Part shown: piece by piece, positions 1 to 64,000 of the stretch
Position numbering within the stretch: position 1 is the stretch's first letter
Layout: every line of letters begins with the position of its first letter
Source of the DNA: Agromyces sp. ISL-38
Lineage (GTDB): Bacteria > Actinomycetota > Actinomycetes > Actinomycetales > Microbacteriaceae
Direction of reading: 5' to 3'
NCBI RefSeq assembly: GCF_018613935.1
Contig: NZ_JAGGPF010000001.1
Location: 186,001 to 250,000 of the forward strand
Length of the DNA: 64,000 nucleotides
Translations under genes and position numbers: made by a program
Notes under the pieces: generated by a model
Told to the model about the DNA's origin: nothing
Databases searched by the model: none
What the model saw: the letters and a program-made list of their open reading frames with translations, nothing else

Positions 1-3000
1 CACAGATCGGGTCATCGGTGGACCAGGCTTGTCCGATGGTCTGCGTGTCGCCGTAGTAGCGATAATCCGTGCCGGCTTGGGCGACGGTCTGGCCGCCGGC
101 GACTCCGGCGGGCAGCATGCGGGATGCGCGGCGGAAGTAGTCCTCAGCGGACTGATACTCGGTTCTGGTCGTTAAACCGAGCCCGCCGGGGTCCACGATT
201 GAATCGTGGGCCAGTCCGAGCCATGGGCTGGTTCCGTAGGTGGTCGCTGTGCGCAGCGGCGCGACCGCGTCCACCGGAAGGTCCGAGCCGGCCGGCACGC
301 TGTCGAAACTCGTCGATGACGTTGCAAGGTGGTAGGCGGGCCGCAGTACCGAGCTCGGCACCTTGACGAACTCGGTTCCGCCCGGCGGAGTCCACTGGAG
401 TTCGAGTTTCGCATCGTTGGTGATATCCGCGTAGTGCACCCGAATACGGGCGACTTGATCGGGTTGGGTCGCGGTGAAGGTTCCGGGAGAGGACAAGCCC
501 TCATTGCGATAATCGACCCAGTTGTCGATGATCAGCACATCGTTGATCCACACCTGAGTGGCGTCATCCGCCAGGGTGCGCAGCTTGAAGGTCCCTATCG
601 CCGGGAAGGTGATGGTACCGGTCAATCGGAGCGACCAGTTGTCCGCTGGTATGCCGCTGGCTGGTGCTGTCGTCCCCCAGGTGCGGCTGATGGAGCCGTC
701 TGGTGCGCCGACTCCGAGCGCGTGCACGTCCGGTACGCCGGACAGGGTGGCGTTGTCGAAGTATTCGGCGGAGAGTCCCTGCATTCCCTCGTCGTAGCCT
801 GTGGTGGTCGCCGCGGGAATGATCGGGCAGGTCGGCACAGGGCGGCGATCCTCTCCGAAACAATCGCTGGGTGCTGGCCCATAGCTCTCGACGGGTCGAT
901 CGAGTGGGTCGTACAGAGTCGTCGACATGCGATCCAGGGCGTCGGTCGTGGACTTCACCTGGTCCTTCTCATTCCACGCTGTATGCGCAGTGAGTCCGGC
1001 CGCTGAGGTGGCTGAGGTCTGCCGGAGCCCCGCGTCGTAGGTGACGGTGCGCGCGTTACCGTTTGACGTTTCGTTGTCGGGTACGTCCAGTCCGTCGATC
1101 TTGACAAAGCTGGTGCCGGACCCGTCGGGGCTCGTCAGATACTCGTACCGGCGGATGGGCCGGTCGTCGAGGTTCTGTCCCTGTGGCGCGGACAGGGCGA
1201 CCGATGCCGCCCACCCGTCGTTGTTGTAGGTGATCGTGGTGCGGTTCGCGTCCGAGGGCGCGGTGCTGGTGTGTTTGAGCCAGTCGTTCTCGAGGGGGTT
1301 GCGGAGTCCGACGAGCCGGCGTTGCGTGTCGTATTCGAACGAGGTCATCTCGCCGCCTGGATCCACGATCGCCGCGAGGTACAACTCCTTGCCAGGTTGA
1401 CCGTTGATGGTGACGTCGCGCTCCTTGTAAAGGAGGCTTGTGGTGTCGTTCAACCCGGTCGAGCCGGGGTACACGATCCGGCACATCTGGTGTGGCAGCG
1501 GTGCGACATACCCGTCAGGGACATGGCAGACGCTCCCAGCCCCAAGACCGAATGGGTTCGCTGCGTCCGAGCCGTACCCGAATCGCACCTCGCGACCGTA
1601 GTTGTCGCCGTCACGTGAGGCGCGGTCGGAGATGCGAAGCAGCCGCCCGTCGCTGCCGTATGTGATCTTCGGCGTTGCCGGCTTCTTCCCATCAGCGGGC
1701 GCTGCCGAGTCGGCGAGGTTGCCGTTCGCGTCGAATACCGACACGGTCCCATCCGATGAGGTGTGCGTGGCTCGGCCTGCCGCGTCGAGGCTCCCGGTGC
1801 CATGCTCCCCGACTGGTGCCATGTACCCACCAGTCGACGTCTTCGGATAGGTGCGCGAGCCTCCGGTGCGGTCGGTGAAGATCAGTGATGATTCGCTGGT
1901 CTTCACGGCGACGAACTCGGAGAGGCCGCCCGCGATCGGGGCGGACGCGGACCAGCCGACGGGCAGGGTCGGCACCGTGCGGGTCAACCACTCGGGCGGC
2001 ACGATGAACTCGCGCCCCTGGGAGTCCCGGACCTTCAACTGCATGTCCGCCTGCCCCGTGATGTCGTAATACTCCACCGTGATCGGCGTGGCCGCGGCAG
2101 TCATCGACACCGGGGTGCCCCAGGCGCCTTGGAGCTGCCCGCCCCACCAGTGCTCGTACACCTTGGAATTGTTGACGAACACTCGAGCACCGTCGTCGCG
2201 GGCGGCGCCGAAGGTATAGTTCCCGGCGGCCGGGACGGTGATGAACCCGCTCCAGCGCACGAAAAACCCGTCCGATTTCAGCGCCGGTGACGGCGCGTCA
2301 GCAGCCCAGTTGAAGTTCACCATCGGGTCAGTCCTGACGATGGCCGGCTGCTTTCCGGTCGTGGTAATTGCGGCGCTCGAGGAGATTGGGCTGATGTCGT
2401 AGTAGCTGGCAGTCAAGCCTCGGTTGCTGGTCGCGCGGGAGCTGTAGTTGAATGACAACCCCATCGGCCCGCCGACAGTCGAGACGGTCGGCGATGCGAA
2501 CGTCAGGTTCGCGTTGCCGTTGGCGAGGTTCACGGTCACCGGGCCGGCCGCGTCCGTGGGCGCTGGCCCCGCGGTGCCGAGCCGGAGGTCAACGGTGAGT
2601 TTGTTCACCCACCTGGGGCCGTACTCCTCGATGCTGTCCTTCGTGAGCACCGACCATGTGTACGTGCCGCCGTCTTGGAGAACTCCCTGCGGTGGGGTCC
2701 ACGATGGTGCGTCGAGCCATCCCGACGACGCCACCAGGCCTGTCAACGCGTCGGCTCCGGTCGCGACCTGGAACTTGTACTTCACCGGCGCCCCGGTTCG
2801 GTCCGTCGCGGTGCCAGTCGAGAACGACGGTGTGGTGGAGGCCACTCGCGACCCGTCCACCGGTACCGCGCTCGCTTGTGCTGGCATACCCGGGGTGTTC
2901 GTGGTGAAGTTCGCAACCCCTGACTCGCGAACGTTCCCGACGCCGAACCATCCGTCGGTGCCGTCGTGCACTTGGACCTTCCAGTAGTACTTGGTTCCAG

Positions 3001-4726
3001 GCTGCAACGCGCCCTTGCTGACCGTCGCAGCCGACGCGCCGATCCCGGTCGTGCCGACCCACCCCGAGCTCCACACCTGCGACGCCTCCACGTTCGTCGA
3101 AGTGCCGACAAGGAAACGCCAAGTGATCGGAAAATTGGGCGCGGAGGTCGCTGCAGCAGACGTCAGCGTCGGCGTTTGCGACACGATCGACCCATTCAGT
3201 GGTGTCTCTGCACGCCCCGCCGACGGGTAGTCTTTCCATGCGATGCCGAGGCTCGACCCGGTGAAGTGCTTATACGTGTAGTCGTTGATCTCGGTGCCCT
3301 TGAACAGGAAGTTGCCGCCCGTTCCTCGGGTTGCGACCCACCCAGCCAGCTTCGTCGTCAACCGGTCGTCCTCAACGACCGAGTACCCGTCGCCGCCGCC
3401 AGTGCTGAACCAGCCGACCTCGCCGTATCCGGCCTGGTCGTAACAGAAGCACGACGCCTGGTGCACCGTGTTCGCCCGCCAACCCTGCGTCGAATCGCTG
3501 GACAGCCCGCCCATCACCAGTGCGGAATCGATCACCTGCTTGCCGAACAACTGCGGATAGTCGTAGTACGCGACCGTGCGCCATGTGCCGTTCTGGTTGG
3601 TGTTGCCCATCTGCAGGCCGTAGTTGTAGTTGTACTGCCCGTTCGTCTTGTACGCGTGCGTGGCACCGACGCCGTACCAGGCCTCCGGGTCCACGAACAC
3701 GGGGTACACCCGGTCTGGGCTGTTCAGCCACTCCCGGCCGGCGCTCAACGTCAACCGCCACCGATCCCCGGCGCGCTCGACGTCTGCGGCCACGGACCGC
3801 TCCGCGTTCGCCCGTTCACCATCTTTGCCCGCCGAATCCCACATGTGCGGCGTCGGCATCACGAGCACGACCTCCTCGCCGTCCCGCAACTCGATGGTTC
3901 CCGTCTCGGTCTCCACCAACTCCAACCCATCCGCGTCGACCAGCCACTCCCACTCCGTCCGGCCAGTGCCGCCAGGACGCTCACGGAGTTCGAAGACCTC
4001 CTTCACCCCGGCGCGCTCCACATCGAACCGCAGATCCGTGTCCGGGAACACGTCCGGGTACCGCACTACCGACTTGTCGCCGGCGAACGGGTTCAACTCC
4101 CGCTGCAGTCCCGAATCAGCTGCATCGACGAGTTCGAACGACACGTCAAACCCGGCCTTCGACAAACGCAGCAGGTCCGCATCCGCTGCGGAATCAGCGA
4201 ACTCAGGCTCCAGCGGGTGCCGCTCCACCACACCCCCGCCACCGCCGAGGAACGACCAGAATTCAGTTCCGAGGACATCCGTCTCGATCGGCACCCACTC
4301 CCCGTCGACCCGCACATTCGCCGGCTCCCGCGACAGCTCCGTGTACATCACCCCATCACCGAGCTCGTACGTCGTCTCGAACTCCGACCGATCCGTCACC
4401 ACCCCACCATCGGGGGCCTCACCGGGCTTATTCACCAGCTCGGATACATCGACATCTGACGGCGTGACAGCGTCATCGTCAGCTGACGGTGCCTCCGGCA
4501 CGGCCTCGACCGGATCCGACCACGCCTCATCGGTCGGTGTCGAAGGGCCATCCTCAACCACCGGCGCCGATTCCTCCACCGGCACCGAGACGATCTCCTC
4601 AGACGACAGCGGATCAACGGCGGGCTCCTCTGCCGCGACCGGCGACACCACCCCCGCCACCAGCGCCATCGAGAGCGCGCCGACGAGGCCGACGCGGGCA
4701 GGGGACAACAGACGACGAGCCGACAC
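1..4726 (-). CDS. Giant secreted RHS/YD-repeat protein with PA14 domains (3' end outside window)
   Basis: The first 1,575 codons of one unbroken frame that runs off the left edge. GTG 4726 is chosen as start because GAGGAG lies five bases upstream and a signal peptide follows (basic MSARRLL, hydrophobic core, cleavage near residue 32 after PVAA). A Pro/Glu/Ser-rich linker is followed by a DNRLRE-type beta domain (about residues 345-500, TWRTVAYYDYP), Fn3-like segments (about 505-690), a PA14 domain (about 765-895, GLTASYYD), YD/RHS-type repeats (about 945-1290, e.g. YGSDGRLLRISD) and a second PA14 domain (about 1314-1450, GLSAEYFD). RHS proteins of this build are cell-surface or secreted shells whose variable C-terminus is often a toxin. 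That end is not visible, so a toxin role is inference. It lies on the tRNA-proximal side of attachment repeat A1, so it is probably island cargo. Confidence 0.93.
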   Translation of the reverse strand, partial: MSARRLLSPARVGLVGALSMALVAGVVSPVAAEEPAVDPLSSEEIVSVPVEESAPVVEDGPSTPTDEAWSDPVEAVPEAPSADDDAVTPSDVDVSELVNKPGEAPDGGVVTDRSEFETTYELGDGVMYTELSREPANVRVDGEWVPIETDVLGTEFWSFLGGGGGVVERHPLEPEFADSAADADLLRLSKAGFDVSFELVDAADSGLQRELNPFAGDKSVVRYPDVFPDTDLRFDVERAGVKEVFELRERPGGTGRTEWEWLVDADGLELVETETGTIELRDGEEVVLVMPTPHMWDSAGKDGERANAERSVAADVERAGDRWRLTLSAGREWLNSPDRVYPVFVDPEAWYGVGATHAYKTNGQYNYNYGLQMGNTNQNGTWRTVAYYDYPQLFGKQVIDSALVMGGLSSDSTQGWRANTVHQASCFCYDQAGYGEVGWFSTGGGDGYSVVEDDRLTTKLAGWVATRGTGGNFLFKGTEINDYTYKHFTGSSLGIAWKDYPSAGRAETPLNGSIVSQTPTLTSAAATSAPNFPITWRFLVGTSTNVEASQVWSSGWVGTTGIGASAATVSKGALQPGTKYYWKVQVHDGTDGWFGVGNVRESGVANFTTNTPGMPAQASAVPVDGSRVASTTPSFSTGTATDRTGAPVKYKFQVATGADALTGLVASSGWLDAPSWTPPQGVLQDGGTYTWSVLTKDSIEEYGPRWVNKLTVDLRLGTAGPAPTDAAGPVTVNLANGNANLTFASPTVSTVGGPMGLSFNYSSRATSNRGLTASYYDISPISSSAAITTTGKQPAIVRTDPMVNFNWAADAPSPALKSDGFFVRWSGFITVPAAGNYTFGAARDDGARVFVNNSKVYEHWWGGQLQGAWGTPVSMTAAATPITVEYYDITGQADMQLKVRDSQGREFIVPPEWLTRTVPTLPVGWSASAPIAGGLSEFVAVKTSESSLIFTDRTGGSRTYPKTSTGGYMAPVGEHGTGSLDAAGRATHTSSDGTVSVFDANGNLADSAAPADGKKPATPKITYGSDGRLLRISDRASRDGDNYGREVRFGYGSDAANPFGLGAGSVCHVPDGYVAPLPHQMCRIVYPGSTGLNDTTSLLYKERDVTINGQPGKELYLAAIVDPGGEMTSFEYDTQRRLVGLRNPLENDWLKHTSTAPSDANRTTITYNNDGWAASVALSAPQGQNLDDRPIRRYEYLTSPDGSGTSFVKIDGLDVPDNETSNGNARTVTYDAGLRQTSATSAAGLTAHTAWNEKDQVKSTTDALDRMSTTLYDPLDRPVESYGPAPSDCFGEDRRPVPTCPIIPAATTTGYDEGMQGLSAEYFDNATLSGVPDVHALGVGAPDGSISRTWGTTAPASGIPADNWSLRLTGTITFPAIGTFKLRTLADDATQVWINDVLIIDNWVDYRNEGLSSPGTFTATQPDQVARIRVHYADITNDAKLELQWTPPGGTEFVKVPSSVLRPAYHLATSSTSFDSVPAGSDLPVDAVAPLRTATTYGTSPWLGLAHDSIVDPGGLGLTTRTEYQSAEDYFRRASRMLPAGVAGGQTVAQAGTDYRYYGDTQTIGQAWSTDDPIC

Positions 4727-4928
4727 GGGCACTCCTCGGTAGGGCGAGACATAACGTCGGCCCTGAAATTGTGCCGCGATCGAACGATAACGTCTGGAAC
4801 GCCCTCGGAGAGACCCCAATCCGAACTTTCCGCAGCCCCAATTGGAGGGTCAGCAGCCCGCGCATGTAACCCGACGCTCGGTCCGGGCAGCTGGCCGCCT
4901 AACCGCGGCCGCGTCCCTTGATGGAAGC

Positions 4929-5094
4929 CTCGTAGTTACTTGATGATCACAATTTCGGTATCACCTTGGTTCACGTGAGTTCACACTCCACCGTGATTCC
5001 GCGGCACGTGAGCGCCTGTGAAGCCGAGTGAACACTACTGGATATCTTCAGCTTCCCAAGCTAATAGCGCGGGTTCGATTCCCGTCATCCGCTC
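4929..5094 (+). repeat. Attachment repeat A1: P-type arm plus tRNA-Gly(CCC) 3' core
   Basis: First visible copy of a roughly 166-bp direct repeat. Its left part has the variant arm AGTTACTTGATGATCAC (4934-4950) and an inverted pair of TTCAC.../...GTGAA motifs. Its right part (about 5034-5094) is the 3' portion of a tRNA-Gly: anticodon stem-loop TCAGCTTCCCAAGCT, the T-arm with GGGTTCGATTCCCG, and acceptor strand CATCCGC. The tRNA 5' half is missing, so it is not a tRNA gene. One core base differs from the other copies (CTAATAG for CTGATAG). I read it as a junction between two tandemly integrated elements. Confidence 0.85.
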
Positions 5095-5297
5095 TTCGTG
5101 AATTGCCTGATCAAGGGCTCTTTTCGGTCCCGTCGCGAATGCGCCGCCCGTTGCGGGCGCGGCAATGCGATGAGGAACCAGTCCACGATGGTTCCTGCGA
5201 ACACATTCACAGCCCTGATCAGGGCCCTCACCTCCCACGGAGCCGCGGCTTTCAGTTGCAAAACCGCTTTCGTAGTCACTTAATGGTCACAAATTCC
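5095..5297 (+). repeat. P'-type arm of attachment site A1
   Basis: About 200 bp to the right of the A1 core resemble the stretch right of A3 (18120-18322). Shared islands include CCTGATCA, GATGAGGAACC/GCTGAGGAACC and TTGCAAAACC/TTGCAAACC, ending in AGTCACTTAATGGTCAC (5274-5290). The distance from core end to arm repeat is 180 bp here and 181 bp at A3. Conserved spacing without coding content suits an integrase/accessory-factor binding arm. No gene is evident between 5095 and 5535. Confidence 0.65.
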
Positions 5298-5535
5298 GGC
5301 GTCGACCTCTCCTCGCGGTGCCCGCAGGTCGGGGTGAGCGGCGTTCGCCGCACGCGACGCCACAGCCAGTGGCGACTCGCAACTGCATGCGCGCTCTGCC
5401 TCGAGCGCGAGCACCGGTGGGGACCCGCCATTGGACGTCGCCGAGTCCATCGTCAAAGGTCGAACTCCCCGCAGCGTGCCGGGGCCGGTAGCGTGGCGAG
5501 TAGACCTTCGGCGTAGTCATTCGGACGGATGTTTC

Positions 5536-5808
5536 ATGCTTCCACTCGCACTCATCGGACTCAGCGGCGGGCTGATCGTCACCGGAGGCGTGATCATGAT
5601 CGTGAGTCCGCTCTGGATCTCCGAATGGAACAGGCGGAACCTGGATCGGGCTTGGGGCCCCAACAACCTCATCAGCAAGTCAATAGATCGCCAGAAGTAT
5701 CCACTGCGGATCTACCGGCTCGTAGGTGCGGGTGCGGTGGTGATAGGTCTGGGGTGGATTGCCATGCCGGTTGGAGTCATGCTGGGAGTTTTGAGGCAGT
5801 CCCCCTAG
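5536..5808 (+). CDS. Small two-TM membrane protein, unknown function
   Basis: A 90-residue protein from ATG 5536 (MLPLALIGLSGG). Two hydrophobic segments (about residues 4-25 and 60-83) flank a polar loop containing SEWNRRNLDRAW. The frame is open further upstream, but the hydrophobic start suits this ATG. The TAG stop lies inside the CTAG target duplication at the left end of the downstream insertion element, and because CTAG is the duplicated target the stop existed before insertion, so the protein was not truncated. No family is recognised. Confidence 0.5.
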   Translation: MLPLALIGLSGGLIVTGGVIMIVSPLWISEWNRRNLDRAWGPNNLISKSIDRQKYPLRIYRLVGAGAVVIGLGWIAMPVGVMLGVLRQSP

Positions 5809-5823
5809 GGCGTGTTGATCAAG
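5809..5823 (+). repeat. Left terminal inverted repeat of the IS5-like element
   Basis: GGCGTGTTGATCAAG, preceded by target duplication CTAG. It pairs with 7292-7306 at 14 of 15 positions. Confidence 0.85.
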
Positions 5824-5856
5824 TGGTTTCGGGTGTCGGTCGGCGAGTCTTGACGG

Positions 5857-6751
5857 GTGGCGCGTCGCGAGGTCTCTGACGAGGTGTGGGCTGTGCTGGA
5901 GCCGTTGATGCCGGCGGTGACGGGCCGGTCGCGGCCGTGGACGGATCACCGGCTCGCGATTGAGGGGATGGCCTGGAAGTACCGCACCGGGGCGCCGTGG
6001 CGGGACGTGCCCGAGCGATTCGGGAGGTGGAACTCGATCTACAAGCGGTTCACCCGCTGGGCTCACGATGGCACGTGGGACAAGCTGCTCACTGAGGTGC
6101 AGCGACAGTCAGACGCCGCCGGGCGGCTCGACTGGGTCGTGTCGATCGACTCGACGATCACGCGCGTGCATCAGCACGGTGCGACCCTCAAGCGGGACAC
6201 AGGGGGCTCCACCGAATCACAAGAATCCCTGGTTCGAGCCGGTTGATCACGCGATCGGCCGCTCCCGCGGCGGATTGACCTGCAAGGTCCACCTGGTAGC
6301 TGATGGTCGGGGACGCCCGTTGGGGTGGGTGCTCACCGGCGGCAACGTCAATGACACCACGATGATGACCACGGTGCTCGAGCACATCCGGGTGCCGCGG
6401 ACCGGATCCGGCAGGCCGCGCAGCCGCCCTGACCGGGTGCTCGCGGACAAGGGGTACCCGTCGAAGGCGAACCGTGCCTGGCTGAGACAGCGCGGGATCG
6501 CCGCGACGATCCCCGAACGCGACGACCAGATCGCTCACCGCCGCAAGAAACCGGGCCGACCGATCGACTTCGGCGACGAGCAGAAGTCCCGCTACCGGGG
6601 CCGCAATGTGGTGGAACGCTGCTTCAACAAGCTCAAGCAGTGGCGCGGGATCGCGATGCGCTCCGACAAGACCGCCCGCAGCTACCGCGCCGCGATCGCC
6701 CTCGCCGCCACGCTGATCTGGATCAAGACCGACCTGGTCCACGCGACGTAG
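5857..6751 (+). CDS. IS5/IS427-type transposase, two overlapping frames (orfA-orfB)
   Basis: OrfA begins at GTG 5857 (MARREVSDEVWAVLEPLMP) and ends at 6246. It holds the DUF4096-like N-terminal domain and the first catalytic region (WVVSIDSTITRVHQHG). The remainder continues in the next frame (HAIGRSRGGLTCKVHLV, VLADKGYPS, then RNVVERCFNKLKQWRGIA), ending at 6751, and contains the later DDE aspartate and glutamate. OrfA ends in a TGGSTESQES segment typical of IS427-group orfA. The change of frame falls near ACAGGGGGCTCC (about 6197-6208) and reads as +1. Split transposases joined by programmed frameshifting are usual here, so the gene is probably intact. Downstream is the passenger gene at 6856. 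Confidence 0.88.
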
Positions 6752-6855
6752 CCGGCTCGAAGGGCATAATGCTGTCCAACGCTGACTTCAACGAAGTCCG
6801 CGTCAGCAACGAGGACGGCGTTCCGAAGCACGCCGCACTGTCCGGGGAGTGAAAG

Positions 6856-7248
6856 ATGGCCGATGAGCTGAGTGGGATCATCGTCGCACTCCCGCACGGG
6901 CGAGCGCTGAGCATGGCCGAACTCATGTCCGGCTGGAGGCAGCATGTTCATCGATTGGCGCTCGAGGCGAGTCGTCCGCGAACCGACACTGACTGGGGAG
7001 GCCACGACCTGGTCGCGGCGCTGACCTTGCGGGACTTCATCGCAGGCGGCATGACGTCCTTGACCGACAGCCAACTGTCGCTCGTCGCTGAGCAACTCGC
7101 CGCGATTGACGATGAGTACCGGGGGTTCACTGAGCCGGACCTAACGGGTGCGCTGAGGACATTCGCCGAGCGCCCTCTCGCCGACCGACTGTGGTGGTGG
7201 GATCGTCTACCCGTTTCTGGTCTGGCGCGGGAGGAACTCCTCCGGTGA
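6856..7248 (+). CDS. Passenger gene inside the IS5-like element, unknown function
   Basis: A 130-residue soluble acidic protein (MADELSGIIVALPHGRALSM...). ATG 6856 follows GGGGAGTGAAAG, a good ribosome binding site. There is no signal peptide, membrane segment or recognised motif; the C-terminal half is helix-rich (LVAEQLAAIDDEYRGF, then LWWWDRLPVSGLAREELLR). It lies between the transposase stop and the right inverted repeat, in the transposase orientation, so it would move with the element. Its function cannot be told from sequence. Confidence 0.6.
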   Translation: MADELSGIIVALPHGRALSMAELMSGWRQHVHRLALEASRPRTDTDWGGHDLVAALTLRDFIAGGMTSLTDSQLSLVAEQLAAIDDEYRGFTEPDLTGALRTFAERPLADRLWWWDRLPVSGLAREELLR

Positions 7249-7291
7249 CTTGGCTGTAAGTCTCGGAATGGCTGGGGCTGGACTATCCGGA

Positions 7292-7306
7292 CTTGATCAA
7301 CACACC
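7292..7306 (-). repeat. Right terminal inverted repeat of the IS5-like element
   Basis: CTTGATCAACACACC, followed by target duplication CTAG. It is the reverse complement of the left end with one mismatch and lies 44 bp after the passenger gene stop. Confidence 0.85.
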
Positions 7307-7580
7307 CTAGGCCGCCCGCGCCGCGCCCCTCGAAATGGACCGCTAATGGATCATGAGCGGGACGCTCGTGATGCCGCGCGGACTTGTGTGCCATCCCTGC
7401 GTTCACGGCCCAAATTCGTGCATCCGAAGCCGCGCTCACCGAACGCATGAGTTCGTCGCGGTGCTACGGCAGGATCGACCGCTCCCTGCGACGCGGCGTC
7501 AACGAGCTTTCACCCGGCCACGCTTGACGACGAGGATGACCGGCGATGGGTGAAGGCGACTCTCCGCAACGGACCCAGCG

Positions 7581-8177
7581 TCAGCCGTCAAAGACCTCGA
7601 TACTTCCGAATGCGGCATCGGCTGAGACGGCCGCAGCGAGCTCGGGCGGGCACTCCGAAGACGAATAGGCGACTCGTTCACTCATCAGGTCGACGAAGCC
7701 GTCCGACCGGTCGAATCCGGCGACGAATCCGAAGCAGGTGAATAGTTCCGATGGTCCAGAGTACAAACGGCGATCGTCTGTGGGTGCTCCCTCGGGACGC
7801 GGGCCCGATCCGATGAAAATCGACATGCTCACCGCCGACGGCCTCTCTCGGACGTCGTAAACGACAACCCCACCCGACTCGACCCAGGCCGGATCAACCT
7901 CGGACGTGCCATCCCACCAGTTCGCGTCAATGTTCGCCAGGTACTCCCTGATCGAGGCCGGCCGCACTTCCGCAGGGGGATTACCGGCGATCTCCACCGT
8001 CGGCCCGTACGGCAACAGTTGGTGGAAGAGCGGCTCCTTGAATGCCACCAATTGCCGCCAAAGCCTGCCGTCGACGCGATCCATGCCGTGATATTCGGTC
8101 CGAAAGCTGCACCCGGCCAGCACGGAGACCACCACGACGGCGACGGCAAATGAGGCGCTCCAGCGCTGAGAGGTCAT
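7581..8177 (-). CDS. Putative lipoprotein, unknown function
   Basis: A 198-residue protein from ATG 8177 (MTSQRWSASFAVAVVVVSVLAGC). The hydrophobic leader ending in the lipobox LAGC predicts a lipid-anchored protein on the outer face of the membrane. The mature part has an EYHGMDRVDGRLW start and two cysteine-containing segments (TCFGF, SSECPPEL). The frame is open further upstream, but that extension would bury the signal peptide. No family recognised. It lies alone between the IS element and the reductase gene, on the opposite strand. Confidence 0.6.
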   Translation of the reverse strand: MTSQRWSASFAVAVVVVSVLAGCSFRTEYHGMDRVDGRLWRQLVAFKEPLFHQLLPYGPTVEIAGNPPAEVRPASIREYLANIDANWWDGTSEVDPAWVESGGVVVYDVRERPSAVSMSIFIGSGPRPEGAPTDDRRLYSGPSELFTCFGFVAGFDRSDGFVDLMSERVAYSSSECPPELAAAVSADAAFGSIEVFDG

Positions 8178-8415
8178 GGAGCAATCATGCTTCGTTCCCA
8201 GCGAGCCGGGTGACGTGGGAGGAGTTGGCTGACGGGCTCCTCTTGTGGATTGAACTCTCATCGTTCAAGTCTGGGCAGCGCAAAGCCTGCCGCAACGGAG
8301 GACGCCAGAACCGATCGTTATTGGTCGACGGTGTCGATCCTGTATCTCGTTGTTCGACGCCAGAGTAGGAGGCGCGGCTGAAGGGGTTGCGTCGTCGGAA
8401 ACAAGGAGCTTGCTC

Positions 8416-9000
8416 ATGTCCTCATCAGTCCTCTACATGTCGATGTCCCTCGACGGTTACATCGCGGGTCCGAACGACGAACCGGACAACCCCGGCGGCG
8501 ACGGCTTCGACCGGCTGCACGAGTGGATATTCACTGCGGATCCGGGCTGGAACGTCCGGCCGTCCGGGCCGGCCAGGGACTTTCACGACGAGGGGAATGC
8601 GACCGGTGCGGTGCTCGCGGGTCGGCGGACCGTGGAGCAGGTCGATCACTGGGGAGGTGACACACACGGTGTTCCGATCTTCGTGCCCAGCCACCGGCCG
8701 CCGGGTCCCACGGTGGCGAACTATCCGTTGGTGACGTACGTGAGCGACGGAATCGAAAGTGCGATGGCGCAGGCGAAGGCAGCGGCTGGCGACCGGAACG
8801 TGTTGGTGCATGGTGCGTATACCGCCCAGCGGGCGCTCGAGGCCGGGGTGTTGGACGAATTGCAGGTCCATCAGATCCCGGTGCTGTTCGGCGGTGGGCG
8901 TCGGTTGTTCGACGTCCTGCCGTCACGGATCGAGTTGGACATCGTTCGGGTGATCGACACCCCGGAGGCGACACACATCCGTTACCGAGTCCGCCGCTGA
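8416..9000 (+). CDS. RibD C-terminal / dihydrofolate-reductase-fold protein
   Basis: A 194-residue protein starting at ATG 8416, six bases after AAGGAG. MSMSLDGYIAGPNDEP is the classic N-terminus of the RibD_C/DHFR-like family; later signatures are VLAGRRTVEQVDHWGG and VHGAYTAQRALEAGVLDELQVHQIPVLFGGGRRLF. These proteins have a Rossmann-like NADPH-binding fold, but their substrates are mostly unknown, and this is a stand-alone domain without the RibD deaminase part. A second, divergent member lies at 56100-56666. Confidence 0.85.
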   Translation: MSSSVLYMSMSLDGYIAGPNDEPDNPGGDGFDRLHEWIFTADPGWNVRPSGPARDFHDEGNATGAVLAGRRTVEQVDHWGGDTHGVPIFVPSHRPPGPTVANYPLVTYVSDGIESAMAQAKAAAGDRNVLVHGAYTAQRALEAGVLDELQVHQIPVLFGGGRRLFDVLPSRIELDIVRVIDTPEATHIRYRVRR

Positions 9001-9024
9001 CCTCGATCTCGAACATGGTCAGTG

Positions 9025-9045
9025 TCACAAACGAATCGTTTATGA
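9025..9045. repeat. Recurrent palindromic motif between small island genes
   Basis: TCACAAACGAATCGTTTATGA, a palindrome-like motif between the reductase gene and the next gene. Related sequences occur at 8310-8324 (ACCGATCGTTATTGG), 9417-9433 (GAATCGATCGTTTAAGC), 10069-10087 (CACAAACGATCGTTTTTGG) and 11194-11213 (CCACGAACGATGGTTTTTGA). All are in the A1-A2 interval near gene boundaries. The role is unknown; regulatory site or cassette junction are both possible. Confidence 0.4.
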
Positions 9046-9057
9046 CGTAGTTCGGCC

Positions 9058-9372
9058 TTAGCCCTCACTGATCGAGACAGAGCCGCCTATCCTCCCAGTC
9101 GTCGGGTTGTCGCCGACGAGACGGATAAGGCCAGGTTCCTCGATCCACTCACCAGCTCCGGAAGCTCTGCGATCGACGTGCTCGATGAAGAGCTCGTACG
9201 TGCGTTCACCGCGTTCCGCCTCCGCCCAGGCGATTACTTCGTGGACATCGGCGGCGTCGGTGATGCGCCACTCGTAGCTGACACTGTCCGGGACCGTCCA
9301 GAAATAGACGCGATACGTCGGATCGCGCAGCTCCCACGTAGTGTCCCGTGGGTCAATCAGTGAGATCTCCAT
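9058..9372 (-). CDS. Conserved-looking small hypothetical protein
   Basis: 104 residues from ATG 9372 (MEISLIDPRDTTWELRDPTYRVYFW). An alternating beta-type start, a central VHEVIAWAEAERGERTYELFIEH helix-strand unit and a GLIRLVGDNP ending resemble small actinobacterial proteins of unknown function. The start is inferred: the upstream extension to 9486 is arginine-rich and not protein-like. No functional motif seen. Confidence 0.5.
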   Translation of the reverse strand: MEISLIDPRDTTWELRDPTYRVYFWTVPDSVSYEWRITDAADVHEVIAWAEAERGERTYELFIEHVDRRASGAGEWIEEPGLIRLVGDNPTTGRIGGSVSISEG

Positions 9373-9477
9373 GGTGCCGAGGGTATCGATCGACCGGCAG
9401 CCCGCTGGGGGGCTCAGAATCGATCGTTTAAGCACCAGCCCGGCCAGCGCCCGCCAGCGCACTAGCAAACGCGGTTG

Positions 9478-9952
9478 AGAGCGCATCGTTCCGCGCCCTC
9501 CTTCTACTCAGCTGCCGGCGACGGTAGTCTGCATCCACGCAAAGATCGGCCTCCGAAGGGAAGATGACATCGAGAAATCCGGAGCAGGGTACCTGCTGCT
9601 CTCCGCCCACTATTGGTTCGAGAACGAGGCGCAAGCCGAGGAACTCGGTGTCGATGTCGATATGCTGACGCGGCCACGCTCGGGCCGCGATCATCGGTTC
9701 GTTGACCTCGCTACGATGATCCGGATCCCGGGCGAAGACTGGCGAAAGCGCCAGAGTGAACTCAACCGGGTGCTTGAAAGCGTCGTCCAGGATGCCAAGG
9801 CGCAATCAATCTCGCTGCCCGCCGATGGAGCCGGGTTGTCACTGAGGATCAGCTTCATCACCGAAGAGCACGAACAATTGGGTTACGCCCTCACCAGCGA
9901 CTTCCTCAGTTCCTGGTCCGAACTTGGCGGCGACCTCCTTATCGACAGCTGA
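9478..9952 (+). pseudogene. Open frame without a good start, possibly a decayed immunity-like gene
   Basis: The frame is open from 9478 and reads as convincing protein before its first ATG at 9662 (YLLLSAHYWFENEAQAEEL precedes it). No ATG, GTG or TTG start is found upstream in frame, so the 5' end is probably lost. The C-terminal part (GLSLRISFIT, then ALTSDFLSSWSELGGDLLID) faintly resembles DUF4279-type proteins, but this is a weak impression. If translated from 9662 the product would have 96 residues. Confidence 0.35.
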
Positions 9953-10247
9953 TCCCAACAGCCCCGCTCGCGTTCAAAGACGATCGATTGTGACCGCGAG
10001 GGAGCGACGCCCGTCGCCATCCTCGACGCGGACAGACGAAGACGCTCGATGACACCTTGAAGGCGATCACAAACGATCGTTTTTGGCAGCCCTCTCGTCC
10101 CGAGCAATAGATTCTGCGCACGCGTGTCACACTCACAGCCGATCGAGCGCAGCTCGGGTGCTAGATGCTCCCACTGCCACGAGCGCTCGGACGTGCGGGC
10201 AGCGTCGCCGCAGTGGAGCCCAGACTCCCCCCGGGTAGCCTGTTCGG

Positions 10248-10334
10248 ATGACCTCCGATGCGAACGACGCGGGCAGTTGCGTCGACGGGATCCACCGCGA
10301 GATCCTCACCTGGGACCGGGAGGATGCCGCGTGA
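10248..10334 (+). CDS. Very short upstream ORF, translationally coupled
   Basis: A 28-codon frame from ATG 10248 to TGA 10334 (ending LTWDREDAA) whose stop overlaps the GTG start of the S51 peptidase gene by four bases (GTGA). The overlap suggests coupling, or that this is the truncated tail of a former upstream gene. No family recognised. Confidence 0.25.
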   Translation: MTSDANDAGSCVDGIHREILTWDREDAA

Positions 10335-11055
10335 GCGTGCACCTCATCGGCGGCGGCGCGACCACGGGTGCGGATGCCGCGCTCTACGCGCCGTTCGTCG
10401 CCGAAGCGGCGCTGCGGGCGGGCGCCACGGGCCGCGCGCGGCCGCGCGTCGCCGTGATCTCACTGCACCCAGAGGCCGAGGAGAAGGCGGCTGCGCTCGG
10501 CGAGCTCCTGGCCGAGGCCGGAAGGGGAGCCGAGATCGAGGTGCACCTGACCGCGGGGCGGCCCGGCGAGCCGATTGGGCTCGGCGCGATCGCCGACGTC
10601 GACGGCATCGCGGTGGGGGCGGCTTCGTCGAGGACGTGCGCGCCGGGCTCGAGCCGGTGTTCGGCGAGTTGCGCCGGCTGGTCGCCGGCGGCGTGCCCTA
10701 CCTCGGCGTCTCGGCCGGCGCGATGATCGCGGCGGAGGGCTCGCTCGGAAGCGGCTCGCGCATCGGCGGCGTGGTCGTCTCACCCGAGGACCCCGACGAC
10801 CCGGGCGACGAGCTGGAGATCGAGGCCGGCATCGGCCTCGTCGACGTGGCCATCGAGGTGCACGTGGCCGAGCGCGGCATGCTGTCCCGCCTGGTCGCCG
10901 CGGTCGAATCCGGGCTGGTCGCCGGCGGGCTCGGCATCGACGAGCGCACGGCCCTGATCGTGGGCGACGGCGAGCTCCGGGTCGACGGGAGGGGCAGCGT
11001 CTGGCGGGTGCTGCCGGCCGAGGGCGGCGTGCTGGTCTCCACGATCGGCAGTTGA
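10331..11055 (+). pseudogene. Peptidase S51 (cyanophycinase/dipeptidase E-like), frameshifted
   Basis: The N-terminal half starts at GTG 10331 (MSVHLIGGGATTGADAALYAPF); the C-terminal half is in another frame (FVEDVRAGLEPVFGELRRLV to the stop at 11055). Both are clearly S51: the nucleophile motif GVSAGAMI sits in the second half. The break is in GTGGGGGCGGC (about 10613-10623), where one more G would restore VGGGFVED. So the gene carries a one-base deletion in a G run, or there is a base-call error. The intact enzyme would be a serine peptidase acting on small peptides or isopeptides. Confidence 0.75.
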
Positions 11056-11600
11056 TGGCTGGCCCACTTCTCCTTGGGTTCTCCGCTCACCCCTCGATCG
11101 CCTCAGGAGCCGACGTCGAGAAGATCAGTCCGCTCGTTCAAACCTCCAGTACATTTCCCTGAGCGAAAGCGGTGGTCTGACCACGTCGACCCGCCACGAA
11201 CGATGGTTTTTGACCCGTCAAGTCGAGGTGGTCAGAACCTCGCGGGGAGAGCTGGAGATGCTTGATTCTGCCGAGCTCAGGGGCGGCGCGACCAGCGAGC
11301 TCGAAACCCGGGTTTGAACGTTTGTGGCACCAGCGGCGGAGGTCGCCAATATCCGCATGCCCGCGAGCCGGTCGCCGACCGAGACGGTCGGCTCGTTCGC
11401 GAGCCAGAGTGCGAAGTCGCGGCATCCTGACCCGCCCGCCTTTCTGCCCGGTTGGGGGACCCTCCACGCAACGCCGCTCGCCCGACCGCGATCGTCATCA
11501 GGTAGCGCCGTTGATTCGACATGATCCATTCGAGCTCTCCGCAAGCCACGCCCTAACTAAATCGATCAGCAGGGTCGAGGCCAGAGACGGTCGTGAACCC
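11056..11600. other. Stretch without a recognisable gene
   Basis: 545 bp between the S51 pseudogene and attachment repeat A2. Short frames on both strands are arginine-rich or low-complexity and show no family signature or good ribosome binding site. It contains one copy of the CGAACGATGGTTTTTGA-type motif (11194-11213). It may be remnant DNA. Confidence 0.4.
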
Positions 11601-11767
11601 CTCGTAGTCACTTAATAGTCACAATTTCGGCATCACGTTGGTTCACCCGAGTTCACCCTCCCCCGTGATCCCGGGGCCCGTGAGCCCGAGTGAAGCCGAG
11701 TGAACAACTACTGGATATCTTCAGCTTCCCAAGCTGATAGCGCGGGTTCGATTCCCGTCATCCGCTC
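11601..11767 (+). repeat. Attachment repeat A2: P-type arm plus tRNA-Gly(CCC) 3' core
   Basis: Full copy of the long repeat. Arm direct repeat AGTCACTTAATAGTCAC at 11606-11622, then TTCACCCGAGTTCAC and, inverted, GTGAAGCCGAGTGAA, then the tRNA-derived core (about 11707-11767) with the anticodon loop TTCCCAA and acceptor strand CATCCGC. It separates the IS-bearing interval from the fructan cassette. Confidence 0.85.
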
Positions 11768-11842
11768 TGATCAGGGATTTTACACGCGGAGGGAGCCGCA
11801 ATCTTAGTGGCCCAGGCCCTTTCGTAGTCACTTACTCGTCAC
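11768..11842 (+). repeat. Shortened P'-type arm of attachment site A2
   Basis: Right of the core the TGATCAGG block is kept and is followed after a short spacer by AGTCACTTACTCGTCAC (11826-11842). The arm repeat lies 59 bp from the core instead of about 180 bp at A1 and A3, consistent with an internal deletion of about 120 bp. Confidence 0.55.
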
Positions 11843-11945
11843 TTTGTTCTCAAACTGACGGACCTCCGAGCGGCACATCCGTTGCCCTTCAGGCAACAAA
11901 CGATCGCATAAGGTCGGTGGCAGCACCCCAGGGGAAGCCACCCGC

Positions 11946-12896
11946 CTACTTGACCGAACCTGCAGTGAGTCCGCGGACGAAGAACCGCTGAAGTGCGAAG
12001 AAGATCAGCAGCGGAACGACGAGCGTGATGAACGATCCGGCCGCTACTCGCTGCCAGCCCTGACCGTATTGGCCCAGCAGGGTGTAGAGCCCCTGAGTGA
12101 GGACTTGGTTTGGCCCGCTCTGGATGAAGATATAGGCGACGAGGAAGTCGTTCCATACCCAGAGGAACTGGAAGATCGCGAACGAGGCCAGGGCAGGCAC
12201 CGACATCGGGACGATCAGTCTCCAGAAGATCTGGAAGTGGCTTGCCCCGTCGACGCGCGCGGCTTCGATGAGCGAGTTGGGTAGCGTCTGCATGTAATTG
12301 CGCAGGATGTAGATGGCCAACGGCATCGCGAACGTCGCGTGCACGATCCACGCGGCTGGGTACTGTCCGATGATCTGGATTCCGGTCGCGTTCCCGAACC
12401 AGACGAACAGCTGGAGGACCGGGATGATCGCGAGCTGGATGGGCACGACCATCAGGCTCAGGATGATCGCGAAGTAGATCTCCTTGCCCCTGAATTGGAA
12501 GAACGTGAACGCGTAGGCGGCCATGGCCGCGATCATTACCGGCAGGATCGTCGCCGGGACGGTGACGGCGACCGAGTTCCAGAACGTGGTGCCGGCATCC
12601 AGTGCCACCCAGGCATCGGAGAAGGCTTGGACGGTCCAGTCCTGCCCGAACGGGTTGAGGAGCACTGTCCACCATCCTGTGGCATCCACGTCGGCCTTGC
12701 TGCGGAAACCTGTGATGAGGAGACCGAGCAGCGGGAGCAGCCAGGCGACCGCGATGATGCCCATCACGATCGTGATGAGGACCTGGCGCTTGGGCCTCTC
12801 GCCGCTTACCGCGGCCTTGCGGCGGGTCTTCTTCTCGACTTCGACGGTTTCGCGGTGGCCCTGTTCGTCGACGACCGGGGTGGGGATGATCGTCAT
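11946..12896 (-). CDS. Sugar ABC transporter permease, MalG-type
   Basis: 316 residues, six predicted membrane helices after a cytoplasmic tail (KKTRRKAAVSGERPKRQ). The binding-protein-dependent permease signature EAARVDGASHFQIFWRLIVP lies near residues 215-234 and docks the ATPase. It is the last gene of a three-gene importer operon (lipoprotein, MalF-type, MalG-type). Its ATG overlaps the stop of the preceding permease by four bases. No ATPase gene is nearby, so a shared ATPase encoded elsewhere is presumed. The adjacent divergent GH32 gene suggests a fructo-oligosaccharide or sucrose substrate. Confidence 0.93.
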   Translation of the reverse strand: MTIIPTPVVDEQGHRETVEVEKKTRRKAAVSGERPKRQVLITIVMGIIAVAWLLPLLGLLITGFRSKADVDATGWWTVLLNPFGQDWTVQAFSDAWVALDAGTTFWNSVAVTVPATILPVMIAAMAAYAFTFFQFRGKEIYFAIILSLMVVPIQLAIIPVLQLFVWFGNATGIQIIGQYPAAWIVHATFAMPLAIYILRNYMQTLPNSLIEAARVDGASHFQIFWRLIVPMSVPALASFAIFQFLWVWNDFLVAYIFIQSGPNQVLTQGLYTLLGQYGQGWQRVAAGSFITLVVPLLIFFALQRFFVRGLTAGSVK

Positions 12897-13888
12897 CGGA
12901 GTTCCTCCTGCGACTTGTAGCTGCGGACTTGATAGATGATCAGCGGCACGACCGCGATCATCAGGACGATGACGACGGCGGCGGCCTTGCCCGGGTTCTG
13001 GAAGCTGAACAGTTGGGCATAGAACTCGACTGCCAGCACGCTTGTCTGGTATTGGCCGCCGGTCATCGCGTAGATGATGTCGAAGATCTTCATCACGAAG
13101 ATGACCACGGTGACGAATACGGCGAGGATCGTGCCGCGGATCTGCGGGACGATCACCAGGAAGAAGGTGCGCCGTTCCGTCGCGCCGTCGATGCGCGCGG
13201 CTTCGATCGTCTCTTCGGGTACGCCCTTGATCGCGGCCGAGAGCAGCACCATCGCGAAGCCCACCTGCAGCCAGATGACGATGAACATCAGCAGGAAGCT
13301 GTTCAGACGTGCCGCGTCGATCGTGAGCCAGGGCACTGGGTCCTGGCCGGTGATGCCCGTCCAGATCGCATTGAGCGAGTAGATCTGCGGGTTGCCCGGC
13401 GGAGCGTAGAAGTAGATGAACCGCCAGGTCACGGCGGCCGCGACACCGCTGATGGCCATGGGCACGAAGATCATCGCCTTGAACGACTGCTCGCGACGCT
13501 TACCGAGTCGGTCGGTGAGGATGGCCACGAGAAGTCCGATGAGGACGGTCGCGGCCGGCACGACGAGTACCCAGAGGAGGTTGTTCAAGAGGACGCCGAG
13601 AAAGTTCGGATCGGTGAACAGCGAGATGTAGTTGTCCAGCCCGACGAACGTCGCACCCTCGCCGCGCCGCTGGCTCTGTTTCATGAAGCTCTCCACGAAG
13701 GTACGCAGAGCCGGGTAGAGCAGGAAGACCGCGACCAGCACGATCACTGGCAGAAGGAAGACGTACGGCAGAAGCCGGGCCTTCGTCTTGTCATTCGCGC
13801 GCTCGACGAGCCAGTTGAGACTCCAGAAGATCAGGAACGAGACTCCGAGGCCCAGGACCACGGAGATGACTGCGCTGAGGATGGCCAT
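12893..13888 (-). CDS. Sugar ABC transporter permease, MalF-type
   Basis: 331 residues from ATG 13888 (MAILSAVISVVLGLGVSFLIFW). The frame runs further upstream but that extension is charged and repetitive, unlike the family. An extra N-terminal helix precedes the usual six; the EAA loop is EAARIDGATERRTFFLVIVP. It forms the heteromeric channel with the MalG-type subunit and is followed by it with a four-base overlap. A 110-bp gap separates it from the lipoprotein gene. Confidence 0.92.
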   Translation of the reverse strand: MAILSAVISVVLGLGVSFLIFWSLNWLVERANDKTKARLLPYVFLLPVIVLVAVFLLYPALRTFVESFMKQSQRRGEGATFVGLDNYISLFTDPNFLGVLLNNLLWVLVVPAATVLIGLLVAILTDRLGKRREQSFKAMIFVPMAISGVAAAVTWRFIYFYAPPGNPQIYSLNAIWTGITGQDPVPWLTIDAARLNSFLLMFIVIWLQVGFAMVLLSAAIKGVPEETIEAARIDGATERRTFFLVIVPQIRGTILAVFVTVVIFVMKIFDIIYAMTGGQYQTSVLAVEFYAQLFSFQNPGKAAAVVIVLMIAVVPLIIYQVRSYKSQEELR

Positions 13889-13998
13889 CGGAACCGCCTG
13901 ACGTCGTTGTGAGGATGTTGGGGACCTGGTGGGGAGCGGCGCGGCGCAGTTGCCCCGGCGCCGCTCCCGCTCCGCTCCCGTGGAGCGACGGGTCCGAA

Positions 13999-15303
13999 TC
14001 AACGAGGCCAGGAGGCGTCGATTGACTGGAAGGCCTGCTCCATCGTCTTCTGACCTGCGAACCAGTTGGTCAGCTCGCTCCACTCGGTGCCGGCTCCGAC
14101 CTCACCCGGCATCTGGTCGGATGCGTCGAACCCGAACAGTGTCGAGTTCTTCAGCAGCTCCTGCGCGTTCTTCTGGAACTCCGTCGTGTAGTTGGACGTG
14201 TCGAAGTCGTTGTGCGGGGACAGGAAGATCGCCTGGCTGGCGTATCCGTTGGTGCCGAAGTCCGGCCCCGTGATGTACTCCACCACCTGCTTTGTCGCGT
14301 CGGAATCGGTGAAGGCACCGACCAGGTCGCCGCCGCCGAGCATCGCGACGTCCGTGCCATCCGGGGACGGCAGCTGGAAGAAGTTGATGTTCGACAGGTC
14401 GTTCTCGGCGATCTGCGCCTTGATGTCATCGGGGAAGAAGTCCGCGATGAACGATCCCTGACGCATCATGAAGCACTGACCGTTCTCTTTGCCGGAGACG
14501 AACAGCTGGTTGCCGGCGGTCTGGAACGAGGTTGTCGCCGCGGCCGCGCCGCCACCGTTGACCTTGTCCGGTTCGAGCAGTTCTTGGGCGACCTTGTCAC
14601 CGGCCTGCGTCACGAGATCGCTCTCGAAGAGGACGTCCCCGGCGATCCACGCGTTGTACTCGTCGAGTCCGCCGTACCGCAGCACGTACTCCTCGAGCCA
14701 GTCCGTTGCCGGCCAGCCGGTTCCGGCGCCTGACTCTAGGCCAACGCACCACGGGTAGCCGAGACCGTCGGCGATGATCTTCTCCTGCAGGGCGGTGACC
14801 TCCTCGTCCGTCGTGGGCACGGTGAGACCGGCGGACTCGAACGCAGCGGGGTTGTACCAGACCAGTGATTTCACGTTGATCGAATACGGAAGGCCGAACG
14901 TCTGCCCGTCCACCTGGGCGATCGTGCCGAGACCGTTGGCCTCATCGGCGGTGATCGCCTCGACGTCGATGCCGAGATCTTCCAGGGGGAACAGGCTCGC
15001 GGTTTGGCTCTTGAGCACGCCGGGCTGCGGGTAGATCGCGATGTCGGGCGGATTGCCCGCCGTGGCTCGGGCCACCACCGCCGTCTGGAAGTCGGAGTTT
15101 CCGTCATACGCGACCTTGATCCCGGAGGCTTCGCCCCATTTGTCGAGGTCGGCCTGGAAGGCATCCGCCTGCGCGTCGGTGAATGCGCCCATGATGGTGA
15201 TAGTGGCGTCGTCCCGCTCGTTGTCGTCGCCTGCGGTGCAGCCCACCAGCGCGAGGGCGCCGACCGTAACGGCGGTGAGACCGATCATGCGTCGTCGAAG
15301 CAT
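13999..15303 (-). CDS. Extracellular sugar-binding lipoprotein (family 1 SBP)
   Basis: 434 residues from ATG 15303. Signal peptide MLRRRMIGLTAVTVGALALVGC ends in lipobox LVGC, so the protein is lipid-anchored outside the cell. The remainder is a typical type-1 sugar-binding protein (ITIMGAFTDAQADAFQADL; PPDIAIYPQPG; FGLPYSINVKSLVWYNPAAF). First gene of the importer operon. Its 136-bp divergent promoter region with the GH32 gene holds two LacI-type operators, so substrate capture and hydrolysis are probably co-regulated. Confidence 0.92.
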   Translation of the reverse strand: MLRRRMIGLTAVTVGALALVGCTAGDDNERDDATITIMGAFTDAQADAFQADLDKWGEASGIKVAYDGNSDFQTAVVARATAGNPPDIAIYPQPGVLKSQTASLFPLEDLGIDVEAITADEANGLGTIAQVDGQTFGLPYSINVKSLVWYNPAAFESAGLTVPTTDEEVTALQEKIIADGLGYPWCVGLESGAGTGWPATDWLEEYVLRYGGLDEYNAWIAGDVLFESDLVTQAGDKVAQELLEPDKVNGGGAAAATTSFQTAGNQLFVSGKENGQCFMMRQGSFIADFFPDDIKAQIAENDLSNINFFQLPSPDGTDVAMLGGGDLVGAFTDSDATKQVVEYITGPDFGTNGYASQAIFLSPHNDFDTSNYTTEFQKNAQELLKNSTLFGFDASDQMPGEVGAGTEWSELTNWFAGQKTMEQAFQSIDASWPR

Positions 15304-15335
15304 CTTCGCTTCATCCTTTCGTCGGGGATAAGTCC

Positions 15336-15347
15336 CAAAACGTTTTG
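15336..15347. promoter_or_regulatory. LacI-type operator 1 (fructan cassette)
   Basis: Perfect palindrome CAAAACGTTTTG, 33 bp upstream of the binding-protein start. It matches the boxes at 15381-15395 and 17740-17753. Confidence 0.75.
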
Positions 15348-15380
15348 TAGCTGTGACTATAATCACCCAAGAGACGCAAC

Positions 15381-15395
15381 CCAAAACCTTTTAGG
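15381..15395. promoter_or_regulatory. LacI-type operator 2 (fructan cassette)
   Basis: CCAAAACCTTTTAGG, a slightly imperfect version of the same palindrome, 44 bp upstream of the GH32 start. TATAAT on the plus strand (15358-15363) lies between boxes 1 and 2 and could be the -10 of the GH32 promoter. Confidence 0.7.
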
Positions 15396-15438
15396 TCACA
15401 GAAACATAACGATGCGACCTGGCCCGAAATGAGACATC

Positions 15439-16668
15439 ATGAGACCCGAATTTCACTTCACGGCGAACGGATGGATCAACGATCCCCATGCCATCACGTT
15501 CGCCCGCGGACGTTGTCACCTGTTCTTCCAGCACGTCCCCGGTGTCACAGAGTGGAACCCGGCGTGCTCGTGGGGTCACGCCAGCGGGAATGACCTGTTC
15601 TCACTGAGACAACTCCCTCCGGCGCTGAGCCCGGGAGATGGCGATGCCGGAGTCTGGTCAGGGTCATTGATGACCGACGCCGAGGGAAACACGCGAATCC
15701 TGTACACCTCCGTCGCCGGCCACGATCCGGCGATCGGGCGCATTCGCAGCGCGACACCGGCAGACGAGGACTGGGTCACGTGGGTGAAGGGGCCGGTGGT
15801 GGCATCAGCGCCGCTCAGCGACCAGCGCGTGCTCATGTATCGCGATCCGATGATCGTTCAAGATGGCGACCACTGGCGGATGCTCGTCGGAGCCGGCCTG
15901 GCTGACGGCGTGGCCGCCGTGGTCGGGTACTCGTCCTCGGATGGAGTCGAGTGGAACGAAGACGGGATCGTGCTCGCCCGGCCCGCATCCGAGCAGCATC
16001 CTGTGTGGACGGGGTCGATGTGGGAATGTCCGCAGATCGTGGAGGTGAATGGGCGGCACGCGCTCATCATCTCGGTGTGGGATTCGAACGTTCTCTACGA
16101 CGTGGTCTACGCTCTCGGGGACTATGCGGACGGCGTCTTCTCGCCCCAGTCCTGGGCACGCTTGAGCTACGGCCCGTCGCCATACGCTGCGACGGTCTTC
16201 CGTGACGCGGAGGACAGGCCCTGCCTCATGTTCTGGCTGCGAGACGTTTCAGGTGACGGATGGGCAGGAGCTCACTCGATCCCCTACCGCATCACGATCA
16301 CAGACGAGGTCCTCGCATTGGAGCCACACCCGGACCTCACTCAGTACTACGGCCCGGCCCAGCCGGGCGGCATCGCGTCGGACATCACGTGGCCGACCCG
16401 TGCAGACGACGTCGTGAAGATCATCCGGGACGGTGCTGTCGTCTTGAAGCTGGAACGCGACAGCCAGGATCTCGTTGTGACGCTGACGGACGCCTCGTAC
16501 CGTGTTCCGTGGGCCGGTAGCATCCGGGTCGTCGTAGACGGGCCTGTGCTGGAGATCTCCTCTGCCGCGGGAACGTTCGCCTCACCGATTCACCCGTTCG
16601 GCAGCGAATGGGACATCGAAGGCGCGGGAGTATCCGCGCGGCGGTTAGAGACCCAGGCCCTTGCCTGA
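15439..16668 (+). CDS. GH32 beta-fructosidase (sucrose/fructan hydrolase), intracellular
   Basis: 409 residues. All three family-32 catalytic blocks are present: WINDPHA near the N-terminus (nucleophile Asp15), YRDP (Asp136, transition-state stabiliser) and WECP (acid/base Glu196). The usual WINDPNG has HA in place of NG. There is no signal peptide, so hydrolysis of imported fructosides in the cytoplasm is expected. The five-bladed propeller is complete but the C-terminal beta-sandwich is short. The gene diverges from the importer operon and overlaps the convergent LacI gene by 24 bp. Whether the substrate is sucrose, a phosphorylated sugar or levan oligomers cannot be told. Confidence 0.9.
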   Translation: MRPEFHFTANGWINDPHAITFARGRCHLFFQHVPGVTEWNPACSWGHASGNDLFSLRQLPPALSPGDGDAGVWSGSLMTDAEGNTRILYTSVAGHDPAIGRIRSATPADEDWVTWVKGPVVASAPLSDQRVLMYRDPMIVQDGDHWRMLVGAGLADGVAAVVGYSSSDGVEWNEDGIVLARPASEQHPVWTGSMWECPQIVEVNGRHALIISVWDSNVLYDVVYALGDYADGVFSPQSWARLSYGPSPYAATVFRDAEDRPCLMFWLRDVSGDGWAGAHSIPYRITITDEVLALEPHPDLTQYYGPAQPGGIASDITWPTRADDVVKIIRDGAVVLKLERDSQDLVVTLTDASYRVPWAGSIRVVVDGPVLEISSAAGTFASPIHPFGSEWDIEGAGVSARRLETQALA

Positions 16669-17703
16669 GCGGGGTGAAGTGACCGAATCCCGGATCACCA
16701 ACTGTCCCGGGATCCGGGTCTCGGTAGACGCATCGGGCGCCCTACCGTCCAGAGTGGCCAAAGCGGACTGAACCGCCCATCGACCCATTTCATAGTGAGG
16801 AAGCGAAATGGTGGTGAGACCGGGAAGCAACGCCGCGGCAACCGGCTCGAAGTTGTCCACGCCGATCACCGACAAGTCATCAGGGATGCTCACACCGGCG
16901 CGCATCGCCGCCTGATAGATCCCCATGGCCATCGGATCGTTGAAGCAGAACACGGCAGTGATATCTCGCACGTCGGCCGCGAGCATCGCGGCGAACGCTG
17001 CACGGCCCGCGGCGGCATCACCCGGGTCGCTCCCACGAAACACACGCGGCTCAAGCCCCGCTGCATGCATCGCTGCGTTATACCCGGCAAGCCGACCGAC
17101 GCTGCCGCGACCAGACGCCGAGACGGTCAAGTGAGCGATCTTCGTGTGACCAGACGAGATGAGCTTCTCTGTGGCAAGACGCCCGATCTGTTCCTCGTCG
17201 GGAACGACCGACGGGATGATCCGCCGAGTGTCAGTCGTGTCCACGAGTACCGCCGGAATACTGTCCAGCTCCCGCGGCAGAGCGGACGGTACCTGGTGAA
17301 ACATGCGTGCGTAGACGACCGCATCCACCTGTGCGGCCAGGAGCGCCGAAATCTGCTTGGATTCAATCGCCTTGTCTCGGTTCGAGTTCACGACAACGAG
17401 GAGCTGATCATTCTCGGCGGCAGCATCCTGAGCGCCTAGCACAACACGCGTCGCGAAGGGGGTCGTCGCGATATCGTCCGATACGAACCCAAGGATCTGT
17501 GACCGATGGCTACGAAGCGCGCTGGCGAGACGATTCGGCGAGTACCCCATCTCACTCGCCACCCGCCGCACGCGCTCACGAGTCGATTGAGCCACTTGAC
17601 CGCGGCCACTCAGGGCATGCGAAACCGTCGTTATCGACACCGACGCCGCGCGCGCGACATCCTCAATACCAACCGGCTTGATCGTGGCACCTTCCCCCGC
17701 CAT
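16645..17703 (-). CDS. LacI-family transcriptional repressor of the fructan cassette
   Basis: 352 residues. N-terminal HTH (VGIEDVARAASVSITTVSHA) and hinge-type helix (YSPNRLASALRSH), followed by a periplasmic-binding-protein-like effector domain (GFVSDDIATTPFATRV; FCFNDPMAMGIYQAAM; GVDNFEPVAAALLPGLTTI). It probably represses both divergent units through the three CCAAAACGTTTTGG-like boxes, one of which (17740-17753) is 37 bp upstream of its own start. Its 3' end overlaps the GH32 gene tail-to-tail. Confidence 0.93.
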   Translation of the reverse strand: MAGEGATIKPVGIEDVARAASVSITTVSHALSGRGQVAQSTRERVRRVASEMGYSPNRLASALRSHRSQILGFVSDDIATTPFATRVVLGAQDAAAENDQLLVVVNSNRDKAIESKQISALLAAQVDAVVYARMFHQVPSALPRELDSIPAVLVDTTDTRRIIPSVVPDEEQIGRLATEKLISSGHTKIAHLTVSASGRGSVGRLAGYNAAMHAAGLEPRVFRGSDPGDAAAGRAAFAAMLAADVRDITAVFCFNDPMAMGIYQAAMRAGVSIPDDLSVIGVDNFEPVAAALLPGLTTISLPHYEMGRWAVQSALATLDGRAPDASTETRIPGQLVIRDSVTSPRSGKGLGL

Positions 17704-17739
17704 TGGGCTCCCTCACACACTCGTGGCGCCCACTGTAAC

Positions 17740-17753
17740 CCAAAACGTTTCGG
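17740..17753. promoter_or_regulatory. LacI-type operator 3 (autoregulation)
   Basis: CCAAAACGTTTCGG upstream of the LacI gene, same consensus as operators 1 and 2. Confidence 0.7.
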
Positions 17754-17950
17754 ATTGTGGCCACGAGAAACACCGGGGCGGTTGCGGTGGAGGTCGGCTC
17801 ATCCCCGTGACGATCGCTGTCGCAACCATGCCCGATTACGAATCGCGCGTCGTTGGCGTCGATGTCTATGCCGATGGAGACGGCCGCGCGTCGCAGGCGA
17901 TAGTGCACAGTCGCCGGTGCCCGCCGAGTTGCTCCGCCACCTCGGTGATG

Positions 17951-18119
17951 CTTCGTAGTCACTTAATAGTCACAATTTCGGCATCACGTTGGTTCACTCG
18001 AGTTCACGATCGCCTGTGATCCCGGGGCACGCGAGCCCGGGTGAAGCGGAGTGAATCACTACTGGATATCTTCAGCTTCCCAAGCTGATAGCGCGGGTTC
18101 GATTCCCGTCATCCGCTCC
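17951..18119 (+). repeat. Attachment repeat A3: P-type arm plus tRNA-Gly(CCC) 3' core
   Basis: Full copy. AGTCACTTAATAGTCAC at 17957-17973, TTCACTCGAGTTCAC, the inverted GTGAA...GTGAA pair, then the tRNA core (about 18059-18118) ending CATCCGCTCC. It separates the fructan cassette from the next, very small interval. Confidence 0.85.
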
Positions 18120-18322
18120 TTACGAAGGCCCTGATCAGGTCAGTTTTCTGGCAACAAGAAGCGCTACCGCTTGTAGTTGCGTTGACGGAGATGCTGAGGA
18201 ACCCCACTCACGATGTCGCGACCGCACACGTTCGCATCTCTGATCAAAGATTTCATCGCCTGTGAGGCCCGCGAGTTTCGATTGCAAACCGACCTTGTGG
18301 TCACCTAATAGTCACAAATTCC
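18120..18322 (+). repeat. P'-type arm of attachment site A3
   Basis: Homologous in layout to 5095-5297. It ends in GGTCACCTAATAGTCAC (18299-18315), 181 bp from the core end, followed by AAATTCCG as at A1. No gene lies between 18120 and 18462. Confidence 0.65.
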
Positions 18323-18462
18323 GACGCGGCCCCACCCGGGCGACGGTCGTAGCGGAATCGTCTGCGGCCCGCTGACCGATCCCCGAACGGTCTACACTGA
18401 TTCGTAGGTTTGCACCCTTCGTGCTTGCAGTACGCTCAGGGCGCAGCGCCAGGAGGAACGCC

Positions 18463-19203
18463 ATGGATGCCAGAGCGAATTCCGCGCCGTCGGGTGGCCC
18501 CACGCCCGGCCAGGTTAGACCCGAAAGGGCGACGGGGAGGCCGGACCGCTGGGCTGCGGTGGCTGGTCTGGTGTTCACCGCCCTGGTTGTGGCCAGCATC
18601 TTCACGCCCGCCCCACCCGGTACCAACAGCCCGGCGGAGGACATCGCAGCCCAGCTTGCCGCGGACAGCACCGCCCACCGGCTGTCGCTGCTGCTGGGAT
18701 TCCTCGCCGACGTCGCCTTCCTGGTATTCCTGGCCGGCCTCTGGAGCAGGCTGCGCCGATGGGAGGGCCCGTCCGGGATGTTCGCCGCGCTGTTCCTCAC
18801 CGCCGGCGCTGCCGTGGTGGCGCTCATGCTGGTTTCGGGGGGCCTGAACCTGGCGCTCCTCCAGTACGCCTCCGGCGGCCAGCCCGACCCGGCGGCGCTT
18901 CTCGCCCTCACCGCCCTCAACGAATGGGTGGGTGCGGCCATTATCCCCGCCAGTGGCGCAATGTTCCTCGGGGCGGCGGTGGCCATCCTGACCACCCGGG
19001 CGCTACCGCAGTGGCTGGGCTGGCTGGCTGCCGCCACGGCCCTGCTGCTGCTCATTTCTCTCGTGGGAATATTCCAGACCACCCCCGGGGAAGGCGTGGT
19101 CGGCATCGTCGGTTTCGTCGGCTTCCTGCTCTTCATGGTCTGGGTCCTGGCCACGAGCGTCGTGCTGCTGCTCCGGCCCGGCCGGCAGCCGGCCGGTGCA
19201 TAA
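18463..19203 (+). CDS. Polytopic membrane protein, sole cargo of interval A3-A4
   Basis: 246 residues from ATG 18463, preceded by AGGAGG with a good spacing. After a polar tail there are about six hydrophobic helices (e.g. WAAVAGLVFTALVVASIF, LSLLLGFLADVAFLVFLAGLW, LGWLAAATALLLLISLVGIF). The overall shape resembles small actinobacterial integral membrane proteins of unknown function. No transporter motif was seen. It has its own downstream terminator, so it is an independent unit. Confidence 0.7.
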   Translation: MDARANSAPSGGPTPGQVRPERATGRPDRWAAVAGLVFTALVVASIFTPAPPGTNSPAEDIAAQLAADSTAHRLSLLLGFLADVAFLVFLAGLWSRLRRWEGPSGMFAALFLTAGAAVVALMLVSGGLNLALLQYASGGQPDPAALLALTALNEWVGAAIIPASGAMFLGAAVAILTTRALPQWLGWLAAATALLLLISLVGIFQTTPGEGVVGIVGFVGFLLFMVWVLATSVVLLLRPGRQPAGA

Positions 19204-19273
19204 CGGCACGAAGGCCTGGAACCGCTGTCCGGGTCCGGGCCGGTGTTCATTGGCCGCGGCCGTTCAGTGCATG

Positions 19274-19316
19274 CGGAATCCCCGGCCCGTTCGCCCATGC
19301 CGGGCTGGGGATTCCG
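19274..19316 (+). terminator. Rho-independent-like hairpin after the membrane protein gene
   Basis: CGGAATCCCCGGCCC pairs with GGGCTGGGGATTCCG across a 13-bp loop with one mismatch. It lacks a clear T-run, as is common in high-GC actinobacteria. Confidence 0.6.
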
Positions 19317-19445
19317 CCCTAAAGAACCGGACCTGCCGGGAAGCGGGGCTTTCCTCCTGCCCGGCCTCTTCCGGCTGGTGCGGTGGCGGACCGCGACGCT
19401 TGCCATCGATAAGTTGGTGACTCGTTGCGAACCCGGTTGTGGACC

Positions 19446-19614
19446 CTTCGTAGTCACTTAATAGTCACAATTTCGGCATCACGTTGGTTCACTCGACTTC
19501 ACACTTCCCCGTGATTCCGGGGCTCGTGAGCCCTGGTGAAGCCGAGTGAATCACTACTGGATATCTTCAGCTTCCCAAGCTGATAGCGCGGGTTCGATTC
19601 CCGTCATCCGCTCC
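19446..19614 (+). repeat. Attachment repeat A4: P-type arm plus tRNA 3' core, no P' arm
   Basis: Full left arm (AGTCACTTAATAGTCAC at 19452-19468) and intact core, here ending CATCCGCTCCA, so the CCA end is encoded. No P'-like sequence or AGTCAC repeat follows within 300 bp. In integration terms this is a P-core-B' site, the expected right end of the whole array. Confidence 0.82.
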
Positions 19615-19851
19615 AATACTGGGATCGCGGCCGGTCCAGCGTCTCTTTTTCCCGGGTAATACTGGGCCGTGTCTCCATTTCATCTCCGTTTTATTTAATC
19701 TCCGTTTTTTGGCGGATGCCGGTTTCACTAATAGTGCCTGCGTGCATACGCCGGGTGTTGGTTCTCTGGTTCCTGGCTCCCGGGATCGTCGCTGGGTGAG
19801 CTCTTGATCTCTGTTGGGGAGTGCCATCACTCCCAGCTTTAGCAACTCGGC

Positions 19852-20315
19852 CTAGTGCTCGAGGAGGCCGCCAACGGGAACTGGCGCAACATGACCGTCG
19901 GCAGGCATCCGCTCGTTCAAATTGAGCCCTATCGTGACGAGCGACGAGCGACGCAGGTTCGCGACGTCATCGATCGGAATCCAGGCTGCCGCGACGATCT
20001 CATGGTCGGGCTCTGTCCGCAGAACGCCGCCGGTGATCGTGACTCGGTAATAATAGATGCCGACGTTCTGGTGTTCGGGTCCAGGCTGGAGTCGTTCTGA
20101 TGCCGGGATGATCCGAGAGTCCACGCCGAGCAGTTGCTGGACTGCACCGGAGTAGCCCGTCTCCTCGCACAGCTCGCGAACTGGCGTCTCAATGGGATCC
20201 TCACCGCGTTCGACGCCTCCGCCGGGCAGCGTCCAATGATCGGTGCGCGGTGATGAACGAGCAGTACGCGCCCGACGTCGATGCAGACGGCATAGGCAGC
20301 GAGCCGAAAGGTCAT
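19852..20315 (-). pseudogene. NUDIX hydrolase, frameshifted
   Basis: The N-terminus (MTFRLAAYAVCIDVGRVLLVHHR from 20315) and the remainder are in different frames. After the break near 20243-20250 (GCGCACCGATCATTGG on the coding strand) the second frame gives a perfect Nudix box, GGVERGEDPIETPVRELCEE with TGY following, and continues through GIYYYRVTITGG to the stop at 19852. A single-base loss, or a two-base gain, explains it. The intact enzyme would hydrolyse a nucleoside-diphosphate-linked substrate. A sequencing error is possible. Confidence 0.75.
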
Positions 20316-20481
20316 CGCAGCAGCCTAGAGGTCACAGCTCGAGAACTGCCGATGGATCCCCGTGTGAGTCCGAGCTACTTGCGCGGAGCAAACTCCACCT
20401 AGCGAAAGGACGCTCCGTCGCAGCGGGCTCTCGACGCCGCTCCGCAGGGCGACGACTGCTTTTCCGAGTGCACCGCTTCGC

Positions 20482-21633
20482 CTACCGTTCAACGCCGTCG
20501 AGCAGGAGGCGCAGGCCCGCGCGAGCCGGTCGGACGTGAGGCCCTGAGGGCTGGAGCCAGCCCTCGCCCGCCGCTGCGGCCTCGATCGCGGCCTCGTCGA
20601 TCGCGATTCCCGCCCCGGGTGCCTCACCGAGGACGATGCCGCCGTCGGCGAACTCGTGGTCCACGAGCACGCCGGCCGCGAACCGCACGTCCTGCACCTC
20701 GGTCGTGAGGTGGTTCGGCACCGCGGTCATCACGGCCGCGACCGCGGGGTTCGCGTTGTAGCCAACGGGGCTGATCGGCAGGTCGCGTGCGGCGGCGACC
20801 GTCGCCAGGCGCAGCAGGTGCGTGACGCCCCACACGGCTCCGGCCTGCACGATGTCGGGCGCCCCGGCATCGAACAACGGGCGGAACTGGTCGACGCCCG
20901 TGAGGTTCTCGCCCGTCGCAATGGCCGCACCGACGAGGTTGCTCAGCCGGGCGTGGCCCGCGGCATCCCATCGTCGCAGCGGCTCCTCGACCCAGAGCAG
21001 GTCGAGCTCGGCCTCGATGGCGCCCACGTAGCGGGCGGCCTGCTTGACCTGCCAAGACTCGTTGGCGTCGAGCATGAGCCCAGGTCGTTCGGTGTTGCGC
21101 CGGAGCACGTCCTGGATGACCCGAAGGCGGCGCAGGTCGGTGTCGAGATCGAACCCGCCCTTGAGCTTGCCCGCGACGTAGCCCCGCTCGGCGAACTCGA
21201 CATAGAACGCCGCGAGCTCGTCGTCGTCGAGGGCGATGTCGAGCCCCGACGCGTAGGCGGGCACGAACCGGTCGCGTCCGCCCAGCAGGCGCCACAGGGG
21301 TTCGCCCGCAGCCTTGGCCTTGATGTCCCACAGCGCCGAGTCGATGGTCGCGAGTCCGCCGTAGGTGGCGCCGGCATGACCCGACTTGAACACCTGCGCC
21401 AGCATCCGGTCGAAGAGGGCCGCGACACTGCGCGGGTCTTCTCCCTCGATCGCAGGGAAGAGCCGGTCGACGTCGGCGTGCGAGCCGAGACCGACGCCGG
21501 TGATGCCCTCGTCGGTGTCGATGAGCACGATGGGCACCTCGGTGACGGCGTCGGGGATGTGTCCATTGATGTCGCCGACGGCGCGGCCCCAATGGTGGCG
21601 GCTCGAGAGGGTGCGATACCCGGTGATCTTCAT
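20482..21633 (-). CDS. Enolase-superfamily sugar-acid dehydratase (mandelate racemase/MLE type)
   Basis: 383 residues from ATG 21633 (MKITGYRTLSSRHHWGRAVG). Barrel signatures: KLKGGFD (general base Lys), LDANESW (metal-ligand Asp), VEEPL (metal-ligand Glu) and ATGENLTG (third ligand). The family abstracts a proton alpha to a carboxylate. The neighbouring rhamnose-mutarotase gene suggests a deoxy-hexonate such as L-rhamnonate or L-fuconate, but this is inference. It is the last gene of the operon, 13 bp after the mutarotase gene. Confidence 0.85.
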   Translation of the reverse strand: MKITGYRTLSSRHHWGRAVGDINGHIPDAVTEVPIVLIDTDEGITGVGLGSHADVDRLFPAIEGEDPRSVAALFDRMLAQVFKSGHAGATYGGLATIDSALWDIKAKAAGEPLWRLLGGRDRFVPAYASGLDIALDDDELAAFYVEFAERGYVAGKLKGGFDLDTDLRRLRVIQDVLRRNTERPGLMLDANESWQVKQAARYVGAIEAELDLLWVEEPLRRWDAAGHARLSNLVGAAIATGENLTGVDQFRPLFDAGAPDIVQAGAVWGVTHLLRLATVAAARDLPISPVGYNANPAVAAVMTAVPNHLTTEVQDVRFAAGVLVDHEFADGGIVLGEAPGAGIAIDEAAIEAAAAGEGWLQPSGPHVRPARAGLRLLLDGVER

Positions 21634-21646
21634 GTCGTCCTCATCG

Positions 21647-21970
21647 TCAATCCATGTGCCAGGCGAGGTCCATCTCGCGCCAGAGGGTTCCGGCGGGCGC
21701 CGCACCGAACGGGACCTGGCAGGGGTTCGTGTGGCTCCACCATTCGCGGCTCGTCGGATCAGCCTGGATGCGCGCCATGTCGGCGTCGTAGTCCTCGCCG
21801 ACGTATTCGTAGGTGCCGAACAGCACGTCGTCGATGATGAAGATCGAGTAGTTGCGGATGTTGCTCTCGCGCATCGCCTGCTCGACCCGCGGCCACACCG
21901 CGCGGTGCAGCTCGAGGTACTCCTCGCGCTTCTCGGGTCGCACGCCGACCACGAATCCGTGACGGGTCAT
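21647..21970 (-). CDS. L-rhamnose mutarotase-family protein
   Basis: 107 residues, the family's usual length. Signatures: RHGFVVGVRPEKREEYLELH, the conserved Trp-Pro (AVWPRVEQAM), NIRNYSIF, and the EWWSHTNPCQVPF end. These small dimeric enzymes interconvert alpha and beta anomers of L-rhamnose or related 6-deoxy sugars. The ATG overlaps the stop of the upstream permease by four bases, so it is co-translated with the importer. Confidence 0.9.
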   Translation of the reverse strand: MTRHGFVVGVRPEKREEYLELHRAVWPRVEQAMRESNIRNYSIFIIDDVLFGTYEYVGEDYDADMARIQADPTSREWWSHTNPCQVPFGAAPAGTLWREMDLAWHMD

Positions 21971-22872
21971 TCCTTCGTCCCTCCCGCAGTCATGCCCTCG
22001 ACGAGGAATCGTTGGGCGAACAGGAAGATGATCAGGATCGGCGCGACCGAGAGCAGCGTCGCGAGCGCGAGCGTCGGCAGCTGGATGACGATGCTCGTCG
22101 CGGTCGTCGGGTTGAAGGCCGGCACGTTCGCGAGCAGGTTCGAGAGCCCCACCTGCACGGGGATCTTCTGGCCGCCGACCACGAGGAACGGCAGGAAGTA
22201 GTTGTTCCAGTTGCCCACGAAGCTGAAGAACCCGACGAGCGCGATCACCGGCGTCGCAAGCGGCATCGCCACCTGCCCGAACACCCGCAGTTCACCGGCG
22301 CCGTCGATGCGGGCCGCGTTGAGCAGGTCGCGCGAGACGGCGGTCGAGAAGTAGATGTACGTCAGGTACACGCCGAACGGGAAGAAGGAGAACGGCAGGA
22401 TGACCGCGAGCGGGCTTCCGATGAGCTTCGCGGCGCTCAGCTCGAGGAAGATCGGCAGCACGAGCGCGGTGTTGGGGATGAGCATCACGATGAGGGTCGT
22501 GACGAGCAGCAGCCTGCGGCCCTTGAACTCGATGAGCGCGAGTGCGTAGCCCGCTGGGATGCTCACGAGCAGGGTGATGCCGAGCGCGGCGAACGAGTAG
22601 AACGCCGAGTTGCCGAGCCAGGTGGCGAAGACCCCGCCGCCGAAGGCGAACAGCTCGTTCCAGTTGGCCGCCAGTTGGTCGAGGCTTCCGACGCTGAACG
22701 GCCCGCTGAGGAGCAGCTCGTTGTTGGTCTTCGTCGGGGCGAGGATCAGCCAGATGATCGGGAGGATGAAGAAGGCCGTGAACACGGCGAGCACGACCGC
22801 TACGACCGCCCGCCCGATCCACTGACCGGGGGTGAGCGTGGCCCGCCGCCTGCGGGTGGTGTGATCAGTCAC
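21967..22872 (-). CDS. Sugar ABC transporter permease, MalG-type
   Basis: 301 residues from GTG 22872 (MTDHTTRRRRATLTPGQW); translation is coupled to the previous permease through an eight-base overlap. The frame extends upstream but is then the shadow of the previous gene. Six helices with the EAA-type loop (LLNAARIDGAGELRVFGQVAMP) and the C-terminal RFLVEGMTAGGTKE typical of MalG-like subunits. Confidence 0.92.
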   Translation of the reverse strand: MTDHTTRRRRATLTPGQWIGRAVVAVVLAVFTAFFILPIIWLILAPTKTNNELLLSGPFSVGSLDQLAANWNELFAFGGGVFATWLGNSAFYSFAALGITLLVSIPAGYALALIEFKGRRLLLVTTLIVMLIPNTALVLPIFLELSAAKLIGSPLAVILPFSFFPFGVYLTYIYFSTAVSRDLLNAARIDGAGELRVFGQVAMPLATPVIALVGFFSFVGNWNNYFLPFLVVGGQKIPVQVGLSNLLANVPAFNPTTATSIVIQLPTLALATLLSVAPILIIFLFAQRFLVEGMTAGGTKE

Positions 22873-23815
22873 GTTCGAACAGCCTTCCGCGGAAGATGAA
22901 GACGGTGGACAGGCCGAGCGCGACCACGAGCAGCGTGATCGAGATCGCGGCGGATCCCGAGAAGTCGTTCTGCCGGAACGCATACAGGTAGGCCAGTTGG
23001 TTGAGCGAGTAGTCCTCAGGCACCACGTTCTTGGTCGCCTGGGCGAGGACCTTCGGCTCGACGAACAGCTGGGTGCCGGCAGCCAGCGACATGATGCCCA
23101 TGTAGCTGATCCACTTGGCAAGCATCGGCAGTTGGATGTGCCACGCGGTCTGCACGTGCGAGGCGCCGTCGATGCGGGCGGCCTCCATCACGTCGGTGCT
23201 GATGTTGTTGAGCGCGCCGTACATGATCACGATCCAGCCACCCGCGCCCGCCCAGAAGGCGATCGCCGTGAACACGACGGGCAGGTTTCCCACGGCGACG
23301 ACGTTCACGAGGGACTCGTAGCCCATGGCGTGCAGCAGGCCCGAGACGGGACTCACGGTGGGATCGAGCACGAAGAGCCAGAGCAGCACGCTCGAAGCGC
23401 CGGCGATGGCGCCGGGGATGTAGAAGAGGAACCTGGCGCTGTTGCCGAGCCAGCGGACCCGAATGCCATGCACGACGATCGCGAGGATCACGACGAAGAC
23501 GATGAGGCTCACGAGCCAGAAGAGCACGTACAGCGCGACGTGGGCCACGGCCGGCAGGAACCGGTAGTCGTTGAAGACTCGCACGAAGTTGTCGACGCCG
23601 ACGAACGCGCCGTTGCGCGTGAACGCGAGGTACACGGCGTAGAGGGTGGGGAGCAGCCCGAAGGCGATCAGCAGGAGCGTGTAGCCGCTGACGAACAGGT
23701 AGCCGTAGCGCGACTGGCCCGAGTTGAGCTTCGTGCCGCGCCGGCCGGCCGGCCGGCGCCGCCCCGTGGGGACGACGCCGGCGGGAGCCGGGGGTGAGAT
23801 GACGGTCATGATCAC
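22865..23815 (-). CDS. Sugar ABC transporter permease, MalF-type
   Basis: 316 residues; an Arg/Pro-rich cytoplasmic tail, then helices beginning YGYLFVSGYTLLLIAFGLLP, and EAA loop MEAARIDGASHVQTAWHIQLP. It overlaps the binding-protein gene by four bases and the MalG-type gene by eight, a tightly coupled operon. Deoxysugar substrate inferred from the mutarotase and dehydratase genes. Confidence 0.92.
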   Translation of the reverse strand: MIMTVISPPAPAGVVPTGRRRPAGRRGTKLNSGQSRYGYLFVSGYTLLLIAFGLLPTLYAVYLAFTRNGAFVGVDNFVRVFNDYRFLPAVAHVALYVLFWLVSLIVFVVILAIVVHGIRVRWLGNSARFLFYIPGAIAGASSVLLWLFVLDPTVSPVSGLLHAMGYESLVNVVAVGNLPVVFTAIAFWAGAGGWIVIMYGALNNISTDVMEAARIDGASHVQTAWHIQLPMLAKWISYMGIMSLAAGTQLFVEPKVLAQATKNVVPEDYSLNQLAYLYAFRQNDFSGSAAISITLLVVALGLSTVFIFRGRLFERD

Positions 23816-25182
23816 TTGACGGTGTAGCCGTTGACCGTCGCCTCGTTCTCGAGCTCCTTCTGCCAGGCGGGCAGGAGGGATTCGACGGTCTCACCGGCGG
23901 CGATGCCCGGGATGACGACCTTCGCCCAGGCAGTCTCGGGGCTCCAGTTCGTGACGTTCCAGCCGTCCCAGACCTGCGTTGCGGCGTCGCTCATGACGGT
24001 CTGGAAGTCGTCGTTCACGAAGTAGCCGGCCTCGGCCTGCTTGGCGAGCCACTTGGTGGCGGCATCCGTGTAGGCCGGGTAGCCCGAGGAGGCGTCGACC
24101 TGGAACTCGTCGGCGCTCGTCACGAACTCGAGGAAGGTCTTGACGGCCTCGAGGTTCTTCGAGTGGCTCGACGCGTACCACTGGCCACCGCCGACGTTGC
24201 CGGCCGCCACGTCGCCGCCCTCCCACGTGAGCGGCGGCGCGACGCCGATCTGACCGGCGGGAACGGCGAGGCCGCCCTGGAAGATGGCCCCCGTGTACCA
24301 GACCGGTCCCGGCACGCCGACGAGCTTGTCGGCGTACTTGGCCGCGAAGTCGGCACTGAAGAAGCTGTCCTGCACGAGCGTGCCGTTCGCGAGCATGCCG
24401 TCGATGATCTTCGAGATCTTCTGCGCGTGCTCGTCGCTCACGTCGGAGTGGAACACCCCGGGCTCAGGGGACTGGAACACCGGCGACTCGGATCCGCCGT
24501 AGTAGACGTAGGTCATGAAGGTGTCGCCCATGGTGCCGAGGATGTAACCGGGGTGCTCGGCGGCGAGCTTGTCGCCGAGCTCGGCGTACTCTTCCCACGT
24601 GGTGGGAACCTCGTAGCCGAACTCGTCGAGGAGCGCCTGGTTGTAGTAGAAGACGGTCTGGGCGAGGTCGTTGCGCAGGGCATAGACCGTGCCGTCGATC
24701 GTGGCGTAGTCGAGTGCGCCGTCGGCGAAACCGTCGAGGAAGTCCTGGTCGAAGAGTCCCTTGTTGAGCGGGGCCGCAAAGCCCTGCTCGCCGTTCGCGG
24801 TCTGCTTCGAGGCCCAGATCGCATCGTTCTGCTGGGTGGAGAAGACGACGTCGGGCCAGCCTTCGCCGGCCTGGTCCATGAGGGCGATCTTGCTCTGGAA
24901 GCTTCCGCTGCCGCCCGACGAGCCGTCGTAGGTCTCGTACGAGATCTTGATGTCGGGGTAGGCCTTCTCGAAGGCGGTGACGGCGGGCTCACGAGACGCA
25001 TCGACCCACACGGTGATCTCGCTGTCCTTGACCTGCTCGGCCTGGGTGAAGCCGTACGTGCTGTCACCCCCGCCCGCGTCGCTCGGGGAGCACCCGCTGA
25101 GCGCGAGGAGCCCGCCGGCCGCAAGTGCGGCCACGGAGAGGAGCCGAATGGAACGGCGCCGGGGGGACATTGGCTGTGACAT
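23812..25182 (-). CDS. Extracellular sugar-binding lipoprotein (family 1 SBP)
   Basis: 456 residues from ATG 25182. Signal peptide with lipobox LSGC (LAAGGLLALSGCSPSD). The mature part is a family-1 solute-binding protein (ITVWVDASREPAVTAFEKAY; GEGWPDVVFSTQQN; GTVYALRNDLAQTVFYYNQ). First gene of a five-gene run importer-mutarotase-dehydratase; the promoter region contains the regulator's probable operator. Confidence 0.92.
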   Translation of the reverse strand: MSQPMSPRRRSIRLLSVAALAAGGLLALSGCSPSDAGGGDSTYGFTQAEQVKDSEITVWVDASREPAVTAFEKAYPDIKISYETYDGSSGGSGSFQSKIALMDQAGEGWPDVVFSTQQNDAIWASKQTANGEQGFAAPLNKGLFDQDFLDGFADGALDYATIDGTVYALRNDLAQTVFYYNQALLDEFGYEVPTTWEEYAELGDKLAAEHPGYILGTMGDTFMTYVYYGGSESPVFQSPEPGVFHSDVSDEHAQKISKIIDGMLANGTLVQDSFFSADFAAKYADKLVGVPGPVWYTGAIFQGGLAVPAGQIGVAPPLTWEGGDVAAGNVGGGQWYASSHSKNLEAVKTFLEFVTSADEFQVDASSGYPAYTDAATKWLAKQAEAGYFVNDDFQTVMSDAATQVWDGWNVTNWSPETAWAKVVIPGIAAGETVESLLPAWQKELENEATVNGYTVK

Positions 25183-25240
25183 CTCGCAACTTCTTTCTGG
25201 TCGGCGTCTCTGACGACAAAGCACCCTTGGGAGCAAGAGT

Positions 25241-25266
25241 GATTACATCATACATGTGATGTAATC
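25241..25266. promoter_or_regulatory. Palindromic operator for the GntR regulator
   Basis: Half-sites GATTACATCA and TGATGTAATC separated by six bases form a perfect inverted repeat in the divergent promoter region. A second, non-palindromic cluster with two ACATCAT motifs lies at 25299-25320, just before the regulator start. Confidence 0.7.
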
Positions 25267-25297
25267 TGCAAGAGGACATGGATGAGGAGCGAAGAGT

Positions 25298-25322
25298 GAA
25301 CATCATAGGTGTGACATCATGC
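25298..25322. promoter_or_regulatory. Secondary ACATCAT direct-repeat site
   Basis: Two ACATCAT heptamers in the same orientation (25299-25305 and 25314-25320), matching the half-site of the palindrome upstream. They lie 13 bp before the regulator start, so autoregulation is plausible. Confidence 0.45.
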
Positions 25323-25332
25323 TCGCTAGGCT

Positions 25333-26109
25333 GTGCGCATGTCTCCTGAATCGAGCGCGTCTGACGAGGCCGTCCAGCCGGGTTGGTCGCCATCGATGGC
25401 CACGCGGGCGCGCTCGCCGAGGCTCGGGGTGACGGTGGTCGCCGAGCTCGTCGACGCGATCGTGCGCGGCGACATCCCGACCGGGGGAACGCTCCCTCCT
25501 GAGGCGGTGCTCTGCGAGCAGTTCGGCGTCAGTCGAACGGTCATCCGAGAGTCGGTGAAGCGGCTCGAGGAGAAGGGGCTCGTCACCGTGGCGCAAGGCC
25601 GTGGCACCCAGGTGACCCCATCCGGCTCATGGAACATGCTCGACGCGACCGTGCTCTCCGCCCTCGTGGCGAACGACGCGACGCTCGGCGTGCTCGACGA
25701 TCTGACCGAGGTGCGCGCCGCGCTCGAAGCGATCATCGCGAAGGATGCCGCGGAATCGCGCACGGAACAGCAGCTCGAGCGTCTGCGCAACGCCCTCCAG
25801 CTCATGCGCGACACGATCGGCGACGAGCCGGCGTTCGGCGAGGCCGACGTGGTGTTCCACGCCGTTGTCGGCGAGATGACCGACAATCTCCTCGCCGACA
25901 ACATCGTCAAGACGCTCTTCTACCAGGCACGGCTCAGCGCCCGGTTCAGCAGGCACAGTGAGCTCGAGCTCACCCTCGACGAACACGAGGCGGTGTTCGC
26001 TGCCATCGAGGCGGCCGATCCCGATGCCGCCGAGGCTGCCATGCGTGCGCACATCGTCGACGCGTGGGAGCGCCGCCGACCGCCGAACCCCCGGCGGAAG
26101 GACGGCTGA
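25333..26109 (+). CDS. GntR/FadR-family (FCD) transcriptional regulator
   Basis: 258 residues from GTG 25333, or ATG 25339 two codons on. Winged HTH (VVAELVDAIVRGDIPTGGTL, GVSRTVIRESVKRLEEKGLV) and an all-helical FCD effector domain with the metal/ligand pattern D..FH (EADVVFHAVVG) and a C-terminal DEHEAVFAAIEAADPDAAEA block. Divergent from the deoxysugar operon; FCD regulators commonly respond to sugar acids. Its TGA stop is formed by the first bases of the tRNA-derived remnant A5 (26105-26133), so the 3' end abuts an integration scar. Confidence 0.92.
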   Translation: MRMSPESSASDEAVQPGWSPSMATRARSPRLGVTVVAELVDAIVRGDIPTGGTLPPEAVLCEQFGVSRTVIRESVKRLEEKGLVTVAQGRGTQVTPSGSWNMLDATVLSALVANDATLGVLDDLTEVRAALEAIIAKDAAESRTEQQLERLRNALQLMRDTIGDEPAFGEADVVFHAVVGEMTDNLLADNIVKTLFYQARLSARFSRHSELELTLDEHEAVFAAIEAADPDAAEAAMRAHIVDAWERRRPPNPRRKDG

Positions 26110-26133
26110 TAGCGCGGGTTTGATTCCCGTCAT
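26105..26133 (+). repeat. Attachment remnant A5: degenerate tRNA-Gly 3' core
   Basis: 29 bp matching the A2-A4 core at 28 positions (GCTGATAGCGCGGGTT, then TGATTCCCGTCAT; the sole difference is TTTGATT for TTCGATT). Neither arm is present. It marks the right edge of the accessory region. Confidence 0.65.
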
Positions 26134-26169
26134 GGTACGTTCAGCACCAACCAACGCTGGGGGGCGTAC

Positions 26170-27540
26170 GTGCGAGCAGCGGGCCGGGTGCGACGCATGG
26201 TCGGCACGGTGATCGTCGCGGCCACGATCGCGGCGGTGAGCGCGTGCGCCTCACCCGCGCCGCCGGCGGTACCGCAGTCAACCGGCACGCCGATTCCGGT
26301 GCCAGCGGACAGTGCCGCGGTCGGACTGCCGAAGGACATGTACCTCCACCTCGGCGCTCCGACCGAGTGGTGGTGGAATATCGGAACGCTCCGGGCGGGC
26401 GACCGGGAGTTCGGCTTCGAGATCAACGCGGCCGCGTTCCCGATCAACGGCTGGGCCTTCACCCAGGTGATGCTCACCGATGTGCAGAACGGGAAGCACT
26501 ACCAGGCGACCACCGTCTACCTCCCCCCGAAGTCATGGGACCCGCAACACTGGGCCGAGTCGGACCCGACGAAGGACTGGTTCGCCCGCCTCGGCGACTC
26601 GGCGAGCCAGCTCGGCAGCATCGTCGTCACCGACCCCGGCACCGGGTACACGAGCGCGCCGAAGGTGACGATCCGCGGCGGCGGCGGTACCGGGGCATCC
26701 GCGATCGCCACACTCGGCACCGACGGCGGGGTGGGCGTCGTGCTGGTGAGCGACCCTGGCACGGGCTACACCTCGACGCCCGAGATCCTGATCGGCGGCG
26801 ACGGGACCGGCGCGAAGGCCGTTGCCGCCCCCTCGTACGTCTCGATGTCGGCGCCGGGCGAGGACCCGACGCAGGGGCTGCACATAGAGGCAGTCATGGC
26901 GGACGAGGTGACGCTGACGCCGGTGCAGTTCGACCTGACGGAGACGCAACAGGGCAGCCCGTTCACCGTATGGGGCACCGGTGTGAACTCGACTGATCAC
27001 GCGCTCGATCTGCAGCACAAGAACTACTACTTCTCGCTCACGCACCTGCAGACGACCGGCACGATCACGCTCGACGGAGAGAAGATCCCCGTCACCGGCG
27101 AGACCTGGATGGACCACGAATACGGCGCGTTCGGAGACTCGGCGAACCCGGTCAAATGGAACCTCACCGACCAGCAGCTCGACAACGGCTGGACCCTGCA
27201 GAACTACTTCCTCTCGAAGGCCGGCGAGGATCCTCCCACGGATGTCGCGGTCCCGTCGTTCTCGACAGTGCAGAGCCCCGACGGGCAGATGTACTACGTC
27301 GCGAGCACGATGACGCCGCTCGCGCCGACGTGGACGAGCCAGGTCACGGGGGAGACGTACTACACGGGCGTCCGGGTGCAGATCCCGCTCTTCGACGCGG
27401 ACTTCACCGTGACGGCGCCGGTCGCCGACCAGGAGTTCCCGACGCAGGGCGCACCCGTATACGAGGGCATCGGCTCGGTGGACGGCACGTTCCAGGGCGA
27501 GCCCGTCACGGGCGACGGGTGGATCGAGCAGGCGCACTGA
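26170..27540 (+). CDS. AttH/CrtC-like lipoprotein with two inserted glycine-rich repeats
   Basis: 456 residues from GTG 26170, with a lipobox-like AVSAC leader. The lipocalin-like AttH/hydroxyneurosporene-hydratase fold is indicated by EWWWNIGTLRAGDREFGFEI and, later, GETWMDHEYGAFGD. Between the halves (about residues 155-222) lie two tandem repeats with core DPGTGYTSAP and DPGTGYTSTP, each followed by a GGxGTGA block. The family includes carotenoid-modifying and tissue-attachment proteins; the substrate here is unknown. It is the first gene to the right of the integration scar. Confidence 0.8.
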   Translation: MRAAGRVRRMVGTVIVAATIAAVSACASPAPPAVPQSTGTPIPVPADSAAVGLPKDMYLHLGAPTEWWWNIGTLRAGDREFGFEINAAAFPINGWAFTQVMLTDVQNGKHYQATTVYLPPKSWDPQHWAESDPTKDWFARLGDSASQLGSIVVTDPGTGYTSAPKVTIRGGGGTGASAIATLGTDGGVGVVLVSDPGTGYTSTPEILIGGDGTGAKAVAAPSYVSMSAPGEDPTQGLHIEAVMADEVTLTPVQFDLTETQQGSPFTVWGTGVNSTDHALDLQHKNYYFSLTHLQTTGTITLDGEKIPVTGETWMDHEYGAFGDSANPVKWNLTDQQLDNGWTLQNYFLSKAGEDPPTDVAVPSFSTVQSPDGQMYYVASTMTPLAPTWTSQVTGETYYTGVRVQIPLFDADFTVTAPVADQEFPTQGAPVYEGIGSVDGTFQGEPVTGDGWIEQAH

Positions 27541-27573
27541 GTCGAGCCGGTGCCCACCGTCGAGCGAGGTTGC

Positions 27574-27954
27574 TCAGCGGAGCATCCCGAACCACGGCCC
27601 CCACAGCGCCAGGCCGGACACCGTGAGCCACACCATGATGGCCATCGGTACGAGCGCGACGTAGCCGAGGACGATCGCGGTGATCGACAGGCCGCGCCCC
27701 GCGCCGCTGTGCCGACGGGCCTGCGCGAACCCGAAGTGCCCGAGCGCGATCGCGAGCACGACGACGATCAGCCAGAGCGCGGGCGCGGCAATGAGGATCC
27801 CCTGGATCACCGCGAACACCATCGCGTCGGGAAGGGCCTTGCCGAGCAGGAAGGTCGCGAAACCCGCGATTGCCAGCAGCCCCAGCACGAACGCAGCGAC
27901 CGCAGTGGGGTTGCGCCGTTCGCCGCTCGGCGCGATTCCCACGAGAGTCGTCAT
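27574..27954 (-). CDS. DUF4190-like small membrane protein
   Basis: 126 residues from ATG 27954 (MTTLVGIAPSGERRNPTAVA). Three hydrophobic helices with the linking motif GHFGFAQARRHSGAGRGLSI typical of DUF4190-like proteins. Function unknown. Convergent with the AttH-like gene. Confidence 0.7.
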   Translation of the reverse strand: MTTLVGIAPSGERRNPTAVAAFVLGLLAIAGFATFLLGKALPDAMVFAVIQGILIAAPALWLIVVVLAIALGHFGFAQARRHSGAGRGLSITAIVLGYVALVPMAIMVWLTVSGLALWGPWFGMLR

Positions 27955-28045
27955 GTGGGCACCATAACCGATCGGCGCTGGAACACTGCGATAATCGACC
28001 CACCCGAGTTCACCCGCGCCAGTCGCGGGCGACGACGCTGGAGTC

Positions 28046-30301
28046 GTGATGATCAGAGAGCCGCGAAGCGCGTTCGTCGGTCGCCATCGCGAGTTGGAGG
28101 CTCTCCAGTCGCTCCTCGACGCATCTTCGCTCGTGACCCTCACGGGCGTCGGCGGTGCAGGCAAGACCCGGCTCGCGATGCGCGCGGCGAACCGGTACGC
28201 GGAACACGAGGGCATCGACTGCTGGTTCGTCCCGCTCGAGTCCGTGCAAGATCCGCAACGCGTGCCGCTCGCGGTGGTGCGCGCCCTTCCGCTCGCGGAC
28301 CAATCGGGGCGCGATCCGCTCGAGGTCGTCGTCGCCGCGCTTCGCGACACACCCGCGATCCTGGTCCTCGACAATTGCGAGCAGATCATCGATGCCGCCG
28401 CCTCGTTCACCGACGAACTTCTGCTCGCGCTCCCGAAACTCACCGTGCTCGCGACGAGCCGTCGTCCGCTCGAGCTCGACGGCGAACTCGTCTACGCGGT
28501 GCCGCCGCTGTCGATGGAGGCCGCGTCGGAGGGGCCGTCCGAGGCGGTGTCCCTCCTCGTGGCCCGAGCACGTGCCGCCGACGCCGCCTTCGAGCTCGGT
28601 CCGACCGAGGAGGAGTCCGCCGCCGAGCTGTGCCGATCCCTCGATGGGCTGCCGCTCGCGATCGAACTTGCCGCGACGCGGCTGCGGACCCTCTCGATCG
28701 CGGAGCTCGCGAGCGGTCTCTCCTCCCGGTTCACGCTTCTTCGCAGCGGCTCCCGCAGCGCCGTCGGGCGTCAACGCACCCTGCGGGCGGTGGTCGACTG
28801 GAGCTACGAGCTGTGCTCGCCCGAGCAGCGCGAACTCTGGTGCGCGCTCGCGGTCTTCTCCGGCCCGTTCGACCTCGAGGCCGCTGCGGCGGTCGGGGGC
28901 TACACGATCGAGGACATCGTCGATCCACTCGACGCGCTCGTCGCGCAGTCCGTCGTCGAGGCGGACCATGAGACCGGTCGATTCCGGATGCTCGAGACGA
29001 TCCGCGGGTATGGACGGGAGCGCGCCGAGGAGGAGGGGCGGTCGCCTGTGCTGACCCGACGACACCTCGACCACTTCGCGTCAGTCGCGGCGAGTTCGCG
29101 AGTGGACTGGTACGGCCCGGGGCAGACCGCGGTACTCGCGCGACTGCGCGCCGACCGGGCCGAATTGCAGTCCGCTCTCAGCGTGGCCACCGCGATGGCC
29201 ACCGACACGGCCCTCGCCCTGTTCTCCGATCTCTGCTACCACTGGGCGGTCGGCGGGTTCATCCCCGAGGGTCGCGGCTGGGCGACCCGCGTGCTCGCCC
29301 TGCCGGGAGGGTCCGCCACCCACCGGGTTCCAGCTCTCATCAACGCCGCCTGGCTGTGCCTGCTGCAAGGCGACCTCGACGAAGCCGCGGCGAGACTCGA
29401 CGAGGCGGACAGCCAGAGGCAGGGCGCCTCGTTCTCAACGGACCGGGCCGCCACGATCCGCGTCGAGCTCCACCGCTGGCGCGGCACGCACGCGATGTTC
29501 TCCGGCCGGCCGCGGGATGCCGTCGGCGAGTTCGAAGCGTCGATCCGCGCCGCTCAGGAGTGCGGCCATCCCGAGGAGGCTCTCCTCGCGCAGTTCCAGC
29601 TCACCACGGCGCTGAGCCATCTCCGCGAGCCCGACGCGGCCCGAGCCGGGAGGGACGCGCTCGCCTACGCCGAGTCCGTGGACGAGACTTGGATGCGCGC
29701 GCACGCGCTGTGGTCCCTCAGCCTCGCTGCGTTCGTCGAGCGTGATCTGGATGCCGCGGAGCGCTTCGCGCGGAAGGCCATCGTGACCGATCGCGGTTTC
29801 GATGATCCCGTCGGCGAGTGCCTCATGCTCGAGGTGCTCAGCTGGGTCGGCGCAGAGCGCGGCCTGGCGGATCGGGCCGCGATCCTGCTGGGGGCGACTG
29901 ATGCCCGCTGGCAGCTCATCGGGTCGGCGATCACGGTGCACGGGCCGCAGCTCGCGGCTCATCACGATCGATGCGTCGATGAACTCCGGCGGCGGCTCGG
30001 CCCCCAGCGGTACGACAAGCTCGTCGGTGCCGGCGGACACCTCGACTCCGACGAGGCGGTCGCGTTCGCCCTCGAGCCGAAGGCCACGGTCGCCGGCGGG
30101 CTCAGCGCGCGGGAGCGCGAGGTGGCGATGCGCATCCATCGCGGGATGAGCAACCGCGAGATCGCCGGGGAACTCGTGCTCTCGGTGCGCACCGTCGACA
30201 CTCACGTGCAGCGCATCCTCGGCAAGCTCGGCTTCTCGTCGCGCGCTCAGATCGCGGCCTGGTACGAGGCGACGTTCGCGTCCGCGTCGCCGATTACGTA
30301 G
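28046..30301 (+). CDS. Large ATP-binding LuxR-family transcriptional regulator
   Basis: 751 residues; GTG 28046 or the adjacent ATG 28049. An AAA/NB-ARC-like ATPase comes first (Walker A GVGGAGKT at 34-41, Walker B ILVLDNCEQ near 105-113, ATSRRPLEL), then winged-helix and TPR-like helical repeats, then a C-terminal LuxR HTH (LSAREREVAMRIHRGMSNRE, SVRTVDTHVQRILGKLGFSS). This is the LAL/AfsR-like architecture in which ATP and ligand state control DNA binding. It precedes and may control the hydrolase-dehydrogenase run at 30437-33814. Confidence 0.88.
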   Translation: MMIREPRSAFVGRHRELEALQSLLDASSLVTLTGVGGAGKTRLAMRAANRYAEHEGIDCWFVPLESVQDPQRVPLAVVRALPLADQSGRDPLEVVVAALRDTPAILVLDNCEQIIDAAASFTDELLLALPKLTVLATSRRPLELDGELVYAVPPLSMEAASEGPSEAVSLLVARARAADAAFELGPTEEESAAELCRSLDGLPLAIELAATRLRTLSIAELASGLSSRFTLLRSGSRSAVGRQRTLRAVVDWSYELCSPEQRELWCALAVFSGPFDLEAAAAVGGYTIEDIVDPLDALVAQSVVEADHETGRFRMLETIRGYGRERAEEEGRSPVLTRRHLDHFASVAASSRVDWYGPGQTAVLARLRADRAELQSALSVATAMATDTALALFSDLCYHWAVGGFIPEGRGWATRVLALPGGSATHRVPALINAAWLCLLQGDLDEAAARLDEADSQRQGASFSTDRAATIRVELHRWRGTHAMFSGRPRDAVGEFEASIRAAQECGHPEEALLAQFQLTTALSHLREPDAARAGRDALAYAESVDETWMRAHALWSLSLAAFVERDLDAAERFARKAIVTDRGFDDPVGECLMLEVLSWVGAERGLADRAAILLGATDARWQLIGSAITVHGPQLAAHHDRCVDELRRRLGPQRYDKLVGAGGHLDSDEAVAFALEPKATVAGGLSAREREVAMRIHRGMSNREIAGELVLSVRTVDTHVQRILGKLGFSSRAQIAAWYEATFASASPIT

Positions 30302-30436
30302 TCCTACGGATACCGCAGCCCGGCGCGCGGCGGCACGCTGGGGGAACGACACCGACGTCGATCCAGCAGATGCGCAACGTCGGGCATCGCGAGAGCGAAC
30401 CCGTGCGCATCCCGTCCGAAAAGGCATGGAATCCCG

Positions 30437-31156
30437 ATGACTGCGCAACTCCGCCCCCGAATCATCCTCGTCCACGGCGCCTGGGTGGGCCCGTGGGAAT
30501 TCGGCCCACTCGAGCAGATCCTGCGCGAGCGCGGCTGGGAGGTCGACGCGCTCGATCTTCCCTCGACCGGCAGTACCGAGAGCATGCTCCAGGATGCCGC
30601 GGCGATCACCGCCGCGATCGATCGCGCCGACGGGCCGGTCGTGCTCGTCGGGCACTCCTACGGTGGCGTGCCCGTGACGGAGGCGGGCGATCACCCCGCG
30701 GTCGAGCGCGTCGTGTACGTCGCGGCGTTCGCGCTCGACGCCGGTGAGAGCGTCATTGCCTCGGTGGGCGGCTCCCTCCCCGAGGCGTGGGGCATCGCCG
30801 ACGGTCAGGTGACGATGGGCCGCAGCCGAGACGAGCGCGTGGACCTGATCGCCGCGGACATGCCCCCCGGAGTTCCGCGCGAGGCATCCGAGCAGCTCGC
30901 CGATCTGTTCCGGCCGCAGTCGCTGGCCTCGTTCGGCGACGAGGTCTCACGCGTCGCGTGGCGGGTGAAGCCTGCGACCTACATCCTCACCGAGAACGAC
31001 GGCGTCGTCGCGCCGGCATTCCAGGAGTCGCTCGCCGTGCGCAGCGGCGCCGAGATCGTGCGCATCCCTCACGGTCACGCGCCGTTCCAGGAGGACCCCG
31101 CCGGCTTCGCGGACCTGCTCGAGCGCGTCGCAGCTCTCTCCTCCGTCGCGAGCTGA
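30437..31156 (+). CDS. Alpha/beta-hydrolase (esterase-like)
   Basis: 239 residues. Oxyanion motif VHGAWVGPW, nucleophile elbow GHSYGG (Ser74), a later TENDGVVAP region likely carrying the acid, and His in PHGHAPF. It resembles the salicylate-esterase/hydroxynitrile-lyase-like group found in actinobacteria. The substrate is unknown. Upstream of an aldehyde and an alcohol dehydrogenase on the same strand. Confidence 0.82.
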   Translation: MTAQLRPRIILVHGAWVGPWEFGPLEQILRERGWEVDALDLPSTGSTESMLQDAAAITAAIDRADGPVVLVGHSYGGVPVTEAGDHPAVERVVYVAAFALDAGESVIASVGGSLPEAWGIADGQVTMGRSRDERVDLIAADMPPGVPREASEQLADLFRPQSLASFGDEVSRVAWRVKPATYILTENDGVVAPAFQESLAVRSGAEIVRIPHGHAPFQEDPAGFADLLERVAALSSVAS

Positions 31157-31223
31157 ACGCGCCACTCAGACAACCGAGCACCAGACCCATTACCGCATCC
31201 ACCACTCAGAGAAGAGCAGGACG

Positions 31224-32717
31224 ATGACCCTGACTGAAACCCCGACCCCCGCATCCACCACCGCTCCCCCGCCCGGACGACTGTTCATCGGCGGGCACTG
31301 GCGGGACGCCTCGGACGGCGGCCGCATGGACGTGATCGCCCCCGCGACCGGGAAGAAGCTCACCGAGGTGGCGAAGGCGACGACCGCCGATGTCGATGCC
31401 GCGGTCGCGGCCGCGCGCGCCGCGTTCGACTCGGGAGTGTGGTCGGGGTTGTCCAGTCGCGAACGGGCGCGCATCCTGCAGCGCGCCTACACGCTCATGC
31501 GCGAGCGCTCCGAGGAGCTCGCCCAGGCGGAGAGCTCGAACGTCGGCAAGCCGATCACCTTCGCCCGGGTCGTCGACGTCAACAACGCCGCTGAACTGTA
31601 CGAGTACTACGCGAGCCTCGGGCACCACCTCGACGGCTCGGTGCGCGAGATCACCGGCCACGCCCACGTCTATGTCAAGAAGGAGCCGATCGGCGTCGTC
31701 GCGGCGATCACACCGTTCAACTTCCCGCTCATCCTGTCGAGCACGAAGATCGCCCCCGCGCTCATCGCCGGCAACACGATCGTGCACAAGCCGGCGAGCG
31801 GTACCCCGCTGAGTGCGCTGCTGATGGCGCAGATCCTGCAGGAGGCCGGCGTGCCCGACGGCGTCTTCAACGTCGTGACGGGCTCGGGCGGCGCGATCGG
31901 CGATCACCTCGTCGCGCATCCGGGCGTCGACAAGGTCGCCTTCACCGGGTCGACTGAGATCGGCGCGCACGCGGCGCAGCTCGCGGGCAGCACTCTCAAG
32001 CCGTTCACCGCAGAGCTCGGCGGCAACGCCGCCAACATCCTCTTCGCGGATGCGGACCTGAACACGGCGATGCACACCGTCATCGCCGCCTTCGTCTTCA
32101 ACACCGGGCAGTTCTGCATGGCGGGACCCCGGCTCCTGGTCGAACGTCCGATCTACGACGTCGTGCTCGGCATCCTCGCCGAGGCGGTGCCGCACGTGCC
32201 CTTCGGCGACATCACGAATCCCGAGACGGTGATCGGGCCGCTCGCGAGCGCGACCCAGCTCGAGAAGGTCTCGGCGATGGTCGACCGTGCGAAGGCGGCC
32301 GGCGCCCGGGTGATCACGGGAGGCGAGAGGGCCGAGCTCGACGGTTTCTACTACCGCCCGACGGTGCTCGCGGATCTCGGTGCCGACGCCGAGGCCGTGT
32401 CGGAGGAGGTATTCGGCCCGGTGCTCACCGTGCAGCCCTTCGACACCGAAGAGGAGGCGATCCACCTCGTCAACTCCACGCGCTACGGGCTCGCGAGCGG
32501 CATCCAGACCTCGGATCTGGCGAAGGCGCACCGCGTCGCCGCGCGGCTCGAAGCGGGGATCACCTGGGTGAACGGCTGGGCCCTGCTCGACCCCGCCACT
32601 CCGTTCGGCGGGGTCAAGGCCTCGGGCTGGGGTCGCGAGGGCGGACCAGAGGCGATGGCGTCGTATCAGCGCTCGCACTCGATGGTGTTCAACCTCGAGC
32701 AGGGGACCGCCCAGTGA
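31224..32717 (+). CDS. NAD(P)-dependent aldehyde dehydrogenase
   Basis: 497 residues, normal length. Catalytic residues: Cys298 in NTGQFCMAG and Glu264 in TAELGG; cofactor motif FTGSTEIG. A Pro/Thr-rich N-terminal extension precedes the fold. It oxidises an aldehyde to an acid. The last four bases overlap the alcohol dehydrogenase start (GTGA), so the two are coupled and could form an alcohol-to-aldehyde-to-acid route. Confidence 0.92.
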   Translation: MTLTETPTPASTTAPPPGRLFIGGHWRDASDGGRMDVIAPATGKKLTEVAKATTADVDAAVAAARAAFDSGVWSGLSSRERARILQRAYTLMRERSEELAQAESSNVGKPITFARVVDVNNAAELYEYYASLGHHLDGSVREITGHAHVYVKKEPIGVVAAITPFNFPLILSSTKIAPALIAGNTIVHKPASGTPLSALLMAQILQEAGVPDGVFNVVTGSGGAIGDHLVAHPGVDKVAFTGSTEIGAHAAQLAGSTLKPFTAELGGNAANILFADADLNTAMHTVIAAFVFNTGQFCMAGPRLLVERPIYDVVLGILAEAVPHVPFGDITNPETVIGPLASATQLEKVSAMVDRAKAAGARVITGGERAELDGFYYRPTVLADLGADAEAVSEEVFGPVLTVQPFDTEEEAIHLVNSTRYGLASGIQTSDLAKAHRVAARLEAGITWVNGWALLDPATPFGGVKASGWGREGGPEAMASYQRSHSMVFNLEQGTAQ

Positions 32718-33814
32718 CGGCGGGACGCGCCGCCGTCCTCGAGGCGCCGGGCGAACTGCTGGTCAGTGACGTCGAGTTCGCCGACCCCGGCCCCGGGGAG
32801 GTGCTCGTCAAGCTCGTGGCCTCGGGCCTGTGCCACACCGACCTCGGCGTGATCGCCGGTGGCATCCCCTTCCCCTCGCCCGGGATCATCGGGCACGAGG
32901 GCGCCGGCATCGTCGACCGTGTCGGCGAGGGCGTGACCGGCCTCGCCGTCGGCGACAAGGTGCTGCTGAGCTTCACCTCGTGTGGATCGTGCGAGGCATG
33001 CGACTCGGCGCACCCGGCCTACTGCGAGACCTGGCTGCCGCGGAACCTCCTGGGGATGCTCCGTCCGGAGGGCTCTGCGGATGTCACGCGCAACGGCGCC
33101 CCCGTCGCGAGCCACTTCTTCGGCCAGTCGTCGTTCGGCCAGTACGCGATCGCCGACGAGCGCTCGGCCGTGAAGGTCGATGCGGGGGCGGATCTCACGG
33201 TGCTCGCCCCGCTCGGGTGCGGGGTGCTCACCGGTTTCGGATCGATGTGGAACGTGCTCGATCCCGGGGAGGGTGACATCGTCGCGGTCTACGGGGCCGG
33301 CGCCGTCGGGCTGTCAGCGGTCATCGCGGCGGCGCAGGGGAATCCGTCCCAGCTGATCGCGATCGATCTCGTGGATGAGCGGTTGCGGCTCGCGGAGGAG
33401 TTCGGCGCGACGGCGACGATCAACGCCGGCACCGAGGACGTCGGCGCGCGGCTCGCCGAGCTGACCGGGGGTCGCGGCGTCAGCCTGAGCTTCGACACCA
33501 CGGGCAGCCCGAGGGTCGCGCGCGGAGCCCTCGATGCCGCATCGGTGCGCGGCACGGTGCTCGTGTGCGGCGCCCCGCCTCCCGGGACCGAGATCCCCGT
33601 CGACATCCAGGGAATCCTGTCAGGGAAGGTGCTGCGCGGGGTCACGATGGGCGACACGGACCCGGCGACGCTCATCCCGCTCCTGATCGCGATGCACGCC
33701 GAGGGGAAGCTGCCGCTCGAGAGGCTCGAGAAGCGCTACCCGCTCGACGAGATCGGTCGCGCGGCGGACGACATGCACCACGGCGTCACCGTCAAGCCCG
33801 TGATCGTGTTCTGA
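32714..33814 (+). CDS. Zinc-dependent alcohol dehydrogenase (class III-like)
   Basis: 366 residues from GTG 32714. Catalytic zinc site GLCHTD and GHEGAG. The structural-zinc lobe keeps SCGSCEACDSAHPAYC. Rossmann motif GAGAVG. The long catalytic-domain insertion and the NNG-like region put it in the aryl/benzyl-alcohol dehydrogenase-like branch. It couples with the aldehyde dehydrogenase immediately upstream; a terminator follows. Confidence 0.92.
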   Translation: MTAGRAAVLEAPGELLVSDVEFADPGPGEVLVKLVASGLCHTDLGVIAGGIPFPSPGIIGHEGAGIVDRVGEGVTGLAVGDKVLLSFTSCGSCEACDSAHPAYCETWLPRNLLGMLRPEGSADVTRNGAPVASHFFGQSSFGQYAIADERSAVKVDAGADLTVLAPLGCGVLTGFGSMWNVLDPGEGDIVAVYGAGAVGLSAVIAAAQGNPSQLIAIDLVDERLRLAEEFGATATINAGTEDVGARLAELTGGRGVSLSFDTTGSPRVARGALDAASVRGTVLVCGAPPPGTEIPVDIQGILSGKVLRGVTMGDTDPATLIPLLIAMHAEGKLPLERLEKRYPLDEIGRAADDMHHGVTVKPVIVF

Positions 33815-33930
33815 GCGCCCGCACGCGGAGATCCTCGACCCGGGGGTCCGCGCCGGGCGATCAGCGTGGCACCCTCTACGGTGCACACCGCGAAATTCCA
33901 GTTCAGGAAGTAGCGAACCGCCCCTGACGT

Positions 33931-33960
33931 GAGGGTCCCGGCCGAACGGCCGGGGCCCTC
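33931..33960 (+). terminator. Hairpin terminator after the alcohol dehydrogenase gene
   Basis: GAGGGTCCCGGCC pairs with GGCCGGGGCCCTC around a GAAC loop, with one mismatch. Confidence 0.65.
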
Positions 33961-34059
33961 ACCGCGTCGGGGGGCACCAGACTCGCCACCGACGTAATCC
34001 GGGACGGTCGGACGAGACCTCTTGCGCTGAGGGGCCGAGATGTGAGACCTTCGGCAACG

Positions 34060-34075
34060 ATGTTGACGTCAACAT
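34060..34075. promoter_or_regulatory. Perfect 16-bp palindrome upstream of GH5 gene
   Basis: ATGTTGACGTCAACAT, 44 bp before the start codon. It has the look of a LacI-family operator with a central ACGT, but differs from the boxes at 40072-40152, so a different regulator is likely. Confidence 0.65.
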
Positions 34076-34119
34076 CCCGAGATCGCGGCGCATCGACGCT
34101 CCGCGAAGATTGGAGACCG

Positions 34120-35526
34120 ATGAGAAACCCAATGGGCATCGTCCTCGCCGCGGCCCTGCTCACGGCGGTGGCCGCCCCACTCCCGGCAGTCGCAGCTCCC
34201 TCGACCGGCCCTACCGGTACGAGTGAGTTCCGCGGGGTCAACTGGGCCGATCCGCGCGACAACTATGCCGATGACGAGGTCGTGCCCTCCGGTCTGGACA
34301 CCGACGACGACTACCGAACCACTTACGCAAAGGCGTCGGACATCGTCCAGGAGTTCCGTCGCGAGGTGGGCGCCAACACCGTGCGGCTTCCCATCAATCC
34401 GTCGAGCGTCGGCACCGACTGGTGGGAGTCCTACCAGGGCGCCATCGACGCTGCCACCCGCCACGGCTTCAAGGTCATCCTCAGCTATTGGGAGGGCGAC
34501 AACGCCAAGGACGGCCGGGCCGACGACCCGGCTGCGTTCGACGCAATGTGGGACACGGTGGTCACGGAGTACGGCAAGAACCCCCTGGTGTACTTCGAGC
34601 CGATGAACGAACCGTTCGGCTACACCCTCGACGAGTGGGTCTCTCTCACTTCGGGCTGGCTCGACGACCATAGTGACGTCCCGCGCAAGCGCGTGATCAT
34701 CTCGGGCACCGGCTACAACGACGATGTCACCGGCGTCGGCGCGGCCGAAGAGCTCGAGGGCACGCTGCTCTCGCTGCACTTCTACGGGTTCTGGGCCAAC
34801 CACACCACCGAGGACGAGTGGAAGCAGAACCTGCTGCCCCGAATCGGCGAGTATGGGTGGCGCACCGTCGTCTCCGAGGCGGGCTCACCCATGACGACCG
34901 GACTCAACTACGGCAACCACGATGGCGACGTCTACACGTCGTATCTCGGCGCCCTCACCGAGGTGGCCCGCGACCAGGGCATCGGCCTCGTCTACTGGCC
35001 GGGCCTGCGCACGAACGACGCCTACACGCTCACGACCCTGAGCGCCGATGGCGAGCTCGAGGTGACCAACGAGTCGGGCCTCGCGCAGATCCAGTGGGGC
35101 TGGGGCCTCCTCGACGAGGAGCAGCTCAACGACCTGCCCCCCGCCCCTCCCGGCGAGCCGCTCGTGAGCGTGAAGCACGGCGTGTGCGTCGACGTTCCCG
35201 GATTCTCGACCACGGCCGGTACCACCCTCGGACTCTGGTACTGCAACGGCGGCGGGAACCAGTCGTTCGACTGGACGGCCGAGCACGAGCTCTCCGTCTA
35301 CGGCGACATGTGCATCGCGCCGGTCGGCGGGGTGGTTGCTGGCAGCAAGCTCATGATCACCGACTGCACCGGCACGCCCGAACAGCAGTGGGAGCTCAAC
35401 GCCGACCTCACGATCAGCAGCACCGCGGATGCCGGCCTGTGCCTCGCCACTCCGGAGAACGAGTGGGGCGTGGCGCTCGCACCGTGCGACGCGACCACCA
35501 CCACCCAGCAGTGGACTCGCGGATAG
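34120..35526 (+). CDS. Secreted GH5 glycanase with C-terminal ricin-B-type lectin domain
   Basis: 468 residues from ATG 34120, with TTGGAGA upstream. Signal peptide about 1-26 (cleavage near AVAAPS). GH5 catalytic domain: GVNWAD, NTVRLPIN, acid/base Glu164 in EPMNEPFG, HFYGFW, nucleophile Glu253 in VVSEAGSP. A ricin-B-like carbohydrate-binding domain covers about residues 345-468 (CVDVPGFSTTAGTTLGLWYC, then QSFDW and QQWTRG motifs). It likely cuts a plant or microbial beta-glycan outside the cell, feeding the importer at 36870-39988. The exact glycan is not determinable. Confidence 0.88.
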   Translation: MRNPMGIVLAAALLTAVAAPLPAVAAPSTGPTGTSEFRGVNWADPRDNYADDEVVPSGLDTDDDYRTTYAKASDIVQEFRREVGANTVRLPINPSSVGTDWWESYQGAIDAATRHGFKVILSYWEGDNAKDGRADDPAAFDAMWDTVVTEYGKNPLVYFEPMNEPFGYTLDEWVSLTSGWLDDHSDVPRKRVIISGTGYNDDVTGVGAAEELEGTLLSLHFYGFWANHTTEDEWKQNLLPRIGEYGWRTVVSEAGSPMTTGLNYGNHDGDVYTSYLGALTEVARDQGIGLVYWPGLRTNDAYTLTTLSADGELEVTNESGLAQIQWGWGLLDEEQLNDLPPAPPGEPLVSVKHGVCVDVPGFSTTAGTTLGLWYCNGGGNQSFDWTAEHELSVYGDMCIAPVGGVVAGSKLMITDCTGTPEQQWELNADLTISSTADAGLCLATPENEWGVALAPCDATTTTQQWTRG

Positions 35527-35542
35527 CGGTCGGCCGATCCTG

Positions 35543-35583
35543 AAGCGCGCCTGCCTCCCCCGCGCGGGGAGGCAGGCGCGCTT
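35543..35583. terminator. Bidirectional terminator between GH5 and GH1 genes
   Basis: Perfect 18-bp stem AAGCGCGCCTGCCTCCCC / GGGGAGGCAGGCGCGCTT between convergent genes. Confidence 0.8.
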
Positions 35584-35594
35584 GGCCATACGCC

Positions 35595-36869
35595 CTAGTC
35601 GAGCCGCGCGTAGGCGTGGCGCGCTGCTCGCGCCTGCGCTTCGAACCGGGCGGCGACGGCGTTGCGGCGTCGTTGGAGCCCGGTCGGCGTCTCGACGAGG
35701 TCGAAGAGGCCCATCGTCAGCCGATGCGCGAACGGCGGCTCCATTGAATGGCGATAGGTCCACTCGATCATGTCGAACAAGGGCCACCATGTGTAGCCGA
35801 CGACGTCGACGCCGCTCGAGCGAATGCGCTCGACCGCGGCGAGCGACGCCTCTAACCATTCGATTCGCTCGGCCGGGCTTCCGGTCACACAGGTCTCGGT
35901 GACCATGACGGGCGCGCCATATCGGTCGGCGTAGAGGCGGAGCATCTCAGTCAATCCGTTGGTGCCGTCGTCGCGCGTGGGCCGCGGATCGGCGAACCCG
36001 CCCCTGTGATGGACGCCGGCCTCGAAGACCTCGGTGGAATGCCGCGGGTAGTAGTTCACTCCCATGACATCTGGCGTGACCGCGTGGTCGGCGAACCAGG
36101 CGAGCTCGTCATCGCCGACGCCCTGCCCGGTGAGCAGCGGTACGAGGGGATGGTCGCCGCCGACCCGTCCCGTCACGAGGTCCTCCACGAGGAACGCCTG
36201 TTCGCTGAGTCGCCGTGCCTCCGCGCGGTGTTCCGGCGCATCGATGTCGCCGACGTATCGCAGCGAGGCATCCACGTGGACGAACGTCGCATCGGCTTGC
36301 ACGTCGGCAATGCCGCGCTGCGTCTCCACGAAGCCTCGGGCGAGCGCCGCCGACACCGCCACGAGCCCGGCCGGTCCGCGCCCATACGGTGGCCAGTATC
36401 CGTACTCGCCGCAGAACAGGGCGTGGATCATCGGCTCGTTGACCGGGGTCCAGTCGGTCGCGACATCCGAATACCGCTCGGCAGCTCGCGACGCGAACTC
36501 GGTGATGTGCTTCGGATAGTCGGGATGCAGGAACTGGTCGTCGAGCCAGAGCGGCGTGCCGTAGTGCAGCAGGTCGACGATCGGGCGCACACCGAGCTCG
36601 CCGAAGCGTGCCATGACGCGGTCGGTCCAATCCCAGTCCCAGGTGCCCGGGGCCGGGCTGACCCGATGCCACGGGATGCCCCAGCGGAGGAACTCCGCGC
36701 CGACCGACTGCGCGAGCGCGAGATCGTCGTGCCAGCGGTCGTAATGCTCGGTGAGCTCGTACTCGTCGATCGGCCGCTCGCCCGCCCGTTCCTGCGGCAC
36801 GAACGTGTTCTCGATGCCCGCGCCGAAGTGCAACCGGCCGTCATTCCACCACTGAGCTTTCGTCGCCAC
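35595..36869 (-). CDS. GH1 family beta-glycosidase
   Basis: 424 residues, no signal peptide. Acid/base Glu145 in DWTPVNEPM and nucleophile Glu325 in MVTETC (the family more often has TENG), plus RWGIPWHRVSP and GYTWWPLFDMIEW. It probably hydrolyses imported beta-glucosides or beta-mannosides in the cytoplasm. It is the last gene of the operon, abutting the MalG-type permease gene by one base. Confidence 0.88.
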   Translation of the reverse strand: MATKAQWWNDGRLHFGAGIENTFVPQERAGERPIDEYELTEHYDRWHDDLALAQSVGAEFLRWGIPWHRVSPAPGTWDWDWTDRVMARFGELGVRPIVDLLHYGTPLWLDDQFLHPDYPKHITEFASRAAERYSDVATDWTPVNEPMIHALFCGEYGYWPPYGRGPAGLVAVSAALARGFVETQRGIADVQADATFVHVDASLRYVGDIDAPEHRAEARRLSEQAFLVEDLVTGRVGGDHPLVPLLTGQGVGDDELAWFADHAVTPDVMGVNYYPRHSTEVFEAGVHHRGGFADPRPTRDDGTNGLTEMLRLYADRYGAPVMVTETCVTGSPAERIEWLEASLAAVERIRSSGVDVVGYTWWPLFDMIEWTYRHSMEPPFAHRLTMGLFDLVETPTGLQRRRNAVAARFEAQARAARHAYARLD

Positions 36870-37718
36870 TTACTTCATTCCCGTCGTCGCGACGCTCTCG
36901 ATGAAGCGTCGCTGGATCATCAGGAACATCACCGCGAGCGGCAGCACCGCGATGAGCGAGCCCGCCATCATCACGCCCTGCGGGATGATCCCGCCGGGCC
37001 CCGTCAGCAGCGTGAGACCCGAGGTGATGGTGCCCATCTCGGCTTCGGTCGTGAACACGAGCGGCCACAGCAGGTCGTTCCAGTTGTTGACGAAGGTGAA
37101 GATGCCGAGTGTGAGCAGCGCAGGCACCGCATTGGGCAGGATGACGCTGCGGAAGATCCGGAACTCGCTCGCCCCGTCGATCCGCGCGGCGTTGTCGAGG
37201 TCGCGGGGCAGCGAGAGGAAGAACTGCCGCAGGAAGAAGATGCCGAACGCGTCGGCGGCGCGCGGCGCGATGAGCCCGGCGAAAGTGTTGACCCAGCCGA
37301 GGTCGGCAACGAGCTGGTAAATGGGAATCAGCGTCGCCTGGAACGGGATCATGAGGCTCGCGATGATCGCGATCAGCAGCACCCGGCTGCCACGGAAGTC
37401 GATTCGGGCGAGCGCGTAGGCGGCGAGTGAGTCGAACGCGAGCGCGAACAGGGTGACACCGCCGGCGAAGACGACGCTGTTCAGGATCAGCCGGGCGAAG
37501 GGAAGTTCGTCGAAGATGCGCGAGAAATTCTCGAGCGTCCACTCACCCGGAATCAGGGTCGGCGGGTAGGCGTTCACCTCGGCGATCGGCTTGAATGCGG
37601 TGAAGACGATGATGGCGATCGGGAGCAGTGACGCTGCGGCCGCGAGCAGCATGCCGAGCACGAGCATGACGGATGCCGCGTGCACGCGGCGCGGGCGACG
37701 GTGATCGGTCGCGGTCAT
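36870..37718 (-). CDS. Sugar ABC transporter permease, MalG-type
   Basis: 282 residues, six helices; EAA-type loop LDNAARIDGASEFRIFRSVILP. It overlaps the MalF-type gene by four bases. Together with that subunit it forms the channel for a beta-oligosaccharide, judged from the GH1 gene directly downstream. Confidence 0.93.
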   Translation of the reverse strand: MTATDHRRPRRVHAASVMLVLGMLLAAAASLLPIAIIVFTAFKPIAEVNAYPPTLIPGEWTLENFSRIFDELPFARLILNSVVFAGGVTLFALAFDSLAAYALARIDFRGSRVLLIAIIASLMIPFQATLIPIYQLVADLGWVNTFAGLIAPRAADAFGIFFLRQFFLSLPRDLDNAARIDGASEFRIFRSVILPNAVPALLTLGIFTFVNNWNDLLWPLVFTTEAEMGTITSGLTLLTGPGGIIPQGVMMAGSLIAVLPLAVMFLMIQRRFIESVATTGMK

Positions 37719-38665
37719 TGCATATCCTGCTCTCGTCGGCCGAAGAAGACGAACTGCACGAGGCTCAGCAGCAGCGTGATCGCCAGCAGCACATAGGACA
37801 GCGCGGAGGCGAAGCCGAGCTCGAGTTCGCGGAAGCCCGACTCGTAGATCTCCATGACGATCGTCTGCGTGGAACCGAATGGGCCGCCGCCTGTCATGAC
37901 GTAGATCTGGTCGAACGCCTGCAGGGCGGCGATGAGGGCGACGATGAGCACGAACGCGAAGGTGTTGCTCAGCATCGGCAGGGTGATGTGCACGAGTCGC
38001 TGCCAGGCGCTGGCGCCGTCGACGACGGCGGCTTCTCGGAGGCTTGCCGGGATCTCCTGCAGGCCTGCGAGGAAGATGACCATGTAGAAACCGAAGTTCT
38101 TCCAGACCGCCACGAGTGCGACGGTCGGCATGGCGAGCGCGGGATCCTGCAGCACGTTGCCGAGCTGGATGCCGGCACCGCGCAGCCAGTAGTTGAGCAA
38201 CCCGATCTGCGGGTCGAGCAGGTACGACCAGGCGAACGCAGCCACCGCGAGGGACACGACGAATGGCAGGAACAGCGCCGTGCGGAATGCGCCGCGCAGC
38301 GGCAGGCGGGGATGGTTCAGGGCAAGCGCGAGCACGAGCGCGACGATCACCGCGGCTGGCGTGAACAGGGCGGCGTAGAGCGCGGTGTTGCCGAGCGCCC
38401 GGAGCACCGCCGGGTCGGTGACGACCCTCGCATAGTTCGCGAAGCCGACCCAGCTCTCACGGCCGAATCCGCTCGAGTCGGTGAACGAAAGCCGGAACGC
38501 CGAGAGCATCGGCCAGGCGACGAAGGCCCCGAGCAGGACGAGCGCCGGCGCGAGGAACAGCAGCGCGAGCAGGCTGCGGCGGGCGCGTCGGGGGCCTGCT
38601 CCGCGCCCGCCGAGCGGTGCGGGCGGCCGGTATCGCGTCGCCGGCTTGTGCAGTGTGATGGACAT
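37715..38665 (-). CDS. Sugar ABC transporter permease, MalF-type
   Basis: 316 residues; an Arg/Gly/Pro-rich tail then six helices (LLALLFLAPALVLLGAFVAW). EAA-type loop LREAAVVDGASAWQRLVHITLP. Second gene of the operon, 66 bp downstream of the binding-protein gene. Confidence 0.93.
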   Translation of the reverse strand: MSITLHKPATRYRPPAPLGGRGAGPRRARRSLLALLFLAPALVLLGAFVAWPMLSAFRLSFTDSSGFGRESWVGFANYARVVTDPAVLRALGNTALYAALFTPAAVIVALVLALALNHPRLPLRGAFRTALFLPFVVSLAVAAFAWSYLLDPQIGLLNYWLRGAGIQLGNVLQDPALAMPTVALVAVWKNFGFYMVIFLAGLQEIPASLREAAVVDGASAWQRLVHITLPMLSNTFAFVLIVALIAALQAFDQIYVMTGGGPFGSTQTIVMEIYESGFRELELGFASALSYVLLAITLLLSLVQFVFFGRREQDMQ

Positions 38666-38731
38666 GGTTCTCCGTTTCGATCGGGTGGGGGCTGCCGCGG
38701 GGCTCCCGCCCCCACCCGGGATGCCGAAGGC

Positions 38732-39988
38732 TCAGCCGGCGAGTGCAGCCTCGATCTCGGCCTGAGCGTCCGACAGCAACGCGCCGGCATCACCGCCCGC
38801 GAGCGACTTCTGCGTCGCCGTGTCCATTGCGGACAGCACGTCGACACTCGCGGTCACGCCCGGCAGCAATGGCCGGCCGGTCGCGGCGATCTCGGTGAGC
38901 GACGCAACGACGGGGTTCGATTCGACCGCGGTCGCGGGGATATCACCGCGCAGCGGGGGCCAGCCCGAGCCGAGCGACCATTCAGTCGCGACATCCTCAC
39001 TGAAGAAGTACGAGAAGAACGCTTCGGCGCCTGCGATCTGGGCGTCGTCGGCCTGTGCGGTGATGCCCATGCCGACGCCGATCGCGCTCGCCGCCTGCGC
39101 CTCGGGGCCGGCTGGGATCGCGGCGATGCCATAGTCGATGTCGTTCGCCTCGGAGATCGATGCCATCCACGGTCCGCCGACGTGCATTGCCGCCTTGCCC
39201 GAGCTGAACAGTTCGTCGGCACCGATGCCGTCAAGCCCGGTCGGGGAGATCTTGTTCGTCGCGACGGCGGATGACCAGTACTCGAGGGTGGCCACGTTCT
39301 CGGGTGAGTCGATGACGGCCTCGCCGTCGGTGACGAGGTCCCCGCCGCCACCGTAGAAGAGGCTCGGCCAGAGGCCGTTCGCGACGGTGGCGTGATCGGG
39401 AAGGGCGAGGCCGTACTGCTCGGGAGTGCCGTCGCCGTTCTCGTCGACGGTGAGCTGCGTGGCGACGTTCACCCATTCGTCCCACGTCTTGGGGAATTCG
39501 GTGATCCCTGCGGCGTCGAACAGCGTGCGGTTGTAGAACACCGAGAGGGGCACGAACCCGGTCGGCACGCCGAACTGGGTGCCATCTGCCGTCACCATGT
39601 CGATCGCAGCGGGCACGATCTCTGCGACGTTCTCATCGCTGCTGTACAGCTCGCCGAGGTCGACGAACGCGCCCTTGTCCGCGTAGACGGGCATGCGCTC
39701 GGCGGGCATCGCGACGATCTCGGGACCTTCGTCTGCTGAGAGGGCGGGAAGGAGCGTGTCGTCGATGACATCCCAGGTCTTCACCTCGGTCTTCACGACC
39801 ACCTCGTCCTGCGAGGCGTTGAAGTCGTCGACGATCTGCTCGAGCACGTCGCCATCGGCTTCCGTGTACCCGTGCCAGAAGGTGAGCGTCGTCGGACCAT
39901 CTGATGCGGGCTGAGTCGGGGCGCATCCGGCCAGCGCAAGCGCCCCGGCCGACACCGCGGCAAGTACTGCCGTTGCCGTCTTCCTCAT
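38732..39988 (-). CDS. Extracellular sugar-binding lipoprotein (family 1 SBP)
   Basis: 418 residues from ATG 39988. Leader MRKTATAVLAAVSAGALALAGC with lipobox LAGC. SBP signatures LTFWHGYTEADGDVLEQIV, FGVPTGFVPLSVFYNRTLF and GIPA-type ending. First gene of the beta-glucoside operon. Its promoter region, shared with the divergent LacI gene, carries three TACAACGTTGTA-like operators. Confidence 0.92.
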   Translation of the reverse strand: MRKTATAVLAAVSAGALALAGCAPTQPASDGPTTLTFWHGYTEADGDVLEQIVDDFNASQDEVVVKTEVKTWDVIDDTLLPALSADEGPEIVAMPAERMPVYADKGAFVDLGELYSSDENVAEIVPAAIDMVTADGTQFGVPTGFVPLSVFYNRTLFDAAGITEFPKTWDEWVNVATQLTVDENGDGTPEQYGLALPDHATVANGLWPSLFYGGGGDLVTDGEAVIDSPENVATLEYWSSAVATNKISPTGLDGIGADELFSSGKAAMHVGGPWMASISEANDIDYGIAAIPAGPEAQAASAIGVGMGITAQADDAQIAGAEAFFSYFFSEDVATEWSLGSGWPPLRGDIPATAVESNPVVASLTEIAATGRPLLPGVTASVDVLSAMDTATQKSLAGGDAGALLSDAQAEIEAALAG

Positions 39989-40071
39989 CGAAGTTGCCTT
40001 TCTGTGGTGACGTCGTCGTCATCCCGCTCGACTTCGTCGGGGTGGGGGCGCCCTCTCCCGTTGCGGCGAGG

Positions 40072-40098
40072 GTAAACGTTGTATGGTAAACGTTGTAC
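40072..40098. promoter_or_regulatory. Two adjacent LacI-type operator boxes
   Basis: GTAAACGTTGTA (40072-40083) and GTAAACGTTGTAC (40086-40098), 14 bp apart start to start, upstream of the binding-protein gene. Confidence 0.75.
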
Positions 40099-40138
40099 CA
40101 GCATCTAAACCCAACCCGGATCGACTGTCAAGCGGTAG

Positions 40139-40152
40139 GTACAACGTTGTAC
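40139..40152. promoter_or_regulatory. LacI-type operator, perfect palindrome
   Basis: GTACAACGTTGTAC, 34 bp before the LacI start. Same consensus as the pair at 40072-40098, allowing autoregulation and looping. Confidence 0.8.
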
Positions 40153-40185
40153 GCTGGCGTGGTGTCGAACGAGATCGGAGGACGC

Positions 40186-41205
40186 GTGAGTACGACGCTG
40201 CACGATGTCGCGCAGCACGCCGGCGTCTCCATCAAGACCGTCTCGAACGTCGTGAACGGGCTCGGCAGGGTCAGCGCGGCAACGCGCGAGCGGGTGCTCG
40301 CCTCGGTGGCCCAGCTCGACTACCGACCCAACCTGTCCGCCCGCAGCCTGCGATCCGGTCGAACGGGCGTCATCGGACTCGCCGTCCCCGAGCTGTCACT
40401 CGCCTACTTCGCGCAACTCGCGGATGCGGTCATCGAGGAGGCCGAGCGACGCGACCTGGTCGTGCTCATCGAGCAGACGCGTGGCGGCGACCGTGCCCGG
40501 GAACTCGAACTCCTGCGCGGCCCGCGACGACAGCTCACCGACGGGCTCATCTTCAGCCCCTTCGGCATGACGGAGGAGGACACCGAGCTCCTCGACATCG
40601 GCTCGCCGCTCGTCCTGCTCGGCGAGCGGCTGCCCGACGCGAACGTCGACCGCGTGACCATGCGCAACGTCGAGGCTGGCGCCGCGGCGACCGCGAGCCT
40701 GTTGAAGCTCGGGCGTGAGCGGATTGCCGTCATCGGCGCGCATCTCGACGCACGCCTTGGTTCCGCCGTTCTTCGCTACGAGGGATACGTGCAGGCGCTC
40801 CGTGCGCACGGCATCGAGCTGCGCGACGAGCTCGTCGTGGAGGTCGACCTCTGGCATCGCAGCAACGGCGCCAAGGCGATGCGCGAATTGCTTGCGCGCG
40901 GCGAGCCTTTCGATGCGTTGTTCGCCATGAACGACGAACTCGCGCTCGGCGCCCTGCGAGTGCTGCAGGAGGATGGCATCGACGTGCCGTCGGACGTCGC
41001 ACTCATCGGATTCGACAACGTCGACGATGGACGCTTCTCGCGACCGAGCCTTTCGACCGTCGACCCGGGTCGCTCTGAGATCGCCGCGATGGCGGTCGAG
41101 CTGCTGCTCGAGCGCATCGGCGGCGCCACCTCCGACGACGTCGCGCCGCGCGAACTGCAGTCGCCGTTCCGCATCATCGAACGCGAGTCGACCAGGGACG
41201 AATGA
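40186..41205 (+). CDS. LacI-family repressor of the beta-glucoside operon
   Basis: 339 residues from GTG 40186, chosen because TCGGAGG precedes it and the HTH starts at once (TTLHDVAQHAGVSIKTVSNV). The frame is open further upstream, but that would put operator DNA in the coding region. Hinge YRPNLSARSLRSGRTG; effector domain with LIFSPFGMTEEDTEL, FAMNDELALGALRVL and GFDNVDDGRFSRPSLST. Divergent from the importer-GH1 operon. Confidence 0.92.
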   Translation: MSTTLHDVAQHAGVSIKTVSNVVNGLGRVSAATRERVLASVAQLDYRPNLSARSLRSGRTGVIGLAVPELSLAYFAQLADAVIEEAERRDLVVLIEQTRGGDRARELELLRGPRRQLTDGLIFSPFGMTEEDTELLDIGSPLVLLGERLPDANVDRVTMRNVEAGAAATASLLKLGRERIAVIGAHLDARLGSAVLRYEGYVQALRAHGIELRDELVVEVDLWHRSNGAKAMRELLARGEPFDALFAMNDELALGALRVLQEDGIDVPSDVALIGFDNVDDGRFSRPSLSTVDPGRSEIAAMAVELLLERIGGATSDDVAPRELQSPFRIIERESTRDE

Positions 41206-41332
41206 GATCGGTCGATTCCGAGGGCGGTGTCAACCGGTCAACGCACCACCCGGGAAGAATTGGTCCGAAGGTACGTATCTGTTCACGATCGAGCAGGATG
41301 ATGAGCTGTGGCGGCTGTGGGCCAGGGGCGGG

Positions 41333-42028
41333 TCAGGTGCTTCGCGCCGCGTGTGAGTTGTCCCCGGCGATGGGGTCGCTGAGGAGTGCGTGGAGCTGGC
41401 CCGTCGTAAGTGCCTGTACGGGGAGTGGTGCGGTGTCGCCGCGTTGGGGGGTCAGGCCATCGAGCATGACCCAGAGATAGCGGCGGTAGAGGTCGCGGGT
41501 ATCGCTGCGTTCTTCGATTTCGGGTCCGTCCTGCACGACGGTGCTGATGGAGATGCAGGCTATCTGGAGGAAGATCAGATCGGTACCGGTAGCGTCTGCA
41601 CGTATGACTCCGGCGTCTCGTGCACGTTCGGCGACGCGATTCACGAGTGGCGCCAGTCGGTTGCGGCTCTGATCGTGCATTTCCGGCCTGACGCGCCGAC
41701 CGGTGAGGAGTTCAGCCATCCCGCGATCGCTCACATGCAGAGCGAGCGACTTCTCCAAATAGAGCACGAGTCCGTCCCAGGGGTCGCCCATGGCGAGAGA
41801 TTCGTTCAGGATTGCCTCGAGTTCATTGTCCTGTTGATATCGAATCGCGTCGATGAGGTCTTCCTTGTTCGCGAATCGTCGGTACGCGGTGCCCACGCCC
41901 ACGCCGGCATGGTGGGCGACATCGTTCAGGGTCGCGTCGAGCCCGCGCTGGGCGAAGACCTCGCGCCCTGCTTCCAAGAGTCGTGCGCGGTTGAGGGCAG
42001 CATCCTTGCGCAGCTTGACATCGGTCAT
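41333..42028 (-). CDS. TetR-family transcriptional regulator
   Basis: 231 residues from ATG 42028 (MTDVKLRKDAALNRARLLEA). N-terminal HTH (FAQRGLDATLNDVAHHAGVG, GTAYRRFANKEDLIDAI) and a helical ligand domain. Divergent from a five-gene run of small redox enzymes and an exporter, separated by about 250 bp with a palindrome at 42082-42098, so it probably represses that run. Confidence 0.92.
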   Translation of the reverse strand: MTDVKLRKDAALNRARLLEAGREVFAQRGLDATLNDVAHHAGVGVGTAYRRFANKEDLIDAIRYQQDNELEAILNESLAMGDPWDGLVLYLEKSLALHVSDRGMAELLTGRRVRPEMHDQSRNRLAPLVNRVAERARDAGVIRADATGTDLIFLQIACISISTVVQDGPEIEERSDTRDLYRRYLWVMLDGLTPQRGDTAPLPVQALTTGQLHALLSDPIAGDNSHAARST

Positions 42029-42081
42029 GTGCACGACCCTATCAAAGCGGTTGCGAGGTATCCGCTTGTGTGATAGTTTAT

Positions 42082-42098
42082 ATACGGATGCGCCGTAT
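42082..42098. promoter_or_regulatory. Probable TetR operator
   Basis: ATACGG-ATGCG-CCGTAT, a perfect inverted repeat 54 bp upstream of the regulator start. A related half-site, GGTATCCGC, occurs at 42058-42066. Confidence 0.7.
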
Positions 42099-42279
42099 CC
42101 GCTTTGAGCTCAACTTTGCTGCCGTCCGGCGGCGTGCGTCCAAAGTCGAAGTTCGGCACCCAAACCGGTGCCTCCCATGCCCGCGTCTTGACTCGGGTAT
42201 TCCAGATTCGTCGCAGTCAACGCTCCGACGCCCAGCGTGAACGGGTCAGTTGTGCTGCCGATGAGAAGTGAAGGAAGAC

Positions 42280-42750
42280 ATGCTGACATCTGAGCAGCGT
42301 CGCGATGCCGAATCGGCGATCACACGCTTGATCTACACCTACTGCCATCGCCTGGATGGCGCCGACTTGGCCGGCGCCGCCGCACTGTTCGAGCACGCGC
42401 GCTGGCAGCTATCGCCCGATGTGATCTGCCAGGGCGCCGCGGAGCATCTCGCTGCCCTCGAGGTCATTCGTGTCTATGGTGACCGGCTTGGCACCCGGCA
42501 TGTGGTGAGCAACCTGCTCATCGACATCGCGGAGGACGGCGCAACCGCTCAAAGTGTTTCGTACGTCGACTCGATCCAGGTGACCGAAGACTTCCCACTG
42601 CAGCTGATCTTCCAGGGGCGTTATCTCGACACGTTCGTATTCGAAGACGGGTCGTGGCGTTTTCACGAGCGAGTTGTCGATGCTGACGGCGTCGGCGACA
42701 TGCGAGCCCACCACAAGCCCGCTGCCGGTATTCCGGCGGAGGCCTCCTGA
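42280..42750 (+). CDS. SnoaL-like / NTF2-fold protein
   Basis: 156 residues from ATG 42280 with AAGGAAG just upstream. The N-terminal helix AITRLIYTYCHRLDGADLAGAAALF and central YVDSIQ and FQGRYLDTFVFEDGSWRFHERVV strands fit the SnoaL_4 NTF2-like cone fold. Members are isomerases, dehydratases or hydroxylases on small ring compounds, or ligand-binding only. First gene downstream of the TetR operator. Confidence 0.75.
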   Translation: MLTSEQRRDAESAITRLIYTYCHRLDGADLAGAAALFEHARWQLSPDVICQGAAEHLAALEVIRVYGDRLGTRHVVSNLLIDIAEDGATAQSVSYVDSIQVTEDFPLQLIFQGRYLDTFVFEDGSWRFHERVVDADGVGDMRAHHKPAAGIPAEAS

Positions 42751-42904
42751 GCACAGCGCCAGCCATCCTGCGGTCGTGGACCGCCGAAGAAGGAGACACA
42801 CCGTTGCCGAAAGAGTTGTTCAGCAGCTTCGGATGCGACTCGACCCCTTGCCGGCGGAACGCGCTCAGCCTTCAACAATGAACCGAGAGATGGAAAGAGA
42901 AGAG

Positions 42905-43777
42905 ATGTCCCCGACAGTCGCGTTCAACAGTGGCGTCACCATGCCCGCGATCGGCCTAGGCGTATTCCAGACTGCTCCGGAGGAGACGGTCGCCGCGGTG
43001 CAGACGGCGCTGGAGCTCGGGTACCGACACATCGACACCGCCGCCGCGTACTTGAACGAGCGGGAGGTTGGCGAGGGCTTGCGCCGCTCTGGGGTGCCGC
43101 GGGAAGAGGTGTTCATCGAAACCAAGGTGTGGGTCACCGACTACGGGTACGAACAGACGCTGCACGCGTTCGAGAAGAGTGCGAAGAAGCTCGGCGTCGA
43201 GCAGCTGGATCTGCTGCTCTTGCACCAGCCGTTGACTGCAAAGTTCGAGCGCACGATCCAGGCGTACAAGGCGCTCGAGAAGCTCCTGTCCGACGGGGCT
43301 GTTCGCGCCATCGGCGTGAGCAACCTCGTGCCGGCCCGCCTCGACGCTCTGCTCGCGGAGACCGACATCGTGCCGGCGGTCAACCAGATCGAACTGCATC
43401 CGTACAACATCCGTGCCGAGTTGCAGGCGAAGAACACCGCACACGGCATCGTTACCCAGGCGTGGTCCCCGATCGGCGGCATCCGCAGCTACAACGGCGA
43501 ACCCACCAACCCGCTGAACGACCCCACGATCCGCGCCATCGGCAAGGGCTACGGCAAGTCGAACGCACAGGTCATCCTGCGCTGGCACATCCAGCAGGGC
43601 CGCTCCGCCATCCCGAAGTCCATCAACGCCGAACGCATCGCCCAAAACTTCAACGTATTCGACTTCGAACTGACGAACGATGAGCTGGCACGGGTCGATG
43701 CCTTGGACACCGGCGACACCCTCGACATCGACAACCTCGACACGGAGTCGTTCGGCATCGTCATCGACGAGGCCTGA
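42905..43777 (+). CDS. Aldo/keto reductase
   Basis: 290 residues from ATG 42905, with in-frame ATGs at 42878 and 42890 as alternatives. Catalytic tetrad: Asp in RHIDTAAAY, Tyr in the same block, Lys in ETKVWV, His in LLLHQP. NADPH-site ending IPKSINAERIAQNFNVFDF. It reduces aldehydes or ketones, typically with broad range. Part of the TetR-linked redox run. Confidence 0.9.
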   Translation: MSPTVAFNSGVTMPAIGLGVFQTAPEETVAAVQTALELGYRHIDTAAAYLNEREVGEGLRRSGVPREEVFIETKVWVTDYGYEQTLHAFEKSAKKLGVEQLDLLLLHQPLTAKFERTIQAYKALEKLLSDGAVRAIGVSNLVPARLDALLAETDIVPAVNQIELHPYNIRAELQAKNTAHGIVTQAWSPIGGIRSYNGEPTNPLNDPTIRAIGKGYGKSNAQVILRWHIQQGRSAIPKSINAERIAQNFNVFDFELTNDELARVDALDTGDTLDIDNLDTESFGIVIDEA

Positions 43778-43877
43778 GACCTACCAACACCCTGGGCGGG
43801 CCGCATCTGTTCGGCGGCCGGCTCAGGTCTGTTTCATCGATGCCGTGAGTGTCACGCAATCATCAGGAACGGACATC

Positions 43878-45068
43878 ATGACAACGCTCGCCACCAGTGG
43901 CATGACGCGCACGCGAACCATCATCTTCGCGATCGCCGGCGGTCTTGCCGTCGGAAACCTCTACTGGGCTCAGCCCCTCATCGAGGAGATCGCTCGCTCG
44001 CTCGACGTCTCCTCCGCGGTCGCCGCCTCGCTGGTGACCGTAACCCAGATCGGTTACGCGCTCGGAATCTTCCTGATCGTCCCCCTTGGCGATGTCCTCA
44101 ACCGCAAGCGGATGATCCCCCTGATCCTCGGACTGTCAGCGCTCGCACTTCTCGGTGCGGCCGTCGCCCCGACCTTCTCGCTGCTGCTCGCCGCGCTCGG
44201 CGGGGTGGGCCTGACCACGGTCTCCGCGCAGCTTCTGACCCCGCTCGCCAGTGAGCTCGCGGCACCAGATCAGCGCGGGCGCGTGCTGGGAACCATCGCT
44301 TCCGGAGCCCTCATCGGCGTGCTTCTGTCCCGTACGATCAGTGGAGCCGTTGCAGAGTTCATCGGCTGGCGCGCCATCTACGTCTTCGCCGCGATCCTCA
44401 CCGTCGCCCTCGCCGTGGTGCTGTCGTTCCTGATCCCCCGGCTGGACAAGCGCCCGGCCACGAACTACTTCCGCCTGCTCGGTTCCGTGTTCACCACCGT
44501 CGCCCAGCACCGAGCAGCCGCGCCCACGCTCCTCATCAGCGCAGCGGTGTTCTCCGTGTTCTCCCTGTTCTGGACCTCGCTGACCTACCTGCTTTCGGCG
44601 TCGCCGTTCTCGCTATCCGTTGGCCAGATTGGCCTGTTCGGCCTCGCGGGCCTCGTGGGTGCAGTCGCCGCACGGCGGGCCGGCATGTTCCACGACCGCG
44701 GCTGGTCAGTGCCATCCTCTGGAATCGCGCTCAGCCTCCTGGCCGCCTCCCTCGTCGGCGCCTCGCTGGCACAGTCCTCCGTCATCGGCCTGATCGTGGT
44801 CGTCATCATGCTGGATCTCGCCGCGCAGGCCACCCTCGTACTCGGCCAGACCCGGCTGCTGTCCCTGCCCGGCCAGAACCGCAGCCGCCTGAACACCGCA
44901 TTTGTCGTCAGCAACTTCCTCGGCGGCGCGATCGGCTCCGCCCTCGCCGGGCCGCTGTGGGCTGCCGGCGGGTGGACCGCCGTCACCGGCACCGCCCTGG
45001 CCATCATCATCGTCGCGCTCCTGGTCTGGGTTCTCACCCGCCGCGGCGCTCTCACCGACCAGAACTGA
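43878..45068 (+). CDS. Major facilitator superfamily efflux transporter
   Basis: 396 residues from ATG 43878. Twelve predicted helices; NLYWAQPLIEEIA in helix 1 and the loop 2-3 motif GDVLNRKRMIP match the drug-efflux branch. The reductase and SDR genes on either side suggest detoxification and export of a common compound. Confidence 0.88.
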   Translation: MTTLATSGMTRTRTIIFAIAGGLAVGNLYWAQPLIEEIARSLDVSSAVAASLVTVTQIGYALGIFLIVPLGDVLNRKRMIPLILGLSALALLGAAVAPTFSLLLAALGGVGLTTVSAQLLTPLASELAAPDQRGRVLGTIASGALIGVLLSRTISGAVAEFIGWRAIYVFAAILTVALAVVLSFLIPRLDKRPATNYFRLLGSVFTTVAQHRAAAPTLLISAAVFSVFSLFWTSLTYLLSASPFSLSVGQIGLFGLAGLVGAVAARRAGMFHDRGWSVPSSGIALSLLAASLVGASLAQSSVIGLIVVVIMLDLAAQATLVLGQTRLLSLPGQNRSRLNTAFVVSNFLGGAIGSALAGPLWAAGGWTAVTGTALAIIIVALLVWVLTRRGALTDQN

Positions 45069-45099
45069 CACCGCTCGACACCAGCAAGGAGATCCCCGA

Positions 45100-45840
45100 A
45101 TGTCTCGCATTTTCATCACCGGATCCTCAGAAGGTCTCGGCCGAAACGCCGCCCTCGACCTCATCGAGGACGGGCATGAGCTCGTCCTCCACGCCCGCAA
45201 CCCCCACCGGGCCGACGCCCTCAGCGATCTGACCGCGCGCGGTGTTCGAGTCGTCGTCGGAGACCTCGCCCATACCGACGACGTCCGCGCGATCGCAGAA
45301 CAGCTGAACAGCATCGGCCGGATGGACGCCGTCATTCACAACGCCGGCGTCGTCGACGGACCCCCGCTCCTCCCGGTGAACGTCGTCGCACCCTACCTGC
45401 TCACGGCGCTGATCGAGCGTCCGGACCGGCTGGTGTACCTCAGCAGTGGCATGCATCGCGGCGGGCGGGCTGACCTGACCGGCGTCGACTGGTCTGGGAC
45501 CCGAGCCACCAAGACGTACTCCGACTCGAAACTGTTCATCACCGCGTTCACGATGTTCGTCGCCCGCGCCTGGCCTAATACCTTCAGCAACGCCGTCGAC
45601 CCCGGCTGGGTGCCCACTCGCATGGGTGGGCCCGCGGCGTCGGATGACCTCCGGGAAGGCCACCTCACCCAGGCATGGCTGGCCGGAAGCGACGACCCCG
45701 GAGCCGAAGTCACCGGCGGGTACTGGCACCACATGCACCAACAGGCACCCCACCCGGCCACCCTGAACCAAGGCTTTCAGGACGAACTGATCGCACAGCT
45801 CGCCGACCACACCGGCGTCGCCCTCCCGACCACCCGCTGA
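45100..45840 (+). CDS. Short-chain dehydrogenase/reductase
   Basis: 246 residues from ATG 45100, preceded by AAGGAG. Cofactor loop TGSSEGLGR, NAG motif HNAGVV, catalytic Ser in YLSSGMH and YxxxK as YSDSK. It has the conserved-ending GGYWHHMHQQ seen in SDRs of this group. In the same run as the MFS gene, 31 bp away. Confidence 0.9.
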   Translation: MSRIFITGSSEGLGRNAALDLIEDGHELVLHARNPHRADALSDLTARGVRVVVGDLAHTDDVRAIAEQLNSIGRMDAVIHNAGVVDGPPLLPVNVVAPYLLTALIERPDRLVYLSSGMHRGGRADLTGVDWSGTRATKTYSDSKLFITAFTMFVARAWPNTFSNAVDPGWVPTRMGGPAASDDLREGHLTQAWLAGSDDPGAEVTGGYWHHMHQQAPHPATLNQGFQDELIAQLADHTGVALPTTR

Positions 45841-45916
45841 GGCGAACGCCGCGCCATCAAAGCGCTGCTGCAACAGTAGGACCAACCCGTCCACCCACCA
45901 ATGAAAGAGGATCCTC

Positions 45917-46243
45917 ATGACTGACCAGCCCAAGCAGATAGGCGGCGGACGCCGCATGTTCGGCGACTTCGCTCCGAAGCTCGCCGCCCTCACCGACGAC
46001 GTGCTCTTCGAGGACGTCTGGAACCGCCCCGAGCTCTCCGCCCGCGATCGCAGCCTCATCACTGTTGCGGTGCTCGCGGCCGGTGGCGACTTTCCCCAGC
46101 TCGAGTTCCACCTCGGCCGTGCCGTTGAGAACGGCGTGACCCGGGAAGAGCTCATCGAAGCTCTGACTCACGTCACCTTCTATGCGGGCTGGCCCAAGGG
46201 GATGGGTGCGATGGGGATAGCGAAGAAGGTGTTTACCGAATAG
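45917..46243 (+). CDS. Carboxymuconolactone decarboxylase-like protein
   Basis: 108 residues. The AhpD-like fold is indicated by ARDRSLITVAVLAAGG, EFHLGRAVENGVTREELIEA and THVTFYAGWPKGMGAM. The CxxC pair of AhpD peroxidase reductants is absent, so a decarboxylase-like or non-redox role is more likely. Last gene of the TetR-linked run; AGGATCCTC precedes it. Confidence 0.88.
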   Translation: MTDQPKQIGGGRRMFGDFAPKLAALTDDVLFEDVWNRPELSARDRSLITVAVLAAGGDFPQLEFHLGRAVENGVTREELIEALTHVTFYAGWPKGMGAMGIAKKVFTE

Positions 46244-46355
46244 GGACGACCAAGCTCTCCGTCTCGCAGCGGCGCCATCTGCTCGAGCTCCATGACGCCG
46301 GGGAACACACGCAGGAGGAGAGTTCCTGACGGCAGCGGATGCCAAGTGGCGGGGG

Positions 46356-47369
46356 TTACTCGCACCCACAGGACTGACGAATCACCAGGGTCGCCGGCTG
46401 CACGAAGCGCCGGGGGGCATGGACCGACTCCCCGGCGAGGACCTGTTCGACGGCGGTGGCGGCCAGCTCCTGCACCGGTTGCTGCACGACCGTGAGTTGG
46501 GGATTGGTGAACTCTGATTCCTTCGTGCCGTCGAAGGCGACCACTGCGACGTCGCCCGGAACGGAGAGTCCCGACTCGTAGAGTGCGCGGTACAGGCCGA
46601 TGGCCTGCATATCGGAGCTGACGAAGACGGCACTGGGCCGGTTAGGACCGGCGAAGAGTCGAAGGCCGGCCCGGTAGCCGCCCTCGCGGGAGAACGCATC
46701 GCGAGCGATCGGCCCGTCAGGCAGGCCAGCATCTCGAATGGCCTGGAGCCAGGCTGCCTCTCGGAGCTCGATGTCGGCGCCGCCGCTGCCACCGATGATG
46801 AGGCCGATCGTGGTGTGACCGTGGCTGATCAGGTGCTGCACACCCTCGTAGGCTCCCTGGAATGCGTCGACACCGACGCTGTTGAATGTTGGAACCTCGC
46901 GGAACGTGTTCAGGAGAATCATGGGTACCCCGGTGTCGGGAAGGGCTGCGACATCCGGGCGTGCCAAGACGCTCGTGATGATGATGCCGTCGACCTGTCG
47001 TGCTGCCAGGTTGAGGATGTGCTGCCGCTCGACGGTCGCATCGCCCTCACTGTTGGCGAGGATCAGGTCGAAGCCGCGTTTGGCCGCCGCGCCGCCCACG
47101 GCGAGCGCGAATTCCGCCCAGAGCGGGTTGTCGATCTCGGGGAAGATGAACCCGAGGAGCCGTGTGGTTCCTGTTCGGAGGGCTCGAGCGCTGACGTTGG
47201 GACGGTAGCCGAGAACGCGGATCGCGTTGCGGACGCGTTCTGCCGTGGCGGCGGCGACCGGTCGTGGCCCTTCGTTGACGACGTAGCTGACGACAGCGGT
47301 GCTCACTCCGGCATAGCGGGCAACGTCGGCACGCGTGACTCGCTCGTGCGACGATGCACTGTTCGTCAC
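46356..47369 (-). CDS. LacI-family transcriptional regulator
   Basis: 337 residues. HTH VTRADVARYAGVSTAVVSYV, hinge YRPNVSARALRTGTTR, effector domain FIFPEIDNPLWAEFALAVGG, VFVSSDMQAIGLYRAL, and a C-terminal Cys pair (QSCGCE), which is less usual. It lies 15 bp downstream of the oxidoreductase gene on the same strand, so the two form one operon. No transporter adjoins them. Confidence 0.92.
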   Translation of the reverse strand: MTNSASSHERVTRADVARYAGVSTAVVSYVVNEGPRPVAAATAERVRNAIRVLGYRPNVSARALRTGTTRLLGFIFPEIDNPLWAEFALAVGGAAAKRGFDLILANSEGDATVERQHILNLAARQVDGIIITSVLARPDVAALPDTGVPMILLNTFREVPTFNSVGVDAFQGAYEGVQHLISHGHTTIGLIIGGSGGADIELREAAWLQAIRDAGLPDGPIARDAFSREGGYRAGLRLFAGPNRPSAVFVSSDMQAIGLYRALYESGLSVPGDVAVVAFDGTKESEFTNPQLTVVQQPVQELAATAVEQVLAGESVHAPRRFVQPATLVIRQSCGCE

Positions 47370-47384
47370 GGCTTCACAGACCCC

Positions 47385-48617
47385 TCAGCCTCGTTGTCGG
47401 TCGAGTGTATTCGACGCGTCGACCGAGGCGGGGGCATCACCGAAATCGGGGATCTCGAGGCGAGCGCCGCCCTGGAGAGCGGACTGGTGGGCGATGATGC
47501 CGGGCAGCGTGTAGCGGGCCGCCACCCACGCGTTCACTGGAGGGAGGGTGCGGTCGACAACGGCGCGGACGAAGTCGTCGACGAGGAAGTGGTGGCTGCC
47601 TTCGTGTCCGCTCGGGATGCCGTGGTACACCTCGGGGAGTCGATCGACGTCGTGAACCTCGGCGTAGCCCGACACGAACGCTTCCCGCAGTTCTGGGGCG
47701 ACGTTGGCAAGCGAGGGGTCGTCGAGCGACATGGTCGGCTTGGTCGCGATCTTGTCGCTGATGTCGAAGACATCGTGCTTGTCTTGCCAGACGCTGACAG
47801 TGGCGAGCTGCTCGAAACTGGCCTCGGTGCCGAAGTACCGGAACCGGGATTCCCTGATGTGCGAGGGGTAGCCCACGCGCCGCATCTCATTGATGCGCAT
47901 GACGCCGCCGTTGTCGAGCTCGAAGAGGGCGCTGGCGTTCGAGAAGTCGTTGTCGAACTGGCTGATCTCCTTGTCGAAGACTCCGTCGTCGCGGTCGTCT
48001 CGGACTCCGATGCAGCTGACACTCACCGCATGGCCTTGGACGGCGCCCAGCACCCCACCGACCGAGTGAGTGGGGTAGAGCATCGGCGGGTAGCTGGCGG
48101 TCTTCTTCCACTCGGCGCCGCCGCTGTACTGGTAGGCGGAGTAGAAGCCGAGGTCCATGTCGTGGACGTAGTCGCCCTCGGCATAGAAGATGCGGCCGAA
48201 AGCTCCCTCGGCGACCTTCTTCCTCGCGAAGACGGTGGCCGGGTTGTAGTGGCTGGTCTCGCCCATCATGTAGGTCAGGCCGGTCTCGCGTACCGCCTCG
48301 ATGATCGCCGAGATCTCCTCCTGGGAGATGGCCATCGGGACAGCCGAGTACACATGCTTGCCGGCACGAAGCGCCTGGACGACGAGCGGCCCGTGCGTCC
48401 AGCGCTGGGTGAAGAGTGCGATCGCATCGACGTCGGAGGCAAGAAGAGCTTCGAAGTCGGCAACCGTGCCGTCCAGATCTTCGCGATCGACGAGCTCCGT
48501 TGCCCGTTCGGGCAGCAGATCCGTCACGAAGACGGTGCTCACATCGGGGTGCACCTTGAACAGGGTGGCGAACTGGGCGGCGAACTGCCCAGCTCCCACC
48601 ACTCCGATGGAAATCAT
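47385..48617 (-). CDS. Gfo/Idh/MocA-family oxidoreductase
   Basis: 410 residues from ATG 48617 (MISIGVVGAGQFAAQFATLF). Rossmann motif GVVGAGQ; the AGKHVYSAVPMA block replaces the usual EKP motif (Val-Pro instead of Lys-Pro). C-terminal alpha/beta domain with YPPMLYPTHSVGG. Members are NAD-dependent sugar or inositol dehydrogenases or glycosidases of the GH109 type. Because the Lys of EKP is missing, the mechanism may differ. Transcribed with the LacI gene downstream. Confidence 0.85.
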   Translation of the reverse strand: MISIGVVGAGQFAAQFATLFKVHPDVSTVFVTDLLPERATELVDREDLDGTVADFEALLASDVDAIALFTQRWTHGPLVVQALRAGKHVYSAVPMAISQEEISAIIEAVRETGLTYMMGETSHYNPATVFARKKVAEGAFGRIFYAEGDYVHDMDLGFYSAYQYSGGAEWKKTASYPPMLYPTHSVGGVLGAVQGHAVSVSCIGVRDDRDDGVFDKEISQFDNDFSNASALFELDNGGVMRINEMRRVGYPSHIRESRFRYFGTEASFEQLATVSVWQDKHDVFDISDKIATKPTMSLDDPSLANVAPELREAFVSGYAEVHDVDRLPEVYHGIPSGHEGSHHFLVDDFVRAVVDRTLPPVNAWVAARYTLPGIIAHQSALQGGARLEIPDFGDAPASVDASNTLDRQRG

Positions 48618-48843
48618 GTGAAGCCTTTCAGGGAGCAATGCTCATGGGCTCTTCGTCGCAAACTGGAGAGCTGAGCGTCGGTGTGATCGCGAAGTAGAGT
48701 CATCCTGACACGCAAATCTACTCGTGACAACTCGCAGACATCCCCGGCTTTGCTGGGGGGCTGCCAGTGATTCTCAGCACGACGCAACACGCGTAGACTT
48801 TTGCGGAGCGAACCGAAACGGTCAGGTGTGCCCGTAGACGATG

Positions 48844-48858
48844 TACCCCTAGGGGGTA
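48844..48858. promoter_or_regulatory. CsoR-type (metal-sensing) operator
   Basis: TACCCCTAGGGGGTA has the TACCC-N5-GGGTA pattern of CsoR-family operators. It lies 12 bp before the ATG, next to a TATGTT that could be the -10 element, leaving room only for a leaderless transcript. Confidence 0.65.
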
Positions 48859-48870
48859 TATGTTAGCCTC

Positions 48871-49962
48871 ATGAACGCTGCCACCAGCGAATCCCTCATC
48901 CCGCAGAGCACCCTCCCCGAAGACGCCGTCTCCGCGGTGCTCGGCCTCGTCGTCGTCTCGGCGGTGTACGCCGATGGCCGGGCGCACATCATGGGCCTTC
49001 CCGACTCGTTCTTCACACCGTGGCACGCGTTCCTCTACGGCGGACTCGCGCTCCTCGTGCTCTGGCTTGCGGTCATGAGCCTCCGTGCCTCGCGGCGCTC
49101 GGGCTCGCCGCGAATCGTCGTGATTCCCGCCGGCTACGGGTTCGCGACGGTCGGTGCCGCGCTCTTCGCCATCGGCGGCGTCGCAGACATGATCTGGCAC
49201 GTGATCTTCGGTGTCGAGTTCGGGATCGATGCCCTGCTCAGCCCCTCGCACCTGTTGCTGTTCGTCGGCGGCTCGCTGCTGCTGAGCGGCCCGTTCCTCG
49301 CGTTCCGCCGAGGCGAGACCGCGCCACTTGCGGCTCGCATCCCAGCGCTCCTCGCCGTGGTGGGCATCACCGGTGTGGCCGCGTTCGCGCTCACCTTCCT
49401 CTCGGCCTTCGTCACCGACGCTCCCACCATTCCCCTGTCGCACGCGCCCGAGGGAACCGAGCAGCACGTCGTGTCCGAGGGCCTGGCCTCCGCCGGCCTC
49501 GGGAGCTTCATCCTCACCTCCCTGGTGCTCGTGATCCCCGCGATCTCCCTGCTTCGCACCCGAGCCTGGTTCCCGGGCGCACTCACCGTGCTCGTGACTG
49601 CGATTGCGGGAATGGCGTCGGTGCTCACCGGCTTCCAGACGCTGGGGTCGTCCGTCGTCGCCGCCTTCGTCTCCGCCGTTGTGCTCGATCTCGTCGTGGT
49701 GGGATTCCGGCAACGGGCGAGCGAGCGGGCCATGGAGCTGATCGTGGCATCCGCTCTGCCGCTGCTCGTCTGGACCGGTCAGCTCATCGCGATCGCAGCC
49801 CGTCTCGGGCTCGACTGGTCGCCGGCGATGAGCTCGGGCGTCGTACTCATGTCGGCGCTCGTCAGCTTCGCCGTCGTGCTGACGGTCGGTGGCCGGAGCT
49901 TCCGGACGACGAGCACCCAGACTGACGTCACCGAGTCGGCGCCCGCCCCGCCGGCGCGGTGA
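48871..49962 (+). CDS. Polytopic membrane protein under a CsoR-type operator
   Basis: 363 residues, about nine to ten hydrophobic helices. His-bearing segments at helix edges (GLPDSFFTPWHAFLYGG; IWHVIFGVEFGIDALLSPSH; PLSHAPEGTEQHVVSEG) could bind metal. There is no upstream Shine-Dalgarno sequence, fitting a leaderless start. No transporter family is recognised. The operator suggests induction by copper or another CsoR-family signal; that is inference. Confidence 0.7.
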   Translation: MNAATSESLIPQSTLPEDAVSAVLGLVVVSAVYADGRAHIMGLPDSFFTPWHAFLYGGLALLVLWLAVMSLRASRRSGSPRIVVIPAGYGFATVGAALFAIGGVADMIWHVIFGVEFGIDALLSPSHLLLFVGGSLLLSGPFLAFRRGETAPLAARIPALLAVVGITGVAAFALTFLSAFVTDAPTIPLSHAPEGTEQHVVSEGLASAGLGSFILTSLVLVIPAISLLRTRAWFPGALTVLVTAIAGMASVLTGFQTLGSSVVAAFVSAVVLDLVVVGFRQRASERAMELIVASALPLLVWTGQLIAIAARLGLDWSPAMSSGVVLMSALVSFAVVLTVGGRSFRTTSTQTDVTESAPAPPAR

Positions 49963-50110
49963 ACGCCAAGTAGGTACCGAACCGCAGGACCTTCGACTCG
50001 AGAGGAACCCGAGTTCGAGACGGAGCCGACGGGATTCTGATGTCGTCGAGGTAGGGCCCACCGCGGCATCCGCTCGACGACCGCGTCACGCAGACAGCGC
50101 TCTTCAGTCG

Positions 50111-50545
50111 TCACGCGATCACTGAGCTGAGGAGCAGGCTCGTCTCGCTGTTCTGCACGCCGTGAATCGACCGGATCGCGCCGAGCACTCGATCGAAATT
50201 GCCGAGGCTGTCGGTCTGGATCTCGGCCACGAGATCCCAGCTCCCGTTCGTGGTGTGCAGCGAGCGAATCTCGGGGATGCCCCGAAGATGCCGGATCACG
50301 TCGGTCGTGGTTCGCCCCTCGACCTCGATGAGCGCGATCGCCCGCACCGAGTCGAGGTCGTCCTGCTCACGGATCACCGCGGAGAACCCCACGATGACAC
50401 CCGAGGCGATGAGTCGATCGATCCGGCTGTTGACGGTTGCCCGGGTCACGTCGAGTTTGCGGGCGAGGCTGGCGACCGGCTCTCGGCCGTTGGCCCGCAA
50501 GGCCGCCAGGAGATTTCGGTCAAGGTCGTCGAGCGGGAGAGCCAT
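50111..50545 (-). CDS. Lrp/AsnC-family regulator
   Basis: 144 residues from ATG 50545. HTH (LDDLDRNLLAALRANGREPV, DVTRATVNSRIDRLIASGVI) and an RAM ligand domain (AIALIEVEGRTTTDVIRHL, TTNGSWDLVAEIQTDSL). Divergent from ctlX, so probably its regulator, responding to an amino acid such as arginine or ornithine. The intergenic region holds several GCAT/TGCA-rich motifs. Confidence 0.92.
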   Translation of the reverse strand: MALPLDDLDRNLLAALRANGREPVASLARKLDVTRATVNSRIDRLIASGVIVGFSAVIREQDDLDSVRAIALIEVEGRTTTDVIRHLRGIPEIRSLHTTNGSWDLVAEIQTDSLGNFDRVLGAIRSIHGVQNSETSLLLSSVIA

Positions 50546-50664
50546 GCTCAGACCGTATAACAACCGATGCATTTCTGCGCACTCGACTGGGCGAAATGAC
50601 GCATTCAGCGCATTGCCGCTGCATATCGCACACTCGTACGGTGAGAGCAACGAGGAGAGGAGGC

Positions 50665-51633
50665 GTGTCGTTGTCCGTTCAGGCGCCGAGCGCGGTCGTG
50701 CTCATCCGCCCGCACCGATTCAGGCCGAATCCCGAGACGGCCGTCGACAACGCCTTTCAGTCGCTCGACCCCGGCCGCAGCGACGAGGAGATCGCCCAGG
50801 CCGCCTACGACGAGGTGACCGCCGTGGCGGCGGCACTCGAGAGCGCCGGCGTCGGCGTGCATCTCTTCGAGGATCCCGACGGCGGTCGCCCCGACAGCGT
50901 GTTCCCGAACAACTGGTTCTCGACCCACCCCGACGGTCGCGTCGCGACGTATCCGATGTTCACCCCGAATCGCCGAGCCGAGCGACGCTGGGATGTGATC
51001 GAGTTCCTCGAGCGCGAGTACGTCGTCAGCGAGGTGGTGGACTATTCGGGGCTCGAACGCGACGGCATCTTCCTCGAGGGCACCGGGGCGATGGTGCTCG
51101 ACCACGTCAACCGGGTCGCCTACGTGGCGCGATCGCACCGGGCCGACCCGGCCGCACTCGAACGGTTCTGCGCGGACTTCGAGTATCAGCCGATGCTGTT
51201 CGACGCGATCGACGAGCACGGCGTGCCGGTCTATCACACGAACGTGATGATGGCCGTCGCCACTGACTTCGCACTGGTCGGACTCGACCTGATCACGCCC
51301 GCAGAGCGCCGGGACGAGGTCGCGACTCGCTTGGCCGAATCCGGCAAGGAGGTCGTCGCGCTCAGCGGGAGCCAGGTGCACGAGTTCGCCGGCAACGCGA
51401 TCGAGCTTCGTGGTTCGCGAGGGCGGATCCTCGCGATGTCCCGCAGGGCGCAGGCGAGCCTCACCACTGCCCAGCGCGAGATCATCGAGCGGAGCTGTCG
51501 CATCCTCGCCGTCGACGTCGAGACGATCGAACTCGCCGGCGGCTCCATCCGCTGCATGATCGCGGGCATCCACCTCGACCGGCGGCCGAGATCGCTGCGC
51601 CGCATGGACGAGGACTCCCCCCGCGGCTGGTGA
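50665..51633 (+). CDS. ctlX: Citrulline/arginine-modifying hydrolase, CtlX-like
   Basis: 322 residues from GTG 50665, preceded by GAGGAGAGGAGG. Amidinotransferase/dimethylargininase fold: PNNWFSTHPDG, catalytic His191 in YHTNVMMAV, nucleophile Cys297 in GGSIRCMIAGIHL. Family members hydrolyse citrulline or methylated arginine. The divergent Lrp gene supports a role in arginine catabolism. Confidence 0.88.
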   Translation: MSLSVQAPSAVVLIRPHRFRPNPETAVDNAFQSLDPGRSDEEIAQAAYDEVTAVAAALESAGVGVHLFEDPDGGRPDSVFPNNWFSTHPDGRVATYPMFTPNRRAERRWDVIEFLEREYVVSEVVDYSGLERDGIFLEGTGAMVLDHVNRVAYVARSHRADPAALERFCADFEYQPMLFDAIDEHGVPVYHTNVMMAVATDFALVGLDLITPAERRDEVATRLAESGKEVVALSGSQVHEFAGNAIELRGSRGRILAMSRRAQASLTTAQREIIERSCRILAVDVETIELAGGSIRCMIAGIHLDRRPRSLRRMDEDSPRGW

Positions 51634-51660
51634 GACCGACTGGCGTCGCACCGGGCGGGT

Positions 51661-51706
51661 GGTTTCGATATGCATGGGCGTCGCCCGGCGCTACTCGACC
51701 ACCGGG
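51661..51706 (+). repeat. REP-like palindromic element copy
   Basis: GGTTTCGATATGCATGGGCG ... CTACTCGACCACCGGGG, a variant of a dispersed element also present as a double copy at 62605-62676. Its ACTCGACC end supplies the stop codon of the ltrA-like gene. Confidence 0.6.
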
Positions 51707-52890
51707 GCTCGCTGCGCAGCTTCGAGCGCCACCATCGCCGCGAGCACCGCCACCACGATCACCAGCGCCCACACGGCAGGCACCGCGGCCAGCACGGGAA
51801 CGGATGCCGCGAGCACGAGCGCCGCGACGAGCCGGATCCCGGGCCACGGCAGGTCGACCAGGCGGCCGAACAACGCGGTCGCGGACGCAAAGAGGGCGAG
51901 ACCCGCGGCGAGCGCCGAGGCGCCGAACCAACCGAGGGGTTCGGGCGCGCCGATGTGTGTCATCGCCTCCTCCACGCCCAGTGCTGCGAGAATCACGCCC
52001 GCCACGATGACCACGTGCACGTACGTGTACGCGTCGCGAGCGAGCACCACTCGCGCGGCACCGCTCCGGCGCTCGAGGGCAAGTTCCCCGGCCGCCGAGG
52101 CGCGAGCGAAGTACGCCCACCAGAGCAGAATCGAGAGCGTTACGGCGAGGGCCACTCCGATGGTGATCGGGCCGTCGATCGGCTCACGTGCGACGCCCAC
52201 GCCGATCGCGACGATCGACTCGCCGAGCGCGAGGATGACGATGAGTCCGTGCCGTTCCGCCCAGTGCACCGGCGAGTGCAGGCGCCAGCCACCGCCGCCG
52301 CGGGAGCTCGCATACGTGAGGGCGGCGTAGTACAGGAATGCGCCGAGCCAGATCCACGTCTGCGCCGGTCCTCCGACGACGGCGCCGACGATGAGGGCCG
52401 CCGTCGCGGGCGCCATCGCGACAGCTTGTGTCAGCAGCACCTGCCGACGCAGGGCCGCGTCATCGCCGGCCGCCACCATGTACAAGGTCGTGTGGATGAC
52501 ACGCACGAGCGCATAGGCGAGTGCGAGCACGAGCGGAGCGTGCCATCCTCCCGGAAGGTCATGGAACGCCTCGGGAATCGTCAGCGCCGTGACGAACACC
52601 GCGATCATCGCGATGCTCATGCCCACCTGCATGACCCCCTGGTCGGCTGGCGCCTGGTTCGAGAGCCAGCCGTACGACTCCCAGGTCCACCAGAGGAGGC
52701 CGAGCAGGATGAGTGCTTGGAGAATGCCGAGCCCCGAGTGCGTCTCGGCCATGAGCCGGCTCAGCTGGGTGAACGCGAACACGTAGACCAGATCGAAGAA
52801 CAACTCGAACGTCGTGACCCGGTTCGGGGCACTCGCGATGCGTAACCGCGCGGATCGCGTGCGGGAGTGTTCGTCGTGCTCGGCGCTCAT
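51691..52890 (-). CDS. Low-temperature-requirement-A-like membrane protein
   Basis: 399 residues from ATG 52890. LtrA signature VTTFELFFDLVYVFAFTQLS near the N-terminus, about twelve helices, and WTWESYGWLSNQ. The cellular role of this family is unclear. The C-terminus APVVE-stop is encoded by a REP element, so the native end was probably altered by the repeat. Confidence 0.85.
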   Translation of the reverse strand: MSAEHDEHSRTRSARLRIASAPNRVTTFELFFDLVYVFAFTQLSRLMAETHSGLGILQALILLGLLWWTWESYGWLSNQAPADQGVMQVGMSIAMIAVFVTALTIPEAFHDLPGGWHAPLVLALAYALVRVIHTTLYMVAAGDDAALRRQVLLTQAVAMAPATAALIVGAVVGGPAQTWIWLGAFLYYAALTYASSRGGGGWRLHSPVHWAERHGLIVILALGESIVAIGVGVAREPIDGPITIGVALAVTLSILLWWAYFARASAAGELALERRSGAARVVLARDAYTYVHVVIVAGVILAALGVEEAMTHIGAPEPLGWFGASALAAGLALFASATALFGRLVDLPWPGIRLVAALVLAASVPVLAAVPAVWALVIVVAVLAAMVALEAAQRAPVVE

Positions 52891-52991
52891 GCGATCAGCT
52901 TGCACGACGACGAGCCCGGAGCGATACGGACGGCGATCGAGTTCGCCAGGAGCGATCGCGCGGCCGCGCGCGGCCTCTGAAGATCCACACG

Positions 52992-53031
52992 CGAGAACGG
53001 ACCCCCGCCAGTCGGCGAGGGTCCGTTCTCG
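52992..53031 (-). terminator. Strong hairpin terminator of the sigma-factor operon
   Basis: CGAGAACGGACCC and GGGTCCGTTCTCG flank an inner CCGCC/GGCG stem with an AGTC loop. It lies 18 bp downstream of the partner gene stop. Confidence 0.75.
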
Positions 53032-53048
53032 AGTGATTCGGCCGCGGG

Positions 53049-53825
53049 TCAGTGACCCTGCACTCCTGCTCCGGCGTCGACGCCGGCGTCTCCGTCGAGG
53101 TCGACAGCTCCGCCCACCTCGTCGGCGATGTCACCGGCGCCTTCGACGGCCTCGAGGCCCGTCTGTCCGACCTCTTCGGCCGTCTCAAGCCCGGCCTGGG
53201 CCTTCTCGGTGGCCGTTTCAAGGCCGGCCTGGGCCTTGTCGGTGGCGGACTCAAGGCCGGCCTTGACCTTGTCCGTGGCGTTCTCCAGCGCAGCCTCGCG
53301 CTTCACCTCGGCCTTCAGCTGAGCCTCTTCGGACGTCGTGATGCCGAACTCGCTGTTCTCGATACCGGCGTCGCTCACGTGCTCGCCGCCCGGGTGCACC
53401 CCGGTGACCTGCTCGAAGACCACTTGGGCGTCGGTCGGCAACACGCCGGTTGCGCCGGCCGCGCCGACGCCGGTGATGCCCACTGCCGCCGCGGCGCCCG
53501 CGCCGATCGCGATCTTCGCTGCCAGGCCGAGGCCGACAAATCCACTCAAAGACACTCTTCTTCTCCTTGTTCTCGGTGCCGACGCCAGAGGCGCCATCAC
53601 CGATGTCGATGGGGTCATTCCGTCTGCAGAAGCCGAGATCCTCTGCGCTCTCTCGAGGTCGAGGCGAAGCGCCAACTCAGCCGACGGCTGAGGGGGCGAT
53701 CCGAAAGAGGCCTGCCGGAACATCGAAACGGCGTCTGCCACAGCGGCGAGGTCGCGGCGTGCTTCGGGGGTCTCCCCGCGCAGCACGGCCGAAGCCTCGT
53801 CGTCTGTGATCCGGTGGTCTCTCAT
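53049..53825 (-). CDS. Membrane-anchored partner of the ECF sigma factor, with 11-residue repeats
   Basis: 258 residues, start one base after the sigma gene stop. A cytoplasmic N-terminal helical segment (MRDHRITDDEASAVLRGETP) is followed by one membrane helix (about residues 105-130, FVGLGLAAKIAIGAGAAAAV). The extracytoplasmic tail contains four to five tandem 11-residue repeats of the type GLESATDKAQA / GLETATEKAQA and then an acidic Gly/Asp-rich end. The HxxxCxxC zinc motif of common anti-sigma factors is missing. A regulatory partner role is inferred from operon position only. Confidence 0.7.
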   Translation of the reverse strand: MRDHRITDDEASAVLRGETPEARRDLAAVADAVSMFRQASFGSPPQPSAELALRLDLERAQRISASADGMTPSTSVMAPLASAPRTRRRRVSLSGFVGLGLAAKIAIGAGAAAAVGITGVGAAGATGVLPTDAQVVFEQVTGVHPGGEHVSDAGIENSEFGITTSEEAQLKAEVKREAALENATDKVKAGLESATDKAQAGLETATEKAQAGLETAEEVGQTGLEAVEGAGDIADEVGGAVDLDGDAGVDAGAGVQGH

Positions 53826-53826
53826 C

Positions 53827-54480
53827 TCACTCCCTGCTATCGCCGGATGCCGCCGCAGGGGTACGCCCTGCGGAGAACTTTTTTCGAAGTGTCTGGAGCG
53901 CGCGTCGCTGCAGTGCCTTCACCGCGCCGGGCCGCTTGCCGAGGATCTCGGCGACCTGCTCGACGGTGAGGTCGGCGACGATGCGCAACACCATGACGTT
54001 CCGCTGGTCGGGCGGGAGCCCGTCGAGCACGGCGCGGGCCGAGGCATCCGTGAGATTCCCGATCGCCTCGTGCTCGGCACTCGGGCTTCGACGCGCATCG
54101 AGCTCGTCGCTCCACTCCACGTGATGGCCTCGCTTCGACCGTTTGCGCAGCTCGTCGACGAGTCGCCGGTACGCGATCGTGAACACGAACGTGCGGAACT
54201 CCGCCTCGCCGCCGCGGAAGCGGTCGAGCTGGTCGAAGACGGCAAGGAACACCTCGCTCGTCAGGTCTTCGGGTTCGTACGACCCGCGAGCCCTCAGGAA
54301 AGCGGTGACCGCCGGGGCATGGTCGACCCACAGGTTCGTGCACGCCCACGACGCACCCGACTGCGCCGCAAGGAGCACGGCGGGGAAGGCGTCTGCGTTG
54401 ATACCCCTGCCGGGAGCCGAACGTGATGAGGGGATCCGGCGGAGGTTTGAGCGGGGGAGGGCGCCCTCGAAGTCAGCCAT
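53827..54480 (-). CDS. ECF-type RNA polymerase sigma factor
   Basis: 217 residues. Region 2 (EPEDLTSEVFLAVFDQLDRF, FRTFVFTIAYRRLVDELRKR) and region 4 (LPPDQRNVMVLRIVADLTVE, QVAEILGKRPGAVKALQRRA). A long N-terminal extension with SSRSAPGRG precedes region 2. It heads a two-gene operon with the 11-residue-repeat membrane protein. Confidence 0.92.
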   Translation of the reverse strand: MADFEGALPRSNLRRIPSSRSAPGRGINADAFPAVLLAAQSGASWACTNLWVDHAPAVTAFLRARGSYEPEDLTSEVFLAVFDQLDRFRGGEAEFRTFVFTIAYRRLVDELRKRSKRGHHVEWSDELDARRSPSAEHEAIGNLTDASARAVLDGLPPDQRNVMVLRIVADLTVEQVAEILGKRPGAVKALQRRALQTLRKKFSAGRTPAAASGDSRE

Positions 54481-54553
54481 GACCAGAGAGCATAGGACAG
54501 CGATCCTTCACGCGATCCGATCATCCACAAGGCAATCGAGACCCGCCAGGCCT

Positions 54554-54835
54554 ATGCCGGCACCGGAATATGAATCCGTATCCCTCATCAGGACTCCCGC
54601 AAAGCGAACCGCCGTGATCCACCTGACGCTGAACCTCACGGCCACCGTGCTGTTCGCCGTGAACTACTTCGTGCGCGCGGCATCCGACCACGACGAGGTG
54701 AGCGTCGTCGGCCTGGTGCTCAGCATCATCGGGCTTGCCATCATCGGCGTCTCAGGATGGCTCGGCGGCAAGCTCGCCTACCGGTACGGCGTTCGCGTGG
54801 CTGAGGAGAGCACGCAAGCGGAGGGCTTCCGCTGA
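54554..54835 (+). pseudogene. C-terminal half of a DUF2231-like membrane protein
   Basis: 93 residues if started at ATG 54554 (GTG 54614 is an alternative). VIHLTLNLTATVLFAVNYFV and SIIGLAIIGVSGWLGGKLAY match the second half of DUF2231-type proteins, whose first two helices are missing. No matching upstream frame exists, so it looks truncated. It overlaps the convergent DUF4406 gene by 58 bp. Confidence 0.5.
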
Positions 54836-55257
54836 GCCTGCCCGCTCGTTCGACCGATCCGCGTCGCTGACGGGCTCACCCGCGGCGGGATCTGTTCGAG
54901 CTGCGGGATCTCGTCGAGGTCGAAGTACACGGGGATGCCGCGCCGCCGGGCGATCGCGACATCCGTGTCGGCGCCGCTCGACTCCCCCGGCAGTCGCAGC
55001 ACGGCGTCGCAATGCTCGAGCAAGCGCGCGGCCGTCTCGTACATGACGTCGCCGCCTTCGTCGGCCTGGGCAGCCTCTGCAACACCGCGGAGCACGGGCA
55101 GCGCGACCCACTCGCCGATCATCGGCACGTGCCCTCGGCGAAAGATCGGCCAGGCGGCCTCCTCGAGTCGTGCCAGGTTGCGGGCGATGGCATCGGGGTC
55201 GCCGTTCGTTCCCGAACGGTAGGGGCCGGCGATGAGGATGAGCAGTGGAGTTTCCAT
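54778..55257 (-). CDS. DUF4406 nucleotide-deoxyribosyltransferase-like protein
   Basis: 159 residues from ATG 55257. The family core (LILIAGPYRSGTNGDPDAIA, FRRGHVPMIGEW, ARLLEHCDAVLRLPGES, SGADTDVAIARRRGIPVYFD) is complete. The C-terminal extra 40 residues, which overlap the DUF2231 remnant, are low-complexity and may be an extension gained by loss of an older stop. Confidence 0.8.
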   Translation of the reverse strand: METPLLILIAGPYRSGTNGDPDAIARNLARLEEAAWPIFRRGHVPMIGEWVALPVLRGVAEAAQADEGGDVMYETAARLLEHCDAVLRLPGESSGADTDVAIARRRGIPVYFDLDEIPQLEQIPPRVSPSATRIGRTSGQAQRKPSACVLSSATRTPYR

Positions 55258-55279
55258 GTCGGGTAGCGTAGCGTTAACC

Positions 55280-55296
55280 GTGCACAATCGTGCAAC
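55280..55296. promoter_or_regulatory. Possible DeoR operator
   Basis: Direct repeat GTGCA-CAATC-GTGCA between divergent genes, 18 bp before the DeoR start. Confidence 0.45.
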
Positions 55297-55313
55297 ACCA
55301 AGAAGGAGTGCGG

Positions 55314-56069
55314 ATGCTGAGTGCGCAACGTCGAGACCATCTGCTCGCGATCCTCGCGGCCGATGGGCGCATCGTCGCGAAAGACGTGGCGACCGCACTC
55401 GGCATCTCGGAGGACAGCATCCGCCGCGACCTGCGCGCCCTCGCCGAGGCCGGGCTGTGCCAGCGCGTGTACGGCGGGGCGCTGCCGGTCTCGGCCGCGA
55501 TCCGGCCCTACAGTGATCGGCTCTCGCTCGCCACCGAGAGCAAGGAGCGGGTCGCGCGCGCGGCCCTGCAGCTCATCCGCCCGGGCACGAGTGCGATCCT
55601 CGACGCCGGCACGACGACCCTCGCGATGGCGAGGCTGCTGCCCACCGACCTCGAGGCCACCGTCATCACGCCGAGCCCCACCGTGGCGATCGCGCTGGCG
55701 GAGCATCCGCTCGTCGATATCGTGCTGATCGGCGGCCGGCTCTCGCGGCACTCGATGGTGACGAGCGGGCCGCTCGCAGACGAGGCGATCCGGCGCATCA
55801 GGGCCGACATCTGCTTCCTGGGCGTGACCGGTGTGCATCCCGACGCCGGGCTCACGACCGGCGACCTCGATGATGCCGCCACCAAGCGCGCCCTCGCCGC
55901 CCAGGCATCCGAGGCCTACATCCTGGCGAGCGCCGAGAAGCTCGGGGTCGCATCGGCTTTCCCGGTGCTCGAGTTCGAGGAGACGGCGGGCATCATCGTC
56001 GACCCCGACGCCCAGCTCGATCCGGCACTCGCCAGTGCCCTGCGCGACCGTGGAGCCCAGGTGATCTGA
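55314..56069 (+). CDS. DeoR-family transcriptional regulator
   Basis: 251 residues from ATG 55314, with AAGGAG upstream. HTH LSAQRRDHLLAILAADGRIV and ISEDSIRRDLRALAEAGLCQ; sugar-phosphate sensor domain with ILDAGTTTLAMARLL, VLIGGRLSRHSMVTSGP and FLGVTGV. Divergent from the DUF4406 gene, which may be its target. Confidence 0.92.
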   Translation: MLSAQRRDHLLAILAADGRIVAKDVATALGISEDSIRRDLRALAEAGLCQRVYGGALPVSAAIRPYSDRLSLATESKERVARAALQLIRPGTSAILDAGTTTLAMARLLPTDLEATVITPSPTVAIALAEHPLVDIVLIGGRLSRHSMVTSGPLADEAIRRIRADICFLGVTGVHPDAGLTTGDLDDAATKRALAAQASEAYILASAEKLGVASAFPVLEFEETAGIIVDPDAQLDPALASALRDRGAQVI

Positions 56070-56099
56070 TCGGGAACGCCGCGGCTCTGCGGCCGGCGC

Positions 56100-56666
56100 T
56101 CAGGTGCCCTCCCGAATGCCGTAGCGCAAGAAGACGAACCCATTGTCGAACGGTCGCTCCTCGATCCGCTCGAGTCGCACGTGCACACCGTCGGGCAGGA
56201 ATCGCGTGCCTCCACCGACGAAGACCGGGCTCAGGAACATCCGGAACTCGTCGACGAGTCCAGCCCGGATCGCGTGCGCCGCGAGGCTCGGGCCCGCGAT
56301 CGAGAGATCGCGTTCCGATACATCCTTCATCCGCTGCAGCGCCTCGGGGTCGAACTGCCGTTCGAGGCGGGTGCGCGCTGTGGTCACCTGCTCGAGCGTC
56401 GACGAGTAGACGATCTTGTCGGCGGCTTTCCACATCGCCGTGTACTCGCGCTCGACCTCGGCCTGCTCGGGCTGTTCGTCGGCGGTCTCCCAGTAGCGCA
56501 TCACCTCGTACATGCGGCGCCCGTACAGGTAGGTGCCGACCGGCCGCTCGAGCTCGTTGACATACGTGTGCACCTCCTCGTCGGGTGCAGCCCAGCTGAA
56601 GTCTCCGTGCTCGTCGGCGATGTATCCGTCGAGCGACATGATGCCGCTGCAGATCAGCTTTCCCAT
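56100..56666 (-). CDS. Dihydrofolate-reductase-fold (RibD C-terminal) protein
   Basis: 188 residues. MGKLICSGIMSLDGYIADEH, TYLYGRRMYEVMRYWE and VDEFRMFLSPVFVGGGTRFL are typical. Complete domain; substrate unknown. Distinct in sequence from the paralogue at 8416-9000. Confidence 0.87.
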   Translation of the reverse strand: MGKLICSGIMSLDGYIADEHGDFSWAAPDEEVHTYVNELERPVGTYLYGRRMYEVMRYWETADEQPEQAEVEREYTAMWKAADKIVYSSTLEQVTTARTRLERQFDPEALQRMKDVSERDLSIAGPSLAAHAIRAGLVDEFRMFLSPVFVGGGTRFLPDGVHVRLERIEERPFDNGFVFLRYGIREGT

Positions 56667-56693
56667 GACTCGCCTCCTTCGTTCCTGTGCGGA

Positions 56694-57995
56694 TCAGCCT
56701 CCGGCCGGCGCCGCTTCCGTCTCGCGCGGGCACTTCGCGAGCGCGCGCATGTTCTCGGTGGCCTGCTCGATCGACCACGGCAGCTCGACGAGGGGGCGTT
56801 CACGCTCACCCTGCGCTTCGGCCTTGGACGCGATCGATGCGAGGGCGAACGCGACCTCGCGCACGAAGTCGGCGCCCGACGTCGAGTTGTTGAGCGCGAC
56901 GACGACGGTGAGTCCGCTAGCGGGGTCGGTGAATCCGGCCGTCAGGGCTCCGGCGGTCTCGCCGGCGGTGCCGCGCATCGAACCGTACTGGGCGCCGCCG
57001 AGGCCCCATGCCTGCCACGCGGGCGTATCGCCGCCCATCGGAGTCGGGCTCCATTGCCGGCGCACGGTGCCCTCGTCGAGCAGCACTCCCGTCGCGAACG
57101 CCTCGCTGAGCTTTCGCATGTCTTCGAGGTTCGAGACTGCGCCCGCCGCGACACCGCCCATCGAGCTCGATTGCGATGAATCGTCGAGGAGCACGGCGCA
57201 GTCGACGGTGCCGTCCTGCGCGATCGACGCCGAGTACGCACCGAGCAGGCCGTCGTGATCGGTGTCATTGGGCGCGGGGATGCCGGTGCTCTCAAGTCCG
57301 AGCGGGTCGAAGACGTACTGCTTCGCGAGGTCGGCCCACGAGCGGTTGGTCGCTCGTTCGAGCGCCATGCCGAGCAAAAGGATGCCGGAACGCGACTGCG
57401 ACCATTGCTCGCCGGGCGGGCCCACGCGGCTCATCGCGAGCGCGTTCGACAGGAGCTCGTTCGACGGCCACACGCGTTCGGGGTTCGCCACGAAATGGCT
57501 GCGGAGCGGCGGGTAGTAGTCGGCGATGCCCGACGTGTGCCGGCAGAGCTGTTCGAGGTTGATGCCGTCGAGGTCGGGTATCCACTCGACGTAGTCGCCC
57601 ACCTCGTCGTCGAGCGCCACCTTGCCGGCGTCGACGAGCCGCAGCAGGATGGTGCAGGTGATCTCGGTCGTGAGCGTGCCGATGCGGAACCGGGTTTCGG
57701 ATGCCACGGCAGGCGCGCCCTCGGTGAACTCCAGCGCACCCGACGCACCAGACCATTCGCCCGCCCACGGTGCCCAGACCCCTGCGACGCCGCCGCTCGA
57801 CCCGCTGAGCGCGACGGCCTCGTCGAGCACCGCCTCGAGGCTGCTGCTCACCTCGTCGCCGAATGCGGCGTCGACCTGGTCGAACCGCGCCCCGGGGTCT
57901 GCGGCTCCTCCGGTGCATCCGGAGAACACCAATGTCGTGGCAATGACGGCGGCGAATGCGCTTCGTCGCCGCCTCTTCCCCAGGCGGTCAGCCAC
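56694..57995 (-). CDS. Beta-lactamase-fold lipoprotein lacking catalytic motifs
   Basis: 433 residues, lipobox VFSGC (Cys27). The class-C beta-lactamase/DD-peptidase fold is clear (FRIGTLTTEIT, LVDAGKVALDDEVGDYVEWI, HTSGIADYY, GLGGAQYGSMRG). But SxxK is replaced by Thr107-Leu-Thr-Thr110, YxN by Gln200-Ser-Arg202, and the HxG triad region reads SMRG. All three motifs are gone, so an enzymatically inactive, perhaps ligand-binding, surface protein is likely. Confidence 0.82.
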   Translation of the reverse strand: MADRLGKRRRRSAFAAVIATTLVFSGCTGGAADPGARFDQVDAAFGDEVSSSLEAVLDEAVALSGSSGGVAGVWAPWAGEWSGASGALEFTEGAPAVASETRFRIGTLTTEITCTILLRLVDAGKVALDDEVGDYVEWIPDLDGINLEQLCRHTSGIADYYPPLRSHFVANPERVWPSNELLSNALAMSRVGPPGEQWSQSRSGILLLGMALERATNRSWADLAKQYVFDPLGLESTGIPAPNDTDHDGLLGAYSASIAQDGTVDCAVLLDDSSQSSSMGGVAAGAVSNLEDMRKLSEAFATGVLLDEGTVRRQWSPTPMGGDTPAWQAWGLGGAQYGSMRGTAGETAGALTAGFTDPASGLTVVVALNNSTSGADFVREVAFALASIASKAEAQGERERPLVELPWSIEQATENMRALAKCPRETEAAPAGG

Positions 57996-58103
57996 CGAGC
58001 CCCCTAGCTGCGTGTCCGACTCGATTCTATCCCGCGAAGCCCGGATCGGATGGCGCGTGCGAGTGCTGATCTTTCAGCGCCTCGCTTCCACAAGACCGGT
58101 GGT

Positions 58104-58757
58104 TCACGGACACGGCGGCGCGAAGAGCTGGCCGAGCAGTCCGTCGGGCTCCTCGCAGTCCTCCGCCGGGCCGGGAGGCGTGGAATCTTCGGTCGGGTTC
58201 GTCGGAGCCGGGGCGGTGTCGGGCTCCGGTGGCTCGGTGGCTCCCGGTTCGGCCGGCGGTGCGACGGGCGCGTCGGTCACCGGAGCCGCCGGTGGCGCTT
58301 CGGGCCGCGGTGCCGGACTCGTCGGGCTGATCGATGGCGTCGGCCCCGGACTCGCGACGATCGGCGCAGAGCTGCCCGGCGCCGCCGGGTCGAACGGCGT
58401 CGGGCGGTCGGTGTCGGCGACGGTCGCGACCTCACCCACGGGCCGCGGTGCGCTCGCGAAGGGGTTGAGCGCGAGCGCGCCACCGATCAACGCGACGGTC
58501 ACCACCGACGTGGCGATCAGCACGTGCACACGGCGTTCGAAGAGCCACGCGGCCGCGGCGGAGATGCGCGGTTCGACGGATGCCGCGACCGGGGCCGCGA
58601 CCGGAGCCGCGACTGCAGCGCGGCGCGCTCGCCGACCTCCTGCAACCACCGGGGCGGCCGTCGGGGCGGTCGGGGCCACCGTCGGGTCTGCCGTCGGTGC
58701 AGCGTGACGACCGCGGGCTCGACGCATCGGCTCGTGGCGCTGCTCCCCGTAGGACAC
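58104..58757 (-). CDS. Proline/alanine-rich single-pass membrane protein
   Basis: 217 residues. A basic Ala-rich cytoplasmic part, one helix (RRVHVLIATSVVTVALIGGALAL less its ends, about residues 75-97), then a Pro/Ala/Glu-rich exterior tail ending with two cysteines (EDCEEPDGLLGQLFAPPCP). No family recognised. Codon use fits its neighbours. Confidence 0.6.
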   Translation of the reverse strand: MSYGEQRHEPMRRARGRHAAPTADPTVAPTAPTAAPVVAGGRRARRAAVAAPVAAPVAASVEPRISAAAAWLFERRVHVLIATSVVTVALIGGALALNPFASAPRPVGEVATVADTDRPTPFDPAAPGSSAPIVASPGPTPSISPTSPAPRPEAPPAAPVTDAPVAPPAEPGATEPPEPDTAPAPTNPTEDSTPPGPAEDCEEPDGLLGQLFAPPCP

Positions 58758-58918
58758 GTGCTCACCTCACCTCGTCGTCGCTGCACCAACCCCGTTCGGG
58801 GGGTACGGCATCCTACGAGAATACGCAGCGGCGTCGCCCGACTCCATCCCCGCACGCGCCCATCCCCGCACGGACCGAGATTCCCGCCGGACGAGGCCGA
58901 CGCAGTAGGGGACTCGCC

Positions 58919-60244
58919 CTAGGCCCCCGCGCTGGGCAGCTCGGCTGCCGCGCCGATCTCCCGCGTCGCTCCCGCCATGAACCGCTCGACGTTGCGGTCG
59001 ACGATGATGTCGCTCGGGCGCAGCGGCCGCGAGAGGTAGAGGCCGTCGAGTGATGTGAGGCGGCTGAGGGCGACGTAGGTCTGGCCGGGGCTGAATACGC
59101 GCTGCCCGAGATCGACGATCGCCGTGTCGTAGCTGGCGCCCTGCGACTTGTGGATCGTGACCGCCCACGCGAGCCGCAGCGGGAATTGCGTGAACTCGGC
59201 GACGACCTGTCGCTCGAGCTTCTTGCGAGTGGGGTCCCAGGTGTACTTGAACTTCTCCCACGTGACCTGTTCGACCTCGTGCTCGTCGCCGTCGATCTCG
59301 ACGCGCACCGCGCGCCTGAGGTGCGTCACGGTGCCGATGGTTCCGTTCACCCAGCGCTGACCGTCGGGACCGATGGCGTTGTCGTTGCGAAGGAACATCA
59401 CCTGCGCGCCGATCTTCAGCTCGAGCCGTTCGTCGGCGGGGAACGCCCTGCCGCCGAAGTCGCCGGTCACGTCGGCCGCGTTGGCCTGCGAGGTGCCGGG
59501 CAGCCGATGCAACTGGGTCGCATTGATGCGGTTCACCGTGTCGTTGCGAGTGGCGAGCGTGATGGCGCCGTGCTCGGGCAGCGGCCGCCGCGCGCCGATG
59601 CTGTTCAGCACGCCTGCGATCTCGGCGGTCACCATGCCGTGTCGCACCGCGTTCAGCATGAGCTTGAACTCGTCGTCGTGCTGGCGGTGGATCTCGCCGA
59701 GTTCGAAGATCCTCAGGTCGGCCTCGCGCCAGACCTTTGCGTCGAAGAACCACATCGACTCGTAGGTGTCGGCGAAGTAGGCGCGCTCATCGCCGTCGCC
59801 CGGCACCGGCGCGAGTTGGTAGGGGTCGCCGAAGAGCACGACCTGGACACCGCCGAACGGCTCATGCGGGCGCTGCCTCGCTTGGCGCAGCGAGCGGTCC
59901 ATCGCGTCCATCAGGTCGGCGTTCACCATCGACACCTCGTCGATGACGAGCGTGTCCATCGCGTTCAGGATCTTGCGCACGGCGTCGTTCTGATCGATGT
60001 CGTGATCGGCGATCACCCCGATCGGCAGCCGGAACAGCGAGTGGATGGTCTGCCCGCCGACATTGAGCGCGGCGACGCCCGTGGGCGCGCAGATGACGAT
60101 CTGCTTGCTCGTGTTCCAGTTCAAGTGATTGAGCAGCGTCGACTTGCCGGTGCCGGCGCGCCCGGTGACGAACACGTGCTCGCGGGTGCCCTCGATGGCC
60201 TGGAACACCGCGGCCTGTTCGCGGGAGAGGGTCACGTTCTGCAC
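58919..60244 (-). CDS. Pif1-like superfamily 1 helicase / AAA ATPase
   Basis: 441 residues from GTG 60244, chosen because the upstream extension to 60460 is Arg/Pro-rich and unlike protein. Walker A GRAGTGKST (28-36), Walker B LVIDEVSMVN, motif III FGDPYQLAPV, motif IV-like RNDTVNRINA, C-terminal UvrD-like motifs (WAVTIHKSQGASYDTAIVDL, YVALSRLTSLDGLYL). A 5'-to-3' DNA helicase/ATPase role fits the family. Confidence 0.9.
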   Translation of the reverse strand: MQNVTLSREQAAVFQAIEGTREHVFVTGRAGTGKSTLLNHLNWNTSKQIVICAPTGVAALNVGGQTIHSLFRLPIGVIADHDIDQNDAVRKILNAMDTLVIDEVSMVNADLMDAMDRSLRQARQRPHEPFGGVQVVLFGDPYQLAPVPGDGDERAYFADTYESMWFFDAKVWREADLRIFELGEIHRQHDDEFKLMLNAVRHGMVTAEIAGVLNSIGARRPLPEHGAITLATRNDTVNRINATQLHRLPGTSQANAADVTGDFGGRAFPADERLELKIGAQVMFLRNDNAIGPDGQRWVNGTIGTVTHLRRAVRVEIDGDEHEVEQVTWEKFKYTWDPTRKKLERQVVAEFTQFPLRLAWAVTIHKSQGASYDTAIVDLGQRVFSPGQTYVALSRLTSLDGLYLSRPLRPSDIIVDRNVERFMAGATREIGAAAELPSAGA

Positions 60245-60399
60245 GACGGTTCTTTCCGAGGGGGCTGGCGGATGCCGCGAGCCGGCGCCGCGCGGCGAGC
60301 ACGCCCGTGCGCGGGCGCGCTCCCACTGTAACCCCGCACCGGCCTGCGTTCCCCGGGGCTGGGGATAGCGCGGGCTCGCGCTGCGACCCAACATAGACT

Positions 60400-61452
60400 G
60401 TGCGGGTGGGGAGCTCTCGCGTGCGTGTCGGTCGGGTGTCGCCGCTGGCCGTCGCCGCATGGGCGGGGCTCGCGGTGCTCCTCGTCGGCGCCTTCCTCGC
60501 GGCCCTCGGCGGCTTGAACCAGACGATCTACGGCGCCTCGAGCTTCGTCGACCGCTATCTCGAGGCGATCGCCGACGACGACATCGCGACCGCGTCGACC
60601 ACTCCCGGGGTCGCTCTCGACGCCGCGGAGCTCGAGGAGCTCGGCCTGCCCGCGAACATCTCCACCGCGATGCTCCGCTCGGGGGTCGTCGAAGCCGGCC
60701 CCGAAGACGTTCGCATCGTGAAAGACGAGACGCTCGCCGATGGCTCCCACTCGGTCACGGCGAGCTACCGCCTCGAGGCCGCGATCATCGAGTCCACCTT
60801 CGACGTGCGACCGATCGATCCGCTCTACGGGTTCCTCAATCGGTGGGAGTTCGCGGTCAGCCCGCTCGCCGTCATCGACGTGACCGCCGCGCACAACCCG
60901 CTCTTCACCGTCGGCTCGCTGTCGCTCGACACGCGGGCGGCGAAGTCCGGCGAGGAGCTCACCGCGTTCACGCAGATCACCTCCTACCTCGCGATGGCAC
61001 CTGCGGTGTACGAGTTCCACTACGACTCGACCTTGCTCGACGCCCCGCACGTCGCGGTGCAAGCCGAGGCGTCGGCACGCACGTCGGTCATCGTCGATGC
61101 CCAGCCGACCGCCGAGTTCGTCGATCGCGTGCAGGTCAAGGTCGACGAGTTCCTCCAGACGTGCGCCCAGCAGCCGGTGCTGCAGCCCACCGACTGCCCC
61201 TTCGGCATCGAGATCGACGACCGCGTCGTGAGCGAACCGAAGTGGAGCATGGTGTCCACACCCGTCGTGGTGCTCACGCCGGGCGAGTCGTCGTTCGAGA
61301 TGCCGCCCACCGAGGGGGTCGCGCACATGACCGTCGACGTGCAGTCGCTCTTCGACGGCGATTTCTTCACCCTTGAAGAAGATCGGCCGTTCACGCTGGC
61401 GCTCACCGCAGTGATCAAGCCCGACGGCAATATCGCGATCCAGCTGAGGTGA
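60400..61452 (+). CDS. Membrane-anchored extracytoplasmic protein, unknown function
   Basis: 350 residues if started at GTG 60400; GTG 60406 is an alternative. One N-terminal helix (LAVAAWAGLAVLLVGAFLAA) and a large exterior part with a Cys pair (LQTCAQQPVLQPTDCPF). A CATAGACT promoter-like box directly upstream suggests a leaderless transcript. Divergent from the helicase gene. No family recognised. Confidence 0.65.
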   Translation: MRVGSSRVRVGRVSPLAVAAWAGLAVLLVGAFLAALGGLNQTIYGASSFVDRYLEAIADDDIATASTTPGVALDAAELEELGLPANISTAMLRSGVVEAGPEDVRIVKDETLADGSHSVTASYRLEAAIIESTFDVRPIDPLYGFLNRWEFAVSPLAVIDVTAAHNPLFTVGSLSLDTRAAKSGEELTAFTQITSYLAMAPAVYEFHYDSTLLDAPHVAVQAEASARTSVIVDAQPTAEFVDRVQVKVDEFLQTCAQQPVLQPTDCPFGIEIDDRVVSEPKWSMVSTPVVVLTPGESSFEMPPTEGVAHMTVDVQSLFDGDFFTLEEDRPFTLALTAVIKPDGNIAIQLR

Positions 61453-61528
61453 CTCCCGCTCGAGCCGTCAGTGGCGCAACCCGCTGAGTGTCAGGACTTC
61501 GAGCCAGCTGCGGCATCGGTCGGCGGGT

Positions 61529-63577
61529 TCACGACCTGCTCTCGTCGCGCTCGGCGATCGCTGCGAGCCGCGCGTTGTACGCCTCGAGTTCGGCGTCGCC
61601 CGTGCGGTCGGCGTGGCGGTCTCGGCGCCGGGATTCCTTCTCATCGCTTCGCGACCACTGCACCGCGACGGTGATCGCGAGTGCCACGGTCGGGATCTCG
61701 CCGATCGACCAGGCGATGCCGCCGCCGAGCTGCTGGTCGACGAGCGCGTCGGTGCCCCAACCCATCGCGCCGTACCAGTCGGCGAGCAGCAGGCCGGTGC
61801 CCGACATGATCGCGAGCCCGAAGAAGGCGTGGAAGGCCATCGTGCCGAGCAGCAGCACGAGCCGGAAGGCGTGCGGCAGCCGGTAGGGCACCGGGTCGAT
61901 GCCGATGAGCGATTGCACGAAGAGGTAGCCCGTGATGAGGAAGTGCACGATCATCCACTCGTGGCCGATGTGGTCGATCATCGTCCAGCGGAAGAGCGGC
62001 GAGTAGTAGAACACCCAGAGCGAGCCGGCGAAGAGCAGCGCCGCGACGATCGGGTTCGCGATGAACCCCGCGAACCTGGAGTGCACGGCGAGCATGATCC
62101 ACTCGCGACCACCACGGCTGCCGTCTTTCCTGGGGCGGATGGCGCGCGCCGCGAGGGTGATCGGCGCGCCCGGCACGAGCAGCACGGGCACCGCCATGGT
62201 GAGCACCATGTGCGCACCCATGTGCGCGGAGAAGAGGTACTGCTCGTACACGTTCACGCCGCCGCTCGTGATGTAGGCGAGCAGCAGCAGGCCGGCCACC
62301 CACAGCACCGTGCGGTAGATCGGCCAGCGGTCGCCGCGCTTGTCGAGCCGGCGCACAGCGGCGAGGTAGAAGAAGATGCCGAAGCCGCACGCGAGCAGCC
62401 AGATGAGGTCGGGGCTCCACTCGGTGAAGAACCGGGAGAAGTCGGGCCATGGGGGCAGCGGCTCGCCCGTGAGGATCTCGGCCGGTGTGCGGGCGAGGGA
62501 ACCCGTTTGCTCCGGCACGGGGGTCGGAGTGCGGGCGAGGGCTGCGGCGACGCCCGACGCGAGCCCCATGAAGGCGAGCTCGGCGACCACGAGCAGCCAG
62601 AACGCCCCCTGTGGTCGAGTAGCCCTCGCAGCGCCCCCCGGTGGTCGAGTAGCCAGCGCAGCAGGCGTATCGAGGCCACCGAGGCCACCACCCCCCGCGG
62701 TCCCCACGATCCGCCCGATGAGGAATCGCCGCTGCGCCGCGCCGAACAGCCCGAGCGCGATGAGCGCCGTGAGCTTCACGAGCACGAGCGAACCATAAGG
62801 AGTGCCGAGCTCGTCCCACGTGCCGATTCGCAGCGCGGCATTCGCATACCCCGACAGTGCCACGACGATGAAGCAGATGAGGGCGGCGGTGGAGTAGCGC
62901 GAGAGCACCGCCGGCAGCCGGTCGAGGCCGAGCTCGCGGCGCAACAGCACGATCGTGACGAGCCCGCCCACCCAGACTGCCGCGAACACGAGGTGCAGCC
63001 CGAGCGCGGTGATCGCCTCGGAGTGTCCGGCCGCCCCGGCGGCGTGCCCCTGCTGCGCGAGCGGCACGAGGGAGGCCGCAGCGAGCACGGTGACGAACAC
63101 GAGCGCGGTCTGGTTGCGCACCGCGAAGCACAGCACGGTCACGGCAGCCGCCACGAGCGTCGTGGTGAGCCAGGCCTGGCCGAGCTCGATGGTCGTCGCG
63201 AACTGGCCGAGCTTCTGCCCGAACGACTCGCTGAGGTCGAAGGGCACCGCGGTCACGACGAGGAAGGTGAAGAACCCCGTCGCCGCGCTCGCGACGGTGA
63301 GCAGGGCTGCGGATGCCGCGGCCACATCGAGCGCGAGATCGAACTCGCGTCGCTCGGGGGTGAGTGCCCACACCGCGAGCACGAGCGCGCCGAGCATGCC
63401 CGCCGCACCGAGGTTCACCAGCAGCTTCGCGACCGGCACCCCGAATCGCGCGATGGGGCCCGGATCTTGGATGAGGTACGGCTCCGCTCCCCCGCCGTAG
63501 GCGAGGGAGGCGAACGTCGCGAGAAGCGCGACGGCGAGGAGCACGGCAGGGCCGAGCACGCGTACGGAGCGGGGCAC
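61529..63577 (-). CDS. CopD-CtaG fusion membrane protein (copper handling)
   Basis: 682 residues. The N-terminal half is CopD-like (signal-anchor, then HSEAITALGLHLVFAAVWVG and SRYSTAALICFIVVALSGYA); the C-terminal half is CtaG/caa3-assembly-like (YLFSAHMGAHMVLTMAVPVL with His/Met pairs; DHIGHEWMIVHFLITGYLF; FHAFFGLAIM). The fusion is known in actinobacteria and is linked to copper uptake or cytochrome oxidase assembly. Between the halves, residues about 301-325 are encoded by two REP-like elements (62605-62676). Confidence 0.9.
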   Translation of the reverse strand: MPRSVRVLGPAVLLAVALLATFASLAYGGGAEPYLIQDPGPIARFGVPVAKLLVNLGAAGMLGALVLAVWALTPERREFDLALDVAAASAALLTVASAATGFFTFLVVTAVPFDLSESFGQKLGQFATTIELGQAWLTTTLVAAAVTVLCFAVRNQTALVFVTVLAAASLVPLAQQGHAAGAAGHSEAITALGLHLVFAAVWVGGLVTIVLLRRELGLDRLPAVLSRYSTAALICFIVVALSGYANAALRIGTWDELGTPYGSLVLVKLTALIALGLFGAAQRRFLIGRIVGTAGGGGLGGLDTPAALATRPPGGAARATRPQGAFWLLVVAELAFMGLASGVAAALARTPTPVPEQTGSLARTPAEILTGEPLPPWPDFSRFFTEWSPDLIWLLACGFGIFFYLAAVRRLDKRGDRWPIYRTVLWVAGLLLLAYITSGGVNVYEQYLFSAHMGAHMVLTMAVPVLLVPGAPITLAARAIRPRKDGSRGGREWIMLAVHSRFAGFIANPIVAALLFAGSLWVFYYSPLFRWTMIDHIGHEWMIVHFLITGYLFVQSLIGIDPVPYRLPHAFRLVLLLGTMAFHAFFGLAIMSGTGLLLADWYGAMGWGTDALVDQQLGGGIAWSIGEIPTVALAITVAVQWSRSDEKESRRRDRHADRTGDAELEAYNARLAAIAERDESRS
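62605..62676. repeat. Tandem REP-like elements inside the copD-ctaG gene
   Basis: Two copies of GTGGTCGAGTAGCC separated by about 16 bp (62611 and 62641), the second followed by AGCGCAGCAGGCGTATCGAGG, i.e. the reverse complement of the element type seen at 51661-51706. They are in frame and encode a Pro/Ala/Arg-rich linker containing PAALATRPPGGAARATRP. Confidence 0.7.
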
Positions 63578-63631
63578 CGAACCAGCCTAGACGGCGCTAC
63601 CGTGAGCGGCCCCGGTGCGCCCCGGAGACGA

Positions 63632-63666
63632 CGAAGGGACGCTCGGCTCGCGCCGGCGCCCCTTCG
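63632..63666 (-). terminator. Hairpin terminator after the HU gene
   Basis: CGAAGGG-A-CGC-T-CGGC / GCCG-GCG-C-CCCTTCG with a TCGC loop, 14 bp downstream of the HU stop. Confidence 0.65.
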
Positions 63667-63679
63667 GGAGTCTCGGATG

Positions 63680-63967
63680 CTACTTGGCAGCAGCCTTGAG
63701 CTTCGAGCCCGCCGAGATCTTGACCGAGTGACCGGCCGGGATCTCGATCGTGGCACCCGTCTGCGGGTTGCGACCGGTGCGAGCGGCACGCGAGGTGCGC
63801 TCGACAGCGAGCCAACCCGGGATCGAGACCTTGGTGTCGGATCCCACGGACTCGGCGAACGCCTCGAAGAGGCCGCCGAGCACGGCGTCGACGGTGGCCT
63901 GGCTCTGCCCGGTCGATGCAGCGACCTTCGCGACGAGCTCGGTCTTGTTGAGCGACTTGTCAGCCAT
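63680..63967 (-). CDS. HU-family histone-like DNA-binding protein
   Basis: 95 residues, preceded by GAGGAGG. The whole HU fold is visible: LNKTELVAKVAASTGQSQ dimerisation helices, then the DNA-binding arm TGRNPQTGATIEIPAGHSVK and the Lys-rich end GSKLKAAAK. It compacts and bends DNA and may assist site-specific recombination. Confidence 0.95.
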   Translation of the reverse strand: MADKSLNKTELVAKVAASTGQSQATVDAVLGGLFEAFAESVGSDTKVSIPGWLAVERTSRAARTGRNPQTGATIEIPAGHSVKISAGSKLKAAAK

Positions 63968-64000
63968 TGAATGTCCTCCTCGGACCTTCGCTGTTCGGTA

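Follow-up and report, generated by a model that had tools for sequence, protein, structure and literature searches.

In Agromyces sp. ISL-38, a CsoR-type operator lies at the promoter of a solitary gene for a membrane protein of no named family. In the window (the whole stretch of 64,000 nucleotides that was analyzed), the region upstream of this gene reads GTAGACGATGTACCCCTAGGGGGTATATGTTAGCCTCATG, and the locus comprises the following features.

48648 to 50117, no strand: stretch without a BLAST match between its flanks in the close relative G019
48835 to 48840, plus strand: −35-like TAGACG, weak, read from the sequence, with a spacer of 18 to the −10
48844 to 48858, no strand: CsoR-type operator TACCCCTAGGGGGTA (TAC-N9-GTA), a 15-bp palindrome, from sequence reading and motif searches
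48859 to 48864, plus strand: −10-like TATGTT, read from the sequence, 6 nt 5′ of the ATG
48871 to 49962, plus strand: gene for a 363-aa membrane protein with 10 predicted helices and no Pfam or NCBIfam family
48973 to 49026, plus strand: hairpin 1, D35-x3-H39-x9-T49-P50-x-H52, with the spacing of the PmoC CuC site
49186 to 49251, plus strand: hairpin 2, D106-x3-H110-x5-E116-x8-P125-x-H127, comparable to the PmoC CuD site

The first-pass annotation had placed a palindrome 12 bp 5′ of the ATG (48871) with TATGTT between the two, and reading of the sequence confirmed this arrangement, in which the palindrome directly precedes the −10-like TATGTT and the −35-like sequence is weak; a scan with the sigma-70 consensus found no plus-strand promoter at the site. 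Its statement that a ribosome-binding site is absent was likewise borne out, no purine-rich sequence of that kind being visible 5′ of the ATG. The in-frame open frame 5′ of this codon spans only 18 nt, and an earlier start codon is impossible because an in-frame TAG sits inside the palindrome. Transcription starting 6–7 nt past the −10 would hit the ATG, and the simplest reading is therefore that the mRNA is leaderless or near-leaderless. The Rhodococcus relatives differ from the window gene in this respect: there the palindrome lies inside the spacer of TTGACT-17-TAGGTT and is followed by a leader with a Shine-Dalgarno-like sequence, GGAG, before the ATG. By eye, the genes flanking the 363-aa gene in the window encode an oxidoreductase of the Gfo type and a regulator of the Lrp type; neither a kinase nor an oxidase gene adjoins it, and no copper gene was found nearby in the window region read.

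The exact site occurs once in the window, and a search allowing up to 3 mismatches returned three matches against 0.14 expected from shuffles, two of the three being the site itself, once per strand. Across the genome of 3,723,855 bases, TACCCCN3GGGGTA and TACCCN5GGGTA each occur at three places (reversed control patterns, 0 and 1, respectively), the other two operator sites lying 26 bp apart between copZ–copA and csoR. Since base composition alone gives an estimate of about 0.4 chance sites of the 12-base form per genome, the rarity of the motif is modest by itself, and the case for an operator is carried by its position over the promoter and its conservation before relatives. According to an excerpt of the Streptomyces lividans work (PMC3902906), CsoR there requires a TAC-N9-GTA dyad around G tracts, the form shared by the type-2 operators of csoR, copZA1, and copZA2, and the copZA1 operator contains TACCCCCTAGGGGTA, a 15-bp core that is the reverse complement of the window site. 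The window site thus has the type-2 dyad with its G/C tracts and is shared with the genome's own csoR/copZA operators, but, as against those of S. lividans in the same excerpt, what it precedes is one gene, encoding a membrane protein without a name, in place of copZA or csoR. Its earlier designation as a CsoR-type operator is strongly supported by the occurrence of the motif at the organism's own csoR/copZA, in the tested copZA1 core, and before several relatives.

The genome encodes two CsoR-family proteins. One (L001) is oriented divergently to genes that by eye resemble copZ and copA, two TACCCCN3GGGGTA sites separating them, and keeps Cys...His-x3-Cys, the pattern of copper-sensing CsoR proteins. 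The other (L002, C18 of the window's genome), behind a rhodanese-like gene by eye, is without the His of this pattern, as in CstR, and the pair looks like a persulfide-sensing CstR unit; ATACCCCGTGGGTAT is found about 60 bp upstream of the rhodanese-like gene. Copper had been named at the outset as one possible ligand beside nickel, sulfide, and formaldehyde, and it is copper that the genome supports, because the operator flanks only the CsoR with the copper-sensor pattern. These features make it highly probable that the gene is repressed by CsoR and that Cu(I) lifts the repression.

Relatives of the protein were scored by the best match to ATACCC-N5-GGGTAT within 360 bp before the conserved core. 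The scored set of 60 members consisted of 49 distinct ones (60 rows with 11 duplicates) and 11 more from a second set of 12 rows, whose twelfth, L062, had been counted before; L075, L078, and L079 were left out of the second set since no core was obtained. Scores of 11–12/12 were reached by five of the 60: the window gene, those of Arthrobacter sp. M2012083 (L005) and of a pair of near-identical-in-kind, closely related Rhodococcus plasmids (L042 and L043), and that of another actinobacterium, G181 (L030). The other 55 are without the operator, which counts against the copper-regulon reading. Random 360-bp stretches of the fetched loci reached a score of 11 in 21 of 3983 cases; when the five sites were removed, 15 of 3976 did so, all of them at copper-cluster operators, with 12 matches at the window genome's own two csoR/copZA operators and the remaining three before the L005 copZ, in the L043 csoR–copZ region, and at the copper cluster of L041 (our own reading). 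Two further candidates were not counted: ATACCCGTCGGGGGGGTAT in Ktedonospora (L028), where the gap from TAC to GTA is 11, not 9, and ACACCCTGCCCGGGTGT in Arthrobacter pZXY21 (L041), which is without TAC and GTA.

In L065 and L067, about 200 bp 5′ of the family gene, ATAGGGGTGGGGGGTAT and ATAGGGGTAGGGGGTAT, respectively, stand at a matching place; this shared element, perhaps a variant operator, lies beside either the end of a P-type ATPase or a multicopper oxidase.

The genes of the operator-bearing relatives sit in copper or redox clusters. Near the Arthrobacter L005 member are DUF305 and BNR-repeat proteins (Pfam), a P-type ATPase akin to annotated heavy-metal ATPases of the Rhodococcus plasmids, and a copZ-like gene preceded by ATACCCCCTAGGGGTAT; on Arthrobacter pZXY21 a related BNR protein lies 2 kb away and copB 11 kb away. 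The plasmids of Rhodococcus WAY2 and R. oxybenzonivorans carry a multicopper oxidase 2.4 kb from the gene, with a two-component system between, and CsoR–CopZ–CopA at about 9–12 kb, and in G181 thiol-redox and cytochrome-maturation-like genes are nearby (by eye). On the D. aetherius plasmid, CsoR–CopZ–CopA is found at a distance of about 3–6 kb, an IS element and a TetR gene intervening. A Pfam scan of 10 neighboring ORFs, picked by hand out of 25 listed loci, found a multicopper oxidase beside L066 and L067 and a fragment of one beside L074, a cupredoxin beside L078 and, below the cut-off, beside L071, an HAD hydrolase beside L065 (by eye a P-type ATPase end), and SfLAP beside L076; three of the 10 had no match.

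A neighbor of L053 gave a weak YtkA match below the cut-off, and next to the family member there lies, at L053:7761-9616 and L054:8101-9788, a large protein that carries repeats of an H-V-H-type motif and that matched nothing in Pfam; these proteins may possibly include a copper-binding partner. On plasmid 2 of D. deserti (L045:7887-8918), the family member precedes, by about 1 kb, the gene of an ABC binding protein and a cluster for cobalamin synthesis, a context that counts against the copper reading and suggests that in this branch a metal other than copper may play a part. The Caldilineaceae members, amid NAD-synthesis and other housekeeping genes (by eye), also count against it, and many of the 25 listed loci have nothing telling among their neighbors. 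Copper defense is a matter of some branches of the family, not of the whole.

The family is thinly spread. Among the matches listed, none falls in the 36 other genomes of the genus; there are matches in at least two of 60 relatives, in at least eight of 396 genomes sampled from the order (one of them, L035, a false match to another protein), in at least seven of 394 from the class (one partial), and in at least 20 of 396 from the phylum, the organism's own genome being counted each time. Between the flanking genes, which are 93% and 91% identical in G019, that genome has 146 bp as against 1470 bp in the window, the similarity of the left flank extending by eye to about 48740. Because these flanks close up without the insert, gene and operator probably arrived together; the alternative of loss in relatives is less likely given the 36 same-genus genomes. 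A tree built from 46 rows by a short search, with SH-aLRT support only (L078 gave no row), joins the window gene to two Arthrobacter copies (99) and then to two Rhodococcus copies (99).

Co-occurrence with copper monooxygenases was seen in places. The three AmoC/PmoC-bearing genomes among the 396 of the phylum (L085–L087, in genomes G790, G804, and G817) each have two family members, on other contigs, and count once since all three belong to one taxonomic family. Rhodococcus sp. WAY2 carries the family on pRWAY03 (L042) and a copper monooxygenase CAB operon on pRWAY02 (L088).

The first-pass description of the product as an unknown membrane protein holds: 10 helices are predicted, no Pfam match exceeds the cut-off (the nearest candidate, DUF7521, PF24365, at E 0.0035, falls below it), none was found in NCBIfam, and a profile search of NCBIfam and PHROGs gave no match worth keeping. 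No transporter family matched by profile, and neither did CopD (PF05425); the CopD/YcnJ proteins are multi-helix membrane proteins that go with extracytoplasmic copper proteins, and the likeness extends to the helices but not to a PF05425 match. Alignment A2, searched against the sequences of solved structures, returned nothing at E up to 10. The AlphaFold model has 10 helices with a mean pLDDT of 77 (85.5 for residues 1–155 modeled alone). Neither the whole protein nor the N-terminal model found a fold match at E up to 0.001 (the latter with Foldseek), and on a second look the whole protein gave heme A synthase, bd oxidase, and PmoC as middling rows only. Invariant across 22 rows are D35, H39, H52, D106, H110, E116, and H127, together with T49, P50, W51, W109, S124, and P125, while the last six helices (5–10) are poorly conserved. 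In the predicted model the candidate ligands stand on one side, at the ends of helices 1–4, with Arg-rich ends opposite, and by the positive-inside rule they would lie on the outer face of the membrane.

The starting point for a comparison with PmoC was the motif D-x2-W-H...T-P-x-H, noticed in the family and in PmoC/AmoC alike. In Methylococcus capsulatus PmoC, as given in an excerpt of PMC12576850, CuC is D156, H160, and H173 and CuD is N227, H231, and H245. Nine PmoC/AmoC sequences were aligned, three from genomes and six of 10 plasmid records found. Like PmoC/AmoC (PF04896), the family has two consecutive hairpins with D/N-x3-H ... P-x-H and a Glu 10 residues past the second D/N; all 29 family rows have a D-to-H spacing of 4 and a spacing of 10 between the second D and the Glu. 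From the first D to the H52 equivalent there are 17–20 residues over the 29 rows, 17 in the window and in all nine PmoC/AmoC, and from the first to the second D 71 in 20 of 29 rows, the PmoC/AmoC values being 71, 73, and 74 (three each). Hairpin 1 thus contains the CuC ligand pattern D-x3-H-x12-H. In contrast, the CuD pattern N-x3-H-x13-H is absent, hairpin 2 having D106-x3-H110-x16-H127, with Asp for Asn and three residues more before the last His (21 from the second D in 29 of 29 rows versus 18 in PmoC/AmoC). The sites also differ in occupying helices 1–4 of 10, and by eye no monooxygenase subunits are among the neighbors in the window. None of 14 members matched PF04896 at E up to 1, the window's own genome has no AmoC, and no PmoC relative was confirmed in viral contigs; identity as a copper monooxygenase was rejected on the missing AmoC match and the 10 predicted helices.

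When all conserved columns of the family and of PmoC/AmoC were compared at every ungapped offset, offset 94 gave six identical positions (D35, H39, T49, H52, H110, and E116; next best, three), or seven at a looser threshold, which added P50, with CuC and CuD ligands among them. At this offset D106 faces the CuD Asn, and P125/H127 face P216/H218 after the 3-residue insertion. Permuting the letters among conserved PmoC positions reached the match at neither threshold in 5000 trials (5 and 6 positions at most), a figure that excludes the choice of family, PmoC having been picked after the motif and a middling structural row. COX3 (PF00510), as a control, had a best offset of four positions (Gly and Phe) at the strict threshold and six (all Gly, Phe, or Ala) at the looser one, with no ligand. 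The raw count at the looser threshold therefore does not separate COX3 from PmoC, whereas the two are told apart at the strict threshold, by the ligand residues, and by the profile score: the hhalign score against COX3 was 15.1, and the merged profile against PmoC/AmoC scored 34.5, above the best of 180 shuffles (28.2) and above the profile in reverse (23.2).

Other results weigh against a likeness to PmoC, namely, the low hhalign probabilities (3–26%) and the different register of the higher-scoring alignments. With A2 the double-site register was recovered (E 0.013, 3%), while the N-terminal alignment (E 0.0026, 12%) and the merged alignment (E 0.0007, 26%) put hairpin 2 on CuC. In a second structural look, the N-terminal model matched PmoC chains at Z 8.0–8.3 (7s4h_C, 135 residues at 3.7 Å and 16% identity, model 9–152 on 127–270; 7s4m_C, 139 residues at 4.5 Å and 14% identity) in a register within a few residues of that of the motif. 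COX3 chains tied with PmoC (up to Z 8.8) and designed bundles reached 11.2, so the four-helix arrangement scores equally for COX3, which does not share the ligand pattern. Collectively, a site layout similar to that of PmoC is well supported, and homology is possible. A stronger claim, that the family shares true, if distant, ancestry with PmoC while standing apart from the copper membrane monooxygenases, its members being free-standing membrane proteins with one CuC-type and one CuD-type site for copper defense or copper-dependent oxidation, is one that we put forward tentatively and with more doubt than belief.

The explanation that we favor, and hold with slightly more belief than doubt, is lateral acquisition of the gene, which would belong to the CsoR regulon as a unit of one gene and encode a PmoC-like copper-binding membrane protein in copper defense. 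Without copper, CsoR would occupy the promoter palindrome and block transcription; Cu(I) would release it, and the (near-)leaderless mRNA would be made. The product would be a 10-helix membrane protein with two Asp-His-His sets and Glu116 at the outer ends of its first four helices. That it binds copper at this outer double Asp-His-His site, in the manner of CuC and CuD, is reasonably likely, and it may then serve copper defense together with CopA export and, in relatives, with multicopper oxidases and cupredoxins, as a membrane copper acceptor or relay or a copper-dependent redox protein.

The annotation's proposal of a transporter or sensor under metal control stands as to the control, for which copper is supported, but neither function finds specific support, the conserved residues being those of a PmoC-like double metal site. 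A copper-induced exporter or importer of copper or another metal, with Asp and His as an outer gate, would fit the ten predicted helices, the copper regulation, and the Deinococcus member beside cobalamin genes. We consider such a permease unlikely: no transporter family matches, and strong conservation of polar residues is confined to the ends of helices 1–4, for which reason an acceptor, relay, or redox protein is favored. Multicopper oxidases or a two-component system adjoining some relatives could point to a membrane copper sensor or to a protein that has no chemistry of its own and serves copper oxidases as a structural partner, but the window gene stands alone and lies downstream of a sensor, namely, CsoR, instead of next to one, and this reading seems quite improbable. 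Finally, the estimated 0.4 chance sites per genome and the lack of copper genes nearby in the window would suit a palindrome that matched by chance before a gene unrelated to copper; given its placement over the promoter, the same class of operator before the nearest relatives (except the Arthrobacter plasmid copy L041), and the copper clusters around them, we regard this as very improbable indeed.

A search of the open-licence literature on CsoR targets, PmoC homologues, and Arthrobacter copper genes returned no title or abstract on such a gene, and the gene type may perhaps be new to the literature. CuC and CuD are the copper sites of PmoC, and CuD is, according to an excerpt of PMC11194816, now taken as the methane-oxidizing site. 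If the favored explanation is true, a copper-switched protein of a single gene with a near-identical ligand layout would provide a simple system for studying CuC/CuD-type sites and a clue to how PmoC arose, and the CsoR copper regulon would gain a type of member new to it. Were the family in fact a distant relative of PmoC, it would show a use of the PmoC copper core apart from methane and ammonia oxidation.
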